Position numbers and translations under genes: made by a program. A DNA stretch of 64,000 bases from an uncultured Prevotellaceae bacterium. GTDB lineage: Bacteria > Bacteroidota > Bacteroidia > Bacteroidales > Bacteroidaceae. The first letter of the stretch is position 1. Each line of letters starts with the position of its first letter. The notes beneath the pieces are model-generated. The model was not told where the DNA came from, did no database searches, and was given only the letters and a program-made list of their open reading frames with translations. The DNA lies in contig CAMHJQ010000004.1 of the NCBI GenBank assembly GCA_946185485.1, forward strand, positions 62,001 through 126,000, read 5' to 3'. Below, piece by piece: positions 1 to 64,000 of this stretch.

Positions 1-1
1 C

Positions 2-373
2 CTCATCGGCACACTGGTCAACTACTTCATGGTGTTTCCGCTGACAGTGCGCTTCCTCGGCACCTATCAGGTCAGTCCTGACGTAGCCAATATGCTAACA
101 CTGCAGTCGTACGTTGACACGCTATTAGGCATGAGTCTAGTGATGGGCGTGGTGTTCGAACTGCCTGTGGTCAGCGCCCTGTTAGGACGGATGGGACTGA
201 TTTCAGCCCCGCTGATGACCACCTACCGTCGGCACGCCATCGTGGCAATACTCGTTGTAGCGGCCATCATCACCCCAACGACAGACGTCTTTACCCTCTT
301 TGTGGTGGCACTGCCCATCTATTTGCTCTATGAGTTCAGTATACAAATTGTAAGAATAACCGAACAAAACTAA
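2..373 (+). CDS. tatC: TatC, twin-arginine translocase subunit (C-terminal part)
   Basis: The last 123 residues of TatC, the multi-spanning inner-membrane protein that recognises twin-arginine signal peptides. The frame is open to the window edge, so the start lies outside. Visible family features are the segment NYFMVFPLTVRFL, the conserved FELPVVSALLGRMGLIS stretch, the following TYRRHAIVAIL loop and helix, and a final hydrophobic helix ending in LLYEFSIQI. The stop codon is 6 bp before the polyferredoxin gene. Two genes on is a probable Tat substrate, which fits a shared locus. Identification is by sequence pattern and is firm despite truncation. Confidence 0.93.
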   Translation, partial: LIGTLVNYFMVFPLTVRFLGTYQVSPDVANMLTLQSYVDTLLGMSLVMGVVFELPVVSALLGRMGLISAPLMTTYRRHAIVAILVVAAIITPTTDVFTLFVVALPIYLLYEFSIQIVRITEQN

Positions 374-379
374 AACGAT

Positions 380-1882
380 ATGTTAAGAAGAATCAGAATC
401 GTATTGGCTGCAGTGATGTTCATTGGCATCACGCTGCTGTTCCTAGACTTCACAGGAACCATGCGCACATGGGTCAGTTGGATGCCCAAACTACAGTTCT
501 TAGAGGCCGTATTAGCCCTGAACATAGTGGTCATCGTGGCACTCGTGGTGTTGACACTCGTTTTCGGACGCATCTACTGCTCCGTCATCTGTCCGTTAGG
601 CATCATGCAGGACATTTTTGGCTTTTTTGGCAAGAAAGCCAAGAAAAACCGATATACGCATTCCAAGGAATTAAAGTGGCTACGCTATCCTGTCCTCGCC
701 GTGTTTATCATCGCCTTGCTGACGGGCGTGGGCACGCTGTTTCAGCTGTTAGCCCCCTACTCTGCCTTTGGACGCATCGCCACCAATCTGTTGCAACCTG
801 TTTGGCTGGCAGGCAATAACGTACTGGCATCCATAGCCGAGCACTACGATAGCTATGCTTTCTATCACACGAACATCTGGTTGCGGGCCCTTCCTTCCCT
901 CATCATCAGTGCCATCACGCTTGTAGTATTGGCTATATTGGCTTGGCGCAACGGCCGTACCTATTGCAACACCATTTGTCCGGTGGGCACGACACTCAGT
1001 TTTTTCAGTCGTTTTTCGTGGTTGAAGATTCACTTCGACGAGAGCAAGTGCCGCAACTGTTCAATGTGTACCAAGAACTGCAAGTCCGCCTGTATTGACT
1101 ATAAAACCCACACGGTTGATTATAGCCGCTGCGTGGTTTGCGGCAACTGCATCGAAAACTGTAAGTTTGGAGCACTGAAATACAGCGGCGGGCTAAAACG
1201 GACAAAATCAGACAACAAAAACATTTCCACAAAGTCCGACGCAAACGCCGTAGACAGTAGCAAGCGTAGTTTCCTGTTGGCATCCGCATTGACGGCGGGA
1301 GCCGCATTGGCACAGCAGAAAGAGAAGATGATGGACGGTGGACTGGCTGAGATTGAAGACAAAATAGCACCTGAGCGTCAGACCCCGCTGACACCACCGG
1401 GATCTATGTCGCAGCGTAACTTCGAAACACACTGTACGGGTTGCCAACTCTGTATCTCAGAATGTCCGAACGAGGTGTTACGTCCCAGTGCCGACTTGCT
1501 GCACTTGATGATGCCCACCATGTCGTATGAACGCGGCTATTGTCGCCCGGAGTGTAACCATTGTTCGGAAGTATGTCCGGCTGGTGCCATCAAACCTATT
1601 GCTTTGGAGGTGAAGGTGTCCACCCAGATTGGCCATGCTGTATGGATCAAGAAAAACTGCATCCCGTTGACTGACGGTGTGGAATGCGGCAACTGTGCCC
1701 GTCACTGTCCCACAGGCGCCATTGAGATGGTGCCCTCTGACCCCGACGACGAGGAGTCACCCTACGTTCCCGCTGTCAACGAGGCCCGTTGTATCGGCTG
1801 CGGTGCCTGCGAATACCTCTGTCCCGCCCGTCCCTTCTCTGCCATCTACGTCGAAGGCCACGAGTTACACAAGGAGGTATAG
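380..1882 (+). CDS. Membrane-bound polyferredoxin (NapH/FixG-like 4Fe-4S protein)
   Basis: A 500-residue electron-transfer protein. The N-terminal ~210 residues hold several membrane helices and the two CxxxCP motifs typical of NapH/CcoG-type proteins (C67-C71 and C196-C200). Two CxxCxxC clusters follow at about residues 224-234 and 251-261. A hydrophobic stretch after SKRSF (about residue 295) resembles a second Tat-like or membrane segment. The C-terminal third adds further Cys-rich clusters, including CTGCQLCISECP, CNHCSEVCP, CGNCARHCP and CIGCGACEYLCP. It probably passes electrons across the inner membrane to periplasmic partners. Its 6-bp spacing from tatC and the Fe-S reductase downstream suggest one transcription unit. 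The partner oxidoreductase and physiological donor are not identifiable here. Confidence 0.85.
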   Translation: MLRRIRIVLAAVMFIGITLLFLDFTGTMRTWVSWMPKLQFLEAVLALNIVVIVALVVLTLVFGRIYCSVICPLGIMQDIFGFFGKKAKKNRYTHSKELKWLRYPVLAVFIIALLTGVGTLFQLLAPYSAFGRIATNLLQPVWLAGNNVLASIAEHYDSYAFYHTNIWLRALPSLIISAITLVVLAILAWRNGRTYCNTICPVGTTLSFFSRFSWLKIHFDESKCRNCSMCTKNCKSACIDYKTHTVDYSRCVVCGNCIENCKFGALKYSGGLKRTKSDNKNISTKSDANAVDSSKRSFLLASALTAGAALAQQKEKMMDGGLAEIEDKIAPERQTPLTPPGSMSQRNFETHCTGCQLCISECPNEVLRPSADLLHLMMPTMSYERGYCRPECNHCSEVCPAGAIKPIALEVKVSTQIGHAVWIKKNCIPLTDGVECGNCARHCPTGAIEMVPSDPDDEESPYVPAVNEARCIGCGACEYLCPARPFSAIYVEGHELHKEV

Positions 1883-1938
1883 ACTTCTGAGTCAACGAGA
1901 TAACGACACAACTACATAACACAATAACAAGACAAAAG

Positions 1939-3342
1939 ATGAAAAAAGATATATCCAGAAGAAACTTCATTAAAATATTAGGCGGTGGAGCACTGACCAC
2001 TGCCGCAGTGATGACGGGCTGCAAGTCGAAGACTGAGAGCAAGGCCGTTGAAGGGTACAAGAAACAAGTGGAGCCGCCGGTGGGCCAGATGACCTACCGC
2101 GAGAACCCGAAGACCAAGGAGAAGGTGTCTCTGCTGGGCTATGGCATGATGCGCCTGCCGTCGAAGACGGAGAACAAGGACGACTATGACCAGGAGATGA
2201 TTAACCGTCAGGTGGACTATGCCATTGAGCATGGCGTCAACTACTTCGACACCAGCCCCGTCTATTGTCAGGGCAAGTCGGAAGCCTGTACGGGCATCGC
2301 CCTCAGTCGCCACAAGCGCTCGGAATACCTGGTAGCCACCAAGCTCTCCAACTTCAACCGCGACTACTGGCAGCGGGAGAAGGCCATCGAGATGTATCAT
2401 AACTCACTGAAGCAACTACAGGTCGACTACATCGACTACTACCTGCTGCACGCCGTGGGCGGCGGCATGGACGAGTTCAATGGCCGTTATGTGGACAACG
2501 GCATCATGGACTACCTATTGAAAGAGCGCGAAGCCGGACGCATCCGCAACTTCGGCTTCTCGTTCCATGGCTACAAGGCCGTCTTTGACGAGGTGCTGGC
2601 CATGCACGACAAGTACCACTGGGATTTTGTACAGATAGAGCTGAACTACCTGGACTGGGACTACGCCAACGAAATTAACGACCGCAACGTGGACGCCAGC
2701 TACCTGTATGCCGAACTGCAGAAGAAAGGCATCCCCGCCGTCATCATGGAACCCCTGCTGGGTGGTCGCCTGGCCAACCTGCCACAGTATATGGCTACGG
2801 AGCTGAAACAGCGTGCTCCCGAGCGTAGCGTCGCCTCGTGGGCCTTCCGCTATGCCGGCACTCCCGACGGCGTGCTCACCGTGCTGTCAGGCATGACCTA
2901 CATGGAGCACCTGAAGGACAACCTGCTCAGCTACTGCCCGCTCGTTCCGCTGACAGAAAGCGAGCAGCGCTATCTGGACCAAACGGTTGCCGAACGCATT
3001 GTGGGACTTGAGAACATTCCCTGCAACGACTGCAAATACTGTATGCCCTGTCCCTACGGCATCGACATTCCTGCCATCTTCGTACATTATAATAAATGTA
3101 AGAACGATGGCACACTACCCCGCCTGAAGATGGATGACGAGTATTACAAATTGCGCCGCAACTACCTGATAGGTCTCGACCGTGCCGTGCCCCGTATGCG
3201 CCAGGCCGACCACTGCATCCAGTGCGGGCAGTGCGAACCGCATTGCCCGCAGAGCATCCGCATCCCACGTGAGCTACAGAAGATCAGCCAGTTTGTGGAA
3301 GACTTAAAGCAGAATAAGATTCTACAGAAGGAGCAGACATAA
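1939..3342 (+). CDS. Aldo/keto reductase with Tat lipoprotein signal and C-terminal ferredoxin domain
   Basis: A 467-residue secreted reductase. The first 28 residues carry a twin-arginine motif (SRRNFIK), a hydrophobic core and a lipobox-like Cys (TGC, C28), so it is probably exported folded and lipid-anchored. The middle is an aldo/keto reductase barrel (LGYGMMRLP, NYFDTSPVY, DYIDYYLLH, GFSFHG). The C-terminal part has two ferredoxin-like Cys groups, CNDCKYCMPCP and CIQCGQCEPHCP, as in the family often labelled 4Fe-4S aldo/keto reductase. Export through Tat agrees with tatC two genes upstream, and the polyferredoxin between them is a plausible electron partner. Substrate unknown. Confidence 0.88.
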   Translation: MKKDISRRNFIKILGGGALTTAAVMTGCKSKTESKAVEGYKKQVEPPVGQMTYRENPKTKEKVSLLGYGMMRLPSKTENKDDYDQEMINRQVDYAIEHGVNYFDTSPVYCQGKSEACTGIALSRHKRSEYLVATKLSNFNRDYWQREKAIEMYHNSLKQLQVDYIDYYLLHAVGGGMDEFNGRYVDNGIMDYLLKEREAGRIRNFGFSFHGYKAVFDEVLAMHDKYHWDFVQIELNYLDWDYANEINDRNVDASYLYAELQKKGIPAVIMEPLLGGRLANLPQYMATELKQRAPERSVASWAFRYAGTPDGVLTVLSGMTYMEHLKDNLLSYCPLVPLTESEQRYLDQTVAERIVGLENIPCNDCKYCMPCPYGIDIPAIFVHYNKCKNDGTLPRLKMDDEYYKLRRNYLIGLDRAVPRMRQADHCIQCGQCEPHCPQSIRIPRELQKISQFVEDLKQNKILQKEQT

Positions 3343-3370
3343 AAATTAATAGTTTTATACATATTTCTTC

Positions 3371-3399
3371 TTGTATTACATTATTTTTTGCTACTTTTG
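3371..3399 (+). promoter_or_regulatory. Bacteroidetes-type promoter for the kinase operon
   Basis: A TACTTTTG -7 box at 3392-3399 fits TAnnTTTG. A TTG at 3371-3373 lies 18 bp upstream, near the expected -33 position. The kinase ATG follows at 3421. No terminator-like hairpin is evident between the reductase stop and this site. Confidence 0.6.
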
Positions 3400-3420
3400 C
3401 ACCATCAATAAACAATATTT

Positions 3421-4971
3421 ATGGAAAAACCTGCTATTAACTCGTTGGGACATGGCTATCAGTTAGTGAATGGCCAAAGCAAAGAACAAAGAACATATCA
3501 TATTGAGTGCGAACTTGGACGAGGCGGATTTGGCATTACTTATCTGGCCACCTCCGATGAGTATGTTGGCAACATCCTGCAGACGACAAAATATACCATC
3601 AAGGAGTTCTGCATGAGCGATGTCTGCATGCGCCAGCCTGATGGCAGCATCACCGTTGCCGAACGTGACGAAGAAGAATTCCAGAGTTGCATGGGTGATT
3701 TCCTGCATGAAGCCGAGCGTCTGCATAAGATGTCTCATGAGGGTATCGTTCCCGTCAAGGAGGTGTTCGAAGCCAATGGCACCGCCTATTACGTCATGCA
3801 GTTTCTGGGCGACCAGTCGCTGGTAAAGTACGTCAAGGAGAATGGTGGAAAACTCGATGAGGAAGAAGCATGTCGCATTGCCAGCATGGTTGCCAAGGCA
3901 CTGGACTATCTGCACCAGCAGACCGTCACCCACTTGGACGTCAAGCCTGAGAACATCATGATGTATCAGCGTCGTACGGGCAAGCCAATACCCATCCTGA
4001 TAGACTTCGGACTGGCCTGCCACTACAAGAAGAAAGGTGGCAGCACTTCTAAACACAGTGCCACGGGAACCACCGACGGCTACTCTCCTTTAGAGCAGTA
4101 TGCAGGCATTAACCGCTTTACCCCCGAGGCAGACATCTACGCCTTAGGCTGCACCCTGTATTTCATGCTGACGGGTAAGGCACCGCTGATAGCCAACGAC
4201 ATGTCGGCCCAGTATTTGTTCAAGACACTCCCCGATGGACTCAGCGACGATACTGTCGAAACCCTGCGCAAGAGTATGGAGAAGATGGCTGAGCGCCGCA
4301 CCAAGACTATTGCTGACTTCCTACGGAACCTGCCGAAGTTTGACGATGAGCCTATCGTAGGTGGCAAAAAGACTGTCAAAAGAAGAAATTCTTCTGGTGG
4401 CAGGGGTCGTACTGGTGGTGGTGACAACAAGATGAAGTATGCCCTCATCGGCATGGGAGCTGTTATTCTGATACTGGTGTTGCTGCTGATGATACCATCG
4501 GGCAATGAGAAAGTTTCAACGAACCAGGAAGATATCGAGCAGGTTGACGCCGACAGTACGGTCACTACCAACAACAGCAGTGAGAATACTGCTACTGGCG
4601 GTGGCAACACACAACAACAGGAAAACAACAACACCCAGAACAGCAACAGCCAGAACAGCAACAGCCAGAACAGCAACAGCCAGAACAGCAATAATTCCAG
4701 CAGCCAGCCGGAAAAGCAGGAAGTCAAGCCTGAGCCTAACTATCTGAACCTTGGCTATGCTGAGTGGCGCGGCCCCGTCAAGAACGGCAAGCCCAATGGT
4801 GACGGCATCATGCGCTTCAAGAGCAGCCACCGTATCGACAGCCGTGATCCGGGAGAGAACTATGCGGAAGCTGGCGACTATATCGATGGCACCTACTCCA
4901 ATGGACACCTCGTTGATGGCACCTGGCACAAGGCTGCCGGAGGCTCGGAATATATGATGATCGGACAATAA
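3421..4971 (+). CDS. Transmembrane Ser/Thr protein kinase with MORN-like extracytoplasmic tail
   Basis: A 516-residue Hanks-type kinase. Residues ~28-305 form the kinase domain: Gly-loop GRGGFG (33-38), catalytic Lys in TIKEF (K61), HLDVKPEN catalytic loop (D173, N178), DFG (195-197) and GYSPLEQY activation segment. The HRD Arg is Leu, as in many non-RD bacterial kinases. A basic Gly-rich linker precedes a single membrane helix (about 341-358). A low-complexity Ser/Asn/Gln linker follows, then a C-terminal YAEWRGPVKNGKPNGDG-type segment that looks MORN-like. Topology should place the kinase in the cytoplasm and the tail in the periplasm. A PP2C phosphatase and FHA proteins 37-42 kb downstream are candidate partners. 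It heads a likely operon through the glycosidase gene. Confidence 0.9.
   Translation: MEKPAINSLGHGYQLVNGQSKEQRTYHIECELGRGGFGITYLATSDEYVGNILQTTKYTIKEFCMSDVCMRQPDGSITVAERDEEEFQSCMGDFLHEAERLHKMSHEGIVPVKEVFEANGTAYYVMQFLGDQSLVKYVKENGGKLDEEEACRIASMVAKALDYLHQQTVTHLDVKPENIMMYQRRTGKPIPILIDFGLACHYKKKGGSTSKHSATGTTDGYSPLEQYAGINRFTPEADIYALGCTLYFMLTGKAPLIANDMSAQYLFKTLPDGLSDDTVETLRKSMEKMAERRTKTIADFLRNLPKFDDEPIVGGKKTVKRRNSSGGRGRTGGGDNKMKYALIGMGAVILILVLLLMIPSGNEKVSTNQEDIEQVDADSTVTTNNSSENTATGGGNTQQQENNNTQNSNSQNSNSQNSNSQNSNNSSSQPEKQEVKPEPNYLNLGYAEWRGPVKNGKPNGDGIMRFKSSHRIDSRDPGENYAEAGDYIDGTYSNGHLVDGTWHKAAGGSEYMMIGQ
4636..4695 (+). repeat. In-frame 15-bp tandem repeat in kinase linker
   Basis: The unit CAGAACAGCAACAGC occurs three times exactly (4636-4680), followed by a diverged fourth copy. 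It encodes Gln-Asn-Ser-Asn-Ser in the flexible linker just outside the membrane helix. Because 15 is divisible by three, copy changes would alter linker length without breaking the frame. Confidence 0.9.
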
Positions 4972-4984
4972 CAACACCCAAAAT

Positions 4985-6100
4985 ATGAAAAAACTATTCT
5001 TTGCCCTTTGCTGCATCCTGGCATCAGCCAATGGCACCTATGCACAAGACTATGCCTCCAACCATTTGGAAAAGGCGGTTAACAAACTGGGAATAGCTAA
5101 CAAGTTGTCGAAAGGCAGCAAGGCAGACACCATCCTTGTCAACCAGCAGCGCGTTGTAGTACGCAAAGATGCCAATGGCCGCATTGAGCATGTAGGCATA
5201 CCTTTGTTCAACGCTTTCATGCGGAGTCTTCAGCCGTCACCTATCCACGACTATCTGGAGTTTGCTGCCCTCGACAAGAAATACAAAATCTCCGAGAACA
5301 CCTTGCAGCTCAATCAGCTGAAGTTCAGCAAGGGCAGCTGGGACGACTTGTTCCTGTTGAGCGATACCACAACGTGCTCCATCAATAACCTGGAGGACAA
5401 GATGTATGTGGTGAAATGGATGAAACAGGGCGAACCGTTTCTGGAGGTCTACTTCCCTGTCGACTACGAGTTACTGGCCAACAGTAGCCGCCGCGAGATG
5501 GAGGTGCGCTTCATCGAAGGTCTCAAGGCTTTCAAGCTTTCCGATTCCGTTCCTCCCCAGCAATTAGACACTATTGAATTTAAGAAATACGGCATCAAGG
5601 GCATCTTCGTCAAGGAAGGTACTCACTACGTAACACCAGTCATCACCTCAAACACCTATTTTAAAAAGGAAGCAGGTGGCTACAGTCTGCTAGCCGACAA
5701 CCAGTACACCAGCGAGAGTTTTGCCAACCTTCTGCTGAATCCAATGTATGCCCCTGAAGCCACTGTCAATATGGGATTCTCGATGAGCACCTTCCGCTCG
5801 GAATACGTTGAGATGGATTTCCGCCAGTTGAGTGCCTACTGCACCAGTAATGGCTGCACGCCGTTCTATGGTTTCGAGGGTGTTACCGACGGAATAGCCA
5901 CTGCCACACTCATCATGCACAACAAGAAGTCGGGCTATAACCACATTTTCTATATCCAATGTCCTGCATCAGAGATTGGGAAGCCTGGCGCAAAGCTTAC
6001 TGGCAGGGGATACCTCTTTACTCCGTCGTCGAACGTCAAGAATCTCTTCGGCACTCCAAGTAAAGGTAAGTCGCGTTCATACAAACACATAGCAAAATGA
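4985..6100 (+). CDS. Secreted protein of unknown function
   Basis: A 371-residue protein with a clear signal peptide (MKKLFFALCCILASANGTYA, then QD). I recognise no domain. It starts 13 bp after the kinase stop and its own stop overlaps the next ATG by 4 bp (ATGA), so it is translated in the same unit as the kinase. The mature part is mixed alpha/beta with few Cys. It probably acts in the periplasm or outer envelope, but no activity can be assigned. Confidence 0.75.
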   Translation: MKKLFFALCCILASANGTYAQDYASNHLEKAVNKLGIANKLSKGSKADTILVNQQRVVVRKDANGRIEHVGIPLFNAFMRSLQPSPIHDYLEFAALDKKYKISENTLQLNQLKFSKGSWDDLFLLSDTTTCSINNLEDKMYVVKWMKQGEPFLEVYFPVDYELLANSSRREMEVRFIEGLKAFKLSDSVPPQQLDTIEFKKYGIKGIFVKEGTHYVTPVITSNTYFKKEAGGYSLLADNQYTSESFANLLLNPMYAPEATVNMGFSMSTFRSEYVEMDFRQLSAYCTSNGCTPFYGFEGVTDGIATATLIMHNKKSGYNHIFYIQCPASEIGKPGAKLTGRGYLFTPSSNVKNLFGTPSKGKSRSYKHIAK

Positions 6101-6828
6101 GAAAACTGCTTTTCCTGCTGACTATATGCTGCGTACAGCTGCCTCTCATGGCTCAGGACGTGATGGAGCAGATTAATCAGGTAAAACTTGAGGGCGGACA
6201 CCTGACAGCACAATACTCCCATGAGTCGGTCGATACGGCCTTTCTGATGGGAAAGAAAGACATTTTGCACCAGCTGAACATGAAAGGCCTCGGTCTCTTC
6301 AAATTGGATGAGATTGAATCCAAAGTGAAACATCTCGACATGCACCGCGGCAATCAGTACAGGGTTTTCTCCTATCTGAAGCTGTCAGACATCAGCCGCA
6401 AGGCTAATAGCCACCAACAAGAGGAAAAGCTCGTCATCGTGCCGAAGTTCGACGCCAAAGAAGAATCGTCCACGACGACCCATGTGGCCAACAATGCCCA
6501 TAAGACCAATGAAGTCCGGAACGTCCAACAGCCTACGGAGGACCTGCCCACACAAATTGCCCGTGACATCATGAACAAGAGAGACCATCTTGCTGCCTTG
6601 AACGCACTGAATGCCAAGAAGAACATGGGCCAGATTATCGACTGTGGCCCTTTCTCCAAGAGCACTAACATCGATGAGGTCTACATTGCCATCTTCGACC
6701 GCAACAGTGCCGCCCCGCTAGCTGTGCTATCACCGACCGTCAACGGCAAGCGTACCAACCTCATCACCAAAAGCGAAGACTCGCTCTCCAACTACCATGG
6801 CTGCAGAGCCATCTGGTTCAAGTTCTGA
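6097..6828 (+). CDS. Small secreted protein of unknown function
   Basis: A 243-residue protein with a signal peptide (MRKLLFLLTICCVQLPLMAQ). Its ATG overlaps the previous stop codon, which implies translational coupling. The C-terminal region (NIDEVYIAIFDRN...) shows no family I recognise. Cotranscription with a Ser/Thr kinase and a second unknown secreted protein suggests the two unknowns may work together, which is inference only. Confidence 0.7.
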   Translation: MRKLLFLLTICCVQLPLMAQDVMEQINQVKLEGGHLTAQYSHESVDTAFLMGKKDILHQLNMKGLGLFKLDEIESKVKHLDMHRGNQYRVFSYLKLSDISRKANSHQQEEKLVIVPKFDAKEESSTTTHVANNAHKTNEVRNVQQPTEDLPTQIARDIMNKRDHLAALNALNAKKNMGQIIDCGPFSKSTNIDEVYIAIFDRNSAAPLAVLSPTVNGKRTNLITKSEDSLSNYHGCRAIWFKF

Positions 6829-6869
6829 ACAAAACACGATGTAATACGAAGAAAAAAAGACTACACGAT

Positions 6870-7847
6870 ATGAAACGATTACTAACTTTACTCTTTGTGG
6901 CCGTATGTGCTTGTAGCACCCTATCGGCCCAGAATGTGACTTTCAAATTTGAAGAGGGCACATTAAGCAATGCAGCCTTACGCCAGAAGATGGAAGGCCG
7001 CATTTCACGATTGTTGACCGAAATCACACAGGCGTCGGCAGCCAACCGCAGCCTCAACTTGACATCGCTCGGTCTGTCGCCCGTGGCCAGCAAGCGTCTG
7101 GGAAAACTCTGGGAGAATCTGCATTTTTCGTGCGACTACAACACCAACATTGAGAAATGTCTCATTGATGTCAATGGCTATGAAGTGCGCGGAATCCTCA
7201 TCACCCTGCAGCCCATGGGTGCCAACTACAGCGGCTCCACCAGCCGTGAACTCGCCATCAGCTTTGCCCCCGATGGCATCATCACCAATGTAAACATGAC
7301 GCTGGAGAACAACTCCTACCAGGATATCGTCAACAATGGCATGGATGTCACCGACACCCGTCGCCGACTGGAGATTTTGAAATTCGTCGAGGACTTCCGC
7401 AGCTACTATGACGAGAAAGACATCCAGGCTCTGGACAATATCTACAGCGAAGATGCACTGATTATCACTGGTAAGGTAGTCCAGCGCAAGAACTTAGGTA
7501 GCGACCAGGCCCGCATGAAGCCAGAGATTGAGTATAGCAAGATGAACAAGGTACAGTATATGAACAAGTTGCGCGGCATTTTCGCCAACAACAAGTTCAT
7601 CAAGGTGAAGTTCGACGACATCATCGTCAAGCGCCACCCCGCCAAGGCAGGATTCTATTCTGTCACCCTGCACCAGAACTGGCAGTCGAGCAGATATTCC
7701 GACGACGGCTATGTATTCCTGCTCTGGGAGTTCAAGGAAGGCCGTTCACCGGTTGTCCACGTCCGTACCTGGCAGCCTGACATGGTTGGCAACCGCAAAC
7801 TAGGTGCCGACGAAGTGTTCAACGAGAACGACTTCTTCATTCCCTAA
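6870..7847 (+). CDS. Secreted protein with NTF2/SnoaL-like domain
   Basis: A 325-residue protein with a signal peptide (MKRLLTLLFVAVCACSTLSAQ). Residues ~170-310 contain a pattern typical of NTF2-like domains: KFVEDFRSYYDEKDIQALDNIYSEDALI, a central helix, and later strands with VTLHQNW and GYVFLLWEF. In such domains the cone-shaped fold binds small molecules or peptides. No catalytic residues can be assigned. It sits 41 bp after the preceding gene and 9 bp before the glycosidase, so it is part of the same likely operon. Confidence 0.68.
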   Translation: MKRLLTLLFVAVCACSTLSAQNVTFKFEEGTLSNAALRQKMEGRISRLLTEITQASAANRSLNLTSLGLSPVASKRLGKLWENLHFSCDYNTNIEKCLIDVNGYEVRGILITLQPMGANYSGSTSRELAISFAPDGIITNVNMTLENNSYQDIVNNGMDVTDTRRRLEILKFVEDFRSYYDEKDIQALDNIYSEDALIITGKVVQRKNLGSDQARMKPEIEYSKMNKVQYMNKLRGIFANNKFIKVKFDDIIVKRHPAKAGFYSVTLHQNWQSSRYSDDGYVFLLWEFKEGRSPVVHVRTWQPDMVGNRKLGADEVFNENDFFIP

Positions 7848-7856
7848 ACATACTAC

Positions 7857-10800
7857 ATGAAACTACTAACTACTTTTCTACTGGGCATCCTCATGGTGCC
7901 CTTGACGGTGTTGGGACAAACCGCCGACTTTGCTGGTGCGCAATGGATAGCCTTGGAGCAGGACTCCACCATTCTCTTCCCACACGTCCACCTGTTGAAG
8001 GCGAAATCGGCCCAGGGTCAGTCGCTCAAGCGTTATCAACTGCCCGTGCTGGAACGGCAGTTCCAGATGAAGCACCAACAGGTACGCCGTGCATGGGCCG
8101 ACGTCTGCGGACTGGGACAGTACGAACTGTTTGTCAACGGCGTGAAGGTGGGTCGCAACTTCCTCGACCCGGGCTGGACGATGTTCAACAAGCGCCTGCT
8201 CTACAACACCTTCGACCTGACGGCACAGCTGTCTGCTGCTGCCAGCCGCGACATTTCCCTGCGCGTGATGCTGGGCGGCGGCATGTACGACATCCCGCTG
8301 CAGGGCTACCACAAGATGGGCGGTTCATGCGGTGCGCCTAAACTGCTGCTGGCGCTGCATATAGACTATGCCGACGGCCAGCGACAGGACATCGTCAGCG
8401 ATGGCTCATGGACGGCCAGCGAGAGTCCCGTCACCTACAGCAGCATCTATGGCGGCGAGAGCTATGACGCCACACTCAGTGCCACCCCGAAGCCAGCGGT
8501 CATCACGCATCCCCATTGGGACGTGCCGTTGGTGAAGCAGGACGACCATACGCGCCTCATCGTCAAGCAGCAACTGCCCATGACGCGTTTGAGGGGGGCG
8601 GGCATCCCCGACAGCACCTGCATCTATGACATGGGCCAGAACTGTTCGGGCATTGTGCGGCTGACGGTGCGCGGTCCTCGTGGCAGCCGTGTGACGTTGC
8701 GTCCTGCCGAGCTTCTGCGCGACGGCACCGTCTTCCAGCGGTGCATGCCGGGCTACGCCTGGACCTACACCCTTCGTGGCGACAAGGAGGGCGAAAGCTG
8801 GCAACCGCAATTCTCCTATACGGGCTTCAGATATGTGGAGGTGAAGGCTGACAAGGGTGTGGAAATCCAGCAGTTGACGGGACTGCATACCTCTGCCGAT
8901 GTGGCGGAGACAGGTCATTTTGAATGCTCCGACACCCTGCTGAGCCGCATCTACACGCTTATCGACTGGGCCATCAGCAGCAATCTGGCCAGCATCACCA
9001 CTGACTGCCCCACCCGTGAGAAGTTAGGATGGCAGGAGCAGAACCACCTGATGGCCTACTCCATGATGTACCGCTACGACATGCAGGCGCTAATGAACAA
9101 GATTGCCGATGACCTGGCCGACTCACAGCATGACGACGGCGCCATACCGACCATTGCTCCCGAATACACGCTGTTCGCCCAAGGCAGCGGCTTCGAGGAC
9201 ACGCCGGAATGGGGCGCCTCCTTTATTCTCTGTCCTTACTATAATTATATATGGTATGGGGACGACTCGACCATGCGTCGCCATTACGACGCCATGAAGC
9301 GGTATATCGACTATCTGCAAAGCCGTACCCAAGAAAATATCCTCGACTATGGACTGGGCGACTGGTTCGACGTGGGACCGAACCGACCGGGGGTTGCCCA
9401 GCTCACCTCCGTAGCCTTCTCGGCAACGGCCATGTACCACTACGAGCTGTGTGTCATGAGCAGCATAGCCCGGCTGTTGGGCAAGGGCGACGACGCCCAT
9501 CGGTTCAGCCAAATGGCTGCCGACGTCAAGCAGGCCTTCAACGCCCGCTTCTGGAATCAGGAGCAGCAACTATACGAACAAGGCAGCCAGACGGCCTCGG
9601 CCATGGCGCTGTTTATGCAGCTTACCACCGACGCAAACCGCAGCAAGGTCTTGCAGTCGCTGGTCGACGACATCACCACCCGCATGGCATCGGCCAAGGC
9701 TGGCGAGGCACTGGTCACGGCGGGCGACGTGGGCTACCGCTATGTGCTGCAGGCACTCCGCGAGGGCGGCCGCTCCGACGTGATATGGCAGATGAACCGC
9801 CGCGACGACCTCCCCGGCTATGCCTACCAGCTGCGTCAGGGAGCCACGGCACTCACCGAGAGCTGGCAGGCATACGACAACGTGTCGAACAACCACCTGA
9901 TGTTAGGACACCTGATGGAGTGGCTGTTCCAGGCTCCCGGCGGCATCCGCCAGGCCGAGGGCAGCGTGGCCTGGCGCCATATCGTCATCGAACCGCAAAT
10001 GCTAGGCACGCTGACCTGGGCTAAGGCCGACTTCCAGTCGCCGCAAGGACTTATCGTCTGCCATTGGACGGCCTCACCCGACCACAGCCAATGGACCGTC
10101 AACGTCACCATCCCCCAGGGTGCTGATGCCGAGGTACGCCTGCCTGACGGCAGACACTGTCAAGTGGGTGCCGGTGAACATACTTTTTCAAGCGACAAGG
10201 CACAAGGTCAGGCACAACGGCAGCCCACGGTGACATGGGACAGCAAGAGCCTCATGATGGACGGTCGGCGCGTCTGTCCCGTGATGGGCGAGATACACTA
10301 TTCGCGCATCCCTGCCGACGAGTGGGCCGACGAGGTCCGCAAGATGAAAGAGGGCGGCGTGACAATCGCTGCCACCTACGTTTTCTGGAACCATATCGAG
10401 GAGCAGGAGGGCATCTTCCGCTGGGATGGCCAACGCTCATTGCGCCGCTTCTTGGAGGTCTGCAAGCAGGAGAATATGCCCGTCATACTGCGGTTAGGCC
10501 CATTCTGCCACGGCGAGGTACGCAATGGCGGCATCCCCGACTGGGTCTTCACCAAGGGCTGTAAGCTGCGTGAGGCCAACCCCGTTTTTCTCGGTTTTGC
10601 CGAGAAACTCTACCGCCAGATTTTTACACAGGTGCAGGGATTGCAGTGGAAGGACGGCGGCCCTGTCATCGCCGCCCAGTTCGACAACGAGTACCGCGGC
10701 CGTGGCGAATACCTGATGGCGCTGAAACGCATCGCACAGCAGGCAGGGTTTGACCTGCCGTTCTACACCCGCACCGGCTGGCCGGAGCTACGCACTCCAG

Positions 10801-12227
10801 TGCCCTATGGCGAGATGCTGCCGCTCTATGGCGACTATGCCGACGGCTTCTGGGACAAGGAAATCAGCGAGGGCTGCGGCAACTACTACAAGGCGTTTAA
10901 CTTCAAAGCTTTCCGCTCGTCAACGGCCATCGGCACCGACCTGTTGGGCAAGCAGGAAGAGAACGTCAACAAGAGCGACAACCAGTACCCCTACTTCACC
11001 TGCGAATTGGGCGGCGGCATGGCGACGGCCTACCACCGCCGACCATACATATACCCGGAGGATGCCTACTCCATGGCGCTGGTCAAGTTAGGCAGCGGCT
11101 CCAATCTGCTGGGCTACTACATGTATCATGGCGGCACCAACCCTGAGAGCGTACTTCACACGCTGAACGAATGCCAGACATCGCCAGGCACCGCCAACAA
11201 CGACCTGCCCGTGATGACCTACGACTTCCAGGCGCCCCTGGGGGAATACGGGCAGACCTATCCCCAGTACTACCGTCTGCGCCCCTTGCACCTCTTCATG
11301 CACGACTGGGGCGAGACGCTGGCACCTATGGAGGCCTCGTTCCCTACCTCGCAGGACCTGAAGCGCGGCGAAGACACGGCTCTGCGCTGGGCTGTTCGCA
11401 GCATCAGCGAAAAGCAGGGGACCTCCGGCTTCATCTTCATCAACAACTACGAGCGCTTCTGCCAGTTGTCGGCCAAGAAAAACGTACAGTTGTCGGCCTG
11501 TGGCGTCACACTGCCCCGCTTGACCTTCCCAAGCGGCTGCATGGCCATCTTCCCCGTCAACATCGACGGCATCCGCTATGCTACGGCACAACTGGTGGCA
11601 CGCCGCGACGGCAAGACCTACATGATGCAGATTCCGGGCATCCCTACGACCATCGCCATGAAGAACGGCAAGACGCTGAAGAACGTCAAGCCACGCGGCA
11701 CAGAGAAGCCCATCTATGGCAACCTCTACCTGCTCACCCCGTCAGAGGCCGAACAGCTGTTCCTGACTCCTCCCTCATCCCTCATCCATCAGACATCAGA
11801 CATCAGCCATCATCCATCAGCCATCCTCACTTGGACCAAGGTCAAGGATGCCGGTGCTTTGCGTACCATCGTAAAGGGCAAGGCCAAGGTGGCTGAAGCA
11901 CCCTCTGAACAAGACTGGCAAGAGGCCGCTGTTTATCGCATCAGCCTGCCAGGTGACTCCACATGGCGCACTCCTCACGCTATGCTCCTCACCATCAACT
12001 ATCGTGGCGACTGTGCCCGACTCTATGCTAACGGCCATCTCGTAGCAGACAACTTCTACTACGGACGGCCTTTCCTCTATGGTCTCTGGCGCTTGCCCGA
12101 AGGCTGCACCGAACTGGAGCTGCGCATCCTGCCCTTGCAGCCAGACGCACCTATCTACCTGCCCCGCGAAGCCAATAAGACCTCAGGAGAGCAGGTAAAC
12201 AGCATAGAAGTCAAAGATTGTCGTTAG
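7857..12227 (+). CDS. GH78 alpha-L-rhamnosidase / GH35 beta-galactosidase fusion
   Basis: A 1456-residue exported enzyme with two glycosidase units. After a signal peptide (ends LTVLGQ), residues ~20-770 match GH78: an N-terminal beta-sandwich (YELFVNGVKVGRNFLDPGW), then the (alpha/alpha)6 domain with DCPTREKLGWQEQ, GDWFDVG and GDVGYRYVLQAL. From ~790 a GH35 barrel begins: MGEIHYSRIPADEW, WNHIEEQEG, LRLGPFCHGE, the QFDNEYRG acid/base motif and CELGGG carrying the likely nucleophile. Jelly-roll segments finish the protein. Such a pair could remove rhamnose and galactose from a pectin-like or arabinogalactan side chain. No SusC/SusD pair is adjacent. It ends 6 bp from a convergent gene. Confidence 0.9.
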   Translation: MKLLTTFLLGILMVPLTVLGQTADFAGAQWIALEQDSTILFPHVHLLKAKSAQGQSLKRYQLPVLERQFQMKHQQVRRAWADVCGLGQYELFVNGVKVGRNFLDPGWTMFNKRLLYNTFDLTAQLSAAASRDISLRVMLGGGMYDIPLQGYHKMGGSCGAPKLLLALHIDYADGQRQDIVSDGSWTASESPVTYSSIYGGESYDATLSATPKPAVITHPHWDVPLVKQDDHTRLIVKQQLPMTRLRGAGIPDSTCIYDMGQNCSGIVRLTVRGPRGSRVTLRPAELLRDGTVFQRCMPGYAWTYTLRGDKEGESWQPQFSYTGFRYVEVKADKGVEIQQLTGLHTSADVAETGHFECSDTLLSRIYTLIDWAISSNLASITTDCPTREKLGWQEQNHLMAYSMMYRYDMQALMNKIADDLADSQHDDGAIPTIAPEYTLFAQGSGFEDTPEWGASFILCPYYNYIWYGDDSTMRRHYDAMKRYIDYLQSRTQENILDYGLGDWFDVGPNRPGVAQLTSVAFSATAMYHYELCVMSSIARLLGKGDDAHRFSQMAADVKQAFNARFWNQEQQLYEQGSQTASAMALFMQLTTDANRSKVLQSLVDDITTRMASAKAGEALVTAGDVGYRYVLQALREGGRSDVIWQMNRRDDLPGYAYQLRQGATALTESWQAYDNVSNNHLMLGHLMEWLFQAPGGIRQAEGSVAWRHIVIEPQMLGTLTWAKADFQSPQGLIVCHWTASPDHSQWTVNVTIPQGADAEVRLPDGRHCQVGAGEHTFSSDKAQGQAQRQPTVTWDSKSLMMDGRRVCPVMGEIHYSRIPADEWADEVRKMKEGGVTIAATYVFWNHIEEQEGIFRWDGQRSLRRFLEVCKQENMPVILRLGPFCHGEVRNGGIPDWVFTKGCKLREANPVFLGFAEKLYRQIFTQVQGLQWKDGGPVIAAQFDNEYRGRGEYLMALKRIAQQAGFDLPFYTRTGWPELRTPVPYGEMLPLYGDYADGFWDKEISEGCGNYYKAFNFKAFRSSTAIGTDLLGKQEENVNKSDNQYPYFTCELGGGMATAYHRRPYIYPEDAYSMALVKLGSGSNLLGYYMYHGGTNPESVLHTLNECQTSPGTANNDLPVMTYDFQAPLGEYGQTYPQYYRLRPLHLFMHDWGETLAPMEASFPTSQDLKRGEDTALRWAVRSISEKQGTSGFIFINNYERFCQLSAKKNVQLSACGVTLPRLTFPSGCMAIFPVNIDGIRYATAQLVARRDGKTYMMQIPGIPTTIAMKNGKTLKNVKPRGTEKPIYGNLYLLTPSEAEQLFLTPPSSLIHQTSDISHHPSAILTWTKVKDAGALRTIVKGKAKVAEAPSEQDWQEAAVYRISLPGDSTWRTPHAMLLTINYRGDCARLYANGHLVADNFYYGRPFLYGLWRLPEGCTELELRILPLQPDAPIYLPREANKTSGEQVNSIEVKDCR
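11772..11827 (+). repeat. Heptanucleotide repeat inside the glycosidase gene
   Basis: Eight consecutive 7-bp units: CCCTCAT twice, then CCATCAG, ACATCAG twice, CCATCAT, CCATCAG, CCATCCT. They encode a Ser/His/Ile-rich linker near the C-terminal domain. Seven is not a multiple of three, so loss or gain of one unit would shift the frame. Confidence 0.85.
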
Positions 12228-12233
12228 TCCCGC

Positions 12234-13205
12234 TTACAGGATTGACATCAACTGGACGGTGTATTTGTTGACACCAATACTGGATACCGACACCATGAAC
12301 ACGTGCTTCTTGTTGCCCACCATCAAAGCATAGTCAGAACCTGCAGCAGCCATTTTGTAGACGCTTTTCGGCTCACTGGTCTGGAAGCCCTTGTCTGTAA
12401 ACTCCTTGATGAGACGGGTAGCCACTTCCATGGCCGACTCCTTGTCGGTATGCCCGACGGGCAGTGTTAGACCGTAGATGGTGCTACCACCAATGAGGCT
12501 GCTGGCAATACCGCCTCCCATGAGTCCGCCAAGCAGTCCACCGCCACTTGAATTTTGCCACTTGGCGATTGCCGTCACGGGCAAGCCTAGCAGGGTTTTC
12601 TTATAGCCGTTGCTTTCGTCGAGGGTTATCATGACACTCTGCTGCTCTTTCTGTTCGACGGCTGTCGGGTACTGTGCTTTTATCGCTTTCAGTGCTGCAT
12701 TCTTCTTGGCACTCACCTTCAGTCCTTCGATGCCTAGCATGTGCTGTGTGATGTCCTCTATCGTCAGCTCGTCAGGACCATCGGTCGTCAGCACCATAGG
12801 TCCTACGGGAATGTCACCGGTCTGCGAAGGGTCGTACAGCGTCAGCACGTACGTCACCTTGCTCTTCACCTGCTTGATACCATAGTCGGCAAACTGCACT
12901 TGCAGAGGCAGATAGTCCTCGGGGATAATCTTCATCTCCTTGGTGCCATCGGTCAGATAGACCCATTTCTCGGTGTCGCGGTTGACCACTTGGCCAATCA
13001 CGTTACCCTCCACGCGCTTAATGGAGCCTACCAACTGGATCTTCACCAAGGCACAAGACTGTCCATTCAAATCCTTACGTTCATACTGACTGGCCGAGAT
13101 ATCGTTCGTCACGGCTTTCATCGACTCTACATTCAGTTTCTGTGCCACTGCCACCTGAGCCAATAGTAACAGGCACATCGTCAAAAGGGAATTAATCTTT
13201 TTCAT
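12234..13205 (-). CDS. Secreted paralog with shared N-terminal module; unknown C-terminal domain
   Basis: A 323-residue protein. The signal peptide (ending AQVAVAQ) is followed by the island's shared module, residues ~22-125: NDISASQYERKDLNGQSCALVKIQL, a WVYL strand and an ADYGIKQV strand. The C-terminal ~190 residues are unlike the other members. They contain a Gly-rich hydrophobic stretch (GGGLLGGLMGGGIASSLIGG) and a final beta-rich part. That stretch might insert in a membrane. It is divergent from the next paralog, with a CAAAGGTA (-7 on the minus strand) at 13224-13231. Function unknown; envelope location inferred. Confidence 0.75.
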   Translation of the reverse strand: MKKINSLLTMCLLLLAQVAVAQKLNVESMKAVTNDISASQYERKDLNGQSCALVKIQLVGSIKRVEGNVIGQVVNRDTEKWVYLTDGTKEMKIIPEDYLPLQVQFADYGIKQVKSKVTYVLTLYDPSQTGDIPVGPMVLTTDGPDELTIEDITQHMLGIEGLKVSAKKNAALKAIKAQYPTAVEQKEQQSVMITLDESNGYKKTLLGLPVTAIAKWQNSSGGGLLGGLMGGGIASSLIGGSTIYGLTLPVGHTDKESAMEVATRLIKEFTDKGFQTSEPKSVYKMAAAGSDYALMVGNKKHVFMVSVSSIGVNKYTVQLMSIL

Positions 13206-13223
13206 TGGTACTCAATTTGCTCA

Positions 13224-13283
13224 CAAAGGTACAAATTATTTCTGAAAGGAGCATCATAAATTGACAATAATTTCGTACCTTTG
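13224..13283. promoter_or_regulatory. Divergent promoter pair between two paralogs
   Basis: On the minus strand the -7 box TACCTTTG occupies 13231-13224, serving the gene starting at 13205. On the plus strand TACCTTTG at 13276-13283 serves the gene starting at 13311. The plus box shows that an in-frame upstream start at 13281 would lie inside the promoter, so the ATG at 13311 is preferred. Confidence 0.7.
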
Positions 13284-13310
13284 CATACAAAACAACAAAA
13301 CTGTAAATCA

Positions 13311-14798
13311 ATGAAAAAGAAACATATCCTACTAAGCCTGTTCTTACTGATAATGACACAGGTTGTCTCGGCACAGGAACTTACGATAAAAGGAATGACT
13401 ATGGCTAGCAACGACATCTCAGCCAGCCAGTATGAACGCAAGGACTTCAACGGCAAGGCATGCGCTTTGGTCAAGGTGCGTATGGCTGCTACTGGCACTA
13501 TTTTCGAGGGCAATGTCATCCAGCCCGTAGAGCACAAGACCAATGAATACTGGGTCTACATGACCGAGGGTTCCAAGGAATTGCACATCAAACATCCTAA
13601 CTACATTACACGCGAAATTCATTTTGCAGACTATGGTATCAACGGATTGCAGTCTCACACGACCTATACCCTGACTGTCAGTTTACCACAGGCTGTCCCA
13701 GCTCAAACCCAGAAGCTTATCATTAACTACGCTCCTGCCAATGCCACCGTACTAATAGACTCCAAGCTCTACAGGGGTAACGGTCGCATCGAAGCCATAT
13801 TGCCCGTTGGAACGCATCAGTACATCATCGCTGCCGACGGTTTCGCATCAGCCGAAGCCACCGTCAAGCTAACTGCCGAGGCTCCCCGTACCGTCACCGA
13901 GCAGTTGGCATCAGTAGCAACGGTAGAGTTGCAATCGCAAGAGGCCGTCACACAGCAAAACATTTCCACACCTATAGAAAGCCAAACAGCAATTAGGAAT
14001 AAAGGTGTTTCATTAGAAGAAGTGGAAAGACAAATAGCAAGTCATGTTAATGACATTACAATTGAGACTAATACTGTAGGCGATAACTATATTAAATGCT
14101 CGTTCGGCACAAGCCTTCTTTTTACGACGAATTCCTCCACATTGACGAATATTGGAACCCGAAGATTGAATGAGCTGAGCGACATCATTGCAGAATATTC
14201 TGACATGTTTGATGTTGCCATTGATGCTTATTCGGATAACACAGGTAATTCTCAGATTAACCTCAACCTAACAAGCAAACGTGCCGAGAAAGTTGCTGAG
14301 TACATATCCTCGAGCAATCGAAATATAAGGATGGTATCTGTTAAGGGACGCGGTGATTCCAATCCAGTAGAAGACAACTCCACCGCTGCAGGCCGCGCTA
14401 AAAACCGCCGCGTAGAAATTACCCTCTACCCCAGCGCTACCATGACACAAAAATCCACCGAAGGAACATTAAGCAGCCAGGTCGAACAAACGGCTGACAC
14501 CGTTGACCCATTGGATCTATTAGGTGGTTCATTCCGTCCCCTTACTGATGCTCAAAAGAAAGAACTCAGCATCTCGTATGGTATTCAAATTACCAAAGTT
14601 GGCAAGCGCAAGTTGAAAGACGCCGGCATTCCACAAGGCTTTACCATACAGCGTGTCAACGACGAAAATATCAAGACCACCAATGACTTGCAGAATGCTG
14701 TAAAAAAGGGTTATACCTCCAAAGATCCCGTACTCTATATCCAAGGAATCTTCCCTACAGGCAAAAAAGGTTACTTTGCTGTCCCACTTAAAGACTAA
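13311..14798 (+). CDS. Shared-module protein with PEGA, OmpA-like and PDZ-like domains
   Basis: A 495-residue protein (start at 13311 chosen because the promoter lies over the earlier one). After the signal peptide (ending QVVSAQ) come the shared module, then a PEGA-type strand repeat (INYAPANATVLIDSKLYRGNGR). An OmpA-like peptidoglycan-binding domain follows (LLFTTNSSTLTNIG ... NLTSKRAEKVAEYI ... GRAKNRRVEI). The last ~85 residues resemble a PDZ domain of the HtrA/Deg type (AGIPQGFTIQRVNDENIKTTNDLQ). The OmpA part should tether it to the cell wall, while the PDZ part could bind peptide termini. The combination is unusual. The 3' end abuts a truncated paralog on the other strand. Confidence 0.82.
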   Translation: MKKKHILLSLFLLIMTQVVSAQELTIKGMTMASNDISASQYERKDFNGKACALVKVRMAATGTIFEGNVIQPVEHKTNEYWVYMTEGSKELHIKHPNYITREIHFADYGINGLQSHTTYTLTVSLPQAVPAQTQKLIINYAPANATVLIDSKLYRGNGRIEAILPVGTHQYIIAADGFASAEATVKLTAEAPRTVTEQLASVATVELQSQEAVTQQNISTPIESQTAIRNKGVSLEEVERQIASHVNDITIETNTVGDNYIKCSFGTSLLFTTNSSTLTNIGTRRLNELSDIIAEYSDMFDVAIDAYSDNTGNSQINLNLTSKRAEKVAEYISSSNRNIRMVSVKGRGDSNPVEDNSTAAGRAKNRRVEITLYPSATMTQKSTEGTLSSQVEQTADTVDPLDLLGGSFRPLTDAQKKELSISYGIQITKVGKRKLKDAGIPQGFTIQRVNDENIKTTNDLQNAVKKGYTSKDPVLYIQGIFPTGKKGYFAVPLKD

Positions 14799-14951
14799 GG
14801 CTCCCGGCTTACCATTAATGTCTGGCCGACTCTGCGTGCTAGCCGTCAAATCGCCCGTCGCCAGCGTCATAGACTCTACGGTAAGTTTCTGCGCTTGCAC
14901 TACAGACAGCATCGTCAAGCAGGCTAATAATATAAGGTAGATTCGTTTCAT
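14799..14951 (-). pseudogene. Truncated 5' fragment of a shared-module paralog
   Basis: The minus strand reads MKRIYLILLACLTMLSVVQAQ, then KLTVESMTLATGDLTASTQSR and DINGKPGAL, which is a family signal peptide plus the first ~30 residues of the module. Homology ends exactly where the convergent PDZ-type gene ends; beyond that the frame is just antisense to that gene. It follows the 14969-16444 gene by 17 bp. It is most simply a remnant left by deletion or gene rearrangement. Confidence 0.7.
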
Positions 14952-14968
14952 AGGCATTGCTATATTAT

Positions 14969-16444
14969 TTATTGTAATCTGAAAGTCACAGGTACCGTAT
15001 ACATGACTCTGACTGGCGAACCATTTTGTTTACCTGGCAACCACTTCGGCATTGCCCTGAGGACTCGCACCGCTTCCTTGTCCAAAGCTGGATCTACACT
15101 CTTTAAGACCTTAACATCGGTTATAGAACCATCTTTTTCTACAACGAACGTGCAAAATACTCTTCCCTGGACACCATTTTCCTCTGCGACAACAGGGTAC
15201 TTGATAGCAAGTGACAGATACTGCATTAATCCACTCGGACCTCCATCTATATTAATGACTTCCTCTTTTTGGGCTATAGAATTGTAGTATTTGTAAGAGC
15301 ATCCTTTGAATTGGGGCATTTCTTCAACTACATCAAAAACCTTACCAACACTCGTATTTCCATTTTGATTGCTTGTCACTTGAGTGTTCGTAGTAGCAGA
15401 TGAGAGAGTTTTAGCCGTGAGTGAGCCGGAAACTGAAAGGGTTTTTCCTTCTTCTACTGTGATAGAAAGAGATTTCGTTTCATAGCCATTCATTCGTATT
15501 TCCATCCGATGGCTGCCAACTATAATGCCACGGAAGATATCGGGACTATTACCTGTCTTCTTTCCGTCAATCCATATCTCTGCATTAGCAGGCTGGTAAT
15601 TGACATTGATGGCACCCGTTATCGCTTGGAGTTCTGGTATGTTAACCTGCTGGCTGGCACGCTGCGATAGCGTAATATTCTGGCGATAGTTACGATATCC
15701 TGTCAGTCGGCCCTCCACGCGATAGGTTCCTGCGGGCAGTTGTCCAGACCAGGATGATGTGCCACGCAACTGGTCGTTGATGTATATCTGAGTCCCGTTG
15801 GTGGCGGTGCTCACGGAGAGTGTAGCCATCGTCGACTTCAGCTTGATGGGCAGCGTTACCTTCTCATTGCCGACGGTAAACGTGCCGCTCTGCGTCTCGT
15901 AGGCAGGAGCTTCTACACGATAGCTATATTCACCCATAGGCAACAGCATGGTAAGGGTACCATTCTGCACCTGTTGAAGCTGGTCGTTGACATACACTGT
16001 AGCATTAGCGGGTTCAACCGACATCAATAAATAGCGCATACCGTCATCTAACGGCTGTGCGCCAGCCTGAGGTATGTTCAGCGTCAGCACGTATGTCACC
16101 TTCTGCTCCACGCCCTTGATGCCGTAGTCACGGAAATTGACGGCCAACGGTACGAAGTTGGGGTGCTTGACGGTCAGCATATACGACTGTTCGCTCATGT
16201 AGACCCAATACTCACCGGTCTTATACTCGGACTTACCAATGACATTGCCTTCAAACTCGGCTCCGATACCGGCCAACTGCACTTTCACCAGCGCACACGG
16301 CTGTTGGTTCAGGTCTTTGCGTTCATACTGGCTGGCAGAGATGTCATAGGGCGCTGCCTTCATAGACTCCACCGTCAGCTTCTGTGCCGAGGCGATTGAG
16401 AGCATCGCCCAGAAAACTATTATAATAAGGGATATACGTTTCAT
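14969..16444 (-). CDS. Shared-module protein with PEGA repeats and TonB C-terminal domain
   Basis: A 491-residue secreted protein. Order: signal peptide (ending SIASAQ), shared module (ISASQYERKDLNQQPCALVKV), three PEGA-like repeats (VNDQLQ, INDQLRGTSSWSG, IWIDGKKTGNSPDIFRG), then a TonB-C domain. The TonB part shows EEMPQFKGC, AIKYPVVAEENGVQGRVFCTF, VVEKDGSITDVKV and MPKWLPGKQNG. Classical TonB has an N-terminal membrane anchor facing the cytoplasm; here a signal peptide and PEGA domains precede it, so it is not an ordinary energy transducer. It follows the next upstream gene by 14 bp, so the two are probably cotranscribed. Confidence 0.83.
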   Translation of the reverse strand: MKRISLIIIVFWAMLSIASAQKLTVESMKAAPYDISASQYERKDLNQQPCALVKVQLAGIGAEFEGNVIGKSEYKTGEYWVYMSEQSYMLTVKHPNFVPLAVNFRDYGIKGVEQKVTYVLTLNIPQAGAQPLDDGMRYLLMSVEPANATVYVNDQLQQVQNGTLTMLLPMGEYSYRVEAPAYETQSGTFTVGNEKVTLPIKLKSTMATLSVSTATNGTQIYINDQLRGTSSWSGQLPAGTYRVEGRLTGYRNYRQNITLSQRASQQVNIPELQAITGAINVNYQPANAEIWIDGKKTGNSPDIFRGIIVGSHRMEIRMNGYETKSLSITVEEGKTLSVSGSLTAKTLSSATTNTQVTSNQNGNTSVGKVFDVVEEMPQFKGCSYKYYNSIAQKEEVINIDGGPSGLMQYLSLAIKYPVVAEENGVQGRVFCTFVVEKDGSITDVKVLKSVDPALDKEAVRVLRAMPKWLPGKQNGSPVRVMYTVPVTFRLQ

Positions 16445-16458
16445 AAGCTGTATTGATT

Positions 16459-17904
16459 CTATTGGATGCTTAATATGGCTTCAAAAGCACTGTCGGTAAT
16501 CACGCCACCATTCGTTATACGATCCTGGCTGATGCCCAGTCCGACGAAGAAATCCTTGATGCTATTATAGCGACTTTCCCGAGCTTGGTCTGCGTAATAG
16601 GCTAACTTATAGGCGCTTTTTACCTTTCCTACGGCGTACTTGATTGTCAGTCGGGTTTGGGGATTCTCTTGCAGCACAACGGCAAGCTTGCCCAGTTCTG
16701 TTTTTCCTTCATTGGTCAAAGCACTGTTTTTGTCAAAGATTTCTTTTTTCTTGAACCTATAGGCTCTGGGATAGAACGGCTTTTTGGACAAATCATCGCC
16801 AGACTGGAACGTGAAAGTCTCTGCATGGAACGTGGCTGCAGACTGTGCGGCCGTAGTGCCTGTGGTGGCAGTAGTGGATGTGGTGGCAGTGGCGGCATTA
16901 GGATTGAAAAGGGCCCAACAACTGGAATACGTTCCCCTCAAGCTGTTTAGTTGCGATGCAGCCTCGCCCTTATCGTAAGTCGTTACGGCAATGACGCGGT
17001 ACATGTTGGAGGGATGCTCCTTGATGACGATGGGGTTATAGCCTTTACCCTTCAATTGACCTGCAAGACCTTCGGCATTGGCCTGGAGGCTGAAGCTTCC
17101 AGCAACAACACCGTAAGACAAAAGTGCAGGACCGGAAACATGATCAAACGACTTGACCTCGCGGACCGACAGGCTGACGTTGGATGCCGCTGTCCGACTG
17201 GTGTTGGAGGCTGTCTGAGCAGAGTTGTATGCTACCGGCTGCTGCACTTGCTGCAGGGCAGTCTGCTGCTGGACATTGTTGGTGGCAGCCTGCTGAGTGG
17301 CGGTCCTGTTCAAGTTCTCGGTGATGGTGCGCGGTGAACCGGCTGTCAGCTTGACGGAACCTTCGGCAGTCTCGTAGCCATTGGCAGCGATGATGTATTC
17401 GTGGCTGCCAACAGGCAACAACACTTCAACACGGCCATTCCCCTGCTGCAGCTTAGAATCGACGAGTACTGTGGCATTGGCGGGCGAATAGTTGATGACA
17501 AGTTTCTGCATCTGCGTCACGGCAGCCTGCGGTAGCAAGACCGACAACGTATAGGTAGTCTTCGACGTCAGCCTGTCAACACCATAGTCCTTGAACACGG
17601 CCTGCACGGGCTGGGCCTGGGGATGTTTGATACGCAATTCCTTGGAACCCTCGGTCATGTAGACCCAGTATTCGCCCGTTTTGAAGTCAACGCTTCCGAT
17701 GACATTGCCCTCGAATACGGCTCCCGGTGATGCCAGCAGCACCTTCACCAAAGCGCAGGCCTGACCATTCAGGTCCTTGCGTTCATACTGGCTGGCGGAA
17801 ATGTCGTTGCCAGCTAATGCCATCGACTCAACGGTTAACTTCTGTGCCGACACTGTGAGAGTCAACAGTAATGACAATATCAAAAAGATGCTCTTTCTTT
17901 TCAT
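16459..17904 (-). CDS. Shared-module protein with PEGA, SPOR and OmpA-like tail
   Basis: A 481-residue protein; the start at 17904 is preferred because the -7 box at 17924-17931 leaves the earlier in-frame ATG at 17922 upstream of transcription. Domains: signal peptide (ending LTVSAQ), shared module (ISASQYERKDLNGQACALVKV), one PEGA repeat (INYSPANATVLVDSKLQQGNG), a Gln/Thr-rich linker, and a SPOR-like domain (YGVVAGSFSLQANAEGLAGQLKGKGYNP). The C-terminus recalls OmpA (NSALTNEGKTELGKLAVVLQ, ...RLTIKYAVGK). SPOR domains bind denuded peptidoglycan, so wall association is likely. First gene of a three-gene minus-strand unit. Confidence 0.8.
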   Translation of the reverse strand: MKRKSIFLILSLLLTLTVSAQKLTVESMALAGNDISASQYERKDLNGQACALVKVLLASPGAVFEGNVIGSVDFKTGEYWVYMTEGSKELRIKHPQAQPVQAVFKDYGVDRLTSKTTYTLSVLLPQAAVTQMQKLVINYSPANATVLVDSKLQQGNGRVEVLLPVGSHEYIIAANGYETAEGSVKLTAGSPRTITENLNRTATQQAATNNVQQQTALQQVQQPVAYNSAQTASNTSRTAASNVSLSVREVKSFDHVSGPALLSYGVVAGSFSLQANAEGLAGQLKGKGYNPIVIKEHPSNMYRVIAVTTYDKGEAASQLNSLRGTYSSCWALFNPNAATATTSTTATTGTTAAQSAATFHAETFTFQSGDDLSKKPFYPRAYRFKKKEIFDKNSALTNEGKTELGKLAVVLQENPQTRLTIKYAVGKVKSAYKLAYYADQARESRYNSIKDFFVGLGISQDRITNGGVITDSAFEAILSIQ

Positions 17905-17923
17905 TGTTTTACGGTTTTGCATG

Positions 17924-17931
17924 CAAAGATA
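17924..17931 (-). promoter_or_regulatory. -7 box of the SPOR-protein operon
   Basis: Minus-strand TATCTTTG, about 20 bp before the ATG at 17904. The same box and flanks recur at 33994-34001 ahead of the paralog starting at 33974. Confidence 0.6.
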
Positions 17932-17974
17932 CGAAATAAATTACAAACTATACGGGTAATATGGATTTTTTTGT

Positions 17975-18067
17975 GTACCTTTGCTGATGAATCAGCGACG
18001 GTACTGTCACTCGGCATAAAAAAAGAATGAATTCTTTTTGTTCTACTCTCGTTTTTTTGTACCTTTG
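17975..18067 (+). promoter_or_regulatory. Two-palindrome promoter cassette, copy A
   Basis: Copy of a recurring element. Palindrome 1 (17975-18004) has arms GTACCTTTGCTGAT and ATCAGCGACGGTAC around a GA centre. Palindrome 2 (18020-18039) has perfect arms AAAAAGAAT and ATTCTTTTT, also around GA. Two TACCTTTG boxes point to the gene at 18094: one inside palindrome 1 (17976-17983) and one at 18060-18067, which has TTTTTG at 18035-18040 with a 19-bp spacer. The conserved linker between the palindromes contains TGTCACTCGGCA. Confidence 0.75.
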
Positions 18068-18093
18068 TGCACAACAAATAAATATTACGACCG

Positions 18094-19584
18094 ATGAAAC
18101 GCATTTACCTTATTATATTAGTCTGTTGGACGATGCTGTCAGTCGCCTCGGCGCAGGAACTCACCGTCAAGGAGATGAAGGCCACCAACGACATCTCCGC
18201 CAGCCAGTACCGTGTGAACGACCTGAACGGTCAGCCTTGTGCACTGGTGAAGGTACAGCTGGCTACTCGCGGCGCCAAGTTCGCGGGTAGCGTCATCGGC
18301 ACACCGGAATTTAAGAACGGTGTCTACTGGGTGTATATGCCTGCCGGCGTCAAGGAACTGGAGGTGCAGCACAATAGCTTCGTGCCGTGTCACGTCACGT
18401 TCAGCGACTACGGCATCCAGTCGCTGCAGAGCCTGACCACCTACGTCCTGACACTGCTCATGCCGCAGGGTGGGGCAGCACCTGTTCAGGTGCAGAAACT
18501 CGTCATCAAGTATTCCCCTGCCAACGCCACTGTCATTATTGATACCAAATTATATAAAGGAAACGGAAGAGTGGAAGCCGAACTACCTGTCGGCAATCAT
18601 AATTATCTGATAGCCGCCGATGGCTACGAGTCAGTCGAGGCAACAGTGAAGCTGACAGCTAATACACCACGAACCGTTACAGAGGAACTTAACAAGACTG
18701 TCGTTCAGGAGGCCATAGCGTCGACAGAAACCAGAAAGGAAAAAGTTCAAGAAAAAAAAGAACAGAAAACTGAAGGGGGAAAAGACCCCTTTGAAGAGTT
18801 CTTCTCAGACCCTTTTGGTGGATTCTTCGGTACGTCTAAGAAATCTTCTAAAAATCAAACGACAACAGAAACAACAGACGGAAATCTCCCGGCCGTGGAG
18901 ACATTTACCGTTAATGGCGTGTCGTTCAACATGGTTCGTGTGGACGGAGGCACGTTCACGATGGGTGCCACGAGCGAACAGGGCAGTGATGCTAATGGTG
19001 ACGAAAAGCCTGCCCACCAGGTTACGCTGTCCACGTACAGCATCGGCGAAACGGAGGTGACACAGGCCTTGTGGCAAGCCGTGATGGGTAGTAATCCTTC
19101 CCGAAATAAGAGCGAGAATCTGCCTGTGGAGGAAGTGAGTTGGAAAGATTGTCAGAAGTTTATTTATAACTTAAGAAAAATGACGGGTAAGCGTTTCCGC
19201 CTGCCTACTGAGGCAGAATGGGAGTATGCTGCCCGTGGAGGAAACAAGAGCAGAGGATATAAATACAGCGGCAGCAACGACTTGGGCAGTGTTGCTTGGT
19301 ACACTAATAATAGTGGAAGTAAAACCCACGATGTCAAGACCAAGCAGGCTAACGAATTAGGTTTGTATGACATGAGCGGCAATGTTTATGAATGGTGCCA
19401 GGACAAGTGGGGTGATTATAAAAGTGGTTCTCAGACAAATCCCAATGGTCCAAGCAGTGGGTCTACCCGTGTTGTCCGTGGTGGGTGCTGGGGCGCCGGT
19501 CCGCAATTCTGTCGCTCTCCGTATCGTGCCAGTTACAACCCTTCGCATGGGTTCGACAACCTCGGGCTCCGTCTAGCCCTTTGA
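18094..19584 (+). CDS. Shared-module/PEGA protein with FGE-like C-lectin domain; candidate DGR target
   Basis: A 496-residue secreted protein: signal peptide (ending SVASAQ), shared module with the RVNDLNGQPCALVKVQL variant, a PEGA repeat (YSPANATVIIDTKLYKGNGR), a charged linker (EKVQEKKEQKTEGG), then an FGE-sulfatase-type domain from ~265. Landmarks: VNGVSFNMVRVDGGTFTMGA, GETEVTQALWQAVMG, RLPTEAEWEYAARGG, ELGLYDMSGNVYEWCQD and RVVRGGCW. The paired active-site cysteines of true FGE are not arranged as expected, so it is probably a binding rather than a catalytic domain. The final 120 bp resemble the variable regions of two sister genes. Transcribed from cassette A. Confidence 0.85.
   Translation: MKRIYLIILVCWTMLSVASAQELTVKEMKATNDISASQYRVNDLNGQPCALVKVQLATRGAKFAGSVIGTPEFKNGVYWVYMPAGVKELEVQHNSFVPCHVTFSDYGIQSLQSLTTYVLTLLMPQGGAAPVQVQKLVIKYSPANATVIIDTKLYKGNGRVEAELPVGNHNYLIAADGYESVEATVKLTANTPRTVTEELNKTVVQEAIASTETRKEKVQEKKEQKTEGGKDPFEEFFSDPFGGFFGTSKKSSKNQTTTETTDGNLPAVETFTVNGVSFNMVRVDGGTFTMGATSEQGSDANGDEKPAHQVTLSTYSIGETEVTQALWQAVMGSNPSRNKSENLPVEEVSWKDCQKFIYNLRKMTGKRFRLPTEAEWEYAARGGNKSRGYKYSGSNDLGSVAWYTNNSGSKTHDVKTKQANELGLYDMSGNVYEWCQDKWGDYKSGSQTNPNGPSSGSTRVVRGGCWGAGPQFCRSPYRASYNPSHGFDNLGLRLAL
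19465..19584 (+). other. Candidate variable region of a DGR target (third example)
   Basis: Aligned with the variable ends of the genes terminating at 26524 and 32568, this end has GTC, GGC, GCC, TTC, GCC, AGT, TAC, CAT, TTC and GAC at the matching sites. All can be reached from AAC or AAT by changing adenines only. Constant sites (CGT, GGT, TGG, TGT CGC TCT) are retained in between. Silent differences elsewhere show it is a more distant relative, so the support is weaker. Confidence 0.5.
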
Positions 19585-19622
19585 GTTACAACCCTCCTTG
19601 ATTCATGAAGACTTATTCAGGA

Positions 19623-19647
19623 TCACACACAGACAGGCACGATGTGA
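19623..19647 (+). terminator. Weak hairpin after the FGE-like gene
   Basis: TCACAC ... ATGTGA around the loop segment GACAGGCACG. The same loop sequence follows the plus-strand gene ending at 30548, with better arms. There is no T-run, so its role as a terminator is uncertain. Confidence 0.35.
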
Positions 19648-19699
19648 GGTAGTTGGAAATATCTTCGTATCTTTGCAAAAATAATAGAACCCAATACAG

Positions 19700-20068
19700 A
19701 TGACACGCCTCTTGATAGCCCTACTTGTTTGCCACTATCTGGCTGACTATTGTCTGACTCTGCCCGTCATGATTCGGGCAAAGGCAGATGGCCGCAACCT
19801 TTGGCCCATCATGTTGCATGCAGCCGTGCATGCACTACTGGTCGGACTATGCCTGCTGACATGGGGAGTGGCATGGAAATTGTTGTTATTGTTAGCAGCG
19901 GTGGAATTAGCTACGCATTTCTTCATCGATACATGCAAGGCGCGTCTGTCTGCCCATTATTCTTACATGGCAGACATACATAACAAGTCCTACTGGATGC
20001 TGTATGGTTTTGACCAACTGCTGCATCTGCTGATATTGGTGTTGATATGGTACAACGTATTCTTCTGA
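19700..20068 (+). CDS. DUF3307-family membrane protein
   Basis: A 122-residue integral membrane protein with about four hydrophobic helices. The N-terminal MTRLLIALLVCHYLADYCLT, then HAAVHALLVGLCLL and ELATHFFIDTCK, match the DUF3307 pattern, in which conserved His and Asp residues lie within helices. No molecular function is known. A TATCTTTG box at 19668-19675 precedes it. It is unrelated to its neighbours and seems a stray gene within the paralog island. Confidence 0.7.
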   Translation: MTRLLIALLVCHYLADYCLTLPVMIRAKADGRNLWPIMLHAAVHALLVGLCLLTWGVAWKLLLLLAAVELATHFFIDTCKARLSAHYSYMADIHNKSYWMLYGFDQLLHLLILVLIWYNVFF

Positions 20069-20080
20069 GGGAGAAATATT

Positions 20081-21130
20081 TTATAGTGCCAGACGGAGTC
20101 CGATGTTGCTGTCCTTATTTGATGGACTGGCGTGAATAAAGGCAGGTATGTCGCAGCCATTTGCTCCGTTGCGCCAACTGCCACCACGTTGAATGCGGAA
20201 ATCCTGTGAGTTACCCAGTGAGCTGCTCTTGTTCTTGTCAGCTTTGTCTTGACACCATTCCCAGACGTTCCCGTTCATGTCATACAGCCCTAGTTCATTG
20301 GCTTGCTTTGTTTTAACCTTATGAGTCTTTTTGTTGCTGTTATCTCGGGTCCATGCAACTTTTTCAACATGATTACTGCCACTGTATGGGTAGTCATTAC
20401 TCTTGCTGCCTCCGCGAGCAGCATATTCCCACTCTGCCTCTGTGGGGAGACGGAATTGACGGCCGGTCAACTGGTTCAGTTTCTGTATAAACTCCTGACA
20501 GTCATCCCAGCTCACGTTTTCCACAGGAAGGTTGCTACCCTTGAAGAATGACGGATTGTTGCCCATCACGGTCTGCCACAATGCCTGCGTCACTTCTGTT
20601 TCACCGATACTATAGCTTGCAGTATTACCATCCGCACGAATCATTTTAAATGATATGCCATTGACAGTGATAGTCTCTATATCTTTAGGAGTGTCGTTAT
20701 TGGCTATCTCTTGATTCTGTGTCTGATTCTGGGCCTGTGGTTGTTGGGCTGCCACACTGGGTATAAGCACTGTGAGATAATAGGTGGATTTCGACTCCAC
20801 CTTTTTGATACCGTATTCATCAAAACGAACATGCAGAGGGTGTGTCTGCGGATGCTTGATGCGCAACTCCTTGGAACCAGAAGACATATAGACCCAGAAC
20901 TCTCCCGTTTTATATTCCACAGGCTCGATGACATTACCCTCGAATAATACGCCAGGGGAAGGTAAAGAAACTTTTATCAGCGCACAGGCCTGGCCGTTCA
21001 GGTCCTTGCGCTCGTACTGACTGGCGGAGATATCGTTGGTGGCCTTCATCTCCTTGACTGTGAGTTCCTGCGCCGAGGCGACTGACAGCATCGCCCAGCA
21101 GGCTAATATAATAAGGAATATACGTTTCAT
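20081..21130 (-). CDS. Shared-module protein with FGE-like domain
   Basis: A 349-residue protein; ATG at 21130 is chosen because the cassette promoter (box at 21157-21164) makes the longer frame untranscribed. Signal peptide ends SVASAQ; the shared module (ISASQYERKDLNGQACALIKV) runs to ~120. A short Gln-rich linker leads straight into the FGE-like domain without a PEGA repeat: VNGISFKMIRADG, GETEVTQALWQTVMG, RLPTEAEWEYAARGG, ELGLYDMNGNVWEWCQD, RIQRGGSW. The TFxMG segment after the first motif is shortened compared with its paralogs. The C-terminal variable-type codons are not obvious here. Confidence 0.82.
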   Translation of the reverse strand: MKRIFLIILACWAMLSVASAQELTVKEMKATNDISASQYERKDLNGQACALIKVSLPSPGVLFEGNVIEPVEYKTGEFWVYMSSGSKELRIKHPQTHPLHVRFDEYGIKKVESKSTYYLTVLIPSVAAQQPQAQNQTQNQEIANNDTPKDIETITVNGISFKMIRADGNTASYSIGETEVTQALWQTVMGNNPSFFKGSNLPVENVSWDDCQEFIQKLNQLTGRQFRLPTEAEWEYAARGGSKSNDYPYSGSNHVEKVAWTRDNSNKKTHKVKTKQANELGLYDMNGNVWEWCQDKADKNKSSSLGNSQDFRIQRGGSWRNGANGCDIPAFIHASPSNKDSNIGLRLAL

Positions 21131-21156
21131 TGGACGTAGTCTATATTTATTGCGCA

Positions 21157-21335
21157 CAAAGGTACAAAAAAACGAGAGCAGAACAAAAAGAATTCATTCT
21201 TTTTTTTTTGCCGAGTGACAGTACCTTCGCTGATTCATCAGCAAAGGTACAAAAAAAACGAGAGCAGAACAAAAAGAATTCATTCTTTTTTTATGCCGAG
21301 TGACAGTACCGTCGCTGATTCATCAGCAAAGGTAC
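21157..21335 (-). promoter_or_regulatory. Promoter cassette, tandemly duplicated (copies B and C)
   Basis: Two consecutive 85-bp units oriented toward the gene at 21130. Palindrome 1 copies lie at 21221-21250 and 21306-21335, palindrome 2 copies at 21185-21204 and 21272-21291. TACCTTTG boxes (minus strand) end each unit, giving three in a row: 21157-21164, 21242-21249 and 21327-21334. The duplication looks as if it arose between the direct repeats TTTTTTGTACCTTTG that bound the element. Confidence 0.75.
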
Positions 21336-21482
21336 ACAAAAATATCCAAATTACCCATATAGTATGGAAATTATTTCCCAAGTGGCAACGTCATATCGCC
21401 GTTTTTGAGTCAACAGATGGGCGGCAGATATGGGAAACAGACCGCGGGAAGGGGGAAAAGAATGGGCACCGTTGTATGTTTT

Positions 21483-21596
21483 CCCGCGATTCTCAAAATT
21501 TTTCCCGCGATTCTCACTTAAAAATCCCGCGATTCTCCCATCAAATCGCGGGATTTTTCATCAAGAATCGCGGGATTTTTTGGCAACAATCGCGGG
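21483..21596. repeat. Six-copy 21-22 bp array of CCCGCGATT / AATCGCGGG
   Basis: CCCGCGATT starts at 21483, 21504 and 21526; its reverse complement AATCGCGGG starts at 21544, 21566 and 21588. Within each half the spacing is 21-22 bp, about two turns of the helix. The two halves face each other. It fills the gene-free space 21336-21712 before two HU-HIG-like genes. It is not a CRISPR: the spacers are only ~12 bp and AT-rich. Confidence 0.85.
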
Positions 21597-21712
21597 GAAT
21601 TTCGTAATGGGAGGCATATTTTTCGTTATAAACGCTTGCAGATTCGGAATTTATTGCTTATCTTTGCGGCATGAATGGAGCAGGAAATCAATAACCAAGA
21701 GTGAAAGGAACT

Positions 21713-22165
21713 ATGGGAAAGGTACTATTTTACGCCGTCAACGACCAGCGTGCGACGGCACCGAAGAAAGGCTACTCGCTGCGGCCGCTGCGCTCGACAA
21801 CTATCGACGCCCGTGAGCTGGCACAGCATGTGGAGCAGGACTCACACATTGACGCTGCGCGGGTACAGTATGTGATGGCGGCGGTGGTGAAGCAGATGCG
21901 CCAGATGGTGCTCAACGGCCATAAGGTGGAGCTGGGCGAGCTGGGCACCGTCGGACTGACGTGCCAAGGCACTGGAAGCGCTTCCGAAAAGGAGGTGACA
22001 GTGAAGAACAATGTGAAGGGACTGAAGTTCACGTTCCGTCCATCGGTGGAGATGAAGGAACAGCTACAAGGAGTGAAGTGTGAACTGGTGGTGCTGGACA
22101 ACACTATTGACGTCCGCAAGCATGACGAGCATGGTGCAGTACTGATAGAATCGAAGGAGGAGTAG
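21713..22165 (+). CDS. HU-family (HU-HIG type) DNA-binding protein
   Basis: A 150-residue protein. The ATG at 21713 is preferred over GTG at 21701 since AAAGGA lies just upstream of it and TATCTTTG (21659-21666) precedes both. The sequence YAVNDQRATAPKKGYSLRP, RELAQHVEQDSH, VQYVMAAVVKQMRQMVLNGH and KVELGELGTVGL match the Bacteroidales HU-like family in which a histone-like fold carries an N-terminal arm. Such proteins bend or coat DNA and are often linked to surface-polysaccharide or mobile loci. Four bases separate it from the second copy. Confidence 0.8.
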   Translation: MGKVLFYAVNDQRATAPKKGYSLRPLRSTTIDARELAQHVEQDSHIDAARVQYVMAAVVKQMRQMVLNGHKVELGELGTVGLTCQGTGSASEKEVTVKNNVKGLKFTFRPSVEMKEQLQGVKCELVVLDNTIDVRKHDEHGAVLIESKEE

Positions 22166-22169
22166 GCTT

Positions 22170-22556
22170 ATGGGGACAATACATCTGAAGACTTATCAGT
22201 TCAAGAGCGAGAGCAATCCGCAGAGCCACGGCAAGTGGTATCCGCGAGTGGAACACTATTCTACCATCGGCACGAAGGAACTCTGCCAGCTGGCGGCCGA
22301 GGATTCGCATCTGGAACCGTCGGAGGTGGAGTACATCCTGAGCAGTGTGGTGAAGCAGATTAGCGAGCTGGTGTTCAACGGCCACACGATAGCCATTCCC
22401 GGCCTGGGCACGCTCTCCATTGCCGCCGACACACAGACGGTGGAGGATTATGCTGACGTCCGGTGCAACACACTGATCAAGCAACTGCGTCTGAACCTGC
22501 GGGTGACGCCAGAACTGCGCAAGGAACTGAAACAGACAACAGTAGTGATGAAATAA
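22170..22556 (+). CDS. Second HU-family (HU-HIG type) DNA-binding protein
   Basis: A 128-residue paralog of the preceding gene: KWYPRVEHYSTIGTKELCQL, EVEYILSSVVKQISELVFNGH, TIAIPGLGTLSI. A good ribosome site (AAGGAGGAG) lies at the end of the first gene. The two products may form a heterodimer. This is one of few genes here with a strong Shine-Dalgarno sequence. Confidence 0.8.
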   Translation: MGTIHLKTYQFKSESNPQSHGKWYPRVEHYSTIGTKELCQLAAEDSHLEPSEVEYILSSVVKQISELVFNGHTIAIPGLGTLSIAADTQTVEDYADVRCNTLIKQLRLNLRVTPELRKELKQTTVVMK

Positions 22557-22684
22557 ACCTCATAGATTTGCTGAAAGTGGCGGCAAGACCTCACACTGTT
22601 GCCCACGTTTGACTCAAAGCCCCCCTGCCGTTCGAGGACTCTTCTTTTCGTTTAGCTTAGGACTCATTTGGGAAGGGTTGTTAC

Positions 22685-23998
22685 TCAGAGGGCCAGACGC
22701 AGGCCATAGGTTTCTGGCAGGCGTACTCCGGCACGTTTGTCCCGATTTATCCAAGCCTGACTAGTAACGAGACAATCTTTTGCTTCTGATTTCCAGCCAC
22801 CGCCAACACAGATGTTGTATTTCGAGGATAATTCTCCCACCTGATCATCGCACCACTCGCTTACATTGCCACTCATGTCGTACAGTCCTAATTCGTTGGG
22901 CCGACGTGCCTTGACGGGATGTGACTGCTGGTTGCTGTTGTCGGCATACCATGCCACATCGCTGAGATTGCCACTGCCGGCATATCGCGTCCGCTGACTC
23001 TTGTTGCCTCCGCGGGCTGCAAATTCCCATTCATTAACGGTAGGCAGGCGGAATGGTTTGCCTGTGATTTCGCTGAGTTGCCATACGAATATCTGGCAAT
23101 CGTCCCACGTGACGTTGTCAACAGGCAAGTCGTCGCCCTTATGTAGTGATGGATTGTCGCCCATGACGGCTTTCCAAAGTGCCTGAGTCACCTCTGACTC
23201 CCCGATGCTGAAAGCACGTAGTGTTGTCGGTTGGGTATTTCGGCTGCTCTCCGCGTCATTGTCTGCAATTTTGCCTGGTGTGAAAGTGCCACTTTCTACG
23301 GAAACCATATTGAACGACACACCGTTCACGGTATATGTCTGAATGGATGCTGTCGATGTGCTTTCGGCAGGCAATAGTCTGACGTTGCGTACAATAGTTG
23401 CTTCGCTGATGTCTACGGTTTTCTCCTCCGTGGTGTATCCAGGCGCCTCCACGCGGTAGGTGTGCTGCCCTTTTGTCAGGCAGATATTGGTCTTTCCGTC
23501 AGCACCTACGGCGTACAGCTGTCCATCTACGCTGACCAGGCTATTGGCGGGACTGACCGTCAGTACCAGATAGTGTTGTGCGTTGGTTTCCTTATCATCC
23601 TCCTGCTTCGGCAGCTGCACCGTCAGTCGATAGGTGGTCTTTGCCAACACCCTGCGTATGCCATAGTCGCTGAAATTCACGTGGCAGGGCTGGAAACTGC
23701 CGTGTTTGATACGCAGCTCCTTGGAGCCACTGGTCAGGTAAACCCAGTATTCCTTCTCTTTATATTGTGGAGTGCCTATGACGTTTCCTTCGAACGATAC
23801 CCCTTCAATTGGCAAGCTTACCTTGACCAGCGCACATGCGTCACCGTTTAGGTCCTTTACTACGTACTGGCTGGCACTGTTGTCGTTAGGGTCTGCCGCC
23901 ATTTTACTGACGGTCAGCTTCTGAGCTTGAACACTTGTAGAGCCCAGCACAACCATTATCCACAGGAATAGTCTCATCATCTTTCCTACTGATTTCAT
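22685..23998 (-). CDS. Shared-module protein with PEGA and FGE-like domains
   Basis: A 437-residue secreted protein: signal peptide (ending TSVQAQ), shared module (DNSASQYVVKDLNGDACALVKV), one PEGA-like repeat (VSPANSLVSVDGQLYAVGADG), then an FGE-like domain (VNGVSFNMVSVESGTFTPG, GESEVTQALWKAVMG, RLPTVNEWEFAARGG, ELGLYDMSGNVSEWC). The usual RxxRGGSW becomes CVGGGW. The last residues before GLRLAL contain an extra GVRLPETY segment. It lies 33 bp downstream of the larger two-domain gene on the same strand, so they are probably cotranscribed. Its post-stop sequence is shared with the gene ending at 26524. Confidence 0.8.
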   Translation of the reverse strand: MKSVGKMMRLFLWIMVVLGSTSVQAQKLTVSKMAADPNDNSASQYVVKDLNGDACALVKVSLPIEGVSFEGNVIGTPQYKEKEYWVYLTSGSKELRIKHGSFQPCHVNFSDYGIRRVLAKTTYRLTVQLPKQEDDKETNAQHYLVLTVSPANSLVSVDGQLYAVGADGKTNICLTKGQHTYRVEAPGYTTEEKTVDISEATIVRNVRLLPAESTSTASIQTYTVNGVSFNMVSVESGTFTPGKIADNDAESSRNTQPTTLRAFSIGESEVTQALWKAVMGDNPSLHKGDDLPVDNVTWDDCQIFVWQLSEITGKPFRLPTVNEWEFAARGGNKSQRTRYAGSGNLSDVAWYADNSNQQSHPVKARRPNELGLYDMSGNVSEWCDDQVGELSSKYNICVGGGWKSEAKDCLVTSQAWINRDKRAGVRLPETYGLRLAL

Positions 23999-24031
23999 AT
24001 TTTCATCTGCTGTGTTTAGATATCTATTGTG

Positions 24032-26125
24032 TCAGAATGCCAGTCGCATGCCGATGTCGTTTGATTTTATCTCTGACATCCAGCTGTCGCGAGTAAACGT
24101 TTTACAACCGTTATTGCTACTTCTGCCACCACCGCCGCGAAGCACACGACTGGAATCCTCCATCGACCCGACGGGGTTCATCATGAAGGCATCGGTAAAG
24201 TTGGCCGGACCGTCGTAGCACCATTCTTTTACGTTGCCACTCATATCGTATAATCCTAATTCGTTGGCTTTCTTCTGTTTTACGTTATGTGGGCGGCAGT
24301 TGTTTCTATTCACTTCTCTGATATCGCCTCCACTGATAGGCTTGTCGCCGCTATTGCTCGCATACCACGCCACGTCGTTTACAAAGTTGCTGCCTGCAAA
24401 GGTGTAACCCTTGCTCTTGTTGCCTCCGCGGGCAGCATATTCCCATTCCGCCTCCGTAGGCAGACGGAACGTCTTGCCTGTCAGCGCATTCAGCTTTTCG
24501 ATGAACTTCAGACAGTCTCCGTATGATATTCCGTTGGCAGGCACGTTGTCTCCCTTCTCTAATGCCGGGTTTTCTCCCATGACAGCTTTCCAAAGCTTCT
24601 GTGTCACTTCCGTTTCACCAATGTAGTAGGTTGAAAGCGCTACCGTATGCGGTCTCTCTTTTTCTTGCCATTGAGGCAGTTCCTTGTCCTTGGTATTGCC
24701 CATGGTGAACGTACCTCCTTCGACGCGTATCATCTTGAACGCAACACCTTTGACGGTGATAGTCTCGACGGCAGCATTAGTCTTCGATTTCGTTGCTGCA
24801 ATGAGTTCTCCTGTCAGCTTGGTCTCATCGGCTATTTCTATGTTGACAGGTACCTGTTGCGTGTTATATCCCTCCATACGGATTTCCACTTGATGACTGC
24901 CGGGGGCAATGTTGTCGAAGACGTTGGGCGACTTTCCCAGCTTCTTGCCATCCAGCAGAACTTCTGCTCCGGTGGGACCATAGAGAATGTTCAACTGTCC
25001 GTTCAGGTCTATATCAGCATTGCTCTTTTGGGGCATGATCAGCGTCAGGGTATAGGTAGTCAGGCTTTTCACCTGCGTAATGCTGTATTTGCTGAAGTCA
25101 ACGGTGCAGGGCTTTACGCCTGGCACTTTGACTATCGTTTGCTTTGTGCCGTCAGGCATATACACCCAATATTCTCCTTGCTTGAACTCCGGTATCCCTG
25201 TGACGTTACCTTCAAACGTAGCGCCTTCGGCAGGCAGCAGAACCTTCACCAGTGCACAGGGTTTCCCCTTGGCATCCATGACGCGGAACTGACTGGCTGA
25301 GATGTCATTGCCGGCAGCACTCATCTGCTCTATCTTCAGTTGCAGGTCTTCGTCATCCGTCATGCAGAGCCTCATACCTGCAATTGACATTCGTTCATTC
25401 GGTTCGTTTTCGAAACGATAAGATACGCGGCTGCATTTCTCAACCGCACCCCAGCAACCACCGCGTAGCACGCGCTGTTCTCCGCGAGGCGGCCCAGTCG
25501 GATTGGTTTGGGCACGGTTTACATAGCGTCCGATGTACCAATCCTGGCACCATTCCCAAACGTTGCCGCTCATGTCATACAGTCCCAACTCATTGGCTTT
25601 TTTCTGCTTGACGTGTTTGATGCCATATTCTTTGTTGTTTTCCTTGGTCCAGCCCACAGACTTGCTATTGTTGCCTCCACTGTATTTGTAGCCCTTACTC
25701 TTGTTGCCTCCGCGGGCAGCAAACTCCCATTCAGCCTCTGTGGGCAGGCGGAAACGCTTGCCAGTCATCGCATTGAGCTTTCTGATAAACTTCTGGCAGT
25801 CAATCCATGAGATTTTATGGACAGGATGCTCAGCGTCATTATACCGTGAATTGACGGGCTCCATGATGGCATTCCATAGGGCCATCGTCACTTCCGTCTC
25901 GCCGATGTAATACGACGAAAGTGTCACCTCGTGAGCCGGTTTTTCTTCGTCTTGGGCATCGTCGCCTTGCTCACGGGTGGCTCCCATCAGGAAAGTGCCG
26001 CCCTCTACCCGAATCATATTGAACGGAACGCCGTTGACGGTAAACTGTTCCACATTCTGTTTCTGTGGAAACATTCCCTGAGTAACACCAAATAGTGTAG
26101 CTAATAATAGTAAAGTAGTTCTCAT
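24032..26125 (-). CDS. Double FGE-like protein with internal shared module
   Basis: A 697-residue protein with permuted order. After the signal peptide (ending about VTQG) comes an FGE-like domain at once (VNGVPFNMIRVEGGTFLMGAT ... RVLRGGCW ... GMRLCM). Only then does the shared module appear (~270: AAGNDISASQFRVMDAKGKPCALVKV), followed by a PEGA repeat (LLDGKKLGKSPNVFDN) and a second FGE-like domain (VKGVAFKMIRVEGGTFTMGN ... RVLRGGGG ... GMRLAF). This looks like two genes fused with loss of the second signal peptide. Promoter: minus-strand TATCTTTG at 26159-26166. Confidence 0.82.
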   Translation of the reverse strand: MRTTLLLLATLFGVTQGMFPQKQNVEQFTVNGVPFNMIRVEGGTFLMGATREQGDDAQDEEKPAHEVTLSSYYIGETEVTMALWNAIMEPVNSRYNDAEHPVHKISWIDCQKFIRKLNAMTGKRFRLPTEAEWEFAARGGNKSKGYKYSGGNNSKSVGWTKENNKEYGIKHVKQKKANELGLYDMSGNVWEWCQDWYIGRYVNRAQTNPTGPPRGEQRVLRGGCWGAVEKCSRVSYRFENEPNERMSIAGMRLCMTDDEDLQLKIEQMSAAGNDISASQFRVMDAKGKPCALVKVLLPAEGATFEGNVTGIPEFKQGEYWVYMPDGTKQTIVKVPGVKPCTVDFSKYSITQVKSLTTYTLTLIMPQKSNADIDLNGQLNILYGPTGAEVLLDGKKLGKSPNVFDNIAPGSHQVEIRMEGYNTQQVPVNIEIADETKLTGELIAATKSKTNAAVETITVKGVAFKMIRVEGGTFTMGNTKDKELPQWQEKERPHTVALSTYYIGETEVTQKLWKAVMGENPALEKGDNVPANGISYGDCLKFIEKLNALTGKTFRLPTEAEWEYAARGGNKSKGYTFAGSNFVNDVAWYASNSGDKPISGGDIREVNRNNCRPHNVKQKKANELGLYDMSGNVKEWCYDGPANFTDAFMMNPVGSMEDSSRVLRGGGGRSSNNGCKTFTRDSWMSEIKSNDIGMRLAF

Positions 26126-26134
26126 AAATATCTC

Positions 26135-26385
26135 TTATGTAATGATTCGCTCATGCTGCAAAGATAAAGAGATTATTTGAATTCTGCAAATAATCCGTTT
26201 GTTTTCTTCCATACCGTCATAGAGGAAACCACCCGTCAGTTTATGACTACCGGAATGCAGGATAAACTCCTTACCAATACTATTCACAAGTCGTGAGGTC
26301 GTATATAGTCCGAAACCCATGCCTTTACCATCGGTAATAGTATCCTCAAGGCATAATCTGAGCGCTTCAGCCTCTGAATGCTATA
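26135..26385 (-). pseudogene. Remnant of a histidine-kinase-like ATPase
   Basis: The minus strand reads HSEAEALRLCLEDTI, TDGKGMGFGLYTTSRLVNSI and GKEFILHSGSHKL, the G-box end of a HATPase_c domain. A stop codon lies upstream and the frame ends early, so only a C-terminal piece survives. A -7 type TATCTTTG (26424-26431, minus) remains just upstream. The remnant overlaps the promoter of the double-FGE gene. Confidence 0.55.
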
Positions 26386-26523
26386 TCCATGAGATTTACT
26401 GTTTTATGATACAGTTCATATTGCAAAGATAGTTATATTTTCTGAAAGCGGCAAATTTTTCAGTGATATAATTTCGGAGTGGGCGGATGAGATGCTTAGC
26501 ACTCATTTTTTAAGGGTTGTTAC

Positions 26524-26643
26524 TCAGAAGGCCAAGCGCAGCCCGAGGTCGTAGCAGCGGTCCGAAGGCTCGTAGTAGTCGCGGTACGAAGAGCGGCAGT
26601 ACCTCGCGGTGCAGTACCAGCTGCCCCCGCGGAACACGCGGCC
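26524..26643 (-). other. DGR-type variable region (VR) of the FGE-like gene
   Basis: The last 39 codons plus stop. Against the sister VR (32568-32687) 25 bases differ in 17 codons, 15 of them non-synonymous, while the preceding ~430 bp are identical. Twelve codon pairs (for example GGC/TAC, TTC/ATC, TGC/CAC, TAC/AGC) both derive from AAC. The invariant codons include CGC GGG GGC AGC TGG and CTC GGG CTG. Template and reverse transcriptase were not found in the window. Confidence 0.82.
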
Positions 26644-28296
26644 AGACCCACTACTAGGACCAGTAGGATTCGTTTTTGAACCGCTACTATAGGAGCCATA
26701 CCAGTCCTGGCACCATTCATAAACATTGCCGCTCATGTCGTACAAGCCCAGCTCGTTGGGCTGCTTGGTCTTCACATTATGAGTTCTATTAAAACCAGAC
26801 CAAGCTACATCATCTATTGTATTGCTGCCGCTGTACTTGTAGCCACGGCTCTTGCTACCGCCACGGGCGGCATACTCCCATTCCGCCTCCGTCGGTAGGC
26901 GGAAGCGCTTACCAGTTGCAGTGTTCAGTTTGCTGATGAAAGTCTGGCAATCATCCCAGCTCACCTGTTCCACAGGCAAGTTATCGCCCTTGAACTTCGA
27001 AGGTTTGTTGCCCATCACAGCCTTCCACAATGCCTGCGTCACCTCCGTCTCGCCGATGCTATACGTGGACAGCGTAACCTGGTGGGCAGGCTCTTCGAGA
27101 ACATTAGCATCACTGCCCTGTTCGCTCGTGGCACCCATTGTGAACGTGCCTCCGTCCACACGTACCATGTTGAACGAAACGCCATTAACGGTAATGGTCT
27201 CCACGGATGCGCCGCTGACAGAGGAGGAAGACGAAGAGGAAGCAGATTGTGATGAAGCCGATGCCGTCAGCGTACCGCTGAGCTGCGCCGTCTGGCCCTC
27301 GGCAATGGTCACACTTTGTTTCAGCGTCTCGTAGCCTGCCTTGCGCACTTCAACGCTGTGGTTGCCCACCAACACGCCGCGGAAAACATTGGGTGTTGCG
27401 CCAAGCTGCTTGCCGTCCATCCACACCTCGGCGCCAACAGGACGGTAGTTGACATTCAGGTTGCCCGTGATAGCCACCAGGGCCGGAAGGGTTATCTGCT
27501 CGTTGCTACGCTCGGCAATCGTGACAGTTTGCTGCTGGGAGTGATATCCGTCAAGGCGCGCCTCCATCTTATAGTTGCCGGCAGCCAGCGAACCGCTCCA
27601 AGGCGTGGTGCCGCGCTGCTGACCGTTGACGTAGATGTGGGCGCCGGCGGTTGGACAGCTGACCGTGACACGGGCCAGCACCGACTGCAGCGTCACGCTA
27701 CGAACCAATGTCTCGTCGCCTAATGTCACCGTCTGCTGTTCGGGAGCATAGCCAGCAGCTTCCACCCGATAGCTATGCTGTCCTTGCGGCAGATAGACGC
27801 TGACAGAGCCGTCGCCGTCGACCACCTGCAGCTGACCGTCCACATAGACGGTGCTGTTCTTGGGACTGACGGTCAGCGCCAGGTAGCGCATGCCATCGTC
27901 GACGGGCACTGCCCAACCCTGTGGCATGAGCAGCGTCAGCACATAGGTGGTCAGGCTCTGCAGCGACTGGATGCCGTAGTCGCTGAACGTGACGTGACAC
28001 GGCACGAAGCTATTGTGCTGCACCTCCAGTTCCTTGACGCCGGCGGGCATATACACCCAGTAGACACCGTTCTTAAATTCCGGTGTGCCGATGACGCTGC
28101 CCGCGAACTTGGCACCGCGAGTAGCCAGCTGTACCTTTACCAGTGCACAAGGCTTGCCATTCAGGTCGTTCACACGGTACTGGCTGGCGGAGATGTCGTT
28201 ACCTGCCACCGTCATTGACTTGACGGTGAGTTCCTGCGCCGAGGCGACTGACAGCATCGTCCAGCATACTAATATAATAAGGTAAATGCGTTTCAT
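26524..28296 (-). CDS. Shared-module/PEGA protein with FGE-like domain; DGR target
   Basis: A 590-residue protein: signal peptide (ending SVASAQ), shared module of the RVNDLNG type, three PEGA repeats (VYVDGQLQVVDGDG, IYVNGQQRGTTPWSG, VWMDGKQLGATPNVFRG), a Ser-rich linker, and the FGE-like domain (VNGVSFNMVRVDGGTFTMGAT, GETEVTQALWKAVMG, RLPTEAEWEYAARGG, ELGLYDMSGNVYEWCQD, RVFRGGSW). The domain is identical in DNA to that of the gene ending at 32568 except for the final 120 bp, which differ at adenine-derivable positions. Hence it is a probable hypervariable ligand-binding protein of the envelope. Transcribed from cassette D. Confidence 0.88.
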   Translation of the reverse strand: MKRIYLIILVCWTMLSVASAQELTVKSMTVAGNDISASQYRVNDLNGKPCALVKVQLATRGAKFAGSVIGTPEFKNGVYWVYMPAGVKELEVQHNSFVPCHVTFSDYGIQSLQSLTTYVLTLLMPQGWAVPVDDGMRYLALTVSPKNSTVYVDGQLQVVDGDGSVSVYLPQGQHSYRVEAAGYAPEQQTVTLGDETLVRSVTLQSVLARVTVSCPTAGAHIYVNGQQRGTTPWSGSLAAGNYKMEARLDGYHSQQQTVTIAERSNEQITLPALVAITGNLNVNYRPVGAEVWMDGKQLGATPNVFRGVLVGNHSVEVRKAGYETLKQSVTIAEGQTAQLSGTLTASASSQSASSSSSSSVSGASVETITVNGVSFNMVRVDGGTFTMGATSEQGSDANVLEEPAHQVTLSTYSIGETEVTQALWKAVMGNKPSKFKGDNLPVEQVSWDDCQTFISKLNTATGKRFRLPTEAEWEYAARGGSKSRGYKYSGSNTIDDVAWSGFNRTHNVKTKQPNELGLYDMSGNVYEWCQDWYGSYSSGSKTNPTGPSSGSGRVFRGGSWYCTARYCRSSYRDYYEPSDRCYDLGLRLAF

Positions 28297-28319
28297 CGGT
28301 CAATATCATTATTTGTGCA

Positions 28320-28412
28320 CAAAGGTACAAAAAAACGAGAGCAGAACAAAAAGAATTCATTCTTTTTTTATGCCGAGTGACAGTACCTTCGCTGATTCAT
28401 CAGCAAAGGTAC
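28320..28412 (-). promoter_or_regulatory. Two-palindrome promoter cassette, copy D
   Basis: Minus-strand copy ahead of the gene at 28296: TACCTTTG box at 28320-28327, palindrome 2 at 28348-28367, palindrome 1 at 28383-28412 with its internal TACCTTTG. Palindrome 1 arms differ by one base only. A divergent TATCTTTG at 28457-28464 serves the plus-strand gene at 28494. Confidence 0.75.
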
Positions 28413-28456
28413 ACAAAAATTTTCACTTTGCCTATATCTAGTTAAAATTTATTTCG

Positions 28457-28464
28457 TATCTTTG
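28457..28464 (+). promoter_or_regulatory. -7 box for the plus-strand PEGA gene
   Basis: TATCTTTG, 30 bp before the ATG at 28494. The AT-rich sequence between it and cassette D recurs behind the other cassettes. Confidence 0.55.
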
Positions 28465-28493
28465 CAATCAGAATATGAAAACCCTATACTTCT

Positions 28494-30548
28494 ATGAAAC
28501 GCTTATTCCTTATACTGTCAGCCTACTGGGCGTTGCTGACGATGGGCTCGGCACAGGAACTAACAGTAAAATCTATGGCTATAGCTGGCAATGACATTTC
28601 TGCCAGCCAGTATGAGCGCAAGGACCTGAACAATCAGCCATGTGCACTGGTTAAGGTGCAGTTGGCTGCCATGGGGGCGCAGTTCGAGGGCAATGTCATA
28701 CAACCCGTGGAATACAAGACCGGCGAGTACTGGGTGTACATGTCTGGAGGCTCAAAGGAGTTACACGTCAAGCATCCTAACTTCGTGCCGCTAGTTATCA
28801 ACTTCACTGACTATGGCATTCGGGGCTTGGAACCCAAGACGACCTACGTGCTGACGCTGAGCATCCCCCTGGCTGGCACACAGCCGTTAGATGATGGTAT
28901 GCGCTATCTGGCCATGACGGTGGAGCCTTCCAATGCCACTGTATATATCGATAACAACTTGCAGATGTTGCAGAACGGTTCTCTGAGTATCCTACTGCCT
29001 ATAGGTGAGCACCAATATCGTGTGGAGGCACAAGCTCATGAGACCAAAAGCGGTACCTTTATCATTGGTAACGAGACACTGCCATTAGACATTAAGTTAG
29101 AGTCTGCAATGGCATCACTAAGTATCAGTAGTACAACGCACGGTACGCAGATTTATGTTAACGACCAGCTACGTGGGACGTCCTCGTGGTCGGGCAGTTT
29201 AATGCCTGGAACCTACCGTGTGGAAGGACGCCTGCAAGGATACCGCAACCACCGCCAAATTATCACATTGGCTCAACGTGACCATCAGCAGCTGACCATC
29301 CCCGCCCTACAGACCATCACGGGAATACTCGATGTAAACTTCCAACCGCTAAAGGCTGAGGTGTGGATTGATGGCAGCAAAGCTGGCATCAGTCCAAATG
29401 TTTTCCGTAATATGATGGTTGGCAACCATGTGGTTGAGATTCGTGCTGACGGATACTACAACAAGAAAACGCAGGTTACTATTGAAGAGGGGAAGACCAC
29501 TGCTTTAACTGGAACTTTGGAGAAAGAGATTATAGCTACTAACGGAGGAAACACGAACTCATCTGCATCTTCATCAAATAATCACTCATCCAGTGGTGAC
29601 TTGAGTGTTGTAAGATTTAAATTATTGGAAACGGACCTTACAGCTTGCACCCGAGAAACAGAACGCCGAGATCAGAATGGTGAAAGAGCAGCGCTCATTA
29701 AGATTGTTTCTCCTGAAAAAGGTTTTACTTTCGATGGAGGTGCATTGGGTATCGTGTGTACAACAGAGCAGAAAGACTCTGAGTTGTGGTTGTATGTTCC
29801 CAATAGAGCTCAAAAACTGACTATCCGCCATCCTGTGTTTGGCAAGCTAAATGATTACTACTATCCTGTTCCTATTCAGAGTGGCCGCACCTACGAAATG
29901 CTACTTGATATCGGCACTGGTCGTTTTGCAACTTTTACAACTGATTTGGCTCGTTCACAGGTATGTCTTGATGGCGAAAATCTTGGGCTTTCTCCTATTT
30001 ACGATAAATACTTGAACTTTGGTAGCCATATAGTAAGCGCAACTAACGGCGTTTTTGGAGGTATCGACACTATCTACATCATGCCGAATGATGATAGGAA
30101 GTCAAGGGTTTTCCATGTTAAGATGTACAATATCAGTTACCTTTTTGGCGATGTAAAAATATCAGTTGACAACAATGCTGATATCTATTTCGAAGGGAGG
30201 AAGGTTGGTACAGGAGTCTGGCAAACCCAGCTCCGTGAGGGTACTTATACCATTGAAACTCGAAAAGAAAACTGCGACCCGGTAGTAAGTCCCTTCCAAG
30301 TGGTAAGAAAAACCATGAATGAAATTAAAGCTGCTCCTCCCAAGCCTCAAGTTGGTTACCTGAAGATTACGTTCCCCAATAAAGTGCAAGCTCTTCTAGA
30401 TGGGATTACGTTACTCAACTCTGGAGAAAAAATCACACTACCAGTAGGAATACATGAGGTTTTTTTCAAGGGTAGAGGAATTAAAAAAATGACCAAAGTA
30501 TATGACATCCAAAAAGATGAAACTAGAGAAGATACGATAGAGCGATAA
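28494..30548 (+). CDS. Shared-module protein built of many PEGA repeats
   Basis: A 684-residue protein: signal peptide (ending TMGSAQ), shared module (ISASQYERKDLNNQPCALVKV), several PEGA repeats (VYIDNNLQ, IYVNDQLRGTSSWSG, VWIDGSKAGISPNVFRN), then, from ~370, a second diverged module-like segment (TDLTACTRETERRDQNGERAALIKI ... LWLYVPN). More PEGA-like strands follow (VCLDGENLGLSPIYDK, IYFEGRKVGTGVWQ, ALLDGITLLNSGEK). No FGE domain is present. PEGA repeats are beta-rich surface or periplasmic modules of unclear ligand. The second half is AT-richer and less like the other paralogs, suggesting separate ancestry. Confidence 0.8.
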   Translation: MKRLFLILSAYWALLTMGSAQELTVKSMAIAGNDISASQYERKDLNNQPCALVKVQLAAMGAQFEGNVIQPVEYKTGEYWVYMSGGSKELHVKHPNFVPLVINFTDYGIRGLEPKTTYVLTLSIPLAGTQPLDDGMRYLAMTVEPSNATVYIDNNLQMLQNGSLSILLPIGEHQYRVEAQAHETKSGTFIIGNETLPLDIKLESAMASLSISSTTHGTQIYVNDQLRGTSSWSGSLMPGTYRVEGRLQGYRNHRQIITLAQRDHQQLTIPALQTITGILDVNFQPLKAEVWIDGSKAGISPNVFRNMMVGNHVVEIRADGYYNKKTQVTIEEGKTTALTGTLEKEIIATNGGNTNSSASSSNNHSSSGDLSVVRFKLLETDLTACTRETERRDQNGERAALIKIVSPEKGFTFDGGALGIVCTTEQKDSELWLYVPNRAQKLTIRHPVFGKLNDYYYPVPIQSGRTYEMLLDIGTGRFATFTTDLARSQVCLDGENLGLSPIYDKYLNFGSHIVSATNGVFGGIDTIYIMPNDDRKSRVFHVKMYNISYLFGDVKISVDNNADIYFEGRKVGTGVWQTQLREGTYTIETRKENCDPVVSPFQVVRKTMNEIKAAPPKPQVGYLKITFPNKVQALLDGITLLNSGEKITLPVGIHEVFFKGRGIKKMTKVYDIQKDETREDTIER

Positions 30549-30553
30549 TAATC

Positions 30554-30578
30554 TCACACGGGGACAGGCACGGTGTGA
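30554..30578 (+). terminator. Hairpin after the PEGA gene; rest of gap empty
   Basis: TCACAC and GTGTGA pair around GGGGACAGGCACG. A second small hairpin (TCTCT-GACG-AGAGA) lies at 30585-30598. Either may end transcription, though neither has a T-run. I see no gene or other clear element in the remaining space to 30850. Confidence 0.45.
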
Positions 30579-30850
30579 CCCTAATCTCTGACGAGAGACA
30601 GTTTTGCATATAGATTTCTACTACATTGAGTGTCAAACAACAAATACTATTCGCTATAAGTCTAACTCTAGTAGTGGTTTGAGTATGGCGTATTACGCAA
30701 CTACCAATTTCCAATACCCATAATGGGAGGCTACACTTATGAAATGAGGTTTAACATCAAAATCCAACACCACGACTAACTCTTTTTCGCATTATTGCAA
30801 TAGGGCACAAACGTGCAAAACGCTTTTGCCTGTCAAACGCTATAAAATCT

Positions 30851-31972
30851 TTATAAGGCAAGGCGTAGACCAATATATTGGCTGCGTGTGTCCTGTGCTT
30901 CTTGCGACCTGTCAGTACTCCGACAAAATGAAGATTTATGCCCCCAACTGCCACCACGAACCACCCGGGATTTCCCACTTGACGGGCCTTTAGGATTTGA
31001 CTGTGAACTTCCGCTATACCAGTCTTTCCAATCCTGGCACCATTCATATACATTTCCACTCATATCGTATATTCCAAGCTCGTTAGGCTGTTTTGTTTTA
31101 ACAACGTGAGTTCCATAGCTTGGACTATATTCTCCTTTTTTGTAAGCATTCCTGTCGTACCAAGCGACATCATTAATAGAATTACTTCCACTGTATTTTA
31201 GCTTCTGGCTTTGAGCTCCGCCACGGGCAGCATATTCCCACTCGGCCTCAGTCGGAAACCGGAACTCTTTACCCGTCAGTTCATTAAGGTTTAAGATGAA
31301 TTCCTCGCATTCTTCCCAGCTTACCTTCTCTATAGGTTTCATCTTGTCAATAAACATAGCAGGATTATCTTTCATTACAGCTAGCCACAATTCCTGAGTT
31401 ACCTCCGTCTCACCAATGTAGTAATCTGTCAATGTTACCTTATGAACAGGCTTCTCATCAATTTCAGCATCTCCGCTACTGTTTCCCATCATAAACGAGC
31501 CTCCATCCACTCTCACCATATTAAATGACACACCATTCGCCGTAAACGTCTCAATGGCATTAGTGGGAAGTGGACTGTGGTTATAGGATGCTGTTGTGCT
31601 CTCATCGATGAGGATTAATACATAAGTTTTCTTGGCTTCCAGATTCCGAATTCCAGAATTGGCAAATGAAATGTGAAGGGGCAGGTGTCTTTGAGGAATG
31701 ATTTTCATCTCTTTGGTACCTGCCGTCATATACACCCATTTCTCCGTTCCATGGTCTATAACATCTCCAATAACGTTTCCCTCTACTTTAATAATATTGT
31801 CCAGCATTTGGATTTTCACCAAGGCGCAGGCCTGGCCGTTCAGGTCCTTGCGCTCATACTGGCTGGCGGAAATGTCGTTACCCGCCACGGTCATCGACTT
31901 GACGGTGAGTTCCTGCGCCGAAGCGGTCAGTGCCAGCAAGCATATTAATAAAATAAGGTATAAGCGTTTCAT
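30851..31972 (-). CDS. Shared-module protein with FGE-like domain
   Basis: A 373-residue protein: signal peptide (ending ALTASAQ), shared module with the EGNVIGDVIDHGTEKWVYM variant that is also seen in the genes at 12234 and 34123, no PEGA repeat, and an FGE-like domain (ANGVSFNMVRVDGGSFMMGN, GETEVTQELWLAVM, RFPTEAEWEYAARGG, ELGIYDMSGNVYEWCQD, RVVRGGSW). The C-terminal codons are not clearly of the AAC-derived type. Convergent with the PEGA gene. Transcribed from cassette E. Confidence 0.82.
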   Translation of the reverse strand: MKRLYLILLICLLALTASAQELTVKSMTVAGNDISASQYERKDLNGQACALVKIQMLDNIIKVEGNVIGDVIDHGTEKWVYMTAGTKEMKIIPQRHLPLHISFANSGIRNLEAKKTYVLILIDESTTASYNHSPLPTNAIETFTANGVSFNMVRVDGGSFMMGNSSGDAEIDEKPVHKVTLTDYYIGETEVTQELWLAVMKDNPAMFIDKMKPIEKVSWEECEEFILNLNELTGKEFRFPTEAEWEYAARGGAQSQKLKYSGSNSINDVAWYDRNAYKKGEYSPSYGTHVVKTKQPNELGIYDMSGNVYEWCQDWKDWYSGSSQSNPKGPSSGKSRVVRGGSWGHKSSFCRSTDRSQEAQDTRSQYIGLRLAL

Positions 31973-31998
31973 CGGTCGTAATAGTTATTTGTCGTGCA

Positions 31999-32091
31999 CA
32001 AAGGTACAAAAAAACGAGAGCAGAACAAAAAGAATTCATTCTTTTTTTATGCCGAGTGACAGTACCTTCGCTGATTCATCAGCAAAGGTAC
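31999..32091 (-). promoter_or_regulatory. Two-palindrome promoter cassette, copy E
   Basis: Minus-strand copy ahead of the gene at 31972: box at 31999-32006, palindrome 2 at 32027-32046, palindrome 1 at 32062-32091. The AT-rich divergent arm beyond it (32092-32147) has lost its TATCTTTG and no plus-strand gene follows. Confidence 0.72.
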
Positions 32092-32170
32092 GCAAAAAAA
32101 TCCACTTTGCCTATATATCGTATAAAATAAATTTCGAAAAATGCAACATGACCTGACCAGAAAATCCCAA

Positions 32171-32275
32171 GGCTGTTTTTCAAAATTATCAGCCTGTTTT
32201 TGAAAATTATCAGCCTGTTTTTGAAAATTATCAGGCTGTTTTTGAAAATTCCCAGCCTGGGAATTTTTTGCCTCA
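32171..32275. repeat. 21-bp tandem array in gene-free gap
   Basis: Units start at 32171, 32192, 32213, 32234 and 32255, each 21 bp. The consensus is GCCTGTTTTTGAAAATTATCA; units two and three are identical and the last is diverged, with CCCAGCCTGGG bridging the final junction. No gene was seen between 32092 and 32567. Confidence 0.85.
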
Positions 32276-32318
32276 TCATGTTGTCAATGTATATATATAT
32301 TGTTAAACCTCAAAAAAA

Positions 32319-32368
32319 GCGACCCGTACGACCCGTGCGGCTTTTTCCAGCTGACGACTACGGGTCGC
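32319..32368. repeat. Perfect 10-bp inverted repeat GCGACCCGTA / TACGGGTCGC
   Basis: Arms at 32319-32328 and 32359-32368 with a 30-bp loop. Another GACCCGT lies inside the loop and CGGGTCACG follows near 32425. It could form a stem in RNA or bind a regulator. The flanking sequence holds no gene. Confidence 0.6.
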
Positions 32369-32567
32369 ATGGTTGTCACATGAAAAACCGCTAAGCCGCT
32401 GATTATCAACAGTTCTGTCACACGGGTCACGTTTTTCCCGAATTCACCATCATCAGTATGCTGTAGATTACCGTTAAGGCCCCAATTCATGGGTTCGTGG
32501 GGGTGTTTAGCGAAATAAACAGCAAAAGCTTTGGCGGCAAAGATTTTTTTGGGGTACTGTAGTGTAT

Positions 32568-32687
32568 TCAGAAGGCCAAACGCAGCCCGAGGTCGCTGCT
32601 GCGGTTCGAAGGCGCGTTGATGCTGCGGTACGAAGAACGGCAGATTATCGGGTAGTGGTTCCAGCTGCCCCCGCGGATCACGCGGTA
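32568..32687 (-). other. DGR-type variable region (VR), sister copy
   Basis: Matches 26524-26643 with an offset of 6044 bp. Codons at the variable sites here are TAC, ATC, AAC, CAC, TAC, CCG, ATA, ATC, AGC, ATC, AAC, GCG, AAC, AGC and AGC. Two further silent CGT/CGC differences would need an A in the template third position or ordinary drift. Homology to the sister gene stops at the stop codon. Confidence 0.82.
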
Positions 32688-33974
32688 AGACCCACTACTA
32701 GGACCAGTAGGATTCGTTTTTGAACCGCTACTATAGGAGCCATACCAGTCCTGGCACCATTCATAAACATTGCCGCTCATGTCGTACAAGCCCAGCTCGT
32801 TGGGCTGCTTGGTCTTCACATTATGAGTTCTATTAAAACCAGACCAAGCTACATCATCTATTGTATTGCTGCCGCTGTACTTGTAGCCACGGCTCTTGCT
32901 ACCGCCACGGGCGGCATACTCCCATTCCGCCTCCGTCGGTAGGCGGAAGCGCTTACCAGTTGCAGTGTTCAGTTTGCTGATGAAAGTCTGGCAATCATCC
33001 CAGCTCACCTGTTCCACAGGCAAGTTATCGCCCTTGAACTTCGAAGGTTTGTTGCCCATCACAGCCTTCCACAATGCCTGCGTCACCTCCGTCTCGCCGA
33101 TGCTATACGTGGACAGCGTAACCTGGTGGGCTGGCTTTTCTTTATCCTTTGCATCACTGCCCTGCTCGCTGGTGGCACCCATCGTGAACGTGCCGCCGTC
33201 CACACGTACCATGTTGAACGACACACCATTAACGGTAATGGTCTCCACGGCAGCGCCGCTGACAGAGGAGGAAGAAGAAGACGTGGACTGCGTTGCGGTA
33301 TTTAACTGAACGTTATTGGACTGCTGAACGGAAATCTGCTGAGCAACTGTCTGCTGCGTAGCGACAATGGCTGTCAGCGTCTCGTTGATGGTACGCGAAC
33401 CATCGGTTGTGAGCTTCACGGAACCTTCTGCAGTGGCATAACCATCGGCGGCAATGATATAGTCGTGACTGCCAACGGGTAGCATGGCCTCTACGCGTCC
33501 ACTGCCTTTGTAAAACTTCGAATCAATCAGCACGGTAGCAGTGGCGGGTGCGTAGTTGATGACGAGTTTTTGCATCTGAACAGGTGCTGCCCCACCCTGT
33601 GGCATGAGCAGCGTCAGCACATAGGTGGTCAGGCTCTGCAGCGACTGGATGCCGTAGTCGCTGAACGTGACGTGACACGGCACGAAGCTATTGTGCTGCA
33701 CCTCCAGTTCCTTGACACCGGCAGGCATATATACCCAGTAGACGCCGTTTTTAAATTCCGGTGTGCCGATGACGCTGCCCGCGAACTTGGCACCGCGGGT
33801 TGCCAGCTGCACCTTGACCAAGGCACAAGGCTGACCATTCAGGTCGTTCACACGGTACTGGCTGGCGGAAATGTCGTTACCCGCCACAGTCATCGACTCA
33901 ATGGTTAACTTCTGCGCCGAGACTATGAGCGACAGCAGTAATGACAATATCAAAAAGATGCTCTTTCTTTTCAT
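32568..33974 (-). CDS. Shared-module/PEGA protein with FGE-like domain; DGR target
   Basis: A 468-residue protein (start 33974, since the box at 33994-34001 rules out the upstream ATG). It is a mosaic: its signal peptide and 5' flank match the SPOR gene at 17904, its shared module matches those of the genes at 18094 and 28296, a PEGA repeat follows (INYAPATATVLIDSKFYKGSG), and its FGE-like domain is identical to that of the gene ending at 26524 until the variable end (RVIRGGSW). Adenine-derivable differences fill the last 120 bp. This is the best evidence in the window for both recombination among paralogs and targeted hypermutation. Confidence 0.88.
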   Translation of the reverse strand: MKRKSIFLILSLLLSLIVSAQKLTIESMTVAGNDISASQYRVNDLNGQPCALVKVQLATRGAKFAGSVIGTPEFKNGVYWVYMPAGVKELEVQHNSFVPCHVTFSDYGIQSLQSLTTYVLTLLMPQGGAAPVQMQKLVINYAPATATVLIDSKFYKGSGRVEAMLPVGSHDYIIAADGYATAEGSVKLTTDGSRTINETLTAIVATQQTVAQQISVQQSNNVQLNTATQSTSSSSSSVSGAAVETITVNGVSFNMVRVDGGTFTMGATSEQGSDAKDKEKPAHQVTLSTYSIGETEVTQALWKAVMGNKPSKFKGDNLPVEQVSWDDCQTFISKLNTATGKRFRLPTEAEWEYAARGGSKSRGYKYSGSNTIDDVAWSGFNRTHNVKTKQPNELGLYDMSGNVYEWCQDWYGSYSSGSKTNPTGPSSGSYRVIRGGSWNHYPIICRSSYRSINAPSNRSSDLGLRLAF

Positions 33975-34044
33975 TGTTTTACGATTTTGCATGCAAAGAT
34001 ACGAAATAAATTACAAACTATACGGGTAATATGGATTATTTTGT

Positions 34045-34100
34045 GTACCTTTGCTGATGAATCAGCGAAGGTACTGTCACTCGGCATAAAAAAAGAATGA
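34045..34100 (+). promoter_or_regulatory. Truncated promoter cassette, copy F
   Basis: Palindrome 1 is intact at 34045-34074 with TACCTTTG at 34046-34053. The copy breaks off within palindrome 2, after AAAAAAAGAATGA, so the gene-proximal TACCTTTG is missing. The upstream 33975-34044 is nearly identical to 17905-17974. The gene at 34123 thus keeps only the distal promoter. Confidence 0.68.
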
Positions 34101-34122
34101 CAACATATAATTATTACGACCT

Positions 34123-35256
34123 ATGAAACGTATATACCTTACTATAATAGCCTGCTGGGCGATGCTGACGATGGGCTCGGCACAGGAACTCACTATCAAG
34201 GACATGACAGTGGCCGGTAATGACATCTCTGCCAGCCAGTATGAGCGCAAGGACGAGAAAGGCGTTGCTTGTGCCCTGGTGAAGATTCTGATGGTCGGTG
34301 AGATCAAAAGGGCTACCGGCAATGTCGTTGGTGAGATGATTGATAAAGGAAGTGAGAAATGGGTCTATGTCAAGAATGGAAGCAAATCGTTACAGATAAC
34401 CGTTGCAGACGGCAAGACCTTGACGGTGGACTTTAACCGTTTTGGCATTCCGGAACTGAATAGCAAGGTGACCTATATGCTTGACATTTCAGAGCCAACG
34501 ACAATCAGACTGACTAAGGAGGTTGAGACAGTTACGGTCAATGGCGTATCTTTCAATTTAATCAGAGTTGATGGCGGCACATTTACGATGGGTAGTAACA
34601 AGTTGCCTCCAGAGTCCGACAAGGCCTTTTACAAGATACACCATAGTCCGGAACATCAAGTCACTGTATCGACATTCTATATATGTGAGACTGAAATCAC
34701 AAACGAGTTGTGGCGCAGCATCAACAAACGCTCTGCAAAATATGCGAATCCACAGTTTCCGCAAAACCAAGTGTCGTGGATTGAGTGCTGCGCATTTGCC
34801 GAAGAGTTGAGCCAGACTACTGGTCTTAACTTCCGCTTGCCCACGGAAGCCGAATGGGAATTCGCTGCCAAAGGCGGTAATAAGAGCAAGGGGTATAAAT
34901 ATTCGGGCAGCAACAATCTGAAAGAAGCCGGATGGTGGGATGAAAAAGATATGGACCTACACTCCGTGAAATATCATGCAAATGAGCTGGGTATCTATGA
35001 CATGACCGGAAATGTAGCTGAGTGGTGCCTGGACTGTTTTAATGATTATGATTATAGCGGCAAACCCGAGACTGATCCTATTGGAGAGAATGACAGCCAT
35101 CCGGAGAGGAAATGCGTAAGAGGAGGGAGCTATCTGAGCAGTGAAAGCAACAACAAGAAATTTGGAATGTACACAGTCAGCAGAAATAATATGGATTACG
35201 CGAAATACGACAGGGAGGTCGGATTCCGATTAGTCGTTCCTATAGACAATAACTAA
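34123..35256 (+). CDS. Shared-module protein with FGE-like domain
   Basis: A 377-residue protein: signal peptide (ending TMGSAQ), shared module (ISASQYERKDEKGVACALVKI, EKWVYV), no PEGA repeat, and a diverged FGE-like domain (VNGVSFNLIRVDGGTFTMGS, CETEITNELWRSI, RLPTEAEWEFAAKGG, ELGIYDMTGNVAEWCLD, KCVRGGSY). It ends with GFRLVVPIDNN rather than GLRLAL. Twelve bases separate it from the next gene, so the two form an operon. Confidence 0.82.
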   Translation: MKRIYLTIIACWAMLTMGSAQELTIKDMTVAGNDISASQYERKDEKGVACALVKILMVGEIKRATGNVVGEMIDKGSEKWVYVKNGSKSLQITVADGKTLTVDFNRFGIPELNSKVTYMLDISEPTTIRLTKEVETVTVNGVSFNLIRVDGGTFTMGSNKLPPESDKAFYKIHHSPEHQVTVSTFYICETEITNELWRSINKRSAKYANPQFPQNQVSWIECCAFAEELSQTTGLNFRLPTEAEWEFAAKGGNKSKGYKYSGSNNLKEAGWWDEKDMDLHSVKYHANELGIYDMTGNVAEWCLDCFNDYDYSGKPETDPIGENDSHPERKCVRGGSYLSSESNNKKFGMYTVSRNNMDYAKYDREVGFRLVVPIDNN

Positions 35257-35268
35257 AAATCAATAATT

Positions 35269-37197
35269 ATGAAAACCATTCTTAGAAGTATTTTTGTAAC
35301 TGTTATGCTGCTATGCGGGCTTATGACGGCAGAAGCACAGAAAGTAAAGAGCATCAAGGTCTTAACAAATGACAATTCTGCAACCACAAAGCCAAGAAAG
35401 GATCTCAATGGTCAGAATTGTGCTCTCATCAAACTGGGGTATGATGATGACATTTCCAGAATTGAAGGAAATATCATTGGTGATATTGACATTAATGGAG
35501 ATGAGAAATGGATTTATCTGACCAGTGGAACCAAGGAGATGAAAGTAGTGCCAGTCAATCAGAAGCCGTTTACCATTACCTTCAGCAGATATGGTATCAG
35601 GTCGGTGCAAGGCGGGAAGACCTATAAAGTAGAAGTTGAGGTGCCCAAGAATGAGGTCACTACAGAAGAAAAGGGCTACCCCCACAAAGACGTGGAGACA
35701 TTTACCGTAGAGGGGGTTACTTTTAAAATGGTGAAGGTAAAAGGCGGCGAATTCGCCATGGGTGCCACTTCCGAACAAGCTAAGTACGCAAAAGAAAACG
35801 AGAAGCCTGTTCATCAAGTGGTGCTCAACGACTATTACATCGCAACAACTGAAGTGACACAGGAACTATGGAGAAAAATAACCGGAAAGAACCCCTCGAG
35901 AACGGGAGGCGACAAACATCCTGTGGAATGTATTACTAAGGAGTCGCTTGGGACTTTCCTGGATGTTCTTCGGGCAAAGACAGACTTGCCGTTCCGCCTG
36001 CCGACCGAGGCAGAATGGGAATATGCAGCGCGAGGGGGGCAGAAGAGCAATCATACAATATACGCTGGAAGTAACAAGATTAACGAGGTGGCTTGTACCA
36101 AAGACACAAATGGAGCATCTAAGGCCTCAAGGACTGTAGGCTCATACAAGCCGAACGAACTGGGTATCTATGACATGAGTGGTAATGTGTGGGAATTAAC
36201 GCAAGACACAGACTCCGATTATCCAAATATGAAGCTCTATAACCCAGTGGCAAAGAGATTGGAAAGATCATACATGATAAGAGGCGGTTCTTATTTGCAT
36301 GATCATAACACAGCACGTGTTACTTGCAGATACATAGCAGAGGTTAAAGGCGAACAAGGGCTTGGGCTCCGATTGGCGTTGAATGCACTTGACGGGGCTG
36401 CCAAAGAACAGGCGCTGAGAGAACTTGCAAAGAAACCTGCCCAATGCACGGAAACCAAGACCGCCAAAGGCATACAGTTCGACATCGATGGTGTAAAATT
36501 CAACATGGTGAAGGTCGACGGGGGCACTTTCAAGATGGGTGCAGTGAAATCAAAGAATGCTCAGGACAATGAGAAGCCTGTTCATCTGGTTACACTCTCC
36601 GACTATTATGTCAGTGAGACGGAAGTTACCCAGGAGTTGTGGCAGACTATCGTTTATGATAGTCCTTTCGAGTTCTTCGGTTATCAGCTACCAGCCGAGA
36701 CCTTGAGTTTGAAAATGATCAAGGTATTTCTCGAAAGACTAACCAATATTACCGGTTGGCAATTTGACATACCCACCGAAGCACAATGGGAATTTGCTGC
36801 ACGAGGAGGAAACAAGTCCAAAGGCTATATGTGGTCTGGAAGCAGCAAGGCCAGTGAAGTGTTGTGGGCTTATGCCAATACCGGCGGACAGAATCAAAAG
36901 GTGGCCAAACTGAAGCCAAACGAACTGGGTATCTATGACATGAGTGGTAATGTTTGTGAAATGTGTTACTATAACGGACCTTATGAAAAGACCAAGGAAC
37001 CTGTAGTCGATCCTCAAGGGCCTAATCACGGTGAAGAGTTTGTATATAGAGGCGGACATTGCGGACTGGATTTCTCGTCACCGTGGTTTTGTCGCGTTTC
37101 TGCCCGAGAAGGATATATGTCGGACAGAAATACAAGAGGCTTAGGAGAGTCCTGGGTCATCGGTCTCCGACTGGTCATGAAGCCTAAAAGTAAATAG
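35269..37197 (+). CDS. Shared-module protein with two FGE-like domains
   Basis: A 642-residue protein: signal peptide (ending TAEAQ), a diverged shared module (LTNDNSATTKPRKDLNGQNCALIKL, EKWIYLTSG), then two FGE-like domains in tandem (VEGVTFKMVKVKGGEFAMGAT ... MIRGGSY, and IDGVKFNMVKVDGGTFKMGA ... VYRGGHC). Each has its own LPTEAEWE or IPTEAQWE and GIYDMSGNV motif. The second copy ends in IGLRLVMKPKSK. Internal duplication is likely. A strong hairpin follows the stop. Confidence 0.82.
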   Translation: MKTILRSIFVTVMLLCGLMTAEAQKVKSIKVLTNDNSATTKPRKDLNGQNCALIKLGYDDDISRIEGNIIGDIDINGDEKWIYLTSGTKEMKVVPVNQKPFTITFSRYGIRSVQGGKTYKVEVEVPKNEVTTEEKGYPHKDVETFTVEGVTFKMVKVKGGEFAMGATSEQAKYAKENEKPVHQVVLNDYYIATTEVTQELWRKITGKNPSRTGGDKHPVECITKESLGTFLDVLRAKTDLPFRLPTEAEWEYAARGGQKSNHTIYAGSNKINEVACTKDTNGASKASRTVGSYKPNELGIYDMSGNVWELTQDTDSDYPNMKLYNPVAKRLERSYMIRGGSYLHDHNTARVTCRYIAEVKGEQGLGLRLALNALDGAAKEQALRELAKKPAQCTETKTAKGIQFDIDGVKFNMVKVDGGTFKMGAVKSKNAQDNEKPVHLVTLSDYYVSETEVTQELWQTIVYDSPFEFFGYQLPAETLSLKMIKVFLERLTNITGWQFDIPTEAQWEFAARGGNKSKGYMWSGSSKASEVLWAYANTGGQNQKVAKLKPNELGIYDMSGNVCEMCYYNGPYEKTKEPVVDPQGPNHGEEFVYRGGHCGLDFSSPWFCRVSAREGYMSDRNTRGLGESWVIGLRLVMKPKSK

Positions 37198-37206
37198 CAA
37201 AAATTC

Positions 37207-37242
37207 AGGGCATTCGCCCAATGATTTCAACGAATGCCCTGA
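37207..37242. terminator. Bidirectional terminator hairpin
   Basis: Perfect arms CAGGGCATTCG and CGAATGCCCTG with a 14-base loop, located between convergent genes ending at 37197 and 37267, so it can serve both. Confidence 0.75.
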
Positions 37243-37266
37243 TTTCTTCAGCAAAAAAACTTTGGT

Positions 37267-39459
37267 TTACAGCTCACGCATCTTCTTGACCGAGAAGTCG
37301 TCGCCCAAGTCTGCACCCTTCTTGTACCAGTACTTGGCCTGCGTGATGTCCTTCGACACGCCAGAGCCATTCTCGTACATGAAGCCCATCCAGCTACATG
37401 CATTGGCATCGTTCTGCTCGGCAGACTTGCGGAACCACCTGACGGCTTCGTAATTATCCTTGGTCACGCCATAGCCTTCATAATACATGACACCCATCTG
37501 ATTCTGGGCAGAAGCATCCCCCTGTTCGGCAGATTTGCGGAACAACCTCAAAGCCTCGGCATAGTCTTTGGTGACGCCATAGCCATTCTTGTACATAATA
37601 CCAAGATTATACTGGCCATTTTTGTTGCCTTGGTCAGCAGACTTCCGGTACCATTTTACTGCCTCAGCATAGTCCTGCGTAACTCCTTTGGCGTGGTGAT
37701 ACACCAAACCGAGATTGGACTGGGCATAGGAATCGCCTTTTTCTGCTGCTATCTTATAATACCTGACAGCCTTGGCCATGTCTTTCGTCTTACCGTTCTT
37801 TCCCTGTTCGTAGTCGACAGCAAGGGTGTTAATAGCCGAAGCTGTCTTACCCTCTATCTCGGAATCGTAGGACGAGGAAGAATAAGAGGACGATGAAGTG
37901 GAGGCTGTAACAGACGAGAACTGCGACTCCTTCAGCTTATTCTTGGAGTAGTCGTCGCCGACATCGGCACCTTTCTGATACCATGCCTTAGCTTGCGACA
38001 AATCCTTCGTCACGCCATGACCGAACTCATACATGTAGCCCATCCAGGCATAAGCAGTCCCGTTTTTTTGATCGGCAGATTTGCGGAACCATTTTAAAGC
38101 CTCGTAGTTATCCTGGGTGACGCCATAGCCATTCTGATACATCTCGCCAAGAGCGCACTGTCCTGTAGAATTGTTCTGGTCAGCAGCCTTCCTCAGCCAT
38201 TTTAACGCCTCAGTATAGTCAATTGCTACTCCTTCACCCTTCTTGAACATGATGCCCAAATTGGCCATAGCCTGGGCATTGCCTTTATCGGCAGCAATAC
38301 GATAGTACTTCAGAGCCTTTTCCTGATTCTTTGTTTTGCCATTCGTACCATTATTATATGCATAGCCCAGAGAGCAGATGTCCGACGCACTCTTCCCAGC
38401 TATCTCTTCGTCCTCAGAAGTATTGCGCTTGAGGCTGCCTTTCATCATGTAGGTCTGGTTCTCAACGATGTTAATGGTCTCCGTCTTGGACTGGTAGCCG
38501 GCAGCACGGACTTCAAGACTATGGTTGCCAACACCAATATTACGGAAGACATCAGGCGACTTACCCAGCAGCGTGCCGTCAAGGTAGACCTCGGCATTGA
38601 CAGGCTGATAGTCGACATCCAGACGTCCCACCTGAGCCAACAGGGCAGGGAGGTTTACCGTCAGGTTGTCGCGCTCGGCCAGGATGACCGACTGCTTCTG
38701 ACTATAGTATCCCTGCTTGCGGCCCTCCACCAGATAGGTACCGGCAGGCAAGGTACCCTTCCACGGTGCCGTGCCTCGCAGCTGGTCGTTGATGTAGACC
38801 TGCATGCCACTGGTAGGAGAATTGACATTGATGGTACCCATGCGCGACTGCAACGTAATGGTCATATCCTTACGGCCGGGACCAATCTCGACGATACCCT
38901 GTTCGGTGGCATAGCCGTTGGCATCGACGCGGTAGCTGTGCTGACCATAGGTCAGGCGGACGCGCATGGTGCCGTCAGTAACGGTCTGCAGCTGGTCGTC
39001 GACGAAGACGGTACTGTTCTTCGGCGTAATGGTCATGATGAGATAGCTGGTGCCATCGTCATCACTGCCAGGCTGCAACATCGGCTTGCTGATAGTCAGG
39101 TTGTAAGTGGTCTTGCCCTTGACACTATGAACACCGTAATTGGCAAAGGTGATGTGCAGCGGCAGGTAGTTGGCATGCTTTACACGAAGTTCCTGCGAAC
39201 CCTCGGACATATAGACCCAATACTCGCCTGTCTTGTAGGCAACGTCACCAATGACATTGCCCTCGAAGACAGCACCGAAGGCAGCCAGTTGAACTTTCAC
39301 CAACGCACAAGGCTGCTTGTTGAGGTCTTTACGTTCAAACTGGCTGGCAGAGATATCATTACCTGCCACTGTCATTGACTCCACAGTCAACTTCTGCGCC
39401 ATGGCCGTCACTGACAGCAACCATGCTAATGACAGGGTTATGATGCTTTTCAATTTCAT
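37267..39459 (-). CDS. Shared-module/PEGA protein with two Sel1-repeat blocks
   Basis: A 730-residue protein: signal peptide (ending TAMAQ), shared module (ISASQFERKDLNKQPCALVKV), three PEGA repeats (VFVDDQLQ, VYINDQLRGTAPWKG, VYLDGTLLGKSPDVFRN), then two blocks of Sel1/TPR-like repeats (NLGIMFKKGEGV, GEMYQNGYGV, GYMYEFGHGV; later NLGIMYKNGYGV and others). The blocks resemble each other and are separated by a Ser/Tyr-rich linker, indicating internal duplication. Sel1 repeats usually scaffold protein contacts. It is the last gene of the six-gene unit from 44381 that includes the PP2C phosphatase. Confidence 0.85.
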   Translation of the reverse strand: MKLKSIITLSLAWLLSVTAMAQKLTVESMTVAGNDISASQFERKDLNKQPCALVKVQLAAFGAVFEGNVIGDVAYKTGEYWVYMSEGSQELRVKHANYLPLHITFANYGVHSVKGKTTYNLTISKPMLQPGSDDDGTSYLIMTITPKNSTVFVDDQLQTVTDGTMRVRLTYGQHSYRVDANGYATEQGIVEIGPGRKDMTITLQSRMGTINVNSPTSGMQVYINDQLRGTAPWKGTLPAGTYLVEGRKQGYYSQKQSVILAERDNLTVNLPALLAQVGRLDVDYQPVNAEVYLDGTLLGKSPDVFRNIGVGNHSLEVRAAGYQSKTETINIVENQTYMMKGSLKRNTSEDEEIAGKSASDICSLGYAYNNGTNGKTKNQEKALKYYRIAADKGNAQAMANLGIMFKKGEGVAIDYTEALKWLRKAADQNNSTGQCALGEMYQNGYGVTQDNYEALKWFRKSADQKNGTAYAWMGYMYEFGHGVTKDLSQAKAWYQKGADVGDDYSKNKLKESQFSSVTASTSSSSYSSSSYDSEIEGKTASAINTLAVDYEQGKNGKTKDMAKAVRYYKIAAEKGDSYAQSNLGLVYHHAKGVTQDYAEAVKWYRKSADQGNKNGQYNLGIMYKNGYGVTKDYAEALRLFRKSAEQGDASAQNQMGVMYYEGYGVTKDNYEAVRWFRKSAEQNDANACSWMGFMYENGSGVSKDITQAKYWYKKGADLGDDFSVKKMREL

Positions 39460-39464
39460 GAGGA

Positions 39465-39998
39465 TTACAGAATGTCGTCGACCATATCGCCGTCGTCTGC
39501 ATCGTCTTCCTCGTCGGACTCGGCATAGAGTTCTTCATCATCTTCCTCTTCCTCGTCGTCCTCAGACTCTTCAGACTCCTCTTCATTCTCGTTCCACTCT
39601 TCGAACTCGTGCGAGGCCAAGAGTTCTTCCTCTTCATCTTCGGTCAGCATCTGGGCAATCTCGTCGGGATCGACATCAATCAGCTCCTCAGCCACTTCAT
39701 CAGTCTCAGTGACAACTACGACATCACCATTCTCGGCAGAGTCAACGGGAGTAATCTCGGCTACATCGTCATGATGGCTACTGCTACCAGTTTGCTGCGA
39801 CGTTTGGTTGTCAGTCTCATGGTTCTCTTCCGGCTTATGTTCACCAGTATGGGTCTGCTGTTCCTGGGTTTCTTCGGTTTCAGACTCGCCCTGCTGGTCA
39901 AAATACTCTTTCAGTTCCTCGGCACCAAACGTACCTGCGACACCTGCTGCCACACCAACGGCACCGGTTGCAATGCTCTTCTTCTTTGAGTCTTTCAT
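39465..39998 (-). CDS. Acidic protein with N-terminal hydrophobic segment
   Basis: A 177-residue protein: short basic N-terminus (MKDSKKKS), a Gly/Ala-rich hydrophobic stretch (ATGAVGVAAGVAGTFGA), a Gln/Thr/His linker, and a strongly acidic tail (runs of Asp/Glu, ending MVDDIL). It shares the VDPDEIAQ-like motif and layout with the protein encoded at 43428-44381. I recognise no family. It probably anchors in the membrane with its acidic part as a flexible interaction arm. Confidence 0.7.
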   Translation of the reverse strand: MKDSKKKSIATGAVGVAAGVAGTFGAEELKEYFDQQGESETEETQEQQTHTGEHKPEENHETDNQTSQQTGSSSHHDDVAEITPVDSAENGDVVVVTETDEVAEELIDVDPDEIAQMLTEDEEEELLASHEFEEWNENEEESEESEDDEEEEDDEELYAESDEEDDADDGDMVDDIL

Positions 39999-40019
39999 AT
40001 ACTGTCCTTTAATATGGTT

Positions 40020-41573
40020 TTAGAGTTTCTTCAACATATCCAGCAGACGGTTGCTGGCGGTAACCTTATTCAGCTGTTCGATGCGAGCCTGAGCATTATT
40101 CAGGTCGGGCAGACTGCTGATATTCATGGTATAGCACTTAGCTAGATTGCGAGCCGATGCGGGAGTCAGCTTCGACAGTGCCTCAGCCATCAGGTAGTAC
40201 TCGGCAGCCTTGACATAGTCCTTTGACACACCCTGACCCTCGAAGTACATGTTACCTGCCTTCTCGAGTGCAAAGCCGTTACCTGCCTCGGCAGCCTTCA
40301 GCACCAAGTCGGTAGCCTGCTTCACGTCCTTCTCGGTACCCTTGCCTTCCTGGTACATCTGTGCCAGATAGAACTTGGCAGCAGCGCTGGTCTCAGCAGC
40401 CTTCAACATGGTCTTGAAAGCCTTCTTGGCATTGGCCTTGGGGTTCTCCTCGTCAGCCTGACAGAGTGCCTGCATGGTCAGTCCGTCGGCAACACCACTC
40501 TTCTCGGTCTTCTTGAAACAGTCGATAGCCTTGGCATAGTCCTTGTCAACATAGTACAACTTCAGACCCTCGATATAGTTGCGGAATACACCGTCCTTCT
40601 CGTCGGCAATCAGCTGGCGGATTTCCTTGTCACGATTGTGGCGGAAAGCCTCTGCAAACCACTGGGCAGCCTGGTCGAAGTCCTTCTTAACACCCTCACC
40701 GTTCATATAGCACATGCCTAAAAGTTTCTGAGACTCACCGGTCTTGATGTCGCCATTCTTGGCAGCAGCACCCATCTTCAGATAGTCGACAGCCTTGGTG
40801 AGATCGCGCTCAGTACCATCGCCTTCGTAGTAGATCTTGCCCAGCATGCTGTAAGCGGCAGGCAACTTAGCCTTGGCGGCAGCGGTGAGGAACCTGATGC
40901 CCTGTTCCTTGTCCTGCTTGACACCCATGCCATTGAAGAGCAGGTAGCCATAATAGTAGACACCGGTCAGGTTCTTCTTATCGGCCAGGGTCTTGAACCA
41001 CTTAACGGCTTCAGCGGGTTTCTTCTCACGCAGCAACTGCATGGCCAGCTTCGTCTGCGAGTCAGTATCCCCAAGTTCGGCAGCCTTCTTCAGGTATTTC
41101 TGAACGCCGGCCTTGTCCTTCACCTCTGTATAATAGTCTTTCAGCAGCAGAATGCTAAACGGGGCATTCTTCTTGTCAGCCAGTTCGATATGCTGGTTGA
41201 GGAGAGCGGTATTGCCTGCCTTGAAAGCCTTCTTATAGAGTTTCACAGCCTGAACAGAGTCGTTCTTGACACCACGTCCCATCTGGTAGCAAAGAGCGAG
41301 GTTGCCAATGGCATCGACATTGTCCTGCTTGGCAGACAGAGCCCAGTACTTAGCAGCCTTTTCATAGTCCTGCTTGACGTTCTGTCCCGTATAGTACCAT
41401 TTGCCCAGCGTATTCTGTGCCTTGGCATCACCGGCGGAGGCACGCTCCTGCAGAACAGTCAGCGTATCCTTCTTCTCGGTCTTCGCCTTATTCGTTTTTC
41501 TCTGAGCCATCATTGTCGAGGGACAAGCCAGAACGGCAGCCATCAACAGCAGCATAAAAAGATTCTTTTTCAT
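40020..41573 (-). CDS. Secreted Sel1-repeat protein
   Basis: A 517-residue protein with a signal peptide (ending TMMAQ) and about ten Sel1-type repeats (NTLGKWYYTGQNV, NLALCYQMGRGV, GKIYYEGDGTERD, LAQMYQEGKGTEKD, AGNMYFEGQGVSKD). Sel1 repeats form alpha-solenoids that hold partner proteins. It is the fourth gene of the unit starting at 44381, next to the phosphatase, and may scaffold envelope members of this system (inference). Confidence 0.82.
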   Translation of the reverse strand: MKKNLFMLLLMAAVLACPSTMMAQRKTNKAKTEKKDTLTVLQERASAGDAKAQNTLGKWYYTGQNVKQDYEKAAKYWALSAKQDNVDAIGNLALCYQMGRGVKNDSVQAVKLYKKAFKAGNTALLNQHIELADKKNAPFSILLLKDYYTEVKDKAGVQKYLKKAAELGDTDSQTKLAMQLLREKKPAEAVKWFKTLADKKNLTGVYYYGYLLFNGMGVKQDKEQGIRFLTAAAKAKLPAAYSMLGKIYYEGDGTERDLTKAVDYLKMGAAAKNGDIKTGESQKLLGMCYMNGEGVKKDFDQAAQWFAEAFRHNRDKEIRQLIADEKDGVFRNYIEGLKLYYVDKDYAKAIDCFKKTEKSGVADGLTMQALCQADEENPKANAKKAFKTMLKAAETSAAAKFYLAQMYQEGKGTEKDVKQATDLVLKAAEAGNGFALEKAGNMYFEGQGVSKDYVKAAEYYLMAEALSKLTPASARNLAKCYTMNISSLPDLNNAQARIEQLNKVTASNRLLDMLKKL

Positions 41574-41594
41574 AGTTATATTCCTTTCTGTTTT

Positions 41595-42521
41595 TTAATT
41601 AAATAAATTCTTGAAAAAATTGACAATTCTGTCTGTCAGCGATTCTTCAGGCTGACCAGCTTCCACATCCTCAGCCAACGCGTACGGCCGACGGGTCTGC
41701 ACCGTAACGTGCTCGATGTACTCCTCTGCCTGGTCCGGTTCTTCAGTATCATCGTCCGAGCGGTCTACCTCAGCCACATGCAACAGGAAAGCGGTGTTGT
41801 TGTCGATACTGTTGCGACTCAGGTCGGCTATCTGCCGGCACTTCTCTTCGTCGGTTTTCGTCGAAAAGACAATCTGCATCAGTTTCCGTTCGTCGATACG
41901 ATCCAGGACGCCATCAGAACAAAGGAAGAAATAGTCATCGGCTTCCACATCGGTCGTCTCAAAAATCGTTGCCATGTGGCGCGGTTCCTCGTCGGTTTGA
42001 GGTCCCATGTAGCGGCTGATAACACCCCGGGAAGAGTCTGTTTCCGTATTGTCGGGCGACACCAAGCCTGAGTGGACAAAGCCATTCAGCTGGGAGTGGT
42101 CATCGCTACGGTAAACGATGCCGTCAGTAGGTCTGAGCTGGTAGATGCGACTGTCGCCGATATGTGCCATCATACAGCCTCCTGCATGGAAACAGACGAA
42201 GGTCAGCGTGGTCGCCATATCGCTATTGCCTACCTCGTGAGCAGCCTGGTCGAGCCTGTCGTATGCAACAGACAAAGCACTGCTGAAATCGTCAGCCGTA
42301 AACGGTTCGGAGAAATCCACATGGCGCAAGGCCTGTGCAAAACCGCGACAGACACTCATGCTGGCCACCTCGCCGGCTTCGCATCCCCCTACCCCGTCGC
42401 AGACGAGGAAAAAGGACTGGTCGACATCGGGCATATCCTTGTCAGGATAGCGGCTGTCTTCCTGATTGCTACGCTGGCCCTGCTGGGTAAACGAGTATGG
42501 CTGGCTGAGTGAGATATACAT
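41595..42521 (-). CDS. PP2C-type Ser/Thr phosphatase
   Basis: A 308-residue cytoplasmic protein. The metal-binding motifs are clear: RSNQED (17-22), VCDGVGG (D41), HIGDSRIY, and FLCSDGVLD near the C-terminal part. It is the natural counterpart of the membrane kinase encoded at 3421. The C-terminal ~70 residues are acidic, then basic/hydrophobic (RIVNFFKNLFN), perhaps a membrane-contacting helix. It lies 15 bp after the FHA gene and 21 bp before the Sel1 gene. Confidence 0.9.
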   Translation of the reverse strand: MYISLSQPYSFTQQGQRSNQEDSRYPDKDMPDVDQSFFLVCDGVGGCEAGEVASMSVCRGFAQALRHVDFSEPFTADDFSSALSVAYDRLDQAAHEVGNSDMATTLTFVCFHAGGCMMAHIGDSRIYQLRPTDGIVYRSDDHSQLNGFVHSGLVSPDNTETDSSRGVISRYMGPQTDEEPRHMATIFETTDVEADDYFFLCSDGVLDRIDERKLMQIVFSTKTDEEKCRQIADLSRNSIDNNTAFLLHVAEVDRSDDDTEEPDQAEEYIEHVTVQTRRPYALAEDVEAGQPEESLTDRIVNFFKNLFN

Positions 42522-42536
42522 ATTATATATAATAGA

Positions 42537-43379
42537 TTACTTATCGACCTTTTTGAAATTAATCACAGTACGACCAATCTGGAATGCGTCGCCGAAGTTC
42601 AGGTAGACACTCTCATCCTCATCTAGCACCTTGTTATTATGCAGTACGGGATTGGTGGCCTTCTTCACCGTTAGCTTATAATAGAAACCATCGGGTTTCT
42701 GCATCACCTCTAACAGCACTGAACGGCGGCTCATCTCATTATCGTCAAACTGGATGTCAGACGGATAGTCGCTGTCACGGCGCCCCAGGGTGTAGGAACC
42801 TTCCGACAGCACGAACTTCTTGCGACGGAAAATATTACCCCATGTCAGCATACCGGTACTGCGATCCTTGCGATGGTGCTGGACAGCAGTCTTGCGGGGT
42901 GCATCCTGAGTAGCAGATTCCTTTTTCTGCTTCTTGGCCTGCTTCTTGGGTTCAGCAGCGGGAGCAGTCTCTTCGACAACCTTGATAAAGGTTTTGGTCT
43001 GACACTTCTTACAGGACACACCAACCACACCAGGCTTGCCAACCTTCAAAAGAACGGGTTTGCCACACTCCGGGCAAATAAAGCCGTAAACCTTGTCTAG
43101 CTTGGCGGGAGTCTTGATACAATAGACGCCCTTGCCAGGCACGGGGACTGGCTTGCCCAATACGGGAATCTGCTGCTTCTTTCCGCTTTTTTCAGCAGGC
43201 TTGGCCTGAGCAGCAGCCGGCTGCCCTTCCATTTGGATGGGCTTCGGCCGTAGCTGTATCGTAACCTTGTTTCCACAGTCTTTACATGTGAACTGGTAGG
43301 TGCCTGGCTTGGCAGGCTTGGTAACCCGCTGTTCGTGACCGCACTTTGCACATGTGACTTTTATAATCTCGTTTGCCAT
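42537..43379 (-). CDS. FHA-domain protein with zinc-ribbon repeats
   Basis: A 280-residue cytoplasmic protein. N-terminal Cys pairs (CAKCGHEQ ... CKDCGN; CPECGKPV ... CKKCQTKT) form two predicted zinc ribbons, separated by Lys/Pro/Ala-rich linkers. The last ~95 residues are an FHA domain (LSEGSYTLGRRDSDYPSDIQF, NEMSRRSVLLEV, VLHNNKVLDEDESVYLNFGD). FHA domains bind phosphothreonine, so this may read marks placed by the kinase. It sits in one transcription unit with the phosphatase. Confidence 0.85.
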   Translation of the reverse strand: MANEIIKVTCAKCGHEQRVTKPAKPGTYQFTCKDCGNKVTIQLRPKPIQMEGQPAAAQAKPAEKSGKKQQIPVLGKPVPVPGKGVYCIKTPAKLDKVYGFICPECGKPVLLKVGKPGVVGVSCKKCQTKTFIKVVEETAPAAEPKKQAKKQKKESATQDAPRKTAVQHHRKDRSTGMLTWGNIFRRKKFVLSEGSYTLGRRDSDYPSDIQFDDNEMSRRSVLLEVMQKPDGFYYKLTVKKATNPVLHNNKVLDEDESVYLNFGDAFQIGRTVINFKKVDK

Positions 43380-43427
43380 GATAATTCTAATTATTCTTTA
43401 ATCTACTTATTTCGACATACCATCGGG

Positions 43428-44381
43428 TTAGCCCAGGTCGTCCTCTATGACTGAATCCAAATCGTCGTCAGCCTCGTCGTCTTCGGCTATGTCGAGGTCG
43501 TCGTCATCTTCTTCCTCGTCAGCATCTTCATTACCATCCAGGTCGTCTTCCCTATTCTCTGCTAAATCCTCCTCATCATCGTCGAACATACCGGCAAGGG
43601 TGTCAACGATACCTTCTTCGGGATCCTCGCCGTTAGCCAACTCCTGTTCGTCACGGTCGGGAACGTATGCCAGTTCACCACCTGTCTCGTCCATCATGTC
43701 CTCCACATCGCTGTAGGTGAGGTTGCTGTCCACCTGCGCAATTGGATTACCGTCAAGGTCAGTGATGACGTCGAAGGTCATATCGTTGTCGACATCCACC
43801 ATCATGTATTCACCACCGTCAGGAGTATGGATGGATGCTACCTGCATCTCAGAGCCGTCCTCGAAATACAAGGTGTCAACATCGTCAACCTGAATGATGT
43901 CAGCCATATCGACATCGTTGGGGTCAACCTCAACGGCCGTAATCTCCTGGGCAATCTGGTCAACGTCGACATCATCCAGATCAACATCACCACCATTCTC
44001 ATTACCGCCGGTATTGTTGTTGTCTGTTATGTCATTGTTATCCTCGGGCTCAGGATTGGCATTCTGATTTTCAGAGGAGTCAGTCGGCTGGGGCTCATTG
44101 CTCGTCTGCTGGCTGGTCTGCTGTGTTGTCTGCTGCTGATTGGCCTGCTGGTTGGTCTGCTGAGCCTCCTGTTGCTGAGCCTCCTGTTGCTGAGTCTCCT
44201 GTTCATTGGTCTGCTCAGGATTCTCCTTCTCTTCGTCGCCCTGCTTCAACGCCTCGTTAATACCCATGGCAGCACCTGCACCTACTACGGTAGCACCTGC
44301 AGCTGTCAACACGATTCTTGTACTGTCCTTACCACCCTTCTTTTCGGGGCCGTTCGAAAAAATGTTCTTCTTAGTTTCCAT
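43428..44381 (-). CDS. Long acidic protein with N-terminal hydrophobic segment
   Basis: A 317-residue protein; the ATG at 44381 is preferred over an upstream TTG. It has a basic N-terminus, a Gly/Ala-rich hydrophobic segment (VLTAAGATVVGAGAAMG), a Gln/Thr-rich stretch with QQEAQ repeats, then a long, highly acidic tail with VDQIAQEI and VDPNDVDMADIIQVDDVD. It resembles the smaller acidic protein at 39465 in layout and motif. Promoter: minus-strand TACCTTTG at 44418-44425. First gene of the six-gene phosphatase unit. Family unknown. Confidence 0.7.
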   Translation of the reverse strand: METKKNIFSNGPEKKGGKDSTRIVLTAAGATVVGAGAAMGINEALKQGDEEKENPEQTNEQETQQQEAQQQEAQQTNQQANQQQTTQQTSQQTSNEPQPTDSSENQNANPEPEDNNDITDNNNTGGNENGGDVDLDDVDVDQIAQEITAVEVDPNDVDMADIIQVDDVDTLYFEDGSEMQVASIHTPDGGEYMMVDVDNDMTFDVITDLDGNPIAQVDSNLTYSDVEDMMDETGGELAYVPDRDEQELANGEDPEEGIVDTLAGMFDDDEEDLAENREDDLDGNEDADEEEDDDDLDIAEDDEADDDLDSVIEDDLG

Positions 44382-44417
44382 AATCAAATTCTTTTAAATT
44401 AGTAAATGTTTCTGGTG

Positions 44418-44425
44418 CAAAGGTA
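44418..44425 (-). promoter_or_regulatory. -7 box of the six-gene phosphatase operon
   Basis: Minus-strand TACCTTTG, 37 bp before the ATG at 44381. Genes down to 37267 follow at gaps of 5-48 bp with no obvious terminator. Confidence 0.6.
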
Positions 44426-44521
44426 GGCATTTTTCCATCTCGTTCCAAACATTTTCATACAACTTGGATGGAGCATTGCGGTTTGCTGACGAGAAGGCCT
44501 ACTTTCGCTGACGAACACCTT

Positions 44522-45244
44522 CTAACGGACAAAAAGCACGTTCTGATGCATCGTACTAGGACCTATCAGCATGGGGTGTTGCACCTGTTCATACTGGCGG
44601 GTATGAGCCGTCACATCTTTATATATATAGTCGAACAAGCTACGGACAGTAATCTTGCCATCGCGGGCTGCCTTACCACGGATGCCCTTGATAAGAGCCT
44701 TCGAGAAGAAGCCATTTCCTATCCATCCACTCTCGTACGAGAACTCATCGGGCTTACAGCCCATACAGAAAATCATGTTGCGGTTCTGGGCCCAGTCATA
44801 GCCGTTGGGGGAAGCGCTCTGGACACTGCCCGAGTGACAGGCGTCGACAAAGCAGTATATCTCACGGTCCTTAGCCTTCTGCAGGATAGCCACCAGGTCG
44901 GAATAGTAGAACAATCCGTCGTAGGTGCAGAAAGCGCCCGTAGTACCATGACCTGAGAAAAAGAACATGATCTTGTCACCGGGCTTCGAGACACTGATAA
45001 TCTTATTCAGTTTCTCAGTGATATTCTCGTTGGTAGCATACTTACTGGTCAGCAGTGCCGACTTAATGTTAAGGTTGTCCAAAGCCCGCTTGATGTCCTT
45101 GGAGTCTTTGGTGGTGTTGTACAGGTTCATCTGCGAATTCTGATAGGCAGAGACGCCTGTCACCAGTGCATAGGTGGTCTGAGCCACCGACACTCCTCCT
45201 ATCAGCAGGAGCAGTGCCAAAGATAATAGAACTTTTTTCATCAT
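44522..45244 (-). CDS. Caspase-like (peptidase C14) protease
   Basis: A 240-residue protein with a signal peptide (ending GVSVAQ). The catalytic dyad is visible: SGHGTT (H99) and VDACHSGS (C136), within the caspase/metacaspase p20 pattern (YALVTGVSAY, DSKDIKRAL, MFFFSGHG). It is minimal: just the protease domain, without a prodomain. Its secretion is notable since most caspase-like effectors in bacteria act in the cytosol. It is the last gene of a probable LytTR-FHA-caspase unit (gaps 38 and 45 bp). Confidence 0.85.
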   Translation of the reverse strand: MMKKVLLSLALLLLIGGVSVAQTTYALVTGVSAYQNSQMNLYNTTKDSKDIKRALDNLNIKSALLTSKYATNENITEKLNKIISVSKPGDKIMFFFSGHGTTGAFCTYDGLFYYSDLVAILQKAKDREIYCFVDACHSGSVQSASPNGYDWAQNRNMIFCMGCKPDEFSYESGWIGNGFFSKALIKGIRGKAARDGKITVRSLFDYIYKDVTAHTRQYEQVQHPMLIGPSTMHQNVLFVR

Positions 45245-45289
45245 AGTTTTAATTGATTGTTTTAGGTTATTATTGAATTTACCATTTTT

Positions 45290-45916
45290 TTATCCTTGTG
45301 CCTTGCACTTTGAACAGCGACGGTTGTGCACCTCCTTGGGTGTCAGCATGTGGAAACAGCCTGGATTGGGACAGCCATAGAGTTTATCGCGCAAATCCTT
45401 CAGCTGCTGTTTGTCCTTCTGGGGGTCAAAGAGCAACGTACTGGCCATCGACACCATCGTACCGATACGCAGCAGCAGCATGCGCAGTCCGTCGCCCGGA
45501 ACGATAAACGAACCAACCAGTGCCACACCAGACACGATAGCAATCAACTTACGAATCATCCTGGCACGCTGCTCAGTGGCCTCACGCTTGCTCTGAATGG
45601 CGTTGTCCATGTCCTCCAGTTGGTCAAAATCTGCCGAGTAGTCATCTGGCGACAGCACATGACGGGCATAGAACTTGCATCCGTTGGCATTGTCAGGACC
45701 AAGGCAAATGTAGGCATCCTCACTGATTTTCTTCTTGCTGATGCGTTCCCACTCACCGGCTTCATTACGGACGAAGGTGCCATTGCTGGAATCCAAGTCA
45801 GTCAGCGTCCACTGTCCGGCATCATCGATTACCAGGCGGGCATGTTCACGGCTGACACCTTGCTGCTTAATTTCAAATGGCTGGTCGCCTGCATTTCCTA
45901 ATAAAAAAGCTTTCAT
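45290..45916 (-). CDS. FHA-domain membrane protein with C-terminal zinc ribbon
   Basis: A 208-residue protein. The N-terminal FHA domain carries the canonical SREHARLV and DLDSSNGTFVRN motifs for phosphothreonine reading. Two membrane helices follow (LIAIVSGVALVGSFIVPG and a second), then a CPNPGC ... CSKCKAQG zinc-binding end. A membrane-attached FHA reader could recruit phosphorylated partners, probably those of the STK/PP2C pair. It precedes the caspase gene. Confidence 0.85.
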   Translation of the reverse strand: MKAFLLGNAGDQPFEIKQQGVSREHARLVIDDAGQWTLTDLDSSNGTFVRNEAGEWERISKKKISEDAYICLGPDNANGCKFYARHVLSPDDYSADFDQLEDMDNAIQSKREATEQRARMIRKLIAIVSGVALVGSFIVPGDGLRMLLLRIGTMVSMASTLLFDPQKDKQQLKDLRDKLYGCPNPGCFHMLTPKEVHNRRCSKCKAQG

Positions 45917-45954
45917 AAGCGATCTGTGATTGTATTTATGTTAGTATTTCTATC

Positions 45955-46311
45955 TCAACCCTTAACGTTAACGACACTGCCCTTATACGATTTCAGCAGG
46001 GGCTTCGAGGCCTTCAGCCTGATTTCGTGTCCTTCACCGTCTGTCAGCACGATAAGCTGACGGGCAACGTCAATACGTTCCATAAAAGTATGATTGATGA
46101 TGCACGAACGACCGATACGGATAAACCGCGCACCAGGCAGCTGATGCTTCTGCAACGACTCGCTCACCTTGGTGATGCCCATACTCAGCGTCACCTCATG
46201 CTTGTTCATATAAATAACACGCGTATAGTTACCGTTGGCCTGAATAACGCCAACACGCTCAAAATCCACTGCTATCAGTTCATCGCGGGAGTTAAAGTAA
46301 ATCTTTGCCAT
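45955..46311 (-). CDS. LytTR-domain DNA-binding protein
   Basis: A 118-residue protein that is essentially one LytTR domain (FERVGVIQANGNYTRVIYM, LSMGITKVSESLQKH, FIRIGRSCIINHTFMERID). It lacks a receiver domain, so it is not a standard response regulator. LytTR proteins bind pairs of direct repeats upstream of genes, often for envelope or surface factors. Minus-strand TATCTTTG at 46340-46347 precedes it. A plausible regulator of the adjacent phospho-signalling genes. Confidence 0.85.
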   Translation of the reverse strand: MAKIYFNSRDELIAVDFERVGVIQANGNYTRVIYMNKHEVTLSMGITKVSESLQKHQLPGARFIRIGRSCIINHTFMERIDVARQLIVLTDGEGHEIRLKASKPLLKSYKGSVVNVKG

Positions 46312-46339
46312 GATATCTTTTTAATAGTCTTAGGAATTG

Positions 46340-46347
46340 CAAAGATA
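46340..46347 (-). promoter_or_regulatory. -7 box of the LytTR-FHA-caspase unit
   Basis: Minus-strand TATCTTTG about 29 bp before the ATG at 46311. Confidence 0.55.
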
Positions 46348-46430
46348 AACATTTTTTTTTGATAATCCTATAAATAACGCTATTTTTTTTCGGCAAATGT
46401 TTTCAATTTGATGCCGCGCAGAGACGAGTA

Positions 46431-47618
46431 CTATACCCTGCAGAAGCGTGCAATGCTGCAGGCTACGGTGTAGGCCGTTGTCCAGGCAGCCTGGAAGTTG
46501 AAGCCGCCGGTGATGCCGTCGATGTCGAGTACCTCACCAGCAAAATAAAGATGAGGGACGTGACGGCTTTCCAACGTTACGGGATTGACGGCGCGGAGGG
46601 AGATGCCGCCGCAGGTGACGAACTCGTCTTTGAAGACAGCACGGCCGGCAATCTGATAGCTGTCGTTGGTCAGGACGTTCACCAAACGGTTCATGTCTTT
46701 CTTGCTTAATTCACCCCAACGGACAGAAGAGCGAGCAGAGAGGGCACGTTGCAACAGGAAGGTCCATAAGCGTTGCGACAAACCAAACGGATTGTAGGTC
46801 GGCAACTGCTTCTGGGGCTGGCGAAACGTCATCTCGCCCAGTGCCATCTGCACTTCCGCTTCTGGCAAGCCCGTCCAGTTGACGGACAATGAAGCCTGGT
46901 AGTCGTGCTCTGCCAAATAGCGTGCGGCATAGCTGGAGACTTTCAGGACGGCAGGTCCGCTCATGCCCCAGTGAGTAATCAGCAGCGGACCCTCTGCACG
47001 GAACTTAGTGCCAGGGATATGGGTGACGGCACTGTTGGCTACCAGCCCCTGCAGGGCACGCAGCCGCTCGTCAGCAATGGTGAACGTAAACAGCGACGGT
47101 ACGGGCGGTTCTGTCTCGTGTCCCAGGGCTGCCAGCCAGCGAAGCCCCTCCCCTTTCGGCGAGCCACCAGTAGTAACAGCTACGAAGTCAAAGCTGCTGA
47201 CGTCGGTCAGCGACTGTAACTTCGTAGCTGTTATGATTTGAATATGATACTGTCGGGCTAACGACAGGAAGCAGCCGATGATAGCATGCGAATCCTGCGC
47301 TGCAGGGAAGACACATTCGTCGTCCTGAGTGACCAAGGGCACCCCATGCCGTTCAAACCATTTGTAGGCTGCCTCGTGGTCAAAAACATTGAAGAGGCGC
47401 TTCATCAGCCGATGGCCGCGGGGATAGACCTGCGAGAGGTCGCGAACCTGTGCGAAGGAGTTGGTGCAGTTACAGCGTCCGCCGCCGGAGACTTCCACCT
47501 TGGAGAGTACGTGCTGACTGCGCTCGAAGATGGTAACATCCATCTCCGGCATCATCTCCTTCAAGTTCACGGCTAAGAAAAACCCTGCCGCCCCACCGCC
47601 AATGACCGCAGTCCGCAT
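46431..47618 (-). CDS. HI0933-family NAD(P)/FAD-dependent oxidoreductase
   Basis: A 395-residue flavoprotein. The N-terminal dinucleotide-binding motif is GGGAAGFFLAVNL; VSGGGRCNCTNS and the C-terminal GITGGFNFQAAWTTAY are typical of the HI0933/YhiN family. The physiological reaction is not firmly established. It is 36 bp after rny, on the same strand. Confidence 0.85.
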   Translation of the reverse strand: MRTAVIGGGAAGFFLAVNLKEMMPEMDVTIFERSQHVLSKVEVSGGGRCNCTNSFAQVRDLSQVYPRGHRLMKRLFNVFDHEAAYKWFERHGVPLVTQDDECVFPAAQDSHAIIGCFLSLARQYHIQIITATKLQSLTDVSSFDFVAVTTGGSPKGEGLRWLAALGHETEPPVPSLFTFTIADERLRALQGLVANSAVTHIPGTKFRAEGPLLITHWGMSGPAVLKVSSYAARYLAEHDYQASLSVNWTGLPEAEVQMALGEMTFRQPQKQLPTYNPFGLSQRLWTFLLQRALSARSSVRWGELSKKDMNRLVNVLTNDSYQIAGRAVFKDEFVTCGGISLRAVNPVTLESRHVPHLYFAGEVLDIDGITGGFNFQAAWTTAYTVACSIARFCRV

Positions 47619-47654
47619 AGTTCAGGCAAAACCCCTTGAGAAAGGCGGTGCCGC

Positions 47655-49196
47655 TTACTTGGCGTAAGCGACACTACGGGTTTCGCGGATGACGGTAATC
47701 TTCACCTGTCCGGGATAGGTCATCTCGTTCTGAATCTTCGTGGCTATCTCACCGCTCAGAGCCTCCGTCTCGGCATCCGACATCTTGTCGGCACCAACAA
47801 TGACACGCAGCTCACGGCCAGCCTGGATGGCGTAGGTCTTGGTGACACCGGGATAGCTCATGGCAATGGCCTCGAGGTCGTTCAGACGCTTGATATAAGC
47901 CTCAACAATTTCGCGGCGAGCACCAGGACGGGCACCGCTGATGGCATCGCACACCTGTACGATGGGAGCCAGCAGTGTCTGCATCTCCATTTCGTCGTGG
48001 TGGGCTCCGATGGCATTGCAGATGTCGGGTTTCTCCTTGTACTGCTCAGCCAACTTGGCACCATAGAGTGCGTGAGGCATCTCACTCTCCTCGTCGGGCA
48101 CCTTACCGATATCGTGCAACAGTCCGGCACGCTTTGCCTTCTTGGGATTCAGCCCCAACTCAGAAGCCATCACAGCACAGAGGTTTGCGGTCTCGCGGGC
48201 ATGCTGCAACAGATTCTGACCATAAGAAGAGCGGTATTTCATCTTACCGATGATGCGGATGAGTTCGGGGTGCAGACCATGAATACCCAGGTCGATGGTG
48301 GTACGCTTACCCGTCTCAATAATCTCGTTCTCCAACTGCTTCTTCACCTTGGCAACCACCTCCTCGATGCGGGCAGGGTGGATACGTCCGTCAGCCACCA
48401 ACTGGTGCAGGGCCAGACGGCAGGTCTCACGACGAATGGGGTCAAAGGCACTGATGACGATAGCCTCGGGCGTGTCGTCAACGACGATTTCCACGCCACA
48501 GGCAGCCTCCAATGCACGAATATTACGGCCTTCACGTCCGATGACGCGGCCTTTCACATCGTCATTGTCGATATGGAACACACTGACGCTATTCTCTACA
48601 GCCGTTTCCGTAGCCACGCGCTGGATGGTCTGGATGATAATCTTCTTGGCCTGAGCATTGGCATTGAGCTTGGCCTCGTCCATAATCTCGTTGACATAGG
48701 CAGCAGCATCTGTCTTGGCCTCGTCCTTGAGCGACTCCACCAAACGGGCCTTGGCCTCATCGGCAGAGAGTCCGGAGAGTTCCTCCAGCTTGGCACGCTC
48801 CTGCAACTGCATCTTCTCCAGTTCATCCTGCTTCAATGCAATCAGCTTCTTCTCGTTGTCGATGCGATTCTGCTGGTTGTCCAAGTCATTCTTGCGACGG
48901 CCCAGTTCCTCCTGACGCTGGTTGAGCGATATCTCACGCTGCTTCAGTCTGTTCTCACTCTGCTGGATGTCGTGGTTACGCTTCTGAACCTCCTTTTCCA
49001 ACTCGCTCTTCTTGTTCAGGAATTTCTCCTTCACTTCGAGCAGTTTCTTTTCCTTGAGTACTTCCGCCTCTTTCTTGGCGGCACTTATCATCTCATTATA
49101 TTTTCCCTTCACGACGAAACGGAAAATCATGAAACCGCAGAAACCACCGACTATCAGGGCTGCTGCGATCAGAATAATACCAACAATAATGTTCAT
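47655..49196 (-). CDS. rny: Ribonuclease Y
   Basis: A 513-residue membrane-anchored endoribonuclease that starts mRNA decay. It has an N-terminal helix ([19 protein letters not shown]), a long charged coiled coil (~40-200), a KH domain ([22 protein letters not shown]) and an HD domain with [12 protein letters not shown] and GAHHDE metal ligands. Length and order agree with the family. It follows zapA by 21 bp in one unit. Confidence 0.96.
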
Positions 49197-49217
49197 ACGT
49201 TTGTTATATATTTAATG

Positions 49218-49529
49218 TTAATGTTCTTTCTTTTCCCCGAGGGCTTCCTCGATTTCGGCGGTCAATCGGGCAAGAACATTATCATAGGGCGAGGTGTCAT
49301 TATGGGTACGCTCTTTCTGATACATCAGCGCGATGTCGATAAGCGTCATCAACGCTATTGTATGATCACTCTTGCGCCCTTTATATGCCTGTGAATAGGC
49401 ATTATAGCGCTCAGTGATGAGCTTGGCTGCACGACGATAGTATTCCTCATCATCGCGATTGACCACGACTTCTATTTCTTCATCGTAGACGTGCAACCTG
49501 ATATGTAGTCTGTCCTTCTGTTCTGCCAT
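49218..49529 (-). CDS. zapA: Cell division protein ZapA
   Basis: A 103-residue ZapA-type protein: HIRLHVYDEEIEVVVNRDDEEYYRRAAKLI, then a helix with SDHTIALMTLIDIAL. ZapA bundles FtsZ filaments. It lies between a small coiled-coil gene and rny, the usual Bacteroidetes order. Confidence 0.88.
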   Translation of the reverse strand: MAEQKDRLHIRLHVYDEEIEVVVNRDDEEYYRRAAKLITERYNAYSQAYKGRKSDHTIALMTLIDIALMYQKERTHNDTSPYDNVLARLTAEIEEALGEKKEH

Positions 49530-49544
49530 AGCGTTGTTCTCCTT

Positions 49545-49844
49545 TTACTGATTTTCATCGCTGAGGATAGCAATGCACTTGTTGACGTCGCGTATCAGCT
49601 TTGACAACCGCTCCTTGGCTCCTGAAAGGTCGCCATCGGAAATCTCAATCATCTTAGCCATTTTCAGTGACTGATAGTCTGACTGCTGCTGTTCCAGCTT
49701 GGCACGGAGTTGGTTGATGTCCTGCTCGTTCTTTGACACCATGTCATACAACTCCTGATTCTCCTTTTTCAGTTCCTGAAACCGAAGAATCATCTGCCGC
49801 AAACGGGTCTCAAACGTTGCCAATGTCTTTTCGTTAGCAGTCAT
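49545..49844 (-). CDS. Short coiled-coil protein upstream of zapA
   Basis: A 99-residue, nearly all-helical protein (FETRLRQMILRFQELKKENQEL, INQLRAKLEQQQSDYQ). The size and position recall ZapB-like division factors, but this is based on context only. A minus-strand TACCTTTG at 49865-49872 heads the unit that continues to zapA and rny. It ends in LIRDVNKCIAILSDENQ. Confidence 0.75.
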   Translation of the reverse strand: MTANEKTLATFETRLRQMILRFQELKKENQELYDMVSKNEQDINQLRAKLEQQQSDYQSLKMAKMIEISDGDLSGAKERLSKLIRDVNKCIAILSDENQ

Positions 49845-49864
49845 GCCTATTCACTTGTATCGTA

Positions 49865-49872
49865 CAAAGGTA
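49865..49872 (-). promoter_or_regulatory. -7 box of the coiled-coil/zapA/rny unit
   Basis: Minus-strand TACCTTTG, 20 bp before the ATG at 49844. Just beyond (49880-49990) are AT-rich repeats of the form ATAGTTCATAGTT in one orientation and AACTATG/GAACT in the other. Confidence 0.65.
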
Positions 49873-49990
49873 AATATTTTAGTTCATAGTTTATAGTTCA
49901 TAGTTCACAGTTTTTGATTCGTTAACAAAATCCATCGCTGCATAATGTTTTTTAACAGTAAACTATGTACTCTGAACTCTAAACCCTGAA

Positions 49991-50605
49991 CTATTCCTTT
50001 GGTTTCGGTTCTTTCTTGGCCAGCATCACAACCTTATAGACAAAGTTGGTGGTCCACTGCTGCGAGAAGCCCAACTTCTGGGCATACTGACGGATAGCAA
50101 CCACAGTCTTCATGACACTGGCATCGCTGAAGTCGTTCTTGTTGAAGATGTCGTTGACTGTCTTTTCAGTCATGGTACGGATGGCACTCTTGAAGATGCT
50201 GGGCACACGCAGCTTGAACTTCATCAGGTTGCCCGTCAGCATCATCAGATCCTGCGTGAAGCCACTGAACTGGTACATATAGGTCTGGACGTCCTGTGGT
50301 TTCTTGCAACGCTTGCGGATGCTCTGGTCTATTTCCTTGGTGAAGTCGTCGTCCATGCCGTAGAGTTCCTTCAGCATCTTCTTACAGCGTGACTTCTCGG
50401 CCAGTCCCAGCTTGTTGTTCTGCGTAGGCACCTTCAGTGTGGCCTTGAACACGCGCAGGTCAGGCAGCGCTGCCAGGTTGGTGATGCCCAAGTCAGCAGC
50501 CATGACGGCCTGAAAATATACCCGAATCAGGGTCATGAAGTCTTCCATTCCACCCGTCTTCTGTTCTTCTTCTTTCTTTCCAAATAATTTTGATAGGATT
50601 CCCAT
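49991..50605 (-). CDS. Conserved protein of unknown function
   Basis: A 204-residue, mostly helical cytoplasmic protein with a basic N-terminus (MGILSKLFGKKEEEQ) and Lys-rich end. I recognise no domain. No signal peptide or membrane helix. A 14-bp direct repeat (GTTAAAGGGTTAGT, on the plus strand near 50620-50650) lies just upstream. Confidence 0.7.
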   Translation of the reverse strand: MGILSKLFGKKEEEQKTGGMEDFMTLIRVYFQAVMAADLGITNLAALPDLRVFKATLKVPTQNNKLGLAEKSRCKKMLKELYGMDDDFTKEIDQSIRKRCKKPQDVQTYMYQFSGFTQDLMMLTGNLMKFKLRVPSIFKSAIRTMTEKTVNDIFNKNDFSDASVMKTVVAIRQYAQKLGFSQQWTTNFVYKVVMLAKKEPKPKE

Positions 50606-50658
50606 GTATTTTATTGAATCGTTAAAGGGTTAGTGTTAAAGGGTTAGTGATGCGGCTA

Positions 50659-52323
50659 TTACCATCCCCACTTCTCGTACTCTACATTGATACCGCCCAA
50701 CATAAACCAGTTGGCCAGCGTCTGCTCATACAGGCGTACCAGCTGGACGGGAGCCTCCACATTCTCATTCATTGCGACTATGGGCAGTGTGCCGTCTGTC
50801 TGCGGAGCTGACAAGGAACCGGAAATAATATAGGATGCAAGCTGTATGATATCGTTATCGGTGATTCCTGCATCGTAGAGCATCTCCTCTGCATCCTCGG
50901 GCGTCAAATCAACTTTGGCCAGGGCATCCTTGACGCCGGGAATAAGGCCCATGAGAATGGCTAACGTACCAGCTCTGTTCGTACGATAAGCTTCAACCTT
51001 TTGGGGAGCCTTTGAGATATTGATCAGTTTTCGCAGGTCGATGCCCCAGCTTTCCAAGGTTTTGATGACTTTCATGAGGTTGAGGTCTTTCACCACGTCG
51101 TGATAGTAGCGGTTCTGTCCGCCCTCGTAATAGACGACAGGCCACATCTGGATAGCAGCCACCGTCTGGATAAGCCATACAGCAGCCGTAATTGTATGAT
51201 CAAGCTTAAAAAGTATCGTATTGGTCTGCAAGTTGGTCTTGCCGGGCACGATACTGGGCGTGAAGCCCTTCTCCATCATCCAGGGAATGATGGTGCGTAC
51301 ACACTGGATGGGCACGTAGTTGTCGTGACGGCTGTGTGCAATGAAGTATCGCTGTGTCGGGTCGATGTCCCATCCGTTCAGCAGGTTGATTTTCTCCAAG
51401 GCAGCCATGAAAGCTTTGGCTTTGTCGCTTTCCAAATCCATATACTCGGGCTGGATGAGGTTATGGAGCGAATCCTCCATACTGACACCATAGTCACCGA
51501 GGGTACCCTTCGACTTGGTCTTGACATACTCCTTGGCACCAGAGGCCAGAGGCTCCTTGAACAATTCCTTGTAGTCGATGTCCAAGTTGAGGTTCTCAAC
51601 GGCAGAAATCATCATCATGATGACATCCTTGCAGTCCTCGCACCGGTCGCGCTTGACATACTCCTTATAGGCTATGACATAGTCGGTAGGTCCACCGCCG
51701 GCAAAGGTTTTGTCGAAGGTGATGCCCTTGTCCTTATACTCCATGTCACGCAGTTTGGCAGCATAGAGACTCACCGAGCCCCCCTCAGAGAAGCCCATAT
51801 TGAACAAGTACTTTCCCATCGGTATCTGCTTGTCGGCCAGCAGCTGGCGGGCAGCCACCAGTCCGTCGAGCGAGTTGCGGGCATTCACGTCACCACTATG
51901 GTAGAAGGCGGGTTTGTCGATGCTGGACCCATAGCCGATAAAGTCGCTCATGATAAGGATATAGTTCGGCTTCAGCGGATTGGCTATCAGTCCATTCAGA
52001 AGTTCCGTATTACCCGTCGAAGGAGCATCCGAAGGGTCGCTCAGCGTAGCACGGTTGTAGAGCATGATGCCGTCGCAGGGCGTTTCTCCAGCCACAATGT
52101 CGGAAGGAATCATGATGACGCCACTGATGGTGGCAGGATTGCCGTCAGCATCTTTAGAAGGGTATTCGTATATATAGTGGCGCACGGCACGTGAACTTAG
52201 CGTGACGCCCCCGACACGTGTCTTGACAGTGGTGTCGCGTTCGGAGATTATCTTGTAATCCTCAGCCTTTGCCGTCAGCACAATGGCTGTTAGTGTCAAC
52301 AGGATGAACAGGATTCTTTTCAT
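50659..52323 (-). CDS. Secreted alpha/beta hydrolase, secretory-lipase type
   Basis: A 554-residue protein with a signal peptide (ending VLTAKAE). The nucleophile elbow GFSEGGSVSLYAA is clear, and YPSKDADGNPATISGVIMIP, DFIGYGSS and the late PTQRYFIAHSRHDNYVP segment (Asp/His side of the triad) agree with secretory lipase/feruloyl-type hydrolases. It probably cleaves esters outside the inner membrane. Substrate unknown. Confidence 0.8.
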   Translation of the reverse strand: MKRILFILLTLTAIVLTAKAEDYKIISERDTTVKTRVGGVTLSSRAVRHYIYEYPSKDADGNPATISGVIMIPSDIVAGETPCDGIMLYNRATLSDPSDAPSTGNTELLNGLIANPLKPNYILIMSDFIGYGSSIDKPAFYHSGDVNARNSLDGLVAARQLLADKQIPMGKYLFNMGFSEGGSVSLYAAKLRDMEYKDKGITFDKTFAGGGPTDYVIAYKEYVKRDRCEDCKDVIMMMISAVENLNLDIDYKELFKEPLASGAKEYVKTKSKGTLGDYGVSMEDSLHNLIQPEYMDLESDKAKAFMAALEKINLLNGWDIDPTQRYFIAHSRHDNYVPIQCVRTIIPWMMEKGFTPSIVPGKTNLQTNTILFKLDHTITAAVWLIQTVAAIQMWPVVYYEGGQNRYYHDVVKDLNLMKVIKTLESWGIDLRKLINISKAPQKVEAYRTNRAGTLAILMGLIPGVKDALAKVDLTPEDAEEMLYDAGITDNDIIQLASYIISGSLSAPQTDGTLPIVAMNENVEAPVQLVRLYEQTLANWFMLGGINVEYEKWGW

Positions 52324-52378
52324 ATTTGTTTTTTATTTTTTTATTATGATTATATAGGGAATATGTCTGCAAAAGCTT

Positions 52379-53539
52379 TCACTTGACAATGCGCTTGTGA
52401 ACCTCCTGTCCTTTATGCTCAATGTAGAGACCACTGGCAGGCCGGCTGATGCGCTGGCCGCTCATGTTATAGTAGTCCGATGCCGGCTGGACTGGCTCGG
52501 CCACGCAAAAGTCAGCAATGGCTGTCTTTGTGTCTGTCACCTCGAAAGTAGCACTCAAGGGATAGTGGTCGCCCAGGGGTTTGTCGTTATACCTATAGCC
52601 GTCGATATCAAGCGTGCAGGACACGGCTTTCAACTGCGTACCCGTAGTAGGATTAATATAGATAATCTTGTCCAGCGTCTCCCCGTTTTCAAGAATATTG
52701 CCATCCGTATCACAGGCGAAGATGCCTTCCACTGGAGCAGGATATTCCCCACCCTTCTGCAGCTCTACCCATACATCAGCGGCAGTGCCCTTGCCAGACT
52801 TGGCAATGGCATCAATAAACTGTGCCTTCACCTGGTCGCGGCAGTAATAGCTGTTCATGTCGCCCACGACGATGATGGGCCGTGTGTCCAGATGTGCCAG
52901 CACATCTTCCTTGAGCTGCTGCCACTGTGACAGACGGGCCTCACGGTCTGGTGTGTCCACGCCTTCCTGCTCGTCAGGCAGGTCGCCGGCATCCATGTGC
53001 ATGTTGTAGAGAATGATGGAGGTACCTCTGGCAAGCGTCAGCTCGCTGCGGCGGAAGCCCTTGCGTATCAGTTCGTCGGCGCCATGGCTGAACTTGCCAA
53101 ACTGCTTTTTCCAGCGCACACGCTCCGTATTGGCAGAGGTGATGTTCTTCCTCAGGCAGTCCCCCAGACCGTCGGTATCAAAATCCTCGTTTTGCAGGTG
53201 GAGGAAGTCAATCTTCTTGCCAGGCAGGTCAATGCCTACGCCGCCTAACCACTCGCCAAACCTGTAGTCATCCTCAAGCCAGGGGGTCAGCACATTGTGG
53301 TAGTTGAAGTCTTCCTGCAAGCAGATGATGTCATAGCCTTTTTTCATCAGGTACTTGCCTATGCGTGATGTCCCAGCATCGCCGGGACCGTCGGCATTGG
53401 CGTTGGCAAACCATATTTTCTGTGGCAATCCGTCGGCATTTAGTGTGACAATACTGAACCGCTCTGTATCCTGACCATTTGCCCCCATGAAACATGAAAG
53501 CAACAACGATAACGTCAAGTTACGTAAAGATTTTATCAT
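52379..53539 (-). CDS. Secreted endonuclease/exonuclease/phosphatase-family protein
   Basis: A 386-residue protein with a signal peptide (ending MGANGQ). EEP-fold motifs: ICLQEDFNYHN, NMHMDAGD, VVGDMNSYYCRDQ and GDHYPLSATF. Members cleave phosphodiesters in nucleic acids, sphingomyelin or phosphoinositides. The last ~40 residues (YYNMSGQRISRPASGLYIEH) resemble a short envelope-sorting tail. A TAATTTTG -7 box (minus strand, 53582-53589) lies upstream. Confidence 0.8.
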   Translation of the reverse strand: MIKSLRNLTLSLLLSCFMGANGQDTERFSIVTLNADGLPQKIWFANANADGPGDAGTSRIGKYLMKKGYDIICLQEDFNYHNVLTPWLEDDYRFGEWLGGVGIDLPGKKIDFLHLQNEDFDTDGLGDCLRKNITSANTERVRWKKQFGKFSHGADELIRKGFRRSELTLARGTSIILYNMHMDAGDLPDEQEGVDTPDREARLSQWQQLKEDVLAHLDTRPIIVVGDMNSYYCRDQVKAQFIDAIAKSGKGTAADVWVELQKGGEYPAPVEGIFACDTDGNILENGETLDKIIYINPTTGTQLKAVSCTLDIDGYRYNDKPLGDHYPLSATFEVTDTKTAIADFCVAEPVQPASDYYNMSGQRISRPASGLYIEHKGQEVHKRIVK

Positions 53540-53669
53540 AATATAAAAGCCTATTTAATGATTGTTTAACAATTTCGCGTGCAAAATTAAATATTTTAGG
53601 GATATTTTCCAAACGGTTTAAAGATTTTTTTGTACCTTTGTCCCGAAATCGTACAAATCAGGAAATATT

Positions 53670-54557
53670 ATGAAAGGTATCGTATTAGCAGGAGGCAGCG
53701 GAACACGCCTCTATCCCATCACGAAGGGTGTGTCGAAGCAGTTGATTCCCATCTTCGACAAACCCATGATTTACTACCCTATCTCCACGCTGATGCTGGC
53801 AGGCATCCGCGAGATACTCATCATTTCGACGCCTTACGACCTGCCGGCTTTCAAACGGCTGTTAGGAACGGGTGAGGACCTGGGTGTACGCTTTGAGTAT
53901 GCCGAGCAACCCAGTCCCGACGGACTGGCGCAGGCTTTCATCATCGGCGAGGAGTTCATCGGCGACGACTGTGCCTGTCTGGTGTTGGGCGACAACATCT
54001 TCTACGGCAGCGGCTTCACCGGTATGCTGAAGCAGGCTGTTGCCAATGCCGAGCAGAATGGCCAGGCTACCGTCTTCGGCTACTGGGTAAACGACCCCGA
54101 ACGCTACGGTGTGGCAGAGTTCGACGAGAACGGCAACTGTCTCAGCATTGAGGAGAAGCCCGCCAAGCCCAAGTCCAACTACGCCGTGGTAGGCCTTTAC
54201 TTCTATCCGAACAGCGTCGTCGGGATTGCCAAGAGCATCAAGCCCTCGGCTCGCGGCGAACTGGAGATAACTACCGTCAACCAGGAATACCTCAATGCCC
54301 ACAACCTGCATGTCCAGACGCTGCAGCGTGGCTTTGCGTGGCTCGACACGGGTACGCACGACTCGCTCAGCGAGGCCTCTACCTTCATCGAGGTCATCGA
54401 GAAACGCCAAGGACTGAAGGTCGCCTGTCTGGAAGAGATTGCCTACAAGCGCGGCTGGATTGACAGCGAGCAGTTGAAGAAGCTGGCCCAACCCATGATC
54501 AAGAACGACTACGGCCAGTACCTGCTGCGCCGCGCCGAGGAATATATAGTAAAGTAA
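53670..54557 (+). CDS. rfbA: Glucose-1-phosphate thymidylyltransferase RfbA
   Basis: A 295-residue enzyme making dTDP-glucose, the first step toward dTDP-rhamnose. The N-terminal [20 protein letters not shown] and [13 protein letters not shown] signature, [15 protein letters not shown] loop ([10 protein letters not shown]), [12 protein letters not shown] and [18 protein letters not shown] are typical. The expected length is conserved. TACCTTTG at 53633-53640 precedes it. No other rfb gene is adjacent. Confidence 0.96.
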
Positions 54558-54564
54558 ATATTTA

Positions 54565-54604
54565 AAAACTGCGACGCAAATCCTTACTTCTGCGTCGCAG
54601 TTTT
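54565..54604 (+). terminator. Intrinsic terminator of rfbA
   Basis: Arms AAAACTGCGACGCA and TGCGTCGCAGTTTT enclose a 12-base loop; a T-rich tract (TTTAGCATTTTTTT) follows. A standard strong terminator. Confidence 0.88.
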
Positions 54605-54645
54605 AGCATTTTTTTCCAACAATATTGCAATTTCTGACAGAAATA

Positions 54646-54677
54646 TTTGGTTGGAATGATATTTTTATATACTTTTG
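54646..54677 (+). promoter_or_regulatory. Promoter of the ECF sigma gene
   Basis: TTTG at 54646-54649 and TACTTTTG at 54670-54677 with a 20-bp spacer. The start codon is 87 bp further, leaving a long 5' leader. Confidence 0.65.
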
Positions 54678-54764
54678 CAGCCGAAACAATAACAAAAGTT
54701 AATAACCCAACATTTAAATCTTATTGCCTATCGACGTAAACTCTACTTCATAAAACAAAAAAAT

Positions 54765-55364
54765 ATGAAGAATTATGACAGCATGACCGACGAAATGTTG
54801 GCCTTGTGTTACGTAGGAGGAGACAATAGAGCGTTTGATGAGTTATTAACTCGCAACCAACAAAAGCTCTACAGCTATATTCTGTTCGTGGTCCGTGACA
54901 CCGAACTGGCTAACGATGTGTTTCAGGACACCTTCGTCAAGGTTATCACGAAGTTACAGGAAGGCAAGTACACCGACTCCGGCAAGTTTTCGTTCTGGCT
55001 GACACGCATTGCCCATAATATCATTATGGACAGCTACCGTCAGCATAAGAGCGAGCACATCGTGGAGCCCACGGAAGACAACGACCTCAGCAATCTGCGC
55101 AGCGAGGACCTGATGGACATCAACCGCGAGAACGAGTTCGTCAACGCTCAAGTGATGAACGACGTTCGCAACATGATGGACGCCCTGCCCACCCCTCAGC
55201 GCGAGGTGGTCTACATGCGTTTTTATCAGGATCTGTCCTTCAAGGAGATAGCAGAGATGACGGGTGTCAGCATCAACACCTCCCTCGGCCGTATGCGCTA
55301 CGCATTGATTAACATGCGCCGCATGGCCAAGGAGCACAACATCCAGCTGAATTTGGAAATATAG
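54765..55364 (+). CDS. ECF-type RNA polymerase sigma factor
   Basis: A 199-residue sigma-70 family protein with region 2 (YSYILFVVRDTELANDVFQDTFVKV, FWLTRIAHNIIMD) and region 4 (LPTPQREVVYMRFYQDLSFKEIAEMTGVSINTS). No anti-sigma gene is adjacent. A four-copy palindrome array follows directly. Its regulon cannot be told from this window. Confidence 0.92.
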   Translation: MKNYDSMTDEMLALCYVGGDNRAFDELLTRNQQKLYSYILFVVRDTELANDVFQDTFVKVITKLQEGKYTDSGKFSFWLTRIAHNIIMDSYRQHKSEHIVEPTEDNDLSNLRSEDLMDINRENEFVNAQVMNDVRNMMDALPTPQREVVYMRFYQDLSFKEIAEMTGVSINTSLGRMRYALINMRRMAKEHNIQLNLEI

Positions 55365-55384
55365 ACATGTCAGTCACAAAGACA

Positions 55385-55463
55385 AAGTATGATACTTATC
55401 TGAGGTAAGTATCATACTTGCGATGTCTAAGTATCATACTTACAAAGCCTAAGTATGATACTT
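55385..55463. repeat. Four AAGTATSATACTT palindromes at 22-bp intervals
   Basis: Copies at 55385-55397, 55407-55419, 55429-55441 and 55451-55463. Each 13-bp unit is its own reverse complement except for the central base (G or C). The period is exactly 22 bp with a 9-bp unconserved spacer. It lies between the convergent sigma-factor and rpe genes. Confidence 0.9.
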
Positions 55464-55472
55464 GTCATTAAG

Positions 55473-56126
55473 TTACTTCAGCGACCGCAGTTCGTGGATG
55501 GCCTGTTCGGGCGTGGGGCTCTTGAACACATAGCTGCCAGCCACCAGCACGTCGACGCCAGCCTCTACGAGTCGTGGTGCCGTCTCATGCTGTACGCCAC
55601 CGTCCACCTCAATGAGAGCCTTTGAGCCGCTCTCGTCTATCAGCTGGCGCAGTCGGCGCACCTTCTGAATGGTGTTCTCAATGAACTTCTGTCCACCGAA
55701 GCCGGGGTTCACACTCATCAGCAGCACCATGTCCACATCGCCGATGATGTCTTCCAGCAGCGACACGGGCGATGCCGGATTCAGCGTCACACCAGCCTTC
55801 ATGCCGGCTTGGTGTATTTCCTGCACCGTCCGGTGAAGATGGGTACAAGCCTCCACATGTACATTCATCATCATCGCCCCGAGTTTGGCAGTCTGCTGAA
55901 TATAATGCTCAGGATGAACAATCATGAAATGTACGTCAAGAGCTTTCTGACATTTCTTGGCAACAGCTTCTAACACAGGGAATCCGAATGAGATGTTGGG
56001 TACGAAGACGCCATCCATCACATCCAGGTGCAGCCAGTCAGCCTCGCTGCGGTTAATCATTTCCAGTTCGCTGTCCAGATGCAGGAAATCAGCAGCAAGC
56101 AGGGACGGAGAAACTATTGTAGCCAT
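55473..56126 (-). CDS. rpe: Ribulose-phosphate 3-epimerase
   Basis: A 217-residue pentose-phosphate enzyme (D-ribulose-5-P to D-xylulose-5-P). PSLLAADFLHL, WLHLDVMDGVFVPNISFG, HFMIVHPEHYI, MSVNPGFGGQKF and EVDGGVQ are the family landmarks, with the catalytic Asp residues in place. Length is standard. Confidence 0.96.
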   Translation of the reverse strand: MATIVSPSLLAADFLHLDSELEMINRSEADWLHLDVMDGVFVPNISFGFPVLEAVAKKCQKALDVHFMIVHPEHYIQQTAKLGAMMMNVHVEACTHLHRTVQEIHQAGMKAGVTLNPASPVSLLEDIIGDVDMVLLMSVNPGFGGQKFIENTIQKVRRLRQLIDESGSKALIEVDGGVQHETAPRLVEAGVDVLVAGSYVFKSPTPEQAIHELRSLK

Positions 56127-56296
56127 AATTCACGTTCTTCTTAGAATTACACATCCGCGCAAACTGTTTGATAAACAGAATGGTCGAAGGAGAAGGCTTA
56201 AAATCGTCTTGAGTAAAATGTTGCATAGGCAGAATGTTTAATGTTATCTATTATTATAACGAACCGCCTACGCCTTTATTATATAAATATACAAAT

Positions 56297-57280
56297 TTAT
56301 TTTACGCGATAGTTTTCGATATGCTTCATACCGTTCAGAAAGTCGCGGGCCGCCATGCGTTTCTTGCCTGACAGCTGCAGTTCGACGATTTCCAGCAGCT
56401 CATCCTGAGCCGAGACGCAGAGCGCCTTTCCGTCCATGCTGATGGTGCCGGCACCCTGTCCGGGCTTCCCGGTCTTGCGTGCCTTGTATATCTTCAGCAC
56501 GGTCTCCTTACCGTCAGCATCGACAAGCGTCGTCCAGGCTCCAGGTACAGGACTCAGGCCACGCACGAAGTCATAGACCTGCTTGGCAGTCTTGGTCCAG
56601 CATATCTCGCAGGTTTCCTTGAAAATTTTGGGTGCAGGCTTTAATGAAGTGTCAAGGGTGATGAGTGAAGCATCATCTTGTGCCATCGTTTCGGGGTGGC
56701 CGTCGGCAGCAATGATGGCATCGAGTGTCTCTAAACAGAGCTGGGCACCCAGGTGCATCAGTCCATCGTAGACATACTCCACGTCGGCATCGTCGGGGAT
56801 TGGGAACGTCTTCTTCTGGATGATGCGTCCCGTGTCTATATCGTGGTCGAGGAAGAAGGTCGTCACACCCGTCTCCGTCTCACCGTTGATGACAGCCCAG
56901 TTGATGGGGGCTGCACCACGATACTGCGGCAACAGGGCGGCATGCACGTTAAAGGTGCCATACTCGGGCATCGCCCACACCACCTCGGGCAACATGCGGA
57001 ACGCCACCACTACCTGCAGGTTGGCATTGTACGCCCGCAGCTGTTCCACAAACTCCGGGTTCTTCATCCTCTCAGGCTGTAGCACGGGCAGACCGTGTTC
57101 CACTGCATACTGCTTCACTGCCGACGGTTGCAGCACACTGCCGTGCCTGCCCACGGGCTTGTCGGGTTGTGTCACTACTGCCACCACGTCATATCCATTC
57201 TCCACCAGTGCCTGCAGCGTCTCCACGGCAAACTCCGGCGTACCCATAAACACTATTCTCAAGTCTTCTTTCTTCATCAT
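56297..57280 (-). CDS. fmt: Methionyl-tRNA formyltransferase
   Basis: A 327-residue enzyme that formylates initiator Met-tRNA. RIVFMGTPEFAV, VTQPDKPVGRH, NVHAALLPQYRGAAPINW (with the N-H-D type site) and TGVTTFFLDHDIDTG are visible. Two ATGs lie in tandem at the start. The TACTTTTG box at 57285-57292 is so near that the message may be almost leaderless, with the second ATG as start. Confidence 0.96.
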   Translation of the reverse strand: MMKKEDLRIVFMGTPEFAVETLQALVENGYDVVAVVTQPDKPVGRHGSVLQPSAVKQYAVEHGLPVLQPERMKNPEFVEQLRAYNANLQVVVAFRMLPEVVWAMPEYGTFNVHAALLPQYRGAAPINWAVINGETETGVTTFFLDHDIDTGRIIQKKTFPIPDDADVEYVYDGLMHLGAQLCLETLDAIIAADGHPETMAQDDASLITLDTSLKPAPKIFKETCEICWTKTAKQVYDFVRGLSPVPGAWTTLVDADGKETVLKIYKARKTGKPGQGAGTISMDGKALCVSAQDELLEIVELQLSGKKRMAARDFLNGMKHIENYRVK

Positions 57281-57284
57281 GCTG

Positions 57285-57292
57285 CAAAAGTA
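57285..57292 (-). promoter_or_regulatory. -7 box next to the fmt start codon
   Basis: Minus-strand TACTTTTG ending 4 bp before the first ATG, which places transcription start at or just inside the gene. Confidence 0.5.
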
Positions 57293-57310
57293 CGAATAAA
57301 AAGTTTCTTC

Positions 57311-58834
57311 TTATACACCCATGACCGCCTTGACTACCCACATGACGATGGGTAGGGTGACAGCTAAGATGCCAATGATATCAATGATAATGCCAGACTT
57401 CATCATCTTCGTGACGGGTACCATACCCGAGGCATAGACAATGGCATTGGGCGGGGTGGAAACGGGCATCATGAAGCCCAGCGATGACGCCAGCGCGATA
57501 CCGACGGCTACAGGTATGGGACTGAAGCCCAACGATACGGCTGTGCTGATGGAGATAGAGCCCATGAGGTTGATGGCTGCCGTGTGCGAAGTGAACTCTG
57601 CCAGCAATAATGTGACAGTGCAGAAGACGCCAACAAAGAGCCATTCGGAAGGAGCATTGCCCAAAACATCCTTAATGCCACCGCCTACCCAGTCGGATAG
57701 CCCCGTGGTGTAGATGAGGCTGCCCAGCGACAGTCCACCGCCAAACAGTATCAGTGTACTCCAGTCGATGCCTTCCAGTCCGTCTTTCCATGTCATCGTC
57801 ATCTCGCCTTTCTTTCCATTGGAGGGCAGGAAGAACAACAACAACGCACCAATCATAGCAGCAAGTCCCTCGGGGACGTGGCTGTCATAAAACTTGACGA
57901 TGTCCGAATGAGGACCATGGACAAGACTCAATATACTTGGCATTATCCATAGCACAACAGCAATACAGAAAGCGAATACGGTATTCTTCTGTGCACGTGT
58001 CCAGCGGCCCAGTTCTTGTGACCGTTGGCGTATCATCTCTTGGGCTCCCTCAATGTGCGACACATCAGCGGGGAACATCCATATCAGTAGCACGTAAGTT
58101 ATCACGAAATAGATAACCATTGCCAATACACCCCACACCATCCAGTCGAAGAATGATATTGACGGGGCGTCTGGCGCCAGTTGCTCGAGGAAACCCATCA
58201 TCATCAGGTTGGGTGGAGTGCCGATGGGCGTCATCACACCACCAATGGAACAGGCATAGGCCGTCATCAGCATCAAACCCGTAGCATATTTGTAGTTCTT
58301 CAGGTCGATTATCTTACCGCTCTGTGCCATCATTTCGCGGATGGTCTCCAGCAGTCCTAACGATATGGGGAACATCATAGCGCATGTGGCAGTGTTGCTC
58401 ACCCATCCCGAACAGATGATGCATACCAGTCCAATGGCGAGGAAGATACGCCGCGGAGAGTCACCTACCCAACGCATGGACATAATGCCATAGGCTATGC
58501 GTTTGTCCAGGTTGTTGACCATCATTGCCTTGGCGAGTAGGAAACCGCCCATAAACAGAAATATCAGCGGGTTGGCAAAGTTGGCAAAGGCATCGCTCAT
58601 CTTTGCAACACCCAACACTACGCAGAGCGTCGGCCCCAACAGCGACGTCACGGCAATGGGAACGGGTTCTGTAATCCACCAGATGGCCACCAGGGCCATG
58701 ATGCACAGCAGGTGATGGGCCTCTTCATTGAGACCGTCTATGGGGAGCAACCATAGTATGATGGCGAGCAAAGGCCCCAGGATGCCACCCACGACGTGAC
58801 GTTTCAGATTGCTGGAATTGTTTTCTTGTTTCAT
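57311..58834 (-). CDS. DASS-family (SLC13-type) anion:sodium symporter
   Basis: A 507-residue inner-membrane transporter with 11-13 helices. IWWITEPVPIAVTSLLGPTLCVVLG, a CSIGGVMTPIGTPPNLMMMGF motif and its C-terminal match VSTPPNAIVYASG are the two inverted substrate/sodium-binding regions (SNT-like). Substrates of this family are dicarboxylates, citrate or sulfate; which one is not readable. A TATCTTTG box lies at 58857-58864 (minus). Confidence 0.9.
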   Translation of the reverse strand: MKQENNSSNLKRHVVGGILGPLLAIILWLLPIDGLNEEAHHLLCIMALVAIWWITEPVPIAVTSLLGPTLCVVLGVAKMSDAFANFANPLIFLFMGGFLLAKAMMVNNLDKRIAYGIMSMRWVGDSPRRIFLAIGLVCIICSGWVSNTATCAMMFPISLGLLETIREMMAQSGKIIDLKNYKYATGLMLMTAYACSIGGVMTPIGTPPNLMMMGFLEQLAPDAPSISFFDWMVWGVLAMVIYFVITYVLLIWMFPADVSHIEGAQEMIRQRSQELGRWTRAQKNTVFAFCIAVVLWIMPSILSLVHGPHSDIVKFYDSHVPEGLAAMIGALLLFFLPSNGKKGEMTMTWKDGLEGIDWSTLILFGGGLSLGSLIYTTGLSDWVGGGIKDVLGNAPSEWLFVGVFCTVTLLLAEFTSHTAAINLMGSISISTAVSLGFSPIPVAVGIALASSLGFMMPVSTPPNAIVYASGMVPVTKMMKSGIIIDIIGILAVTLPIVMWVVKAVMGV

Positions 58835-59053
58835 CTCACTTAGTATTTGAATAGTGCAAAGATAACTAAAAGCTTGAATAAAACAAAAAAAATTATGCAG
58901 AAATAATTGGAGAGCACTGAAAAACCCTTCAAAGCAGTGTGAGCGTAATCTTGATAATTACATATTAATCCTACTTAGAAGACATTACCGGGCATTCGCT
59001 GATTATGCTGAAAGAGCCACTTGATGCTCATGAGTCTCCCCAGAAAGTCCCAT

Positions 59054-59118
59054 GCCGTTTTCAAGGCAAAGTATGCTGTTTTCAAGGTGAAAGTATGCTG
59101 TTTTCAAGGTGAAAGTAT
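59054..59118. repeat. 21-22 bp tandem array upstream of the TonB-C gene
   Basis: Units begin at 59054 (21 bp), 59075 and 59097 (22 bp each) with the consensus GCTGTTTTCAAGGTGAAAGTAT; a partial fourth begins at 59119. It lies in the gene-free gap 58865-59390, which otherwise holds the promoter and leader of the next gene. Confidence 0.85.
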
Positions 59119-59234
59119 GCTGATTATGCCTTTTCCTGATTACTCACATTGTGTCAATACTTTGAAGCAGAATTTACAACTATTTAGAAATTAGATGGTT
59201 TCATTTTTCTTTTGTGTCAATCGCTTTCACCCTC

Positions 59235-59265
59235 TTGACAATGCTGTTTTTCTTTATTATCTTTG
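59235..59265 (+). promoter_or_regulatory. Promoter of the TonB-C/radical-SAM unit
   Basis: TTGACA at 59235-59240 and TATCTTTG at 59258-59265, separated by 17 bp. It leaves a leader of about 120 bases before the ATG at 59391. Confidence 0.55.
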
Positions 59266-59306
59266 CAGCGACATACTTATCAACCAGCGTGTTAATCCAA
59301 TGAAAT

Positions 59307-59357
59307 GGGGTCGCCAGTTGGTGTCAAGGCGCGCAAAGGCAGGCAGCTGACGACCCC
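59307..59357 (+). promoter_or_regulatory. Long hairpin in the 5' leader
   Basis: GGGGTCGCCAGTTG pairs with CAGCTGACGACCCC, allowing one mismatch and one G-U pair, around a 23-base loop. It ends 33 bases before the start codon and may control translation. It matches no riboswitch class I can name. Confidence 0.5.
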
Positions 59358-59390
59358 GTTACTTTAGAAAACTACAAAAGAATGTGAATT

Positions 59391-60215
59391 ATGACAAGAG
59401 GTAAATCTATTTGTAATGTGCTGAAGACTATTCGAAAGCAGATAGCTAAGGCAAATGAGATAAAATATGAGCCACGTGAGTGTCATCATAAAGGTGAGTG
59501 CCGTGGTACGTGTCCTGCTTGTGAGGCAGAGGTCAGGTATATCGAACAACAACTGGTTATTCGCAGACAGTTGGGTAAGGCTGTAGCACTCATGGGAATC
59601 TCGGCAGGATTATCAGCATTGACAAGCTGTAGTAACAAAGCAGAGGAAGTGAAAGAGGTGGAAAAAGATTCTTTGACTGTGGGTAAAGTTCTGAAAGAAT
59701 CTGATACACATCTTACTGGCGATATTGATTATCGCTCGCCTGAAGACTGCGTGATTGTTGAGAAACGGCAACCGACAGCAAAGATCAGGACGGCAAAGTT
59801 CAAGGCTTCTCCCAAGAAAGAAGAGGTAGATACTGCTTACACCGAAATAACAAAGGGGGCGACAAACACCATCCCTGTTGTGGGGCAAGTACCAGAAGAA
59901 ATCTTTGGCGATGTGGTAGAGCAGATGCCTTCATTTCCTGGCGGTACTCAGGCGTTGTTCGAATATCTGAAAGAGAACGTCACATATCCTGAGGAGTGTG
60001 AGGAAACCTGTGTTCAAGGACGGGTTGCTGTCTCTTTTGTCGTAGAAAAGGATGGAAGCATCACGGAAGCCAAAGTCGTGAAGAGCGTCTATCCGTCTCT
60101 TGACGAGGAAGCGCTGCGGGTAGTGAACAGTATGCCTAAATGGCGTCCTGGCAAGCAGAATGGCAATTCAGTCAGAACCAAATATACAATTCCTATCAAT
60201 TTCAAATTACAATGA
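59391..60215 (+). CDS. TonB C-terminal-domain membrane protein
   Basis: A 274-residue protein. The N-terminal part is charged with a Cys-rich patch (CHHKGECRGTCPACEAEV); one membrane helix follows (GKAVALMGISAGLSALTSC). The C-terminal ~90 residues are TonB-C: EQMPSFPGGTQALFEYLKE, NVTYPEECEETCVQGRVAV, VVEKDGSITEAKVV and MPKWRPGKQNG. The Cys patch before the membrane helix is unusual for an energy transducer and could bind metal. Its stop overlaps the next start by 4 bp. Confidence 0.8.
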   Translation: MTRGKSICNVLKTIRKQIAKANEIKYEPRECHHKGECRGTCPACEAEVRYIEQQLVIRRQLGKAVALMGISAGLSALTSCSNKAEEVKEVEKDSLTVGKVLKESDTHLTGDIDYRSPEDCVIVEKRQPTAKIRTAKFKASPKKEEVDTAYTEITKGATNTIPVVGQVPEEIFGDVVEQMPSFPGGTQALFEYLKENVTYPEECEETCVQGRVAVSFVVEKDGSITEAKVVKSVYPSLDEEALRVVNSMPKWRPGKQNGNSVRTKYTIPINFKLQ

Positions 60216-60829
60216 AACTCCCATTGATTGGTATTTGTCGCCATCGACTGGCTACTGACGGACAGGGCGTAACAACCCTCGTGGCTTTTCATAGCTGCCC
60301 GTTGCGCTGTAAGTACTGTCTTAATTCACAGTGCCTCAGAGCTGAAGGCGTGTGGTGTCAGATGGATGTGCAGGAGATTCTCGACCAAGTAATGGTAGAC
60401 GACCTTTATTACAAAGCAACAGAGGGAGGTGTTGTCTTTGGAGGAGGTGAACCATTGCTGCGTAGCGAAGGTATCGTTGAGTTCTGTAAGTTACGCCCAA
60501 AGGAATGGCGGATTTATATGGAGACATCGCTGAATGTCGAGCGTCGCCATTTGGAGGTTGTGGCACCCTTCATTGACCACTATTATATAGATGTGAAGGA
60601 CATGAATCCAGACATCTATCACCGCTATACCAGCAAGTCGAATCGACGTGTCATCGGAAATCTCCGTTGGTTAGCTGCCCATGTGGATTCCAATAAGGTA
60701 ACTATCCGACTGCCTCATATCCCAGACTACAATACGGAACAGGATATGGCGTGTAGCCAACAACAGTTGGAGACAATGGGATTCACGGACTTTGACCGTT
60801 TCCGCTATATCACTCCAAACGCAGAATAG
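60212..60829 (+). CDS. Radical SAM activating-enzyme-like protein
   Basis: A 205-residue protein; ATG at 60212 overlaps the previous stop (ATGA). CPLRCKYC gives the CxxxCxxC 4Fe-4S/SAM motif; GGGEPLL is the SAM-binding GGE motif. It resembles small pyruvate-formate-lyase or ribonucleotide-reductase activases (family size agrees), but no glycyl-radical enzyme is adjacent. Its 3' end overlaps the convergent gene by 20 bp. Confidence 0.82.
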   Translation: MKLPLIGICRHRLATDGQGVTTLVAFHSCPLRCKYCLNSQCLRAEGVWCQMDVQEILDQVMVDDLYYKATEGGVVFGGGEPLLRSEGIVEFCKLRPKEWRIYMETSLNVERRHLEVVAPFIDHYYIDVKDMNPDIYHRYTSKSNRRVIGNLRWLAAHVDSNKVTIRLPHIPDYNTEQDMACSQQQLETMGFTDFDRFRYITPNAE

Positions 60830-61664
60830 ACAGGTCTATTTTCTTGTTGAGCCTACTCTTAGTGCTACGGATGGCCTGTTCTGAACAGCAGAAGGATTGG
60901 GCCTTTTGGTGGTCGTTCTTGCCATAGTATTCCATGATGCAGAAATAGGTCTCTTTGGGTGTCAGCGGTGAGGAGGCTTTAGCTAACAACTTGGCAAGGG
61001 TGGCATCAAAGAGCGGAAGTGCCTTGAGTACTGCTTGTTCCTCTTCCTTACCCATTTGGCTGATGTTCTGGTCATTGATGATGGCAAAGAGTACGTCAAT
61101 GCCCCGTTTGGCCTCATCAATGGAGAGTGTGTTCGACTGAGGCAATTTTGCCCCTTTGTTGAACAGTTCCTGGCGCACCCTATCGATTCGCTCTTGATAC
61201 ATGACTGCCTGAGCCCGCATCCGATGGATATACCAATAGCAGACAATGCCAGACATCAGCAGTAGCAATATGATGGCGACGACATATAGCTGGCGTTCTT
61301 GGTTGGTCTTGGCCTGCTCCACCTGCCATTGAACGTCCATCACATCCGCATAACTCTCTGGTGAGATGGTCTGCATCAGCATTTGCAGCTGCTCCTGTTT
61401 CCCTTGCCGATAGTAGATATAACAGAGTAGTATCATGGAGCTGTTTTCCATAGTGGAATCCTTGCTCAACATGACGGATCGGTAGGCATATTCCTCTGCT
61501 TTGTTCAGCGCATTGTCAAACATTTCCCGATAGGCCCAGTCCTGATAGATGGCAGCACTATCCACGCCGTTACCCTGTATTGTTGCGGGTGACGGTGTTT
61601 CTGCTGTTTGACAAGCACTCAGCAGACAGACGGCAGTTGATATGAGAGCCCATATTATTCTCAT
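60810..61664 (-). CDS. Lipoprotein-like membrane protein with helical C-terminal domain
   Basis: A 284-residue protein; ATG at 61664 is chosen over an upstream TTG since the -7 box (61671-61678) overlaps that. It has a lipobox-like LLSACQ, a helical TPR-like region, one membrane helix (VVAIILLLLMSGIVCYWYI) and a coiled segment. The last ~70 residues (LTPKETYFCIMEYYGKND, QAIRSTKSRLNKKI) resemble a degenerate helix-turn-helix, so it could be a membrane sensor with a cytosolic DNA-binding-like end. Family not firmly recognised. Confidence 0.65.
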   Translation of the reverse strand: MRIIWALISTAVCLLSACQTAETPSPATIQGNGVDSAAIYQDWAYREMFDNALNKAEEYAYRSVMLSKDSTMENSSMILLCYIYYRQGKQEQLQMLMQTISPESYADVMDVQWQVEQAKTNQERQLYVVAIILLLLMSGIVCYWYIHRMRAQAVMYQERIDRVRQELFNKGAKLPQSNTLSIDEAKRGIDVLFAIINDQNISQMGKEEEQAVLKALPLFDATLAKLLAKASSPLTPKETYFCIMEYYGKNDHQKAQSFCCSEQAIRSTKSRLNKKIDLSILRLE

Positions 61665-61670
61665 GGCGTG

Positions 61671-61678
61671 CAAAGGTA
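61671..61678 (-). promoter_or_regulatory. -7 box of the lipoprotein-like gene
   Basis: Minus-strand TACCTTTG, 6 bp before the ATG at 61664, so the leader is very short. Confidence 0.5.
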
Positions 61679-61679
61679 C

Positions 61680-63479
61680 TCAGTCTTGACTCATGTCGTG
61701 TACCATCTTGCGGTACATGTCGTACATCCGCTTGCGCGAGATATAGCCTTTCAGATGGCGGTTGGCGTCAAGGACCGGCAACCAGTCGGCCTGGGTGCGC
61801 TCAAAGGTTTTCATCACCTGCGTCATGGGGGTGTCGTCGCTGAGCACGGCGGCAGGCTCCATCATCAGCTGCGAGGCCATGAAGTGATGGTACAACTCTG
61901 TGCGGAACATGACGTGGCGGATGCGCTGGATGTTGACTTCACCCAACAGGGTGCCGGCAGCATCGGTCACAGGCAGCACCGCACCCTGCGAACGACTGAT
62001 CTTATGCACCATCTGGCCCAGTTCCATATCGGGGTCAACAGCCTGGAAGTCGCGGTCTATCACGGAGTCCAAGTTCATGAGCGTCAGCACAGCATGGTCG
62101 GTATGATGGGTCACCAGGCGTCCCTGCTTGGCCAGCCTCATGCCATAGATGCTGTGGGGCTCGAAGATGATGATGGTCAGGTAGCTGGCCACAGAGACGA
62201 TCATCAGCGGCATGAAGAGGTTGTAGCCGCTGGTAATCTCGGCAATGAGGAAGATGCCCGTCAAGGGGGCATGCATGACGCCCGACATCACGCCCGCCAT
62301 ACCCAGCAGCGAAAAGTTCTTCTCGGGCACATAGACACCAATCTGGTGGATGTTCCACAGCCGCGAAAAGAAGAATCCGGTGAAGCAGCCGATAAACAGC
62401 GAAGGTGCAAACGTACCACCGCAACCGCCACCGCCATTGGTGGCCGACGTGGCAAAGACCTTGGTCAGCAGCACCAGTCCTATATATAATAATAGGTATT
62501 CAGAGTGACCATAGAACATAGAGCCGTCCAACAGCTGGTTCCAGTCGGCTTCCGTCCGGCCGTTCAGCAGCAGGTTGATGCTGTGGTAGCCCTCACCATA
62601 AAGCGACGGGAAGATAAAGATGAGGGTGCTCAGGATGAGTCCGCCAAGTGCCAGTTTGACGTATGGCTTGTCCTTGAAACGGGCAAACATGTCCTCGCAG
62701 GCATTCATCGTGCGGATGAAATAGAGCGACACCAGACCACAGGCGATGCCCAACAGGATGCAGGCGGGTACACGCTCCACCGTCCAGTCGCTGTCGAGGT
62801 GGAAGGAAAAGAGCACGGCATTGCCGCTAAAGATATATGTGAAGCACGTCGCCGTGACGCACGACACCAGGATGGGCAGCAGCGAGGCCATGGTCAGGTC
62901 AATCATCAGCACCTCCAGCGTAAAGACCAGTCCGGCGATGGGTGCCTTGAAGATGCCCGCTATGGCTCCTGCGGCACCACAGCCCACGAGCGTCATCAGC
63001 GTCTTGTTGTCCAGCCGGAACAGTTTTCCCAAGTTCGAGCCAATGGCAGACCCCGTCAGCACGATAGGCGCCTCGGCACCTACGGAGCCGCCAAAGCCGA
63101 TGGTGATGGCAGAGGCGATGACGCTGGACCACGTGTTGTGGGCCTTCAGCCGCGAACGGTTGGAGCTGATGGCATAGAGGATGCGCGTAATGCCGTGGGA
63201 GATGTTGTCCTTAACGATATAGCGCACAAAGAGTGACGTCAGGTAGATGCCGATGACGGGATAAACCAGATAGAGCCAGTTGTAGGAGTCTGTCTGGAAA
63301 CGACCCGTCAACAGGTCAACGATGACATTGATAAGACCGTGCAGCACATAGGCAGCCACGGCAGACAGCAGTCCCACCAGGAACGCCAGGATGAGCAGGA
63401 ACATCTTGTCGCTGACGTGCTGTACCCGCCAGTCGTGCAGGCGGACAAGCCAGGTGGGTCTGAGGTCTTTATCCGTCAT
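61680..63479 (-). CDS. ClC-type chloride channel/antiporter with CBS domains
   Basis: A 599-residue membrane protein. ClC selectivity motifs are visible: GGSVGAEAPIVLTGS (a GAEAP variant of GKEGP retaining the gating Glu), GCGAAGAIAGIFKAPIAG and GGCGGTFAPSLFIG. The C-terminal ~170 residues form a CBS-domain pair (AVDPDMELGQMVHKI ... LLGEVNIQRI; TPMTQVMKTF ... LKGYISRKRM), which usually senses adenine nucleotides. Its start overlaps the stop of the upstream phosphatase gene by 11 bp. Confidence 0.92.
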   Translation of the reverse strand: MTDKDLRPTWLVRLHDWRVQHVSDKMFLLILAFLVGLLSAVAAYVLHGLINVIVDLLTGRFQTDSYNWLYLVYPVIGIYLTSLFVRYIVKDNISHGITRILYAISSNRSRLKAHNTWSSVIASAITIGFGGSVGAEAPIVLTGSAIGSNLGKLFRLDNKTLMTLVGCGAAGAIAGIFKAPIAGLVFTLEVLMIDLTMASLLPILVSCVTATCFTYIFSGNAVLFSFHLDSDWTVERVPACILLGIACGLVSLYFIRTMNACEDMFARFKDKPYVKLALGGLILSTLIFIFPSLYGEGYHSINLLLNGRTEADWNQLLDGSMFYGHSEYLLLYIGLVLLTKVFATSATNGGGGCGGTFAPSLFIGCFTGFFFSRLWNIHQIGVYVPEKNFSLLGMAGVMSGVMHAPLTGIFLIAEITSGYNLFMPLMIVSVASYLTIIIFEPHSIYGMRLAKQGRLVTHHTDHAVLTLMNLDSVIDRDFQAVDPDMELGQMVHKISRSQGAVLPVTDAAGTLLGEVNIQRIRHVMFRTELYHHFMASQLMMEPAAVLSDDTPMTQVMKTFERTQADWLPVLDANRHLKGYISRKRMYDMYRKMVHDMSQD

Positions 63480-64000
63480 GTCTGTATAAAATGGCTAACA
63501 TCGTCAGGTCGTCCTTGGGGGTTACGGAGCCAATATGGCGGCGCAGCGTGCTGTTCATCCGCTCAATGAAGTGGACGGGGGTCATCTCCTTACCATAGAC
63601 CGACTGCAACGCCTCACCCTTCATGCGGTCTTCGCCAAAGGGCTTGTGATCGGCATTCTCAGCATCTACCAGTCCGTTGGTATAGGCAAAGAAGAGTGTG
63701 CTGGGAGCGAGCGTCGTCTCCTGAAGCGTATAATTCCATGAACTATTGATGCCCAAGGGCACGTTCTCGTCGGCAGCTACAACATCGACGCTCTTACCCA
63801 CCAGCAACGGGGCACGATGGGCCGCATTACAATAGTGCAGTCGTCCTGTTGCCAAGTCAAGTACACCGGCAAACAACGTTGCCGACATGGGGTTGCCTCC
63901 CGTCGACGACATCGTCTGGTTAATCATCCCTACTATGCGGGCGGGGTCGTCTATGCAGGCTGCCAGCGAATGGAACTGCGACTTGGCTAACATCATCGAG
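63469..64000 (-). CDS. SpoIIE/RsbU-type PP2C phosphatase (C-terminal part)
   Basis: The last ~175 residues of a serine phosphatase, cut by the window end. NPMSATLFAGVLDLATGRLHYCNAAHRAPLLV, PLGI, FFAYTNGLVDAEN and KDDLTMLAILYRHDG are the SpoIIE C-terminal signature. Such proteins act on anti-anti-sigma-like substrates. Its N-terminal sensor domain is outside. It overlaps the ClC gene, so they are cotranscribed. Confidence 0.88.
   Translation of the reverse strand, partial: SMMLAKSQFHSLAACIDDPARIVGMINQTMSSTGGNPMSATLFAGVLDLATGRLHYCNAAHRAPLLVGKSVDVVAADENVPLGINSSWNYTLQETTLAPSTLFFAYTNGLVDAENADHKPFGEDRMKGEALQSVYGKEMTPVHFIERMNSTLRRHIGSVTPKDDLTMLAILYRHDG

Follow-up and report, generated by a model that had tools for sequence, protein, structure and literature searches.

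The question raised by this locus is how two genes that end in an FGE-sulfatase domain came to be identical over several hundred bases and to differ sharply in the 120 bases that follow. The pair lies in the window, by which is meant the whole stretch of 64,000 nucleotides analysed here, and the first-pass annotation of that stretch had read the two genes as a DGR target pair, in which the 3' end of an FGE/C-type-lectin fold is rewritten at adenines by a retroelement. The features concerned are collected in Table 1.

Table 1. Coordinates (window numbering) of the two target genes, their repeats and a third paralogue.
Feature	Position	Strand	Description
Target gene 1	26524..28296	-	590 aa; signal-like N-terminal segment (by eye), three PEGA stretches, C-terminal FGE-sulfatase domain
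Variable repeat 1 (VR1)	26524..26643	-	Tail GRVFRGGSWYCTARYCRSSYRDYYEPSDRCYDLGLRLAF + stop
Identical block, gene 1 copy	26644..27087	-	444 bp, directly upstream of VR1
Target gene 2	32568..33992	-	474 aa; signal-like segment (by eye), one PEGA stretch, C-terminal FGE-sulfatase domain
Variable repeat 2 (VR2)	32568..32687	-	Tail YRVIRGGSWNHYPIICRSSYRSINAPSNRSSDLGLRLAF + stop
Identical block, gene 2 copy	32688..33131	-	444 bp, directly upstream of VR2
Third paralogue	18094..19584	+	496 aa, PEGA + FGE; tail keeps the VR frame, 10/14 NNC

The FGE-sulfatase domain (PF03781) is matched at residues 376-589 of target gene 1 (2.4e-46) and at residues 260-473 of target gene 2 (2e-50), PF08308 being matched in three stretches of the former and also in the latter. 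As the PF03781 match extends to one residue from the protein end in the targets, the variable repeats lie at the 3' end of the FGE fold. A recount of the last 120 bp gave exactly the 25 base differences in 17 codons, 15 of them non-synonymous, that had been reported earlier, and these are distributed 13/9/3 over the three codon positions; the offset of 6044 between the gene copies is correct, and the twelve codon pairs described as reachable from AAC are indeed twelve NNC/NNC pairs. The claim that the variation is adenine-only holds for 23 of the 25 differences, which are compatible with some adenine template, but does not extend to two silent CGC/CGT differences, for which a CGA template is needed; CGA is absent at these places in all four of the relatives' templates described below. 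The identity upstream of the tails was also seen correctly, and only its length has to be amended, from about 430 bp (27080 to 26644) to 444 bp. The two copies of this block show zero differences, and hence no silent change in 148 third positions. In the 150 bp upstream of the block, 17 differences separate the two genes (~11% divergence), and over their whole length they have two blocks in common, 714 bp at 94.1% and 335 bp at 92.5%. Because of this divergence, the genes are better described as paralogues with one homogenised block than as a plain fresh duplicate, and the "recent duplication" proposed in the first-pass annotation is rejected in its simple form.

The machinery that such a pair calls for was found in congeners. 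A search with the BPP-1 reverse transcriptase (RT) Brt gave matches in 71 of 200 genomes of the genus (own genome counted), and in two of them, G178 and G009, the RT sits just downstream of an FGE gene that is matched by the window's own sequence. The order of parts in both is FGE target, HRDC gene (PF00570), RT and template, and the same four parts stand in the same order in a third genome, G326 (L175 1747-4354), where a frameshift within the variable repeat of the target places the conserved end LGLRLAL in a different frame. When loci were scanned for repeat pairs with mismatches on A in one copy, the BPP-1 pair was recovered and 10 of 13 RT loci gave pairs. In G178 the 3' end of the FGE gene pairs with a repeat that lies downstream of the RT (20 A-site mismatches and 2 others), and so it does in G009 (22 A-site mismatches and 1 other). 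Among 79 named loci, mostly from Bacteroidales metagenome-assembled genomes, six held A-type pairs, five of the six with RT and HRDC matches, and control scans for C- or G-templated pairs gave 1/79 and 0/31 loci. A further A-type scan matched 3 of 18 loci, of which only L175 was counted. Three loci were excluded from the template pairs: L137, where no RT match was found at the locus; L174, on account of an overlapping inverted repeat; and L172, where two stretches outside recognised tails have 7 A mismatches. At another locus, L101 (7095-11154), one template accompanies two variable repeats, and the second target is followed by the first 65 HRDC residues only, a layout which suggests that remote targets can arise through duplication and decay of the cassette.

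These templates fit the tails of the window pair. The template peptide of G178, NRVNRGGSWNNNARNCRVSNRNNNSPSNRNNNLGLRLAL, aligns without gaps to both tails, and the template Asn codons of G178 and G009 mark the positions that vary between the two window genes. A search for the template pattern matched 8 of 398 genomes, exactly in G178, G009 and G385 and with two mismatches in G326, the other four genomes having tails of the variable-repeat type, the window's VR2 among them. The 25 tail differences fall on template adenines in 19 cases for G178, 20 for G009, 19 for G385 and 19 for G326, more than expected by chance, given that adenines make up 32-37 of 117 sites in these four templates (P from 8e-9, the value for G178 with its 32 adenines in 117 bp, to 7e-8); restriction to codon positions 1 and 2 leaves P at 4e-8 to 2e-6. 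At the 14 template-Asn codons, both window tails read NNC in 14/14, compared with a third-base C in 36% and 32% of codons elsewhere in the two target genes and with NNC at 10, 3 and 5 of the 14 codons in the tails of three other FGE genes of the window. When VR2 was searched against 397 genomes, 11 matched; the best match outside its own genome was the G178 template and the third best the G009 template, and matches were also obtained in G488, G507 and G544, which belong to other families, and in G201, G207 and G229.

The two tails are therefore very probably variable repeats of a DGR of the Treponema TvpA type acting on FGE genes. The core of the earlier reading is thus upheld by the congeners' templates, RTs and A-type pairs, by homologues that vary at the same residues, and by TvpA as the nearest solved relative. 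In the mechanism proposed, the RT is predicted to make errors at adenines as it copies the A-rich template repeat, and the mutated cDNA would then overwrite the 3' end of the FGE-domain genes and rewrite the surface of the protein. The same kind of cassette appears to have acted on this genome, and to have done so recently, because the adjoining block has no silent change in its third positions, provided that the block was homogenised before the last round of mutagenesis. One template copied with A-only errors leaves some bases unexplained, because the variable repeats hold two silent CGC/CGT differences and the 148 third positions upstream hold none.

The cassette itself was sought in the window's own assembly, which comprises 3.64 Mb in 111 contigs and is 89.66% complete. 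No DGR RT was found there: the single RVT_1 match is an AbiP2-type defence RT (E 6.9e-168), rejected as the DGR enzyme for that reason, which lies at 1030-2625 of L001 (contig 8) between genes that look, by eye, like a sugar transferase and an aminotransferase. The BPP-1 Brt had no match in the genome, nor had the RT of G009 in a search that detected G326 and, as positive controls, G009 and G178, and the RT of G178 matched only the VR2 tail, through the end of the RT that overlaps the template. As for the template, a VR1 search of the genome returned only VR1 itself and VR2 above noise, and patterns made from the conserved 5' and 3' parts returned the two variable repeats and one site with three mismatches. 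HRDC had no match in the assembly at E <= 1 in a search run without a positive control, and, save for the template-like tail, nothing left of an RT or HRDC gene was seen at E below 0.3 in the window and four further contig stretches. As regards an IMH and the hairpin expected after it in a complete DGR, the variable repeats have a constant GC-rich 3' end; perfect hairpins of at least 6 bp were absent within 40 bp after either target stop and after the G178 and G009 variable repeats, and a single 6-bp stem follows the VR2 stop at a distance of about 46 bp. Outside the genome, the template pattern had no match in viral contigs, where the G009 RT picked out six stretches, none confirmed; among plasmid and phage records, 871 and 144 were matched by the same RT, none of them reaching 60% identity, so that no close mobile carrier is present there. 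Within the reach of these searches the assembly thus lacks the cassette, a result that says little on the missing tenth. The first-pass annotation had asked for an RT beside a template with A at the variable sites: neither was found in the assembly, but both occur in congeners. It had also regarded the absence of both from the genome as telling against its reading; that absence, as observed in the assembly, does not overturn it, because the assembly is 89.66% complete and because remote and leftover targets are known.

Tails of this type are more widespread in the genus than the RT. When tails are counted as NNC-rich from 12 of the 14 codons upwards, a cut-off chosen by the analysts, they are present in the window and in 12 of 48 other genomes examined, these being 48 of the 49 other matching genomes (G056 was left out), with at most three candidate places per genome. 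The survey has 76 rows, of which 36 were scored, 3 were of other length and left unscored, and 37 had no recognisable tail; the 19 scored rows at or above the cut-off count one G009 tail twice and take in the G009 template. Of the 12 congeners, 2 (G178 and G009) have an RT of this clade. No RT match was obtained in G034, G169, G183, G143, G019, G079, G182 or G140, one of which, G079, is 99% complete, and the only RT matches in G049 and G096 are at 27% and 26% identity. In G079, a pair of tails differs at 19 of 126 bases, 17 of them with A in one copy, and the 300 bp upstream show 126 differences (ungapped). Less clean are a second G079 pair (a/c) with 33 differences, 22 of them with A in one copy, a G034 pair with 38 (18) and a G143 pair of unequal tail lengths with 55 (21), all counted ungapped over 126 bases. 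Pieces of cassettes are also seen. At 6119-6591 of L189 (G009, contig 2), a VR-type FGE tail is followed by pieces of HRDC (~31 aa) and RT (~35 aa), and this seems to be a second cassette, now decayed, in a genome that also has an intact one; at L183 (G006), an HRDC piece remains. At 6528-9100 of L174 (G385), the HRDC gene breaks off at about residue 47 and a template comes directly after it; no RT was matched there, and the locus, an eroded cassette, adjoins an IS91 transposase and a tyrosine-recombinase-like gene (below NCBIfam cut-offs).

Protein-database homologues display the same distribution of variability. Six of them, at 82-91% identity, mostly keep the pattern RVxRGGSW......CRSSxR....PSxR...LGLRLAF and vary between these residues. 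In a comparison of six sequences (the window pair, P0052, P0057, P0065 and P0069, being 6 of the 15 rows of alignment A1; P0062 and P0068, which have tail insertions, and seven rows at 66-78% identity were left out), pairwise residue differences numbered 179/210 at the 14 template-Asn positions, compared with 33/375 in the rest of the tail, 238/2715 in the FGE domain upstream of the tail and 670/3100 in the N-terminal part. A search of the protein database with the G178 template peptide gave, among the best 120 of 501 matches, none with all 24 constant window-tail positions, the best having 21/24. Among the matches listed as P0121-P0240, 118 of 120 hold at least 10 Asn in their best 39-residue stretch, the query being the template ORF and the list being selected for Asn; many of these proteins are named SUMF1/EgtB/PvdO enzyme, and template repeats seem to have been called as genes in public annotation.

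By sequence, the best match in the PDB is TvpA, a Treponema variable protein (2y3c, E 4.4e-40). The true formylglycine-generating enzymes, which belong to the same domain family as the targets, come behind it (6muj, 1e-25). When target gene 2 is aligned with 6muj, only the second of the two cysteine columns by which an FGE is recognised holds a Cys. The column that we take to be the first active-site cysteine coincides with one of the hypervariable positions in target gene 2, and because of this ligand binding, not catalysis, is the predicted role of the diversified surface.

The surroundings of the pair are of a similar character. Between 13281 and 41573, the window holds a cluster rich in genes with PEGA, FGE, Sel1, SPOR and TonB-C domains, many of them with a homologous N-terminal block of varying length, and together they seem to form a modular family with shuffled blocks. 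One member, the third paralogue of Table 1, is 93.6% identical to target gene 1 over its first 388 bp; its tail and that of the metagenome homologue P0095 differ at only 5 of 39 residues, and it is probably a frozen former variable repeat.

Could the pair have arisen with no retroelement at all, as FGE paralogues whose binding tails have long differed under selection and in which a gene conversion block happened to stop at the tail? A homogenised block beside ~11% upstream divergence is what gene conversion would leave behind, FGE tails also vary among paralogues that lack the codon signature, and the two silent tail differences fit a tail older than the block. Ordinary divergence, however, would not retain a third-base C in 28/28 codons, nor would it place 19 or 20 of the 22 first- and second-position differences on the template adenines of other species, and the other three FGE tails of the window reach only 10, 3 and 5 of 14; on these adenine-site and NNC statistics it is rejected, and this explanation is very improbable. 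An artefact, in which strain variants of one gene were collapsed or mis-joined through the 444-bp repeat, is still less probable: the assembly does consist of 111 contigs and the repeat exceeds short-read length, but the two genes have N-terminal parts of different architecture and sequences that diverge immediately downstream of the stop codons, even swapped tails would both be A-type variants, and the database homologues at 82-91% identity vary at the same positions.

A further possibility is a version of the preferred reading, with which its odds overlap, namely that a cassette once mutated both genes and has since been lost, the tails being inherited unchanged. This comes a little short of an even chance. 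Template, RT and HRDC match are all absent from the assembly, 10 of the 12 other congeners with NNC-rich tails lack an RT of this clade, the nearly complete G079 among them, decay is seen in kin at L189, L183 and L174, and T. denticola isolates without RT or template retain their FGE target genes, according to passages of PMC4891356. Against it, all 14 of the template-Asn codons still read NNC in both tails and the block next to them is free of silent change, so any loss would be recent, and the window's own assembly is incomplete. Near-repeats and mobile elements are often assembled and binned poorly. A cassette that is unassembled or lies elsewhere and acts in trans, and one that was recently lost, are about equally probable, and the window pair is best classed not as a complete DGR but as DGR targets with a cassette that is unassembled, located elsewhere or lost.

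Several described systems bear comparison with these targets. The T. denticola DGR (TvpA and its paralogues; 2y3c), in the portions of PMC4891356 that describe it, likewise has FGE-sulfatase targets with a C-terminal variable repeat, an HRDC accessory gene by the RT (here in congeners) and several remote targets per genome. It differs in that its accessory gene lies between template and RT, in contrast to the order of target, HRDC, RT and template in G178, G009 and G326, in that the window's host is, to judge from the nearest named loci, likely a member of the Bacteroidales and its targets carry PEGA domains, and in that no cassette was found in the window's own assembly. The DGR of Bordetella phage BPP-1 (Mtd; AY029185) shares the A-specific mismatches between template and variable repeat and the position of the latter at the 3' end of the target, but it has a phage tail protein as target, a template between RT and target, and a complete cassette. 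Remote variable proteins of cyanobacteria (PMC7517822) and trans targets of Thiohalocapsa (PMC10907252) are, in excerpts from these papers, variable repeats away from the RT with signs of diversification in trans, which in Thiohalocapsa is an inferred activity. According to the same excerpts, the cyanobacterial targets and those of Thiohalocapsa DGR 4 and 5 have a matching template in the genome, whereas none was found in the window's assembly; the Thiohalocapsa DGR 7 target set also lacks a matching template in its assembly, and long reads there showed structural variants with an intact RT (PMC10907252). FGE targets, HRDC accessory genes, remote targets and leftovers are thus already in print, to go by parts of PMC4891356, PMC4159848, PMC7517822 and PMC10907252, and a large metagenome survey states, in a passage of PMC8144416, that its own approach would miss remote targets. 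A non-exhaustive search of the open-licence literature did not bring up this gene family.

With 444 identical bases beside 120 hypermutated ones, the pair offers a natural sample of DGR mutagenesis, and it widens the range of the TvpA-type system to PEGA/FGE gene clusters of likely Bacteroidales. Target-type tails occur in 12 of 48 genomes and the RT in 2 of those 12, a gap that raises the question, open to testing, of whether DGRs of these bacteria act in trans or are often lost. It is conceivable, if rather unlikely, that the genus keeps and disperses FGE variable genes as orphan targets, and that the HRDC-RT-template cassette comes and goes or sits elsewhere and rewrites them in trans; if this is true, a shared diversification engine would serve targets in genomes of which it is not a stable part.
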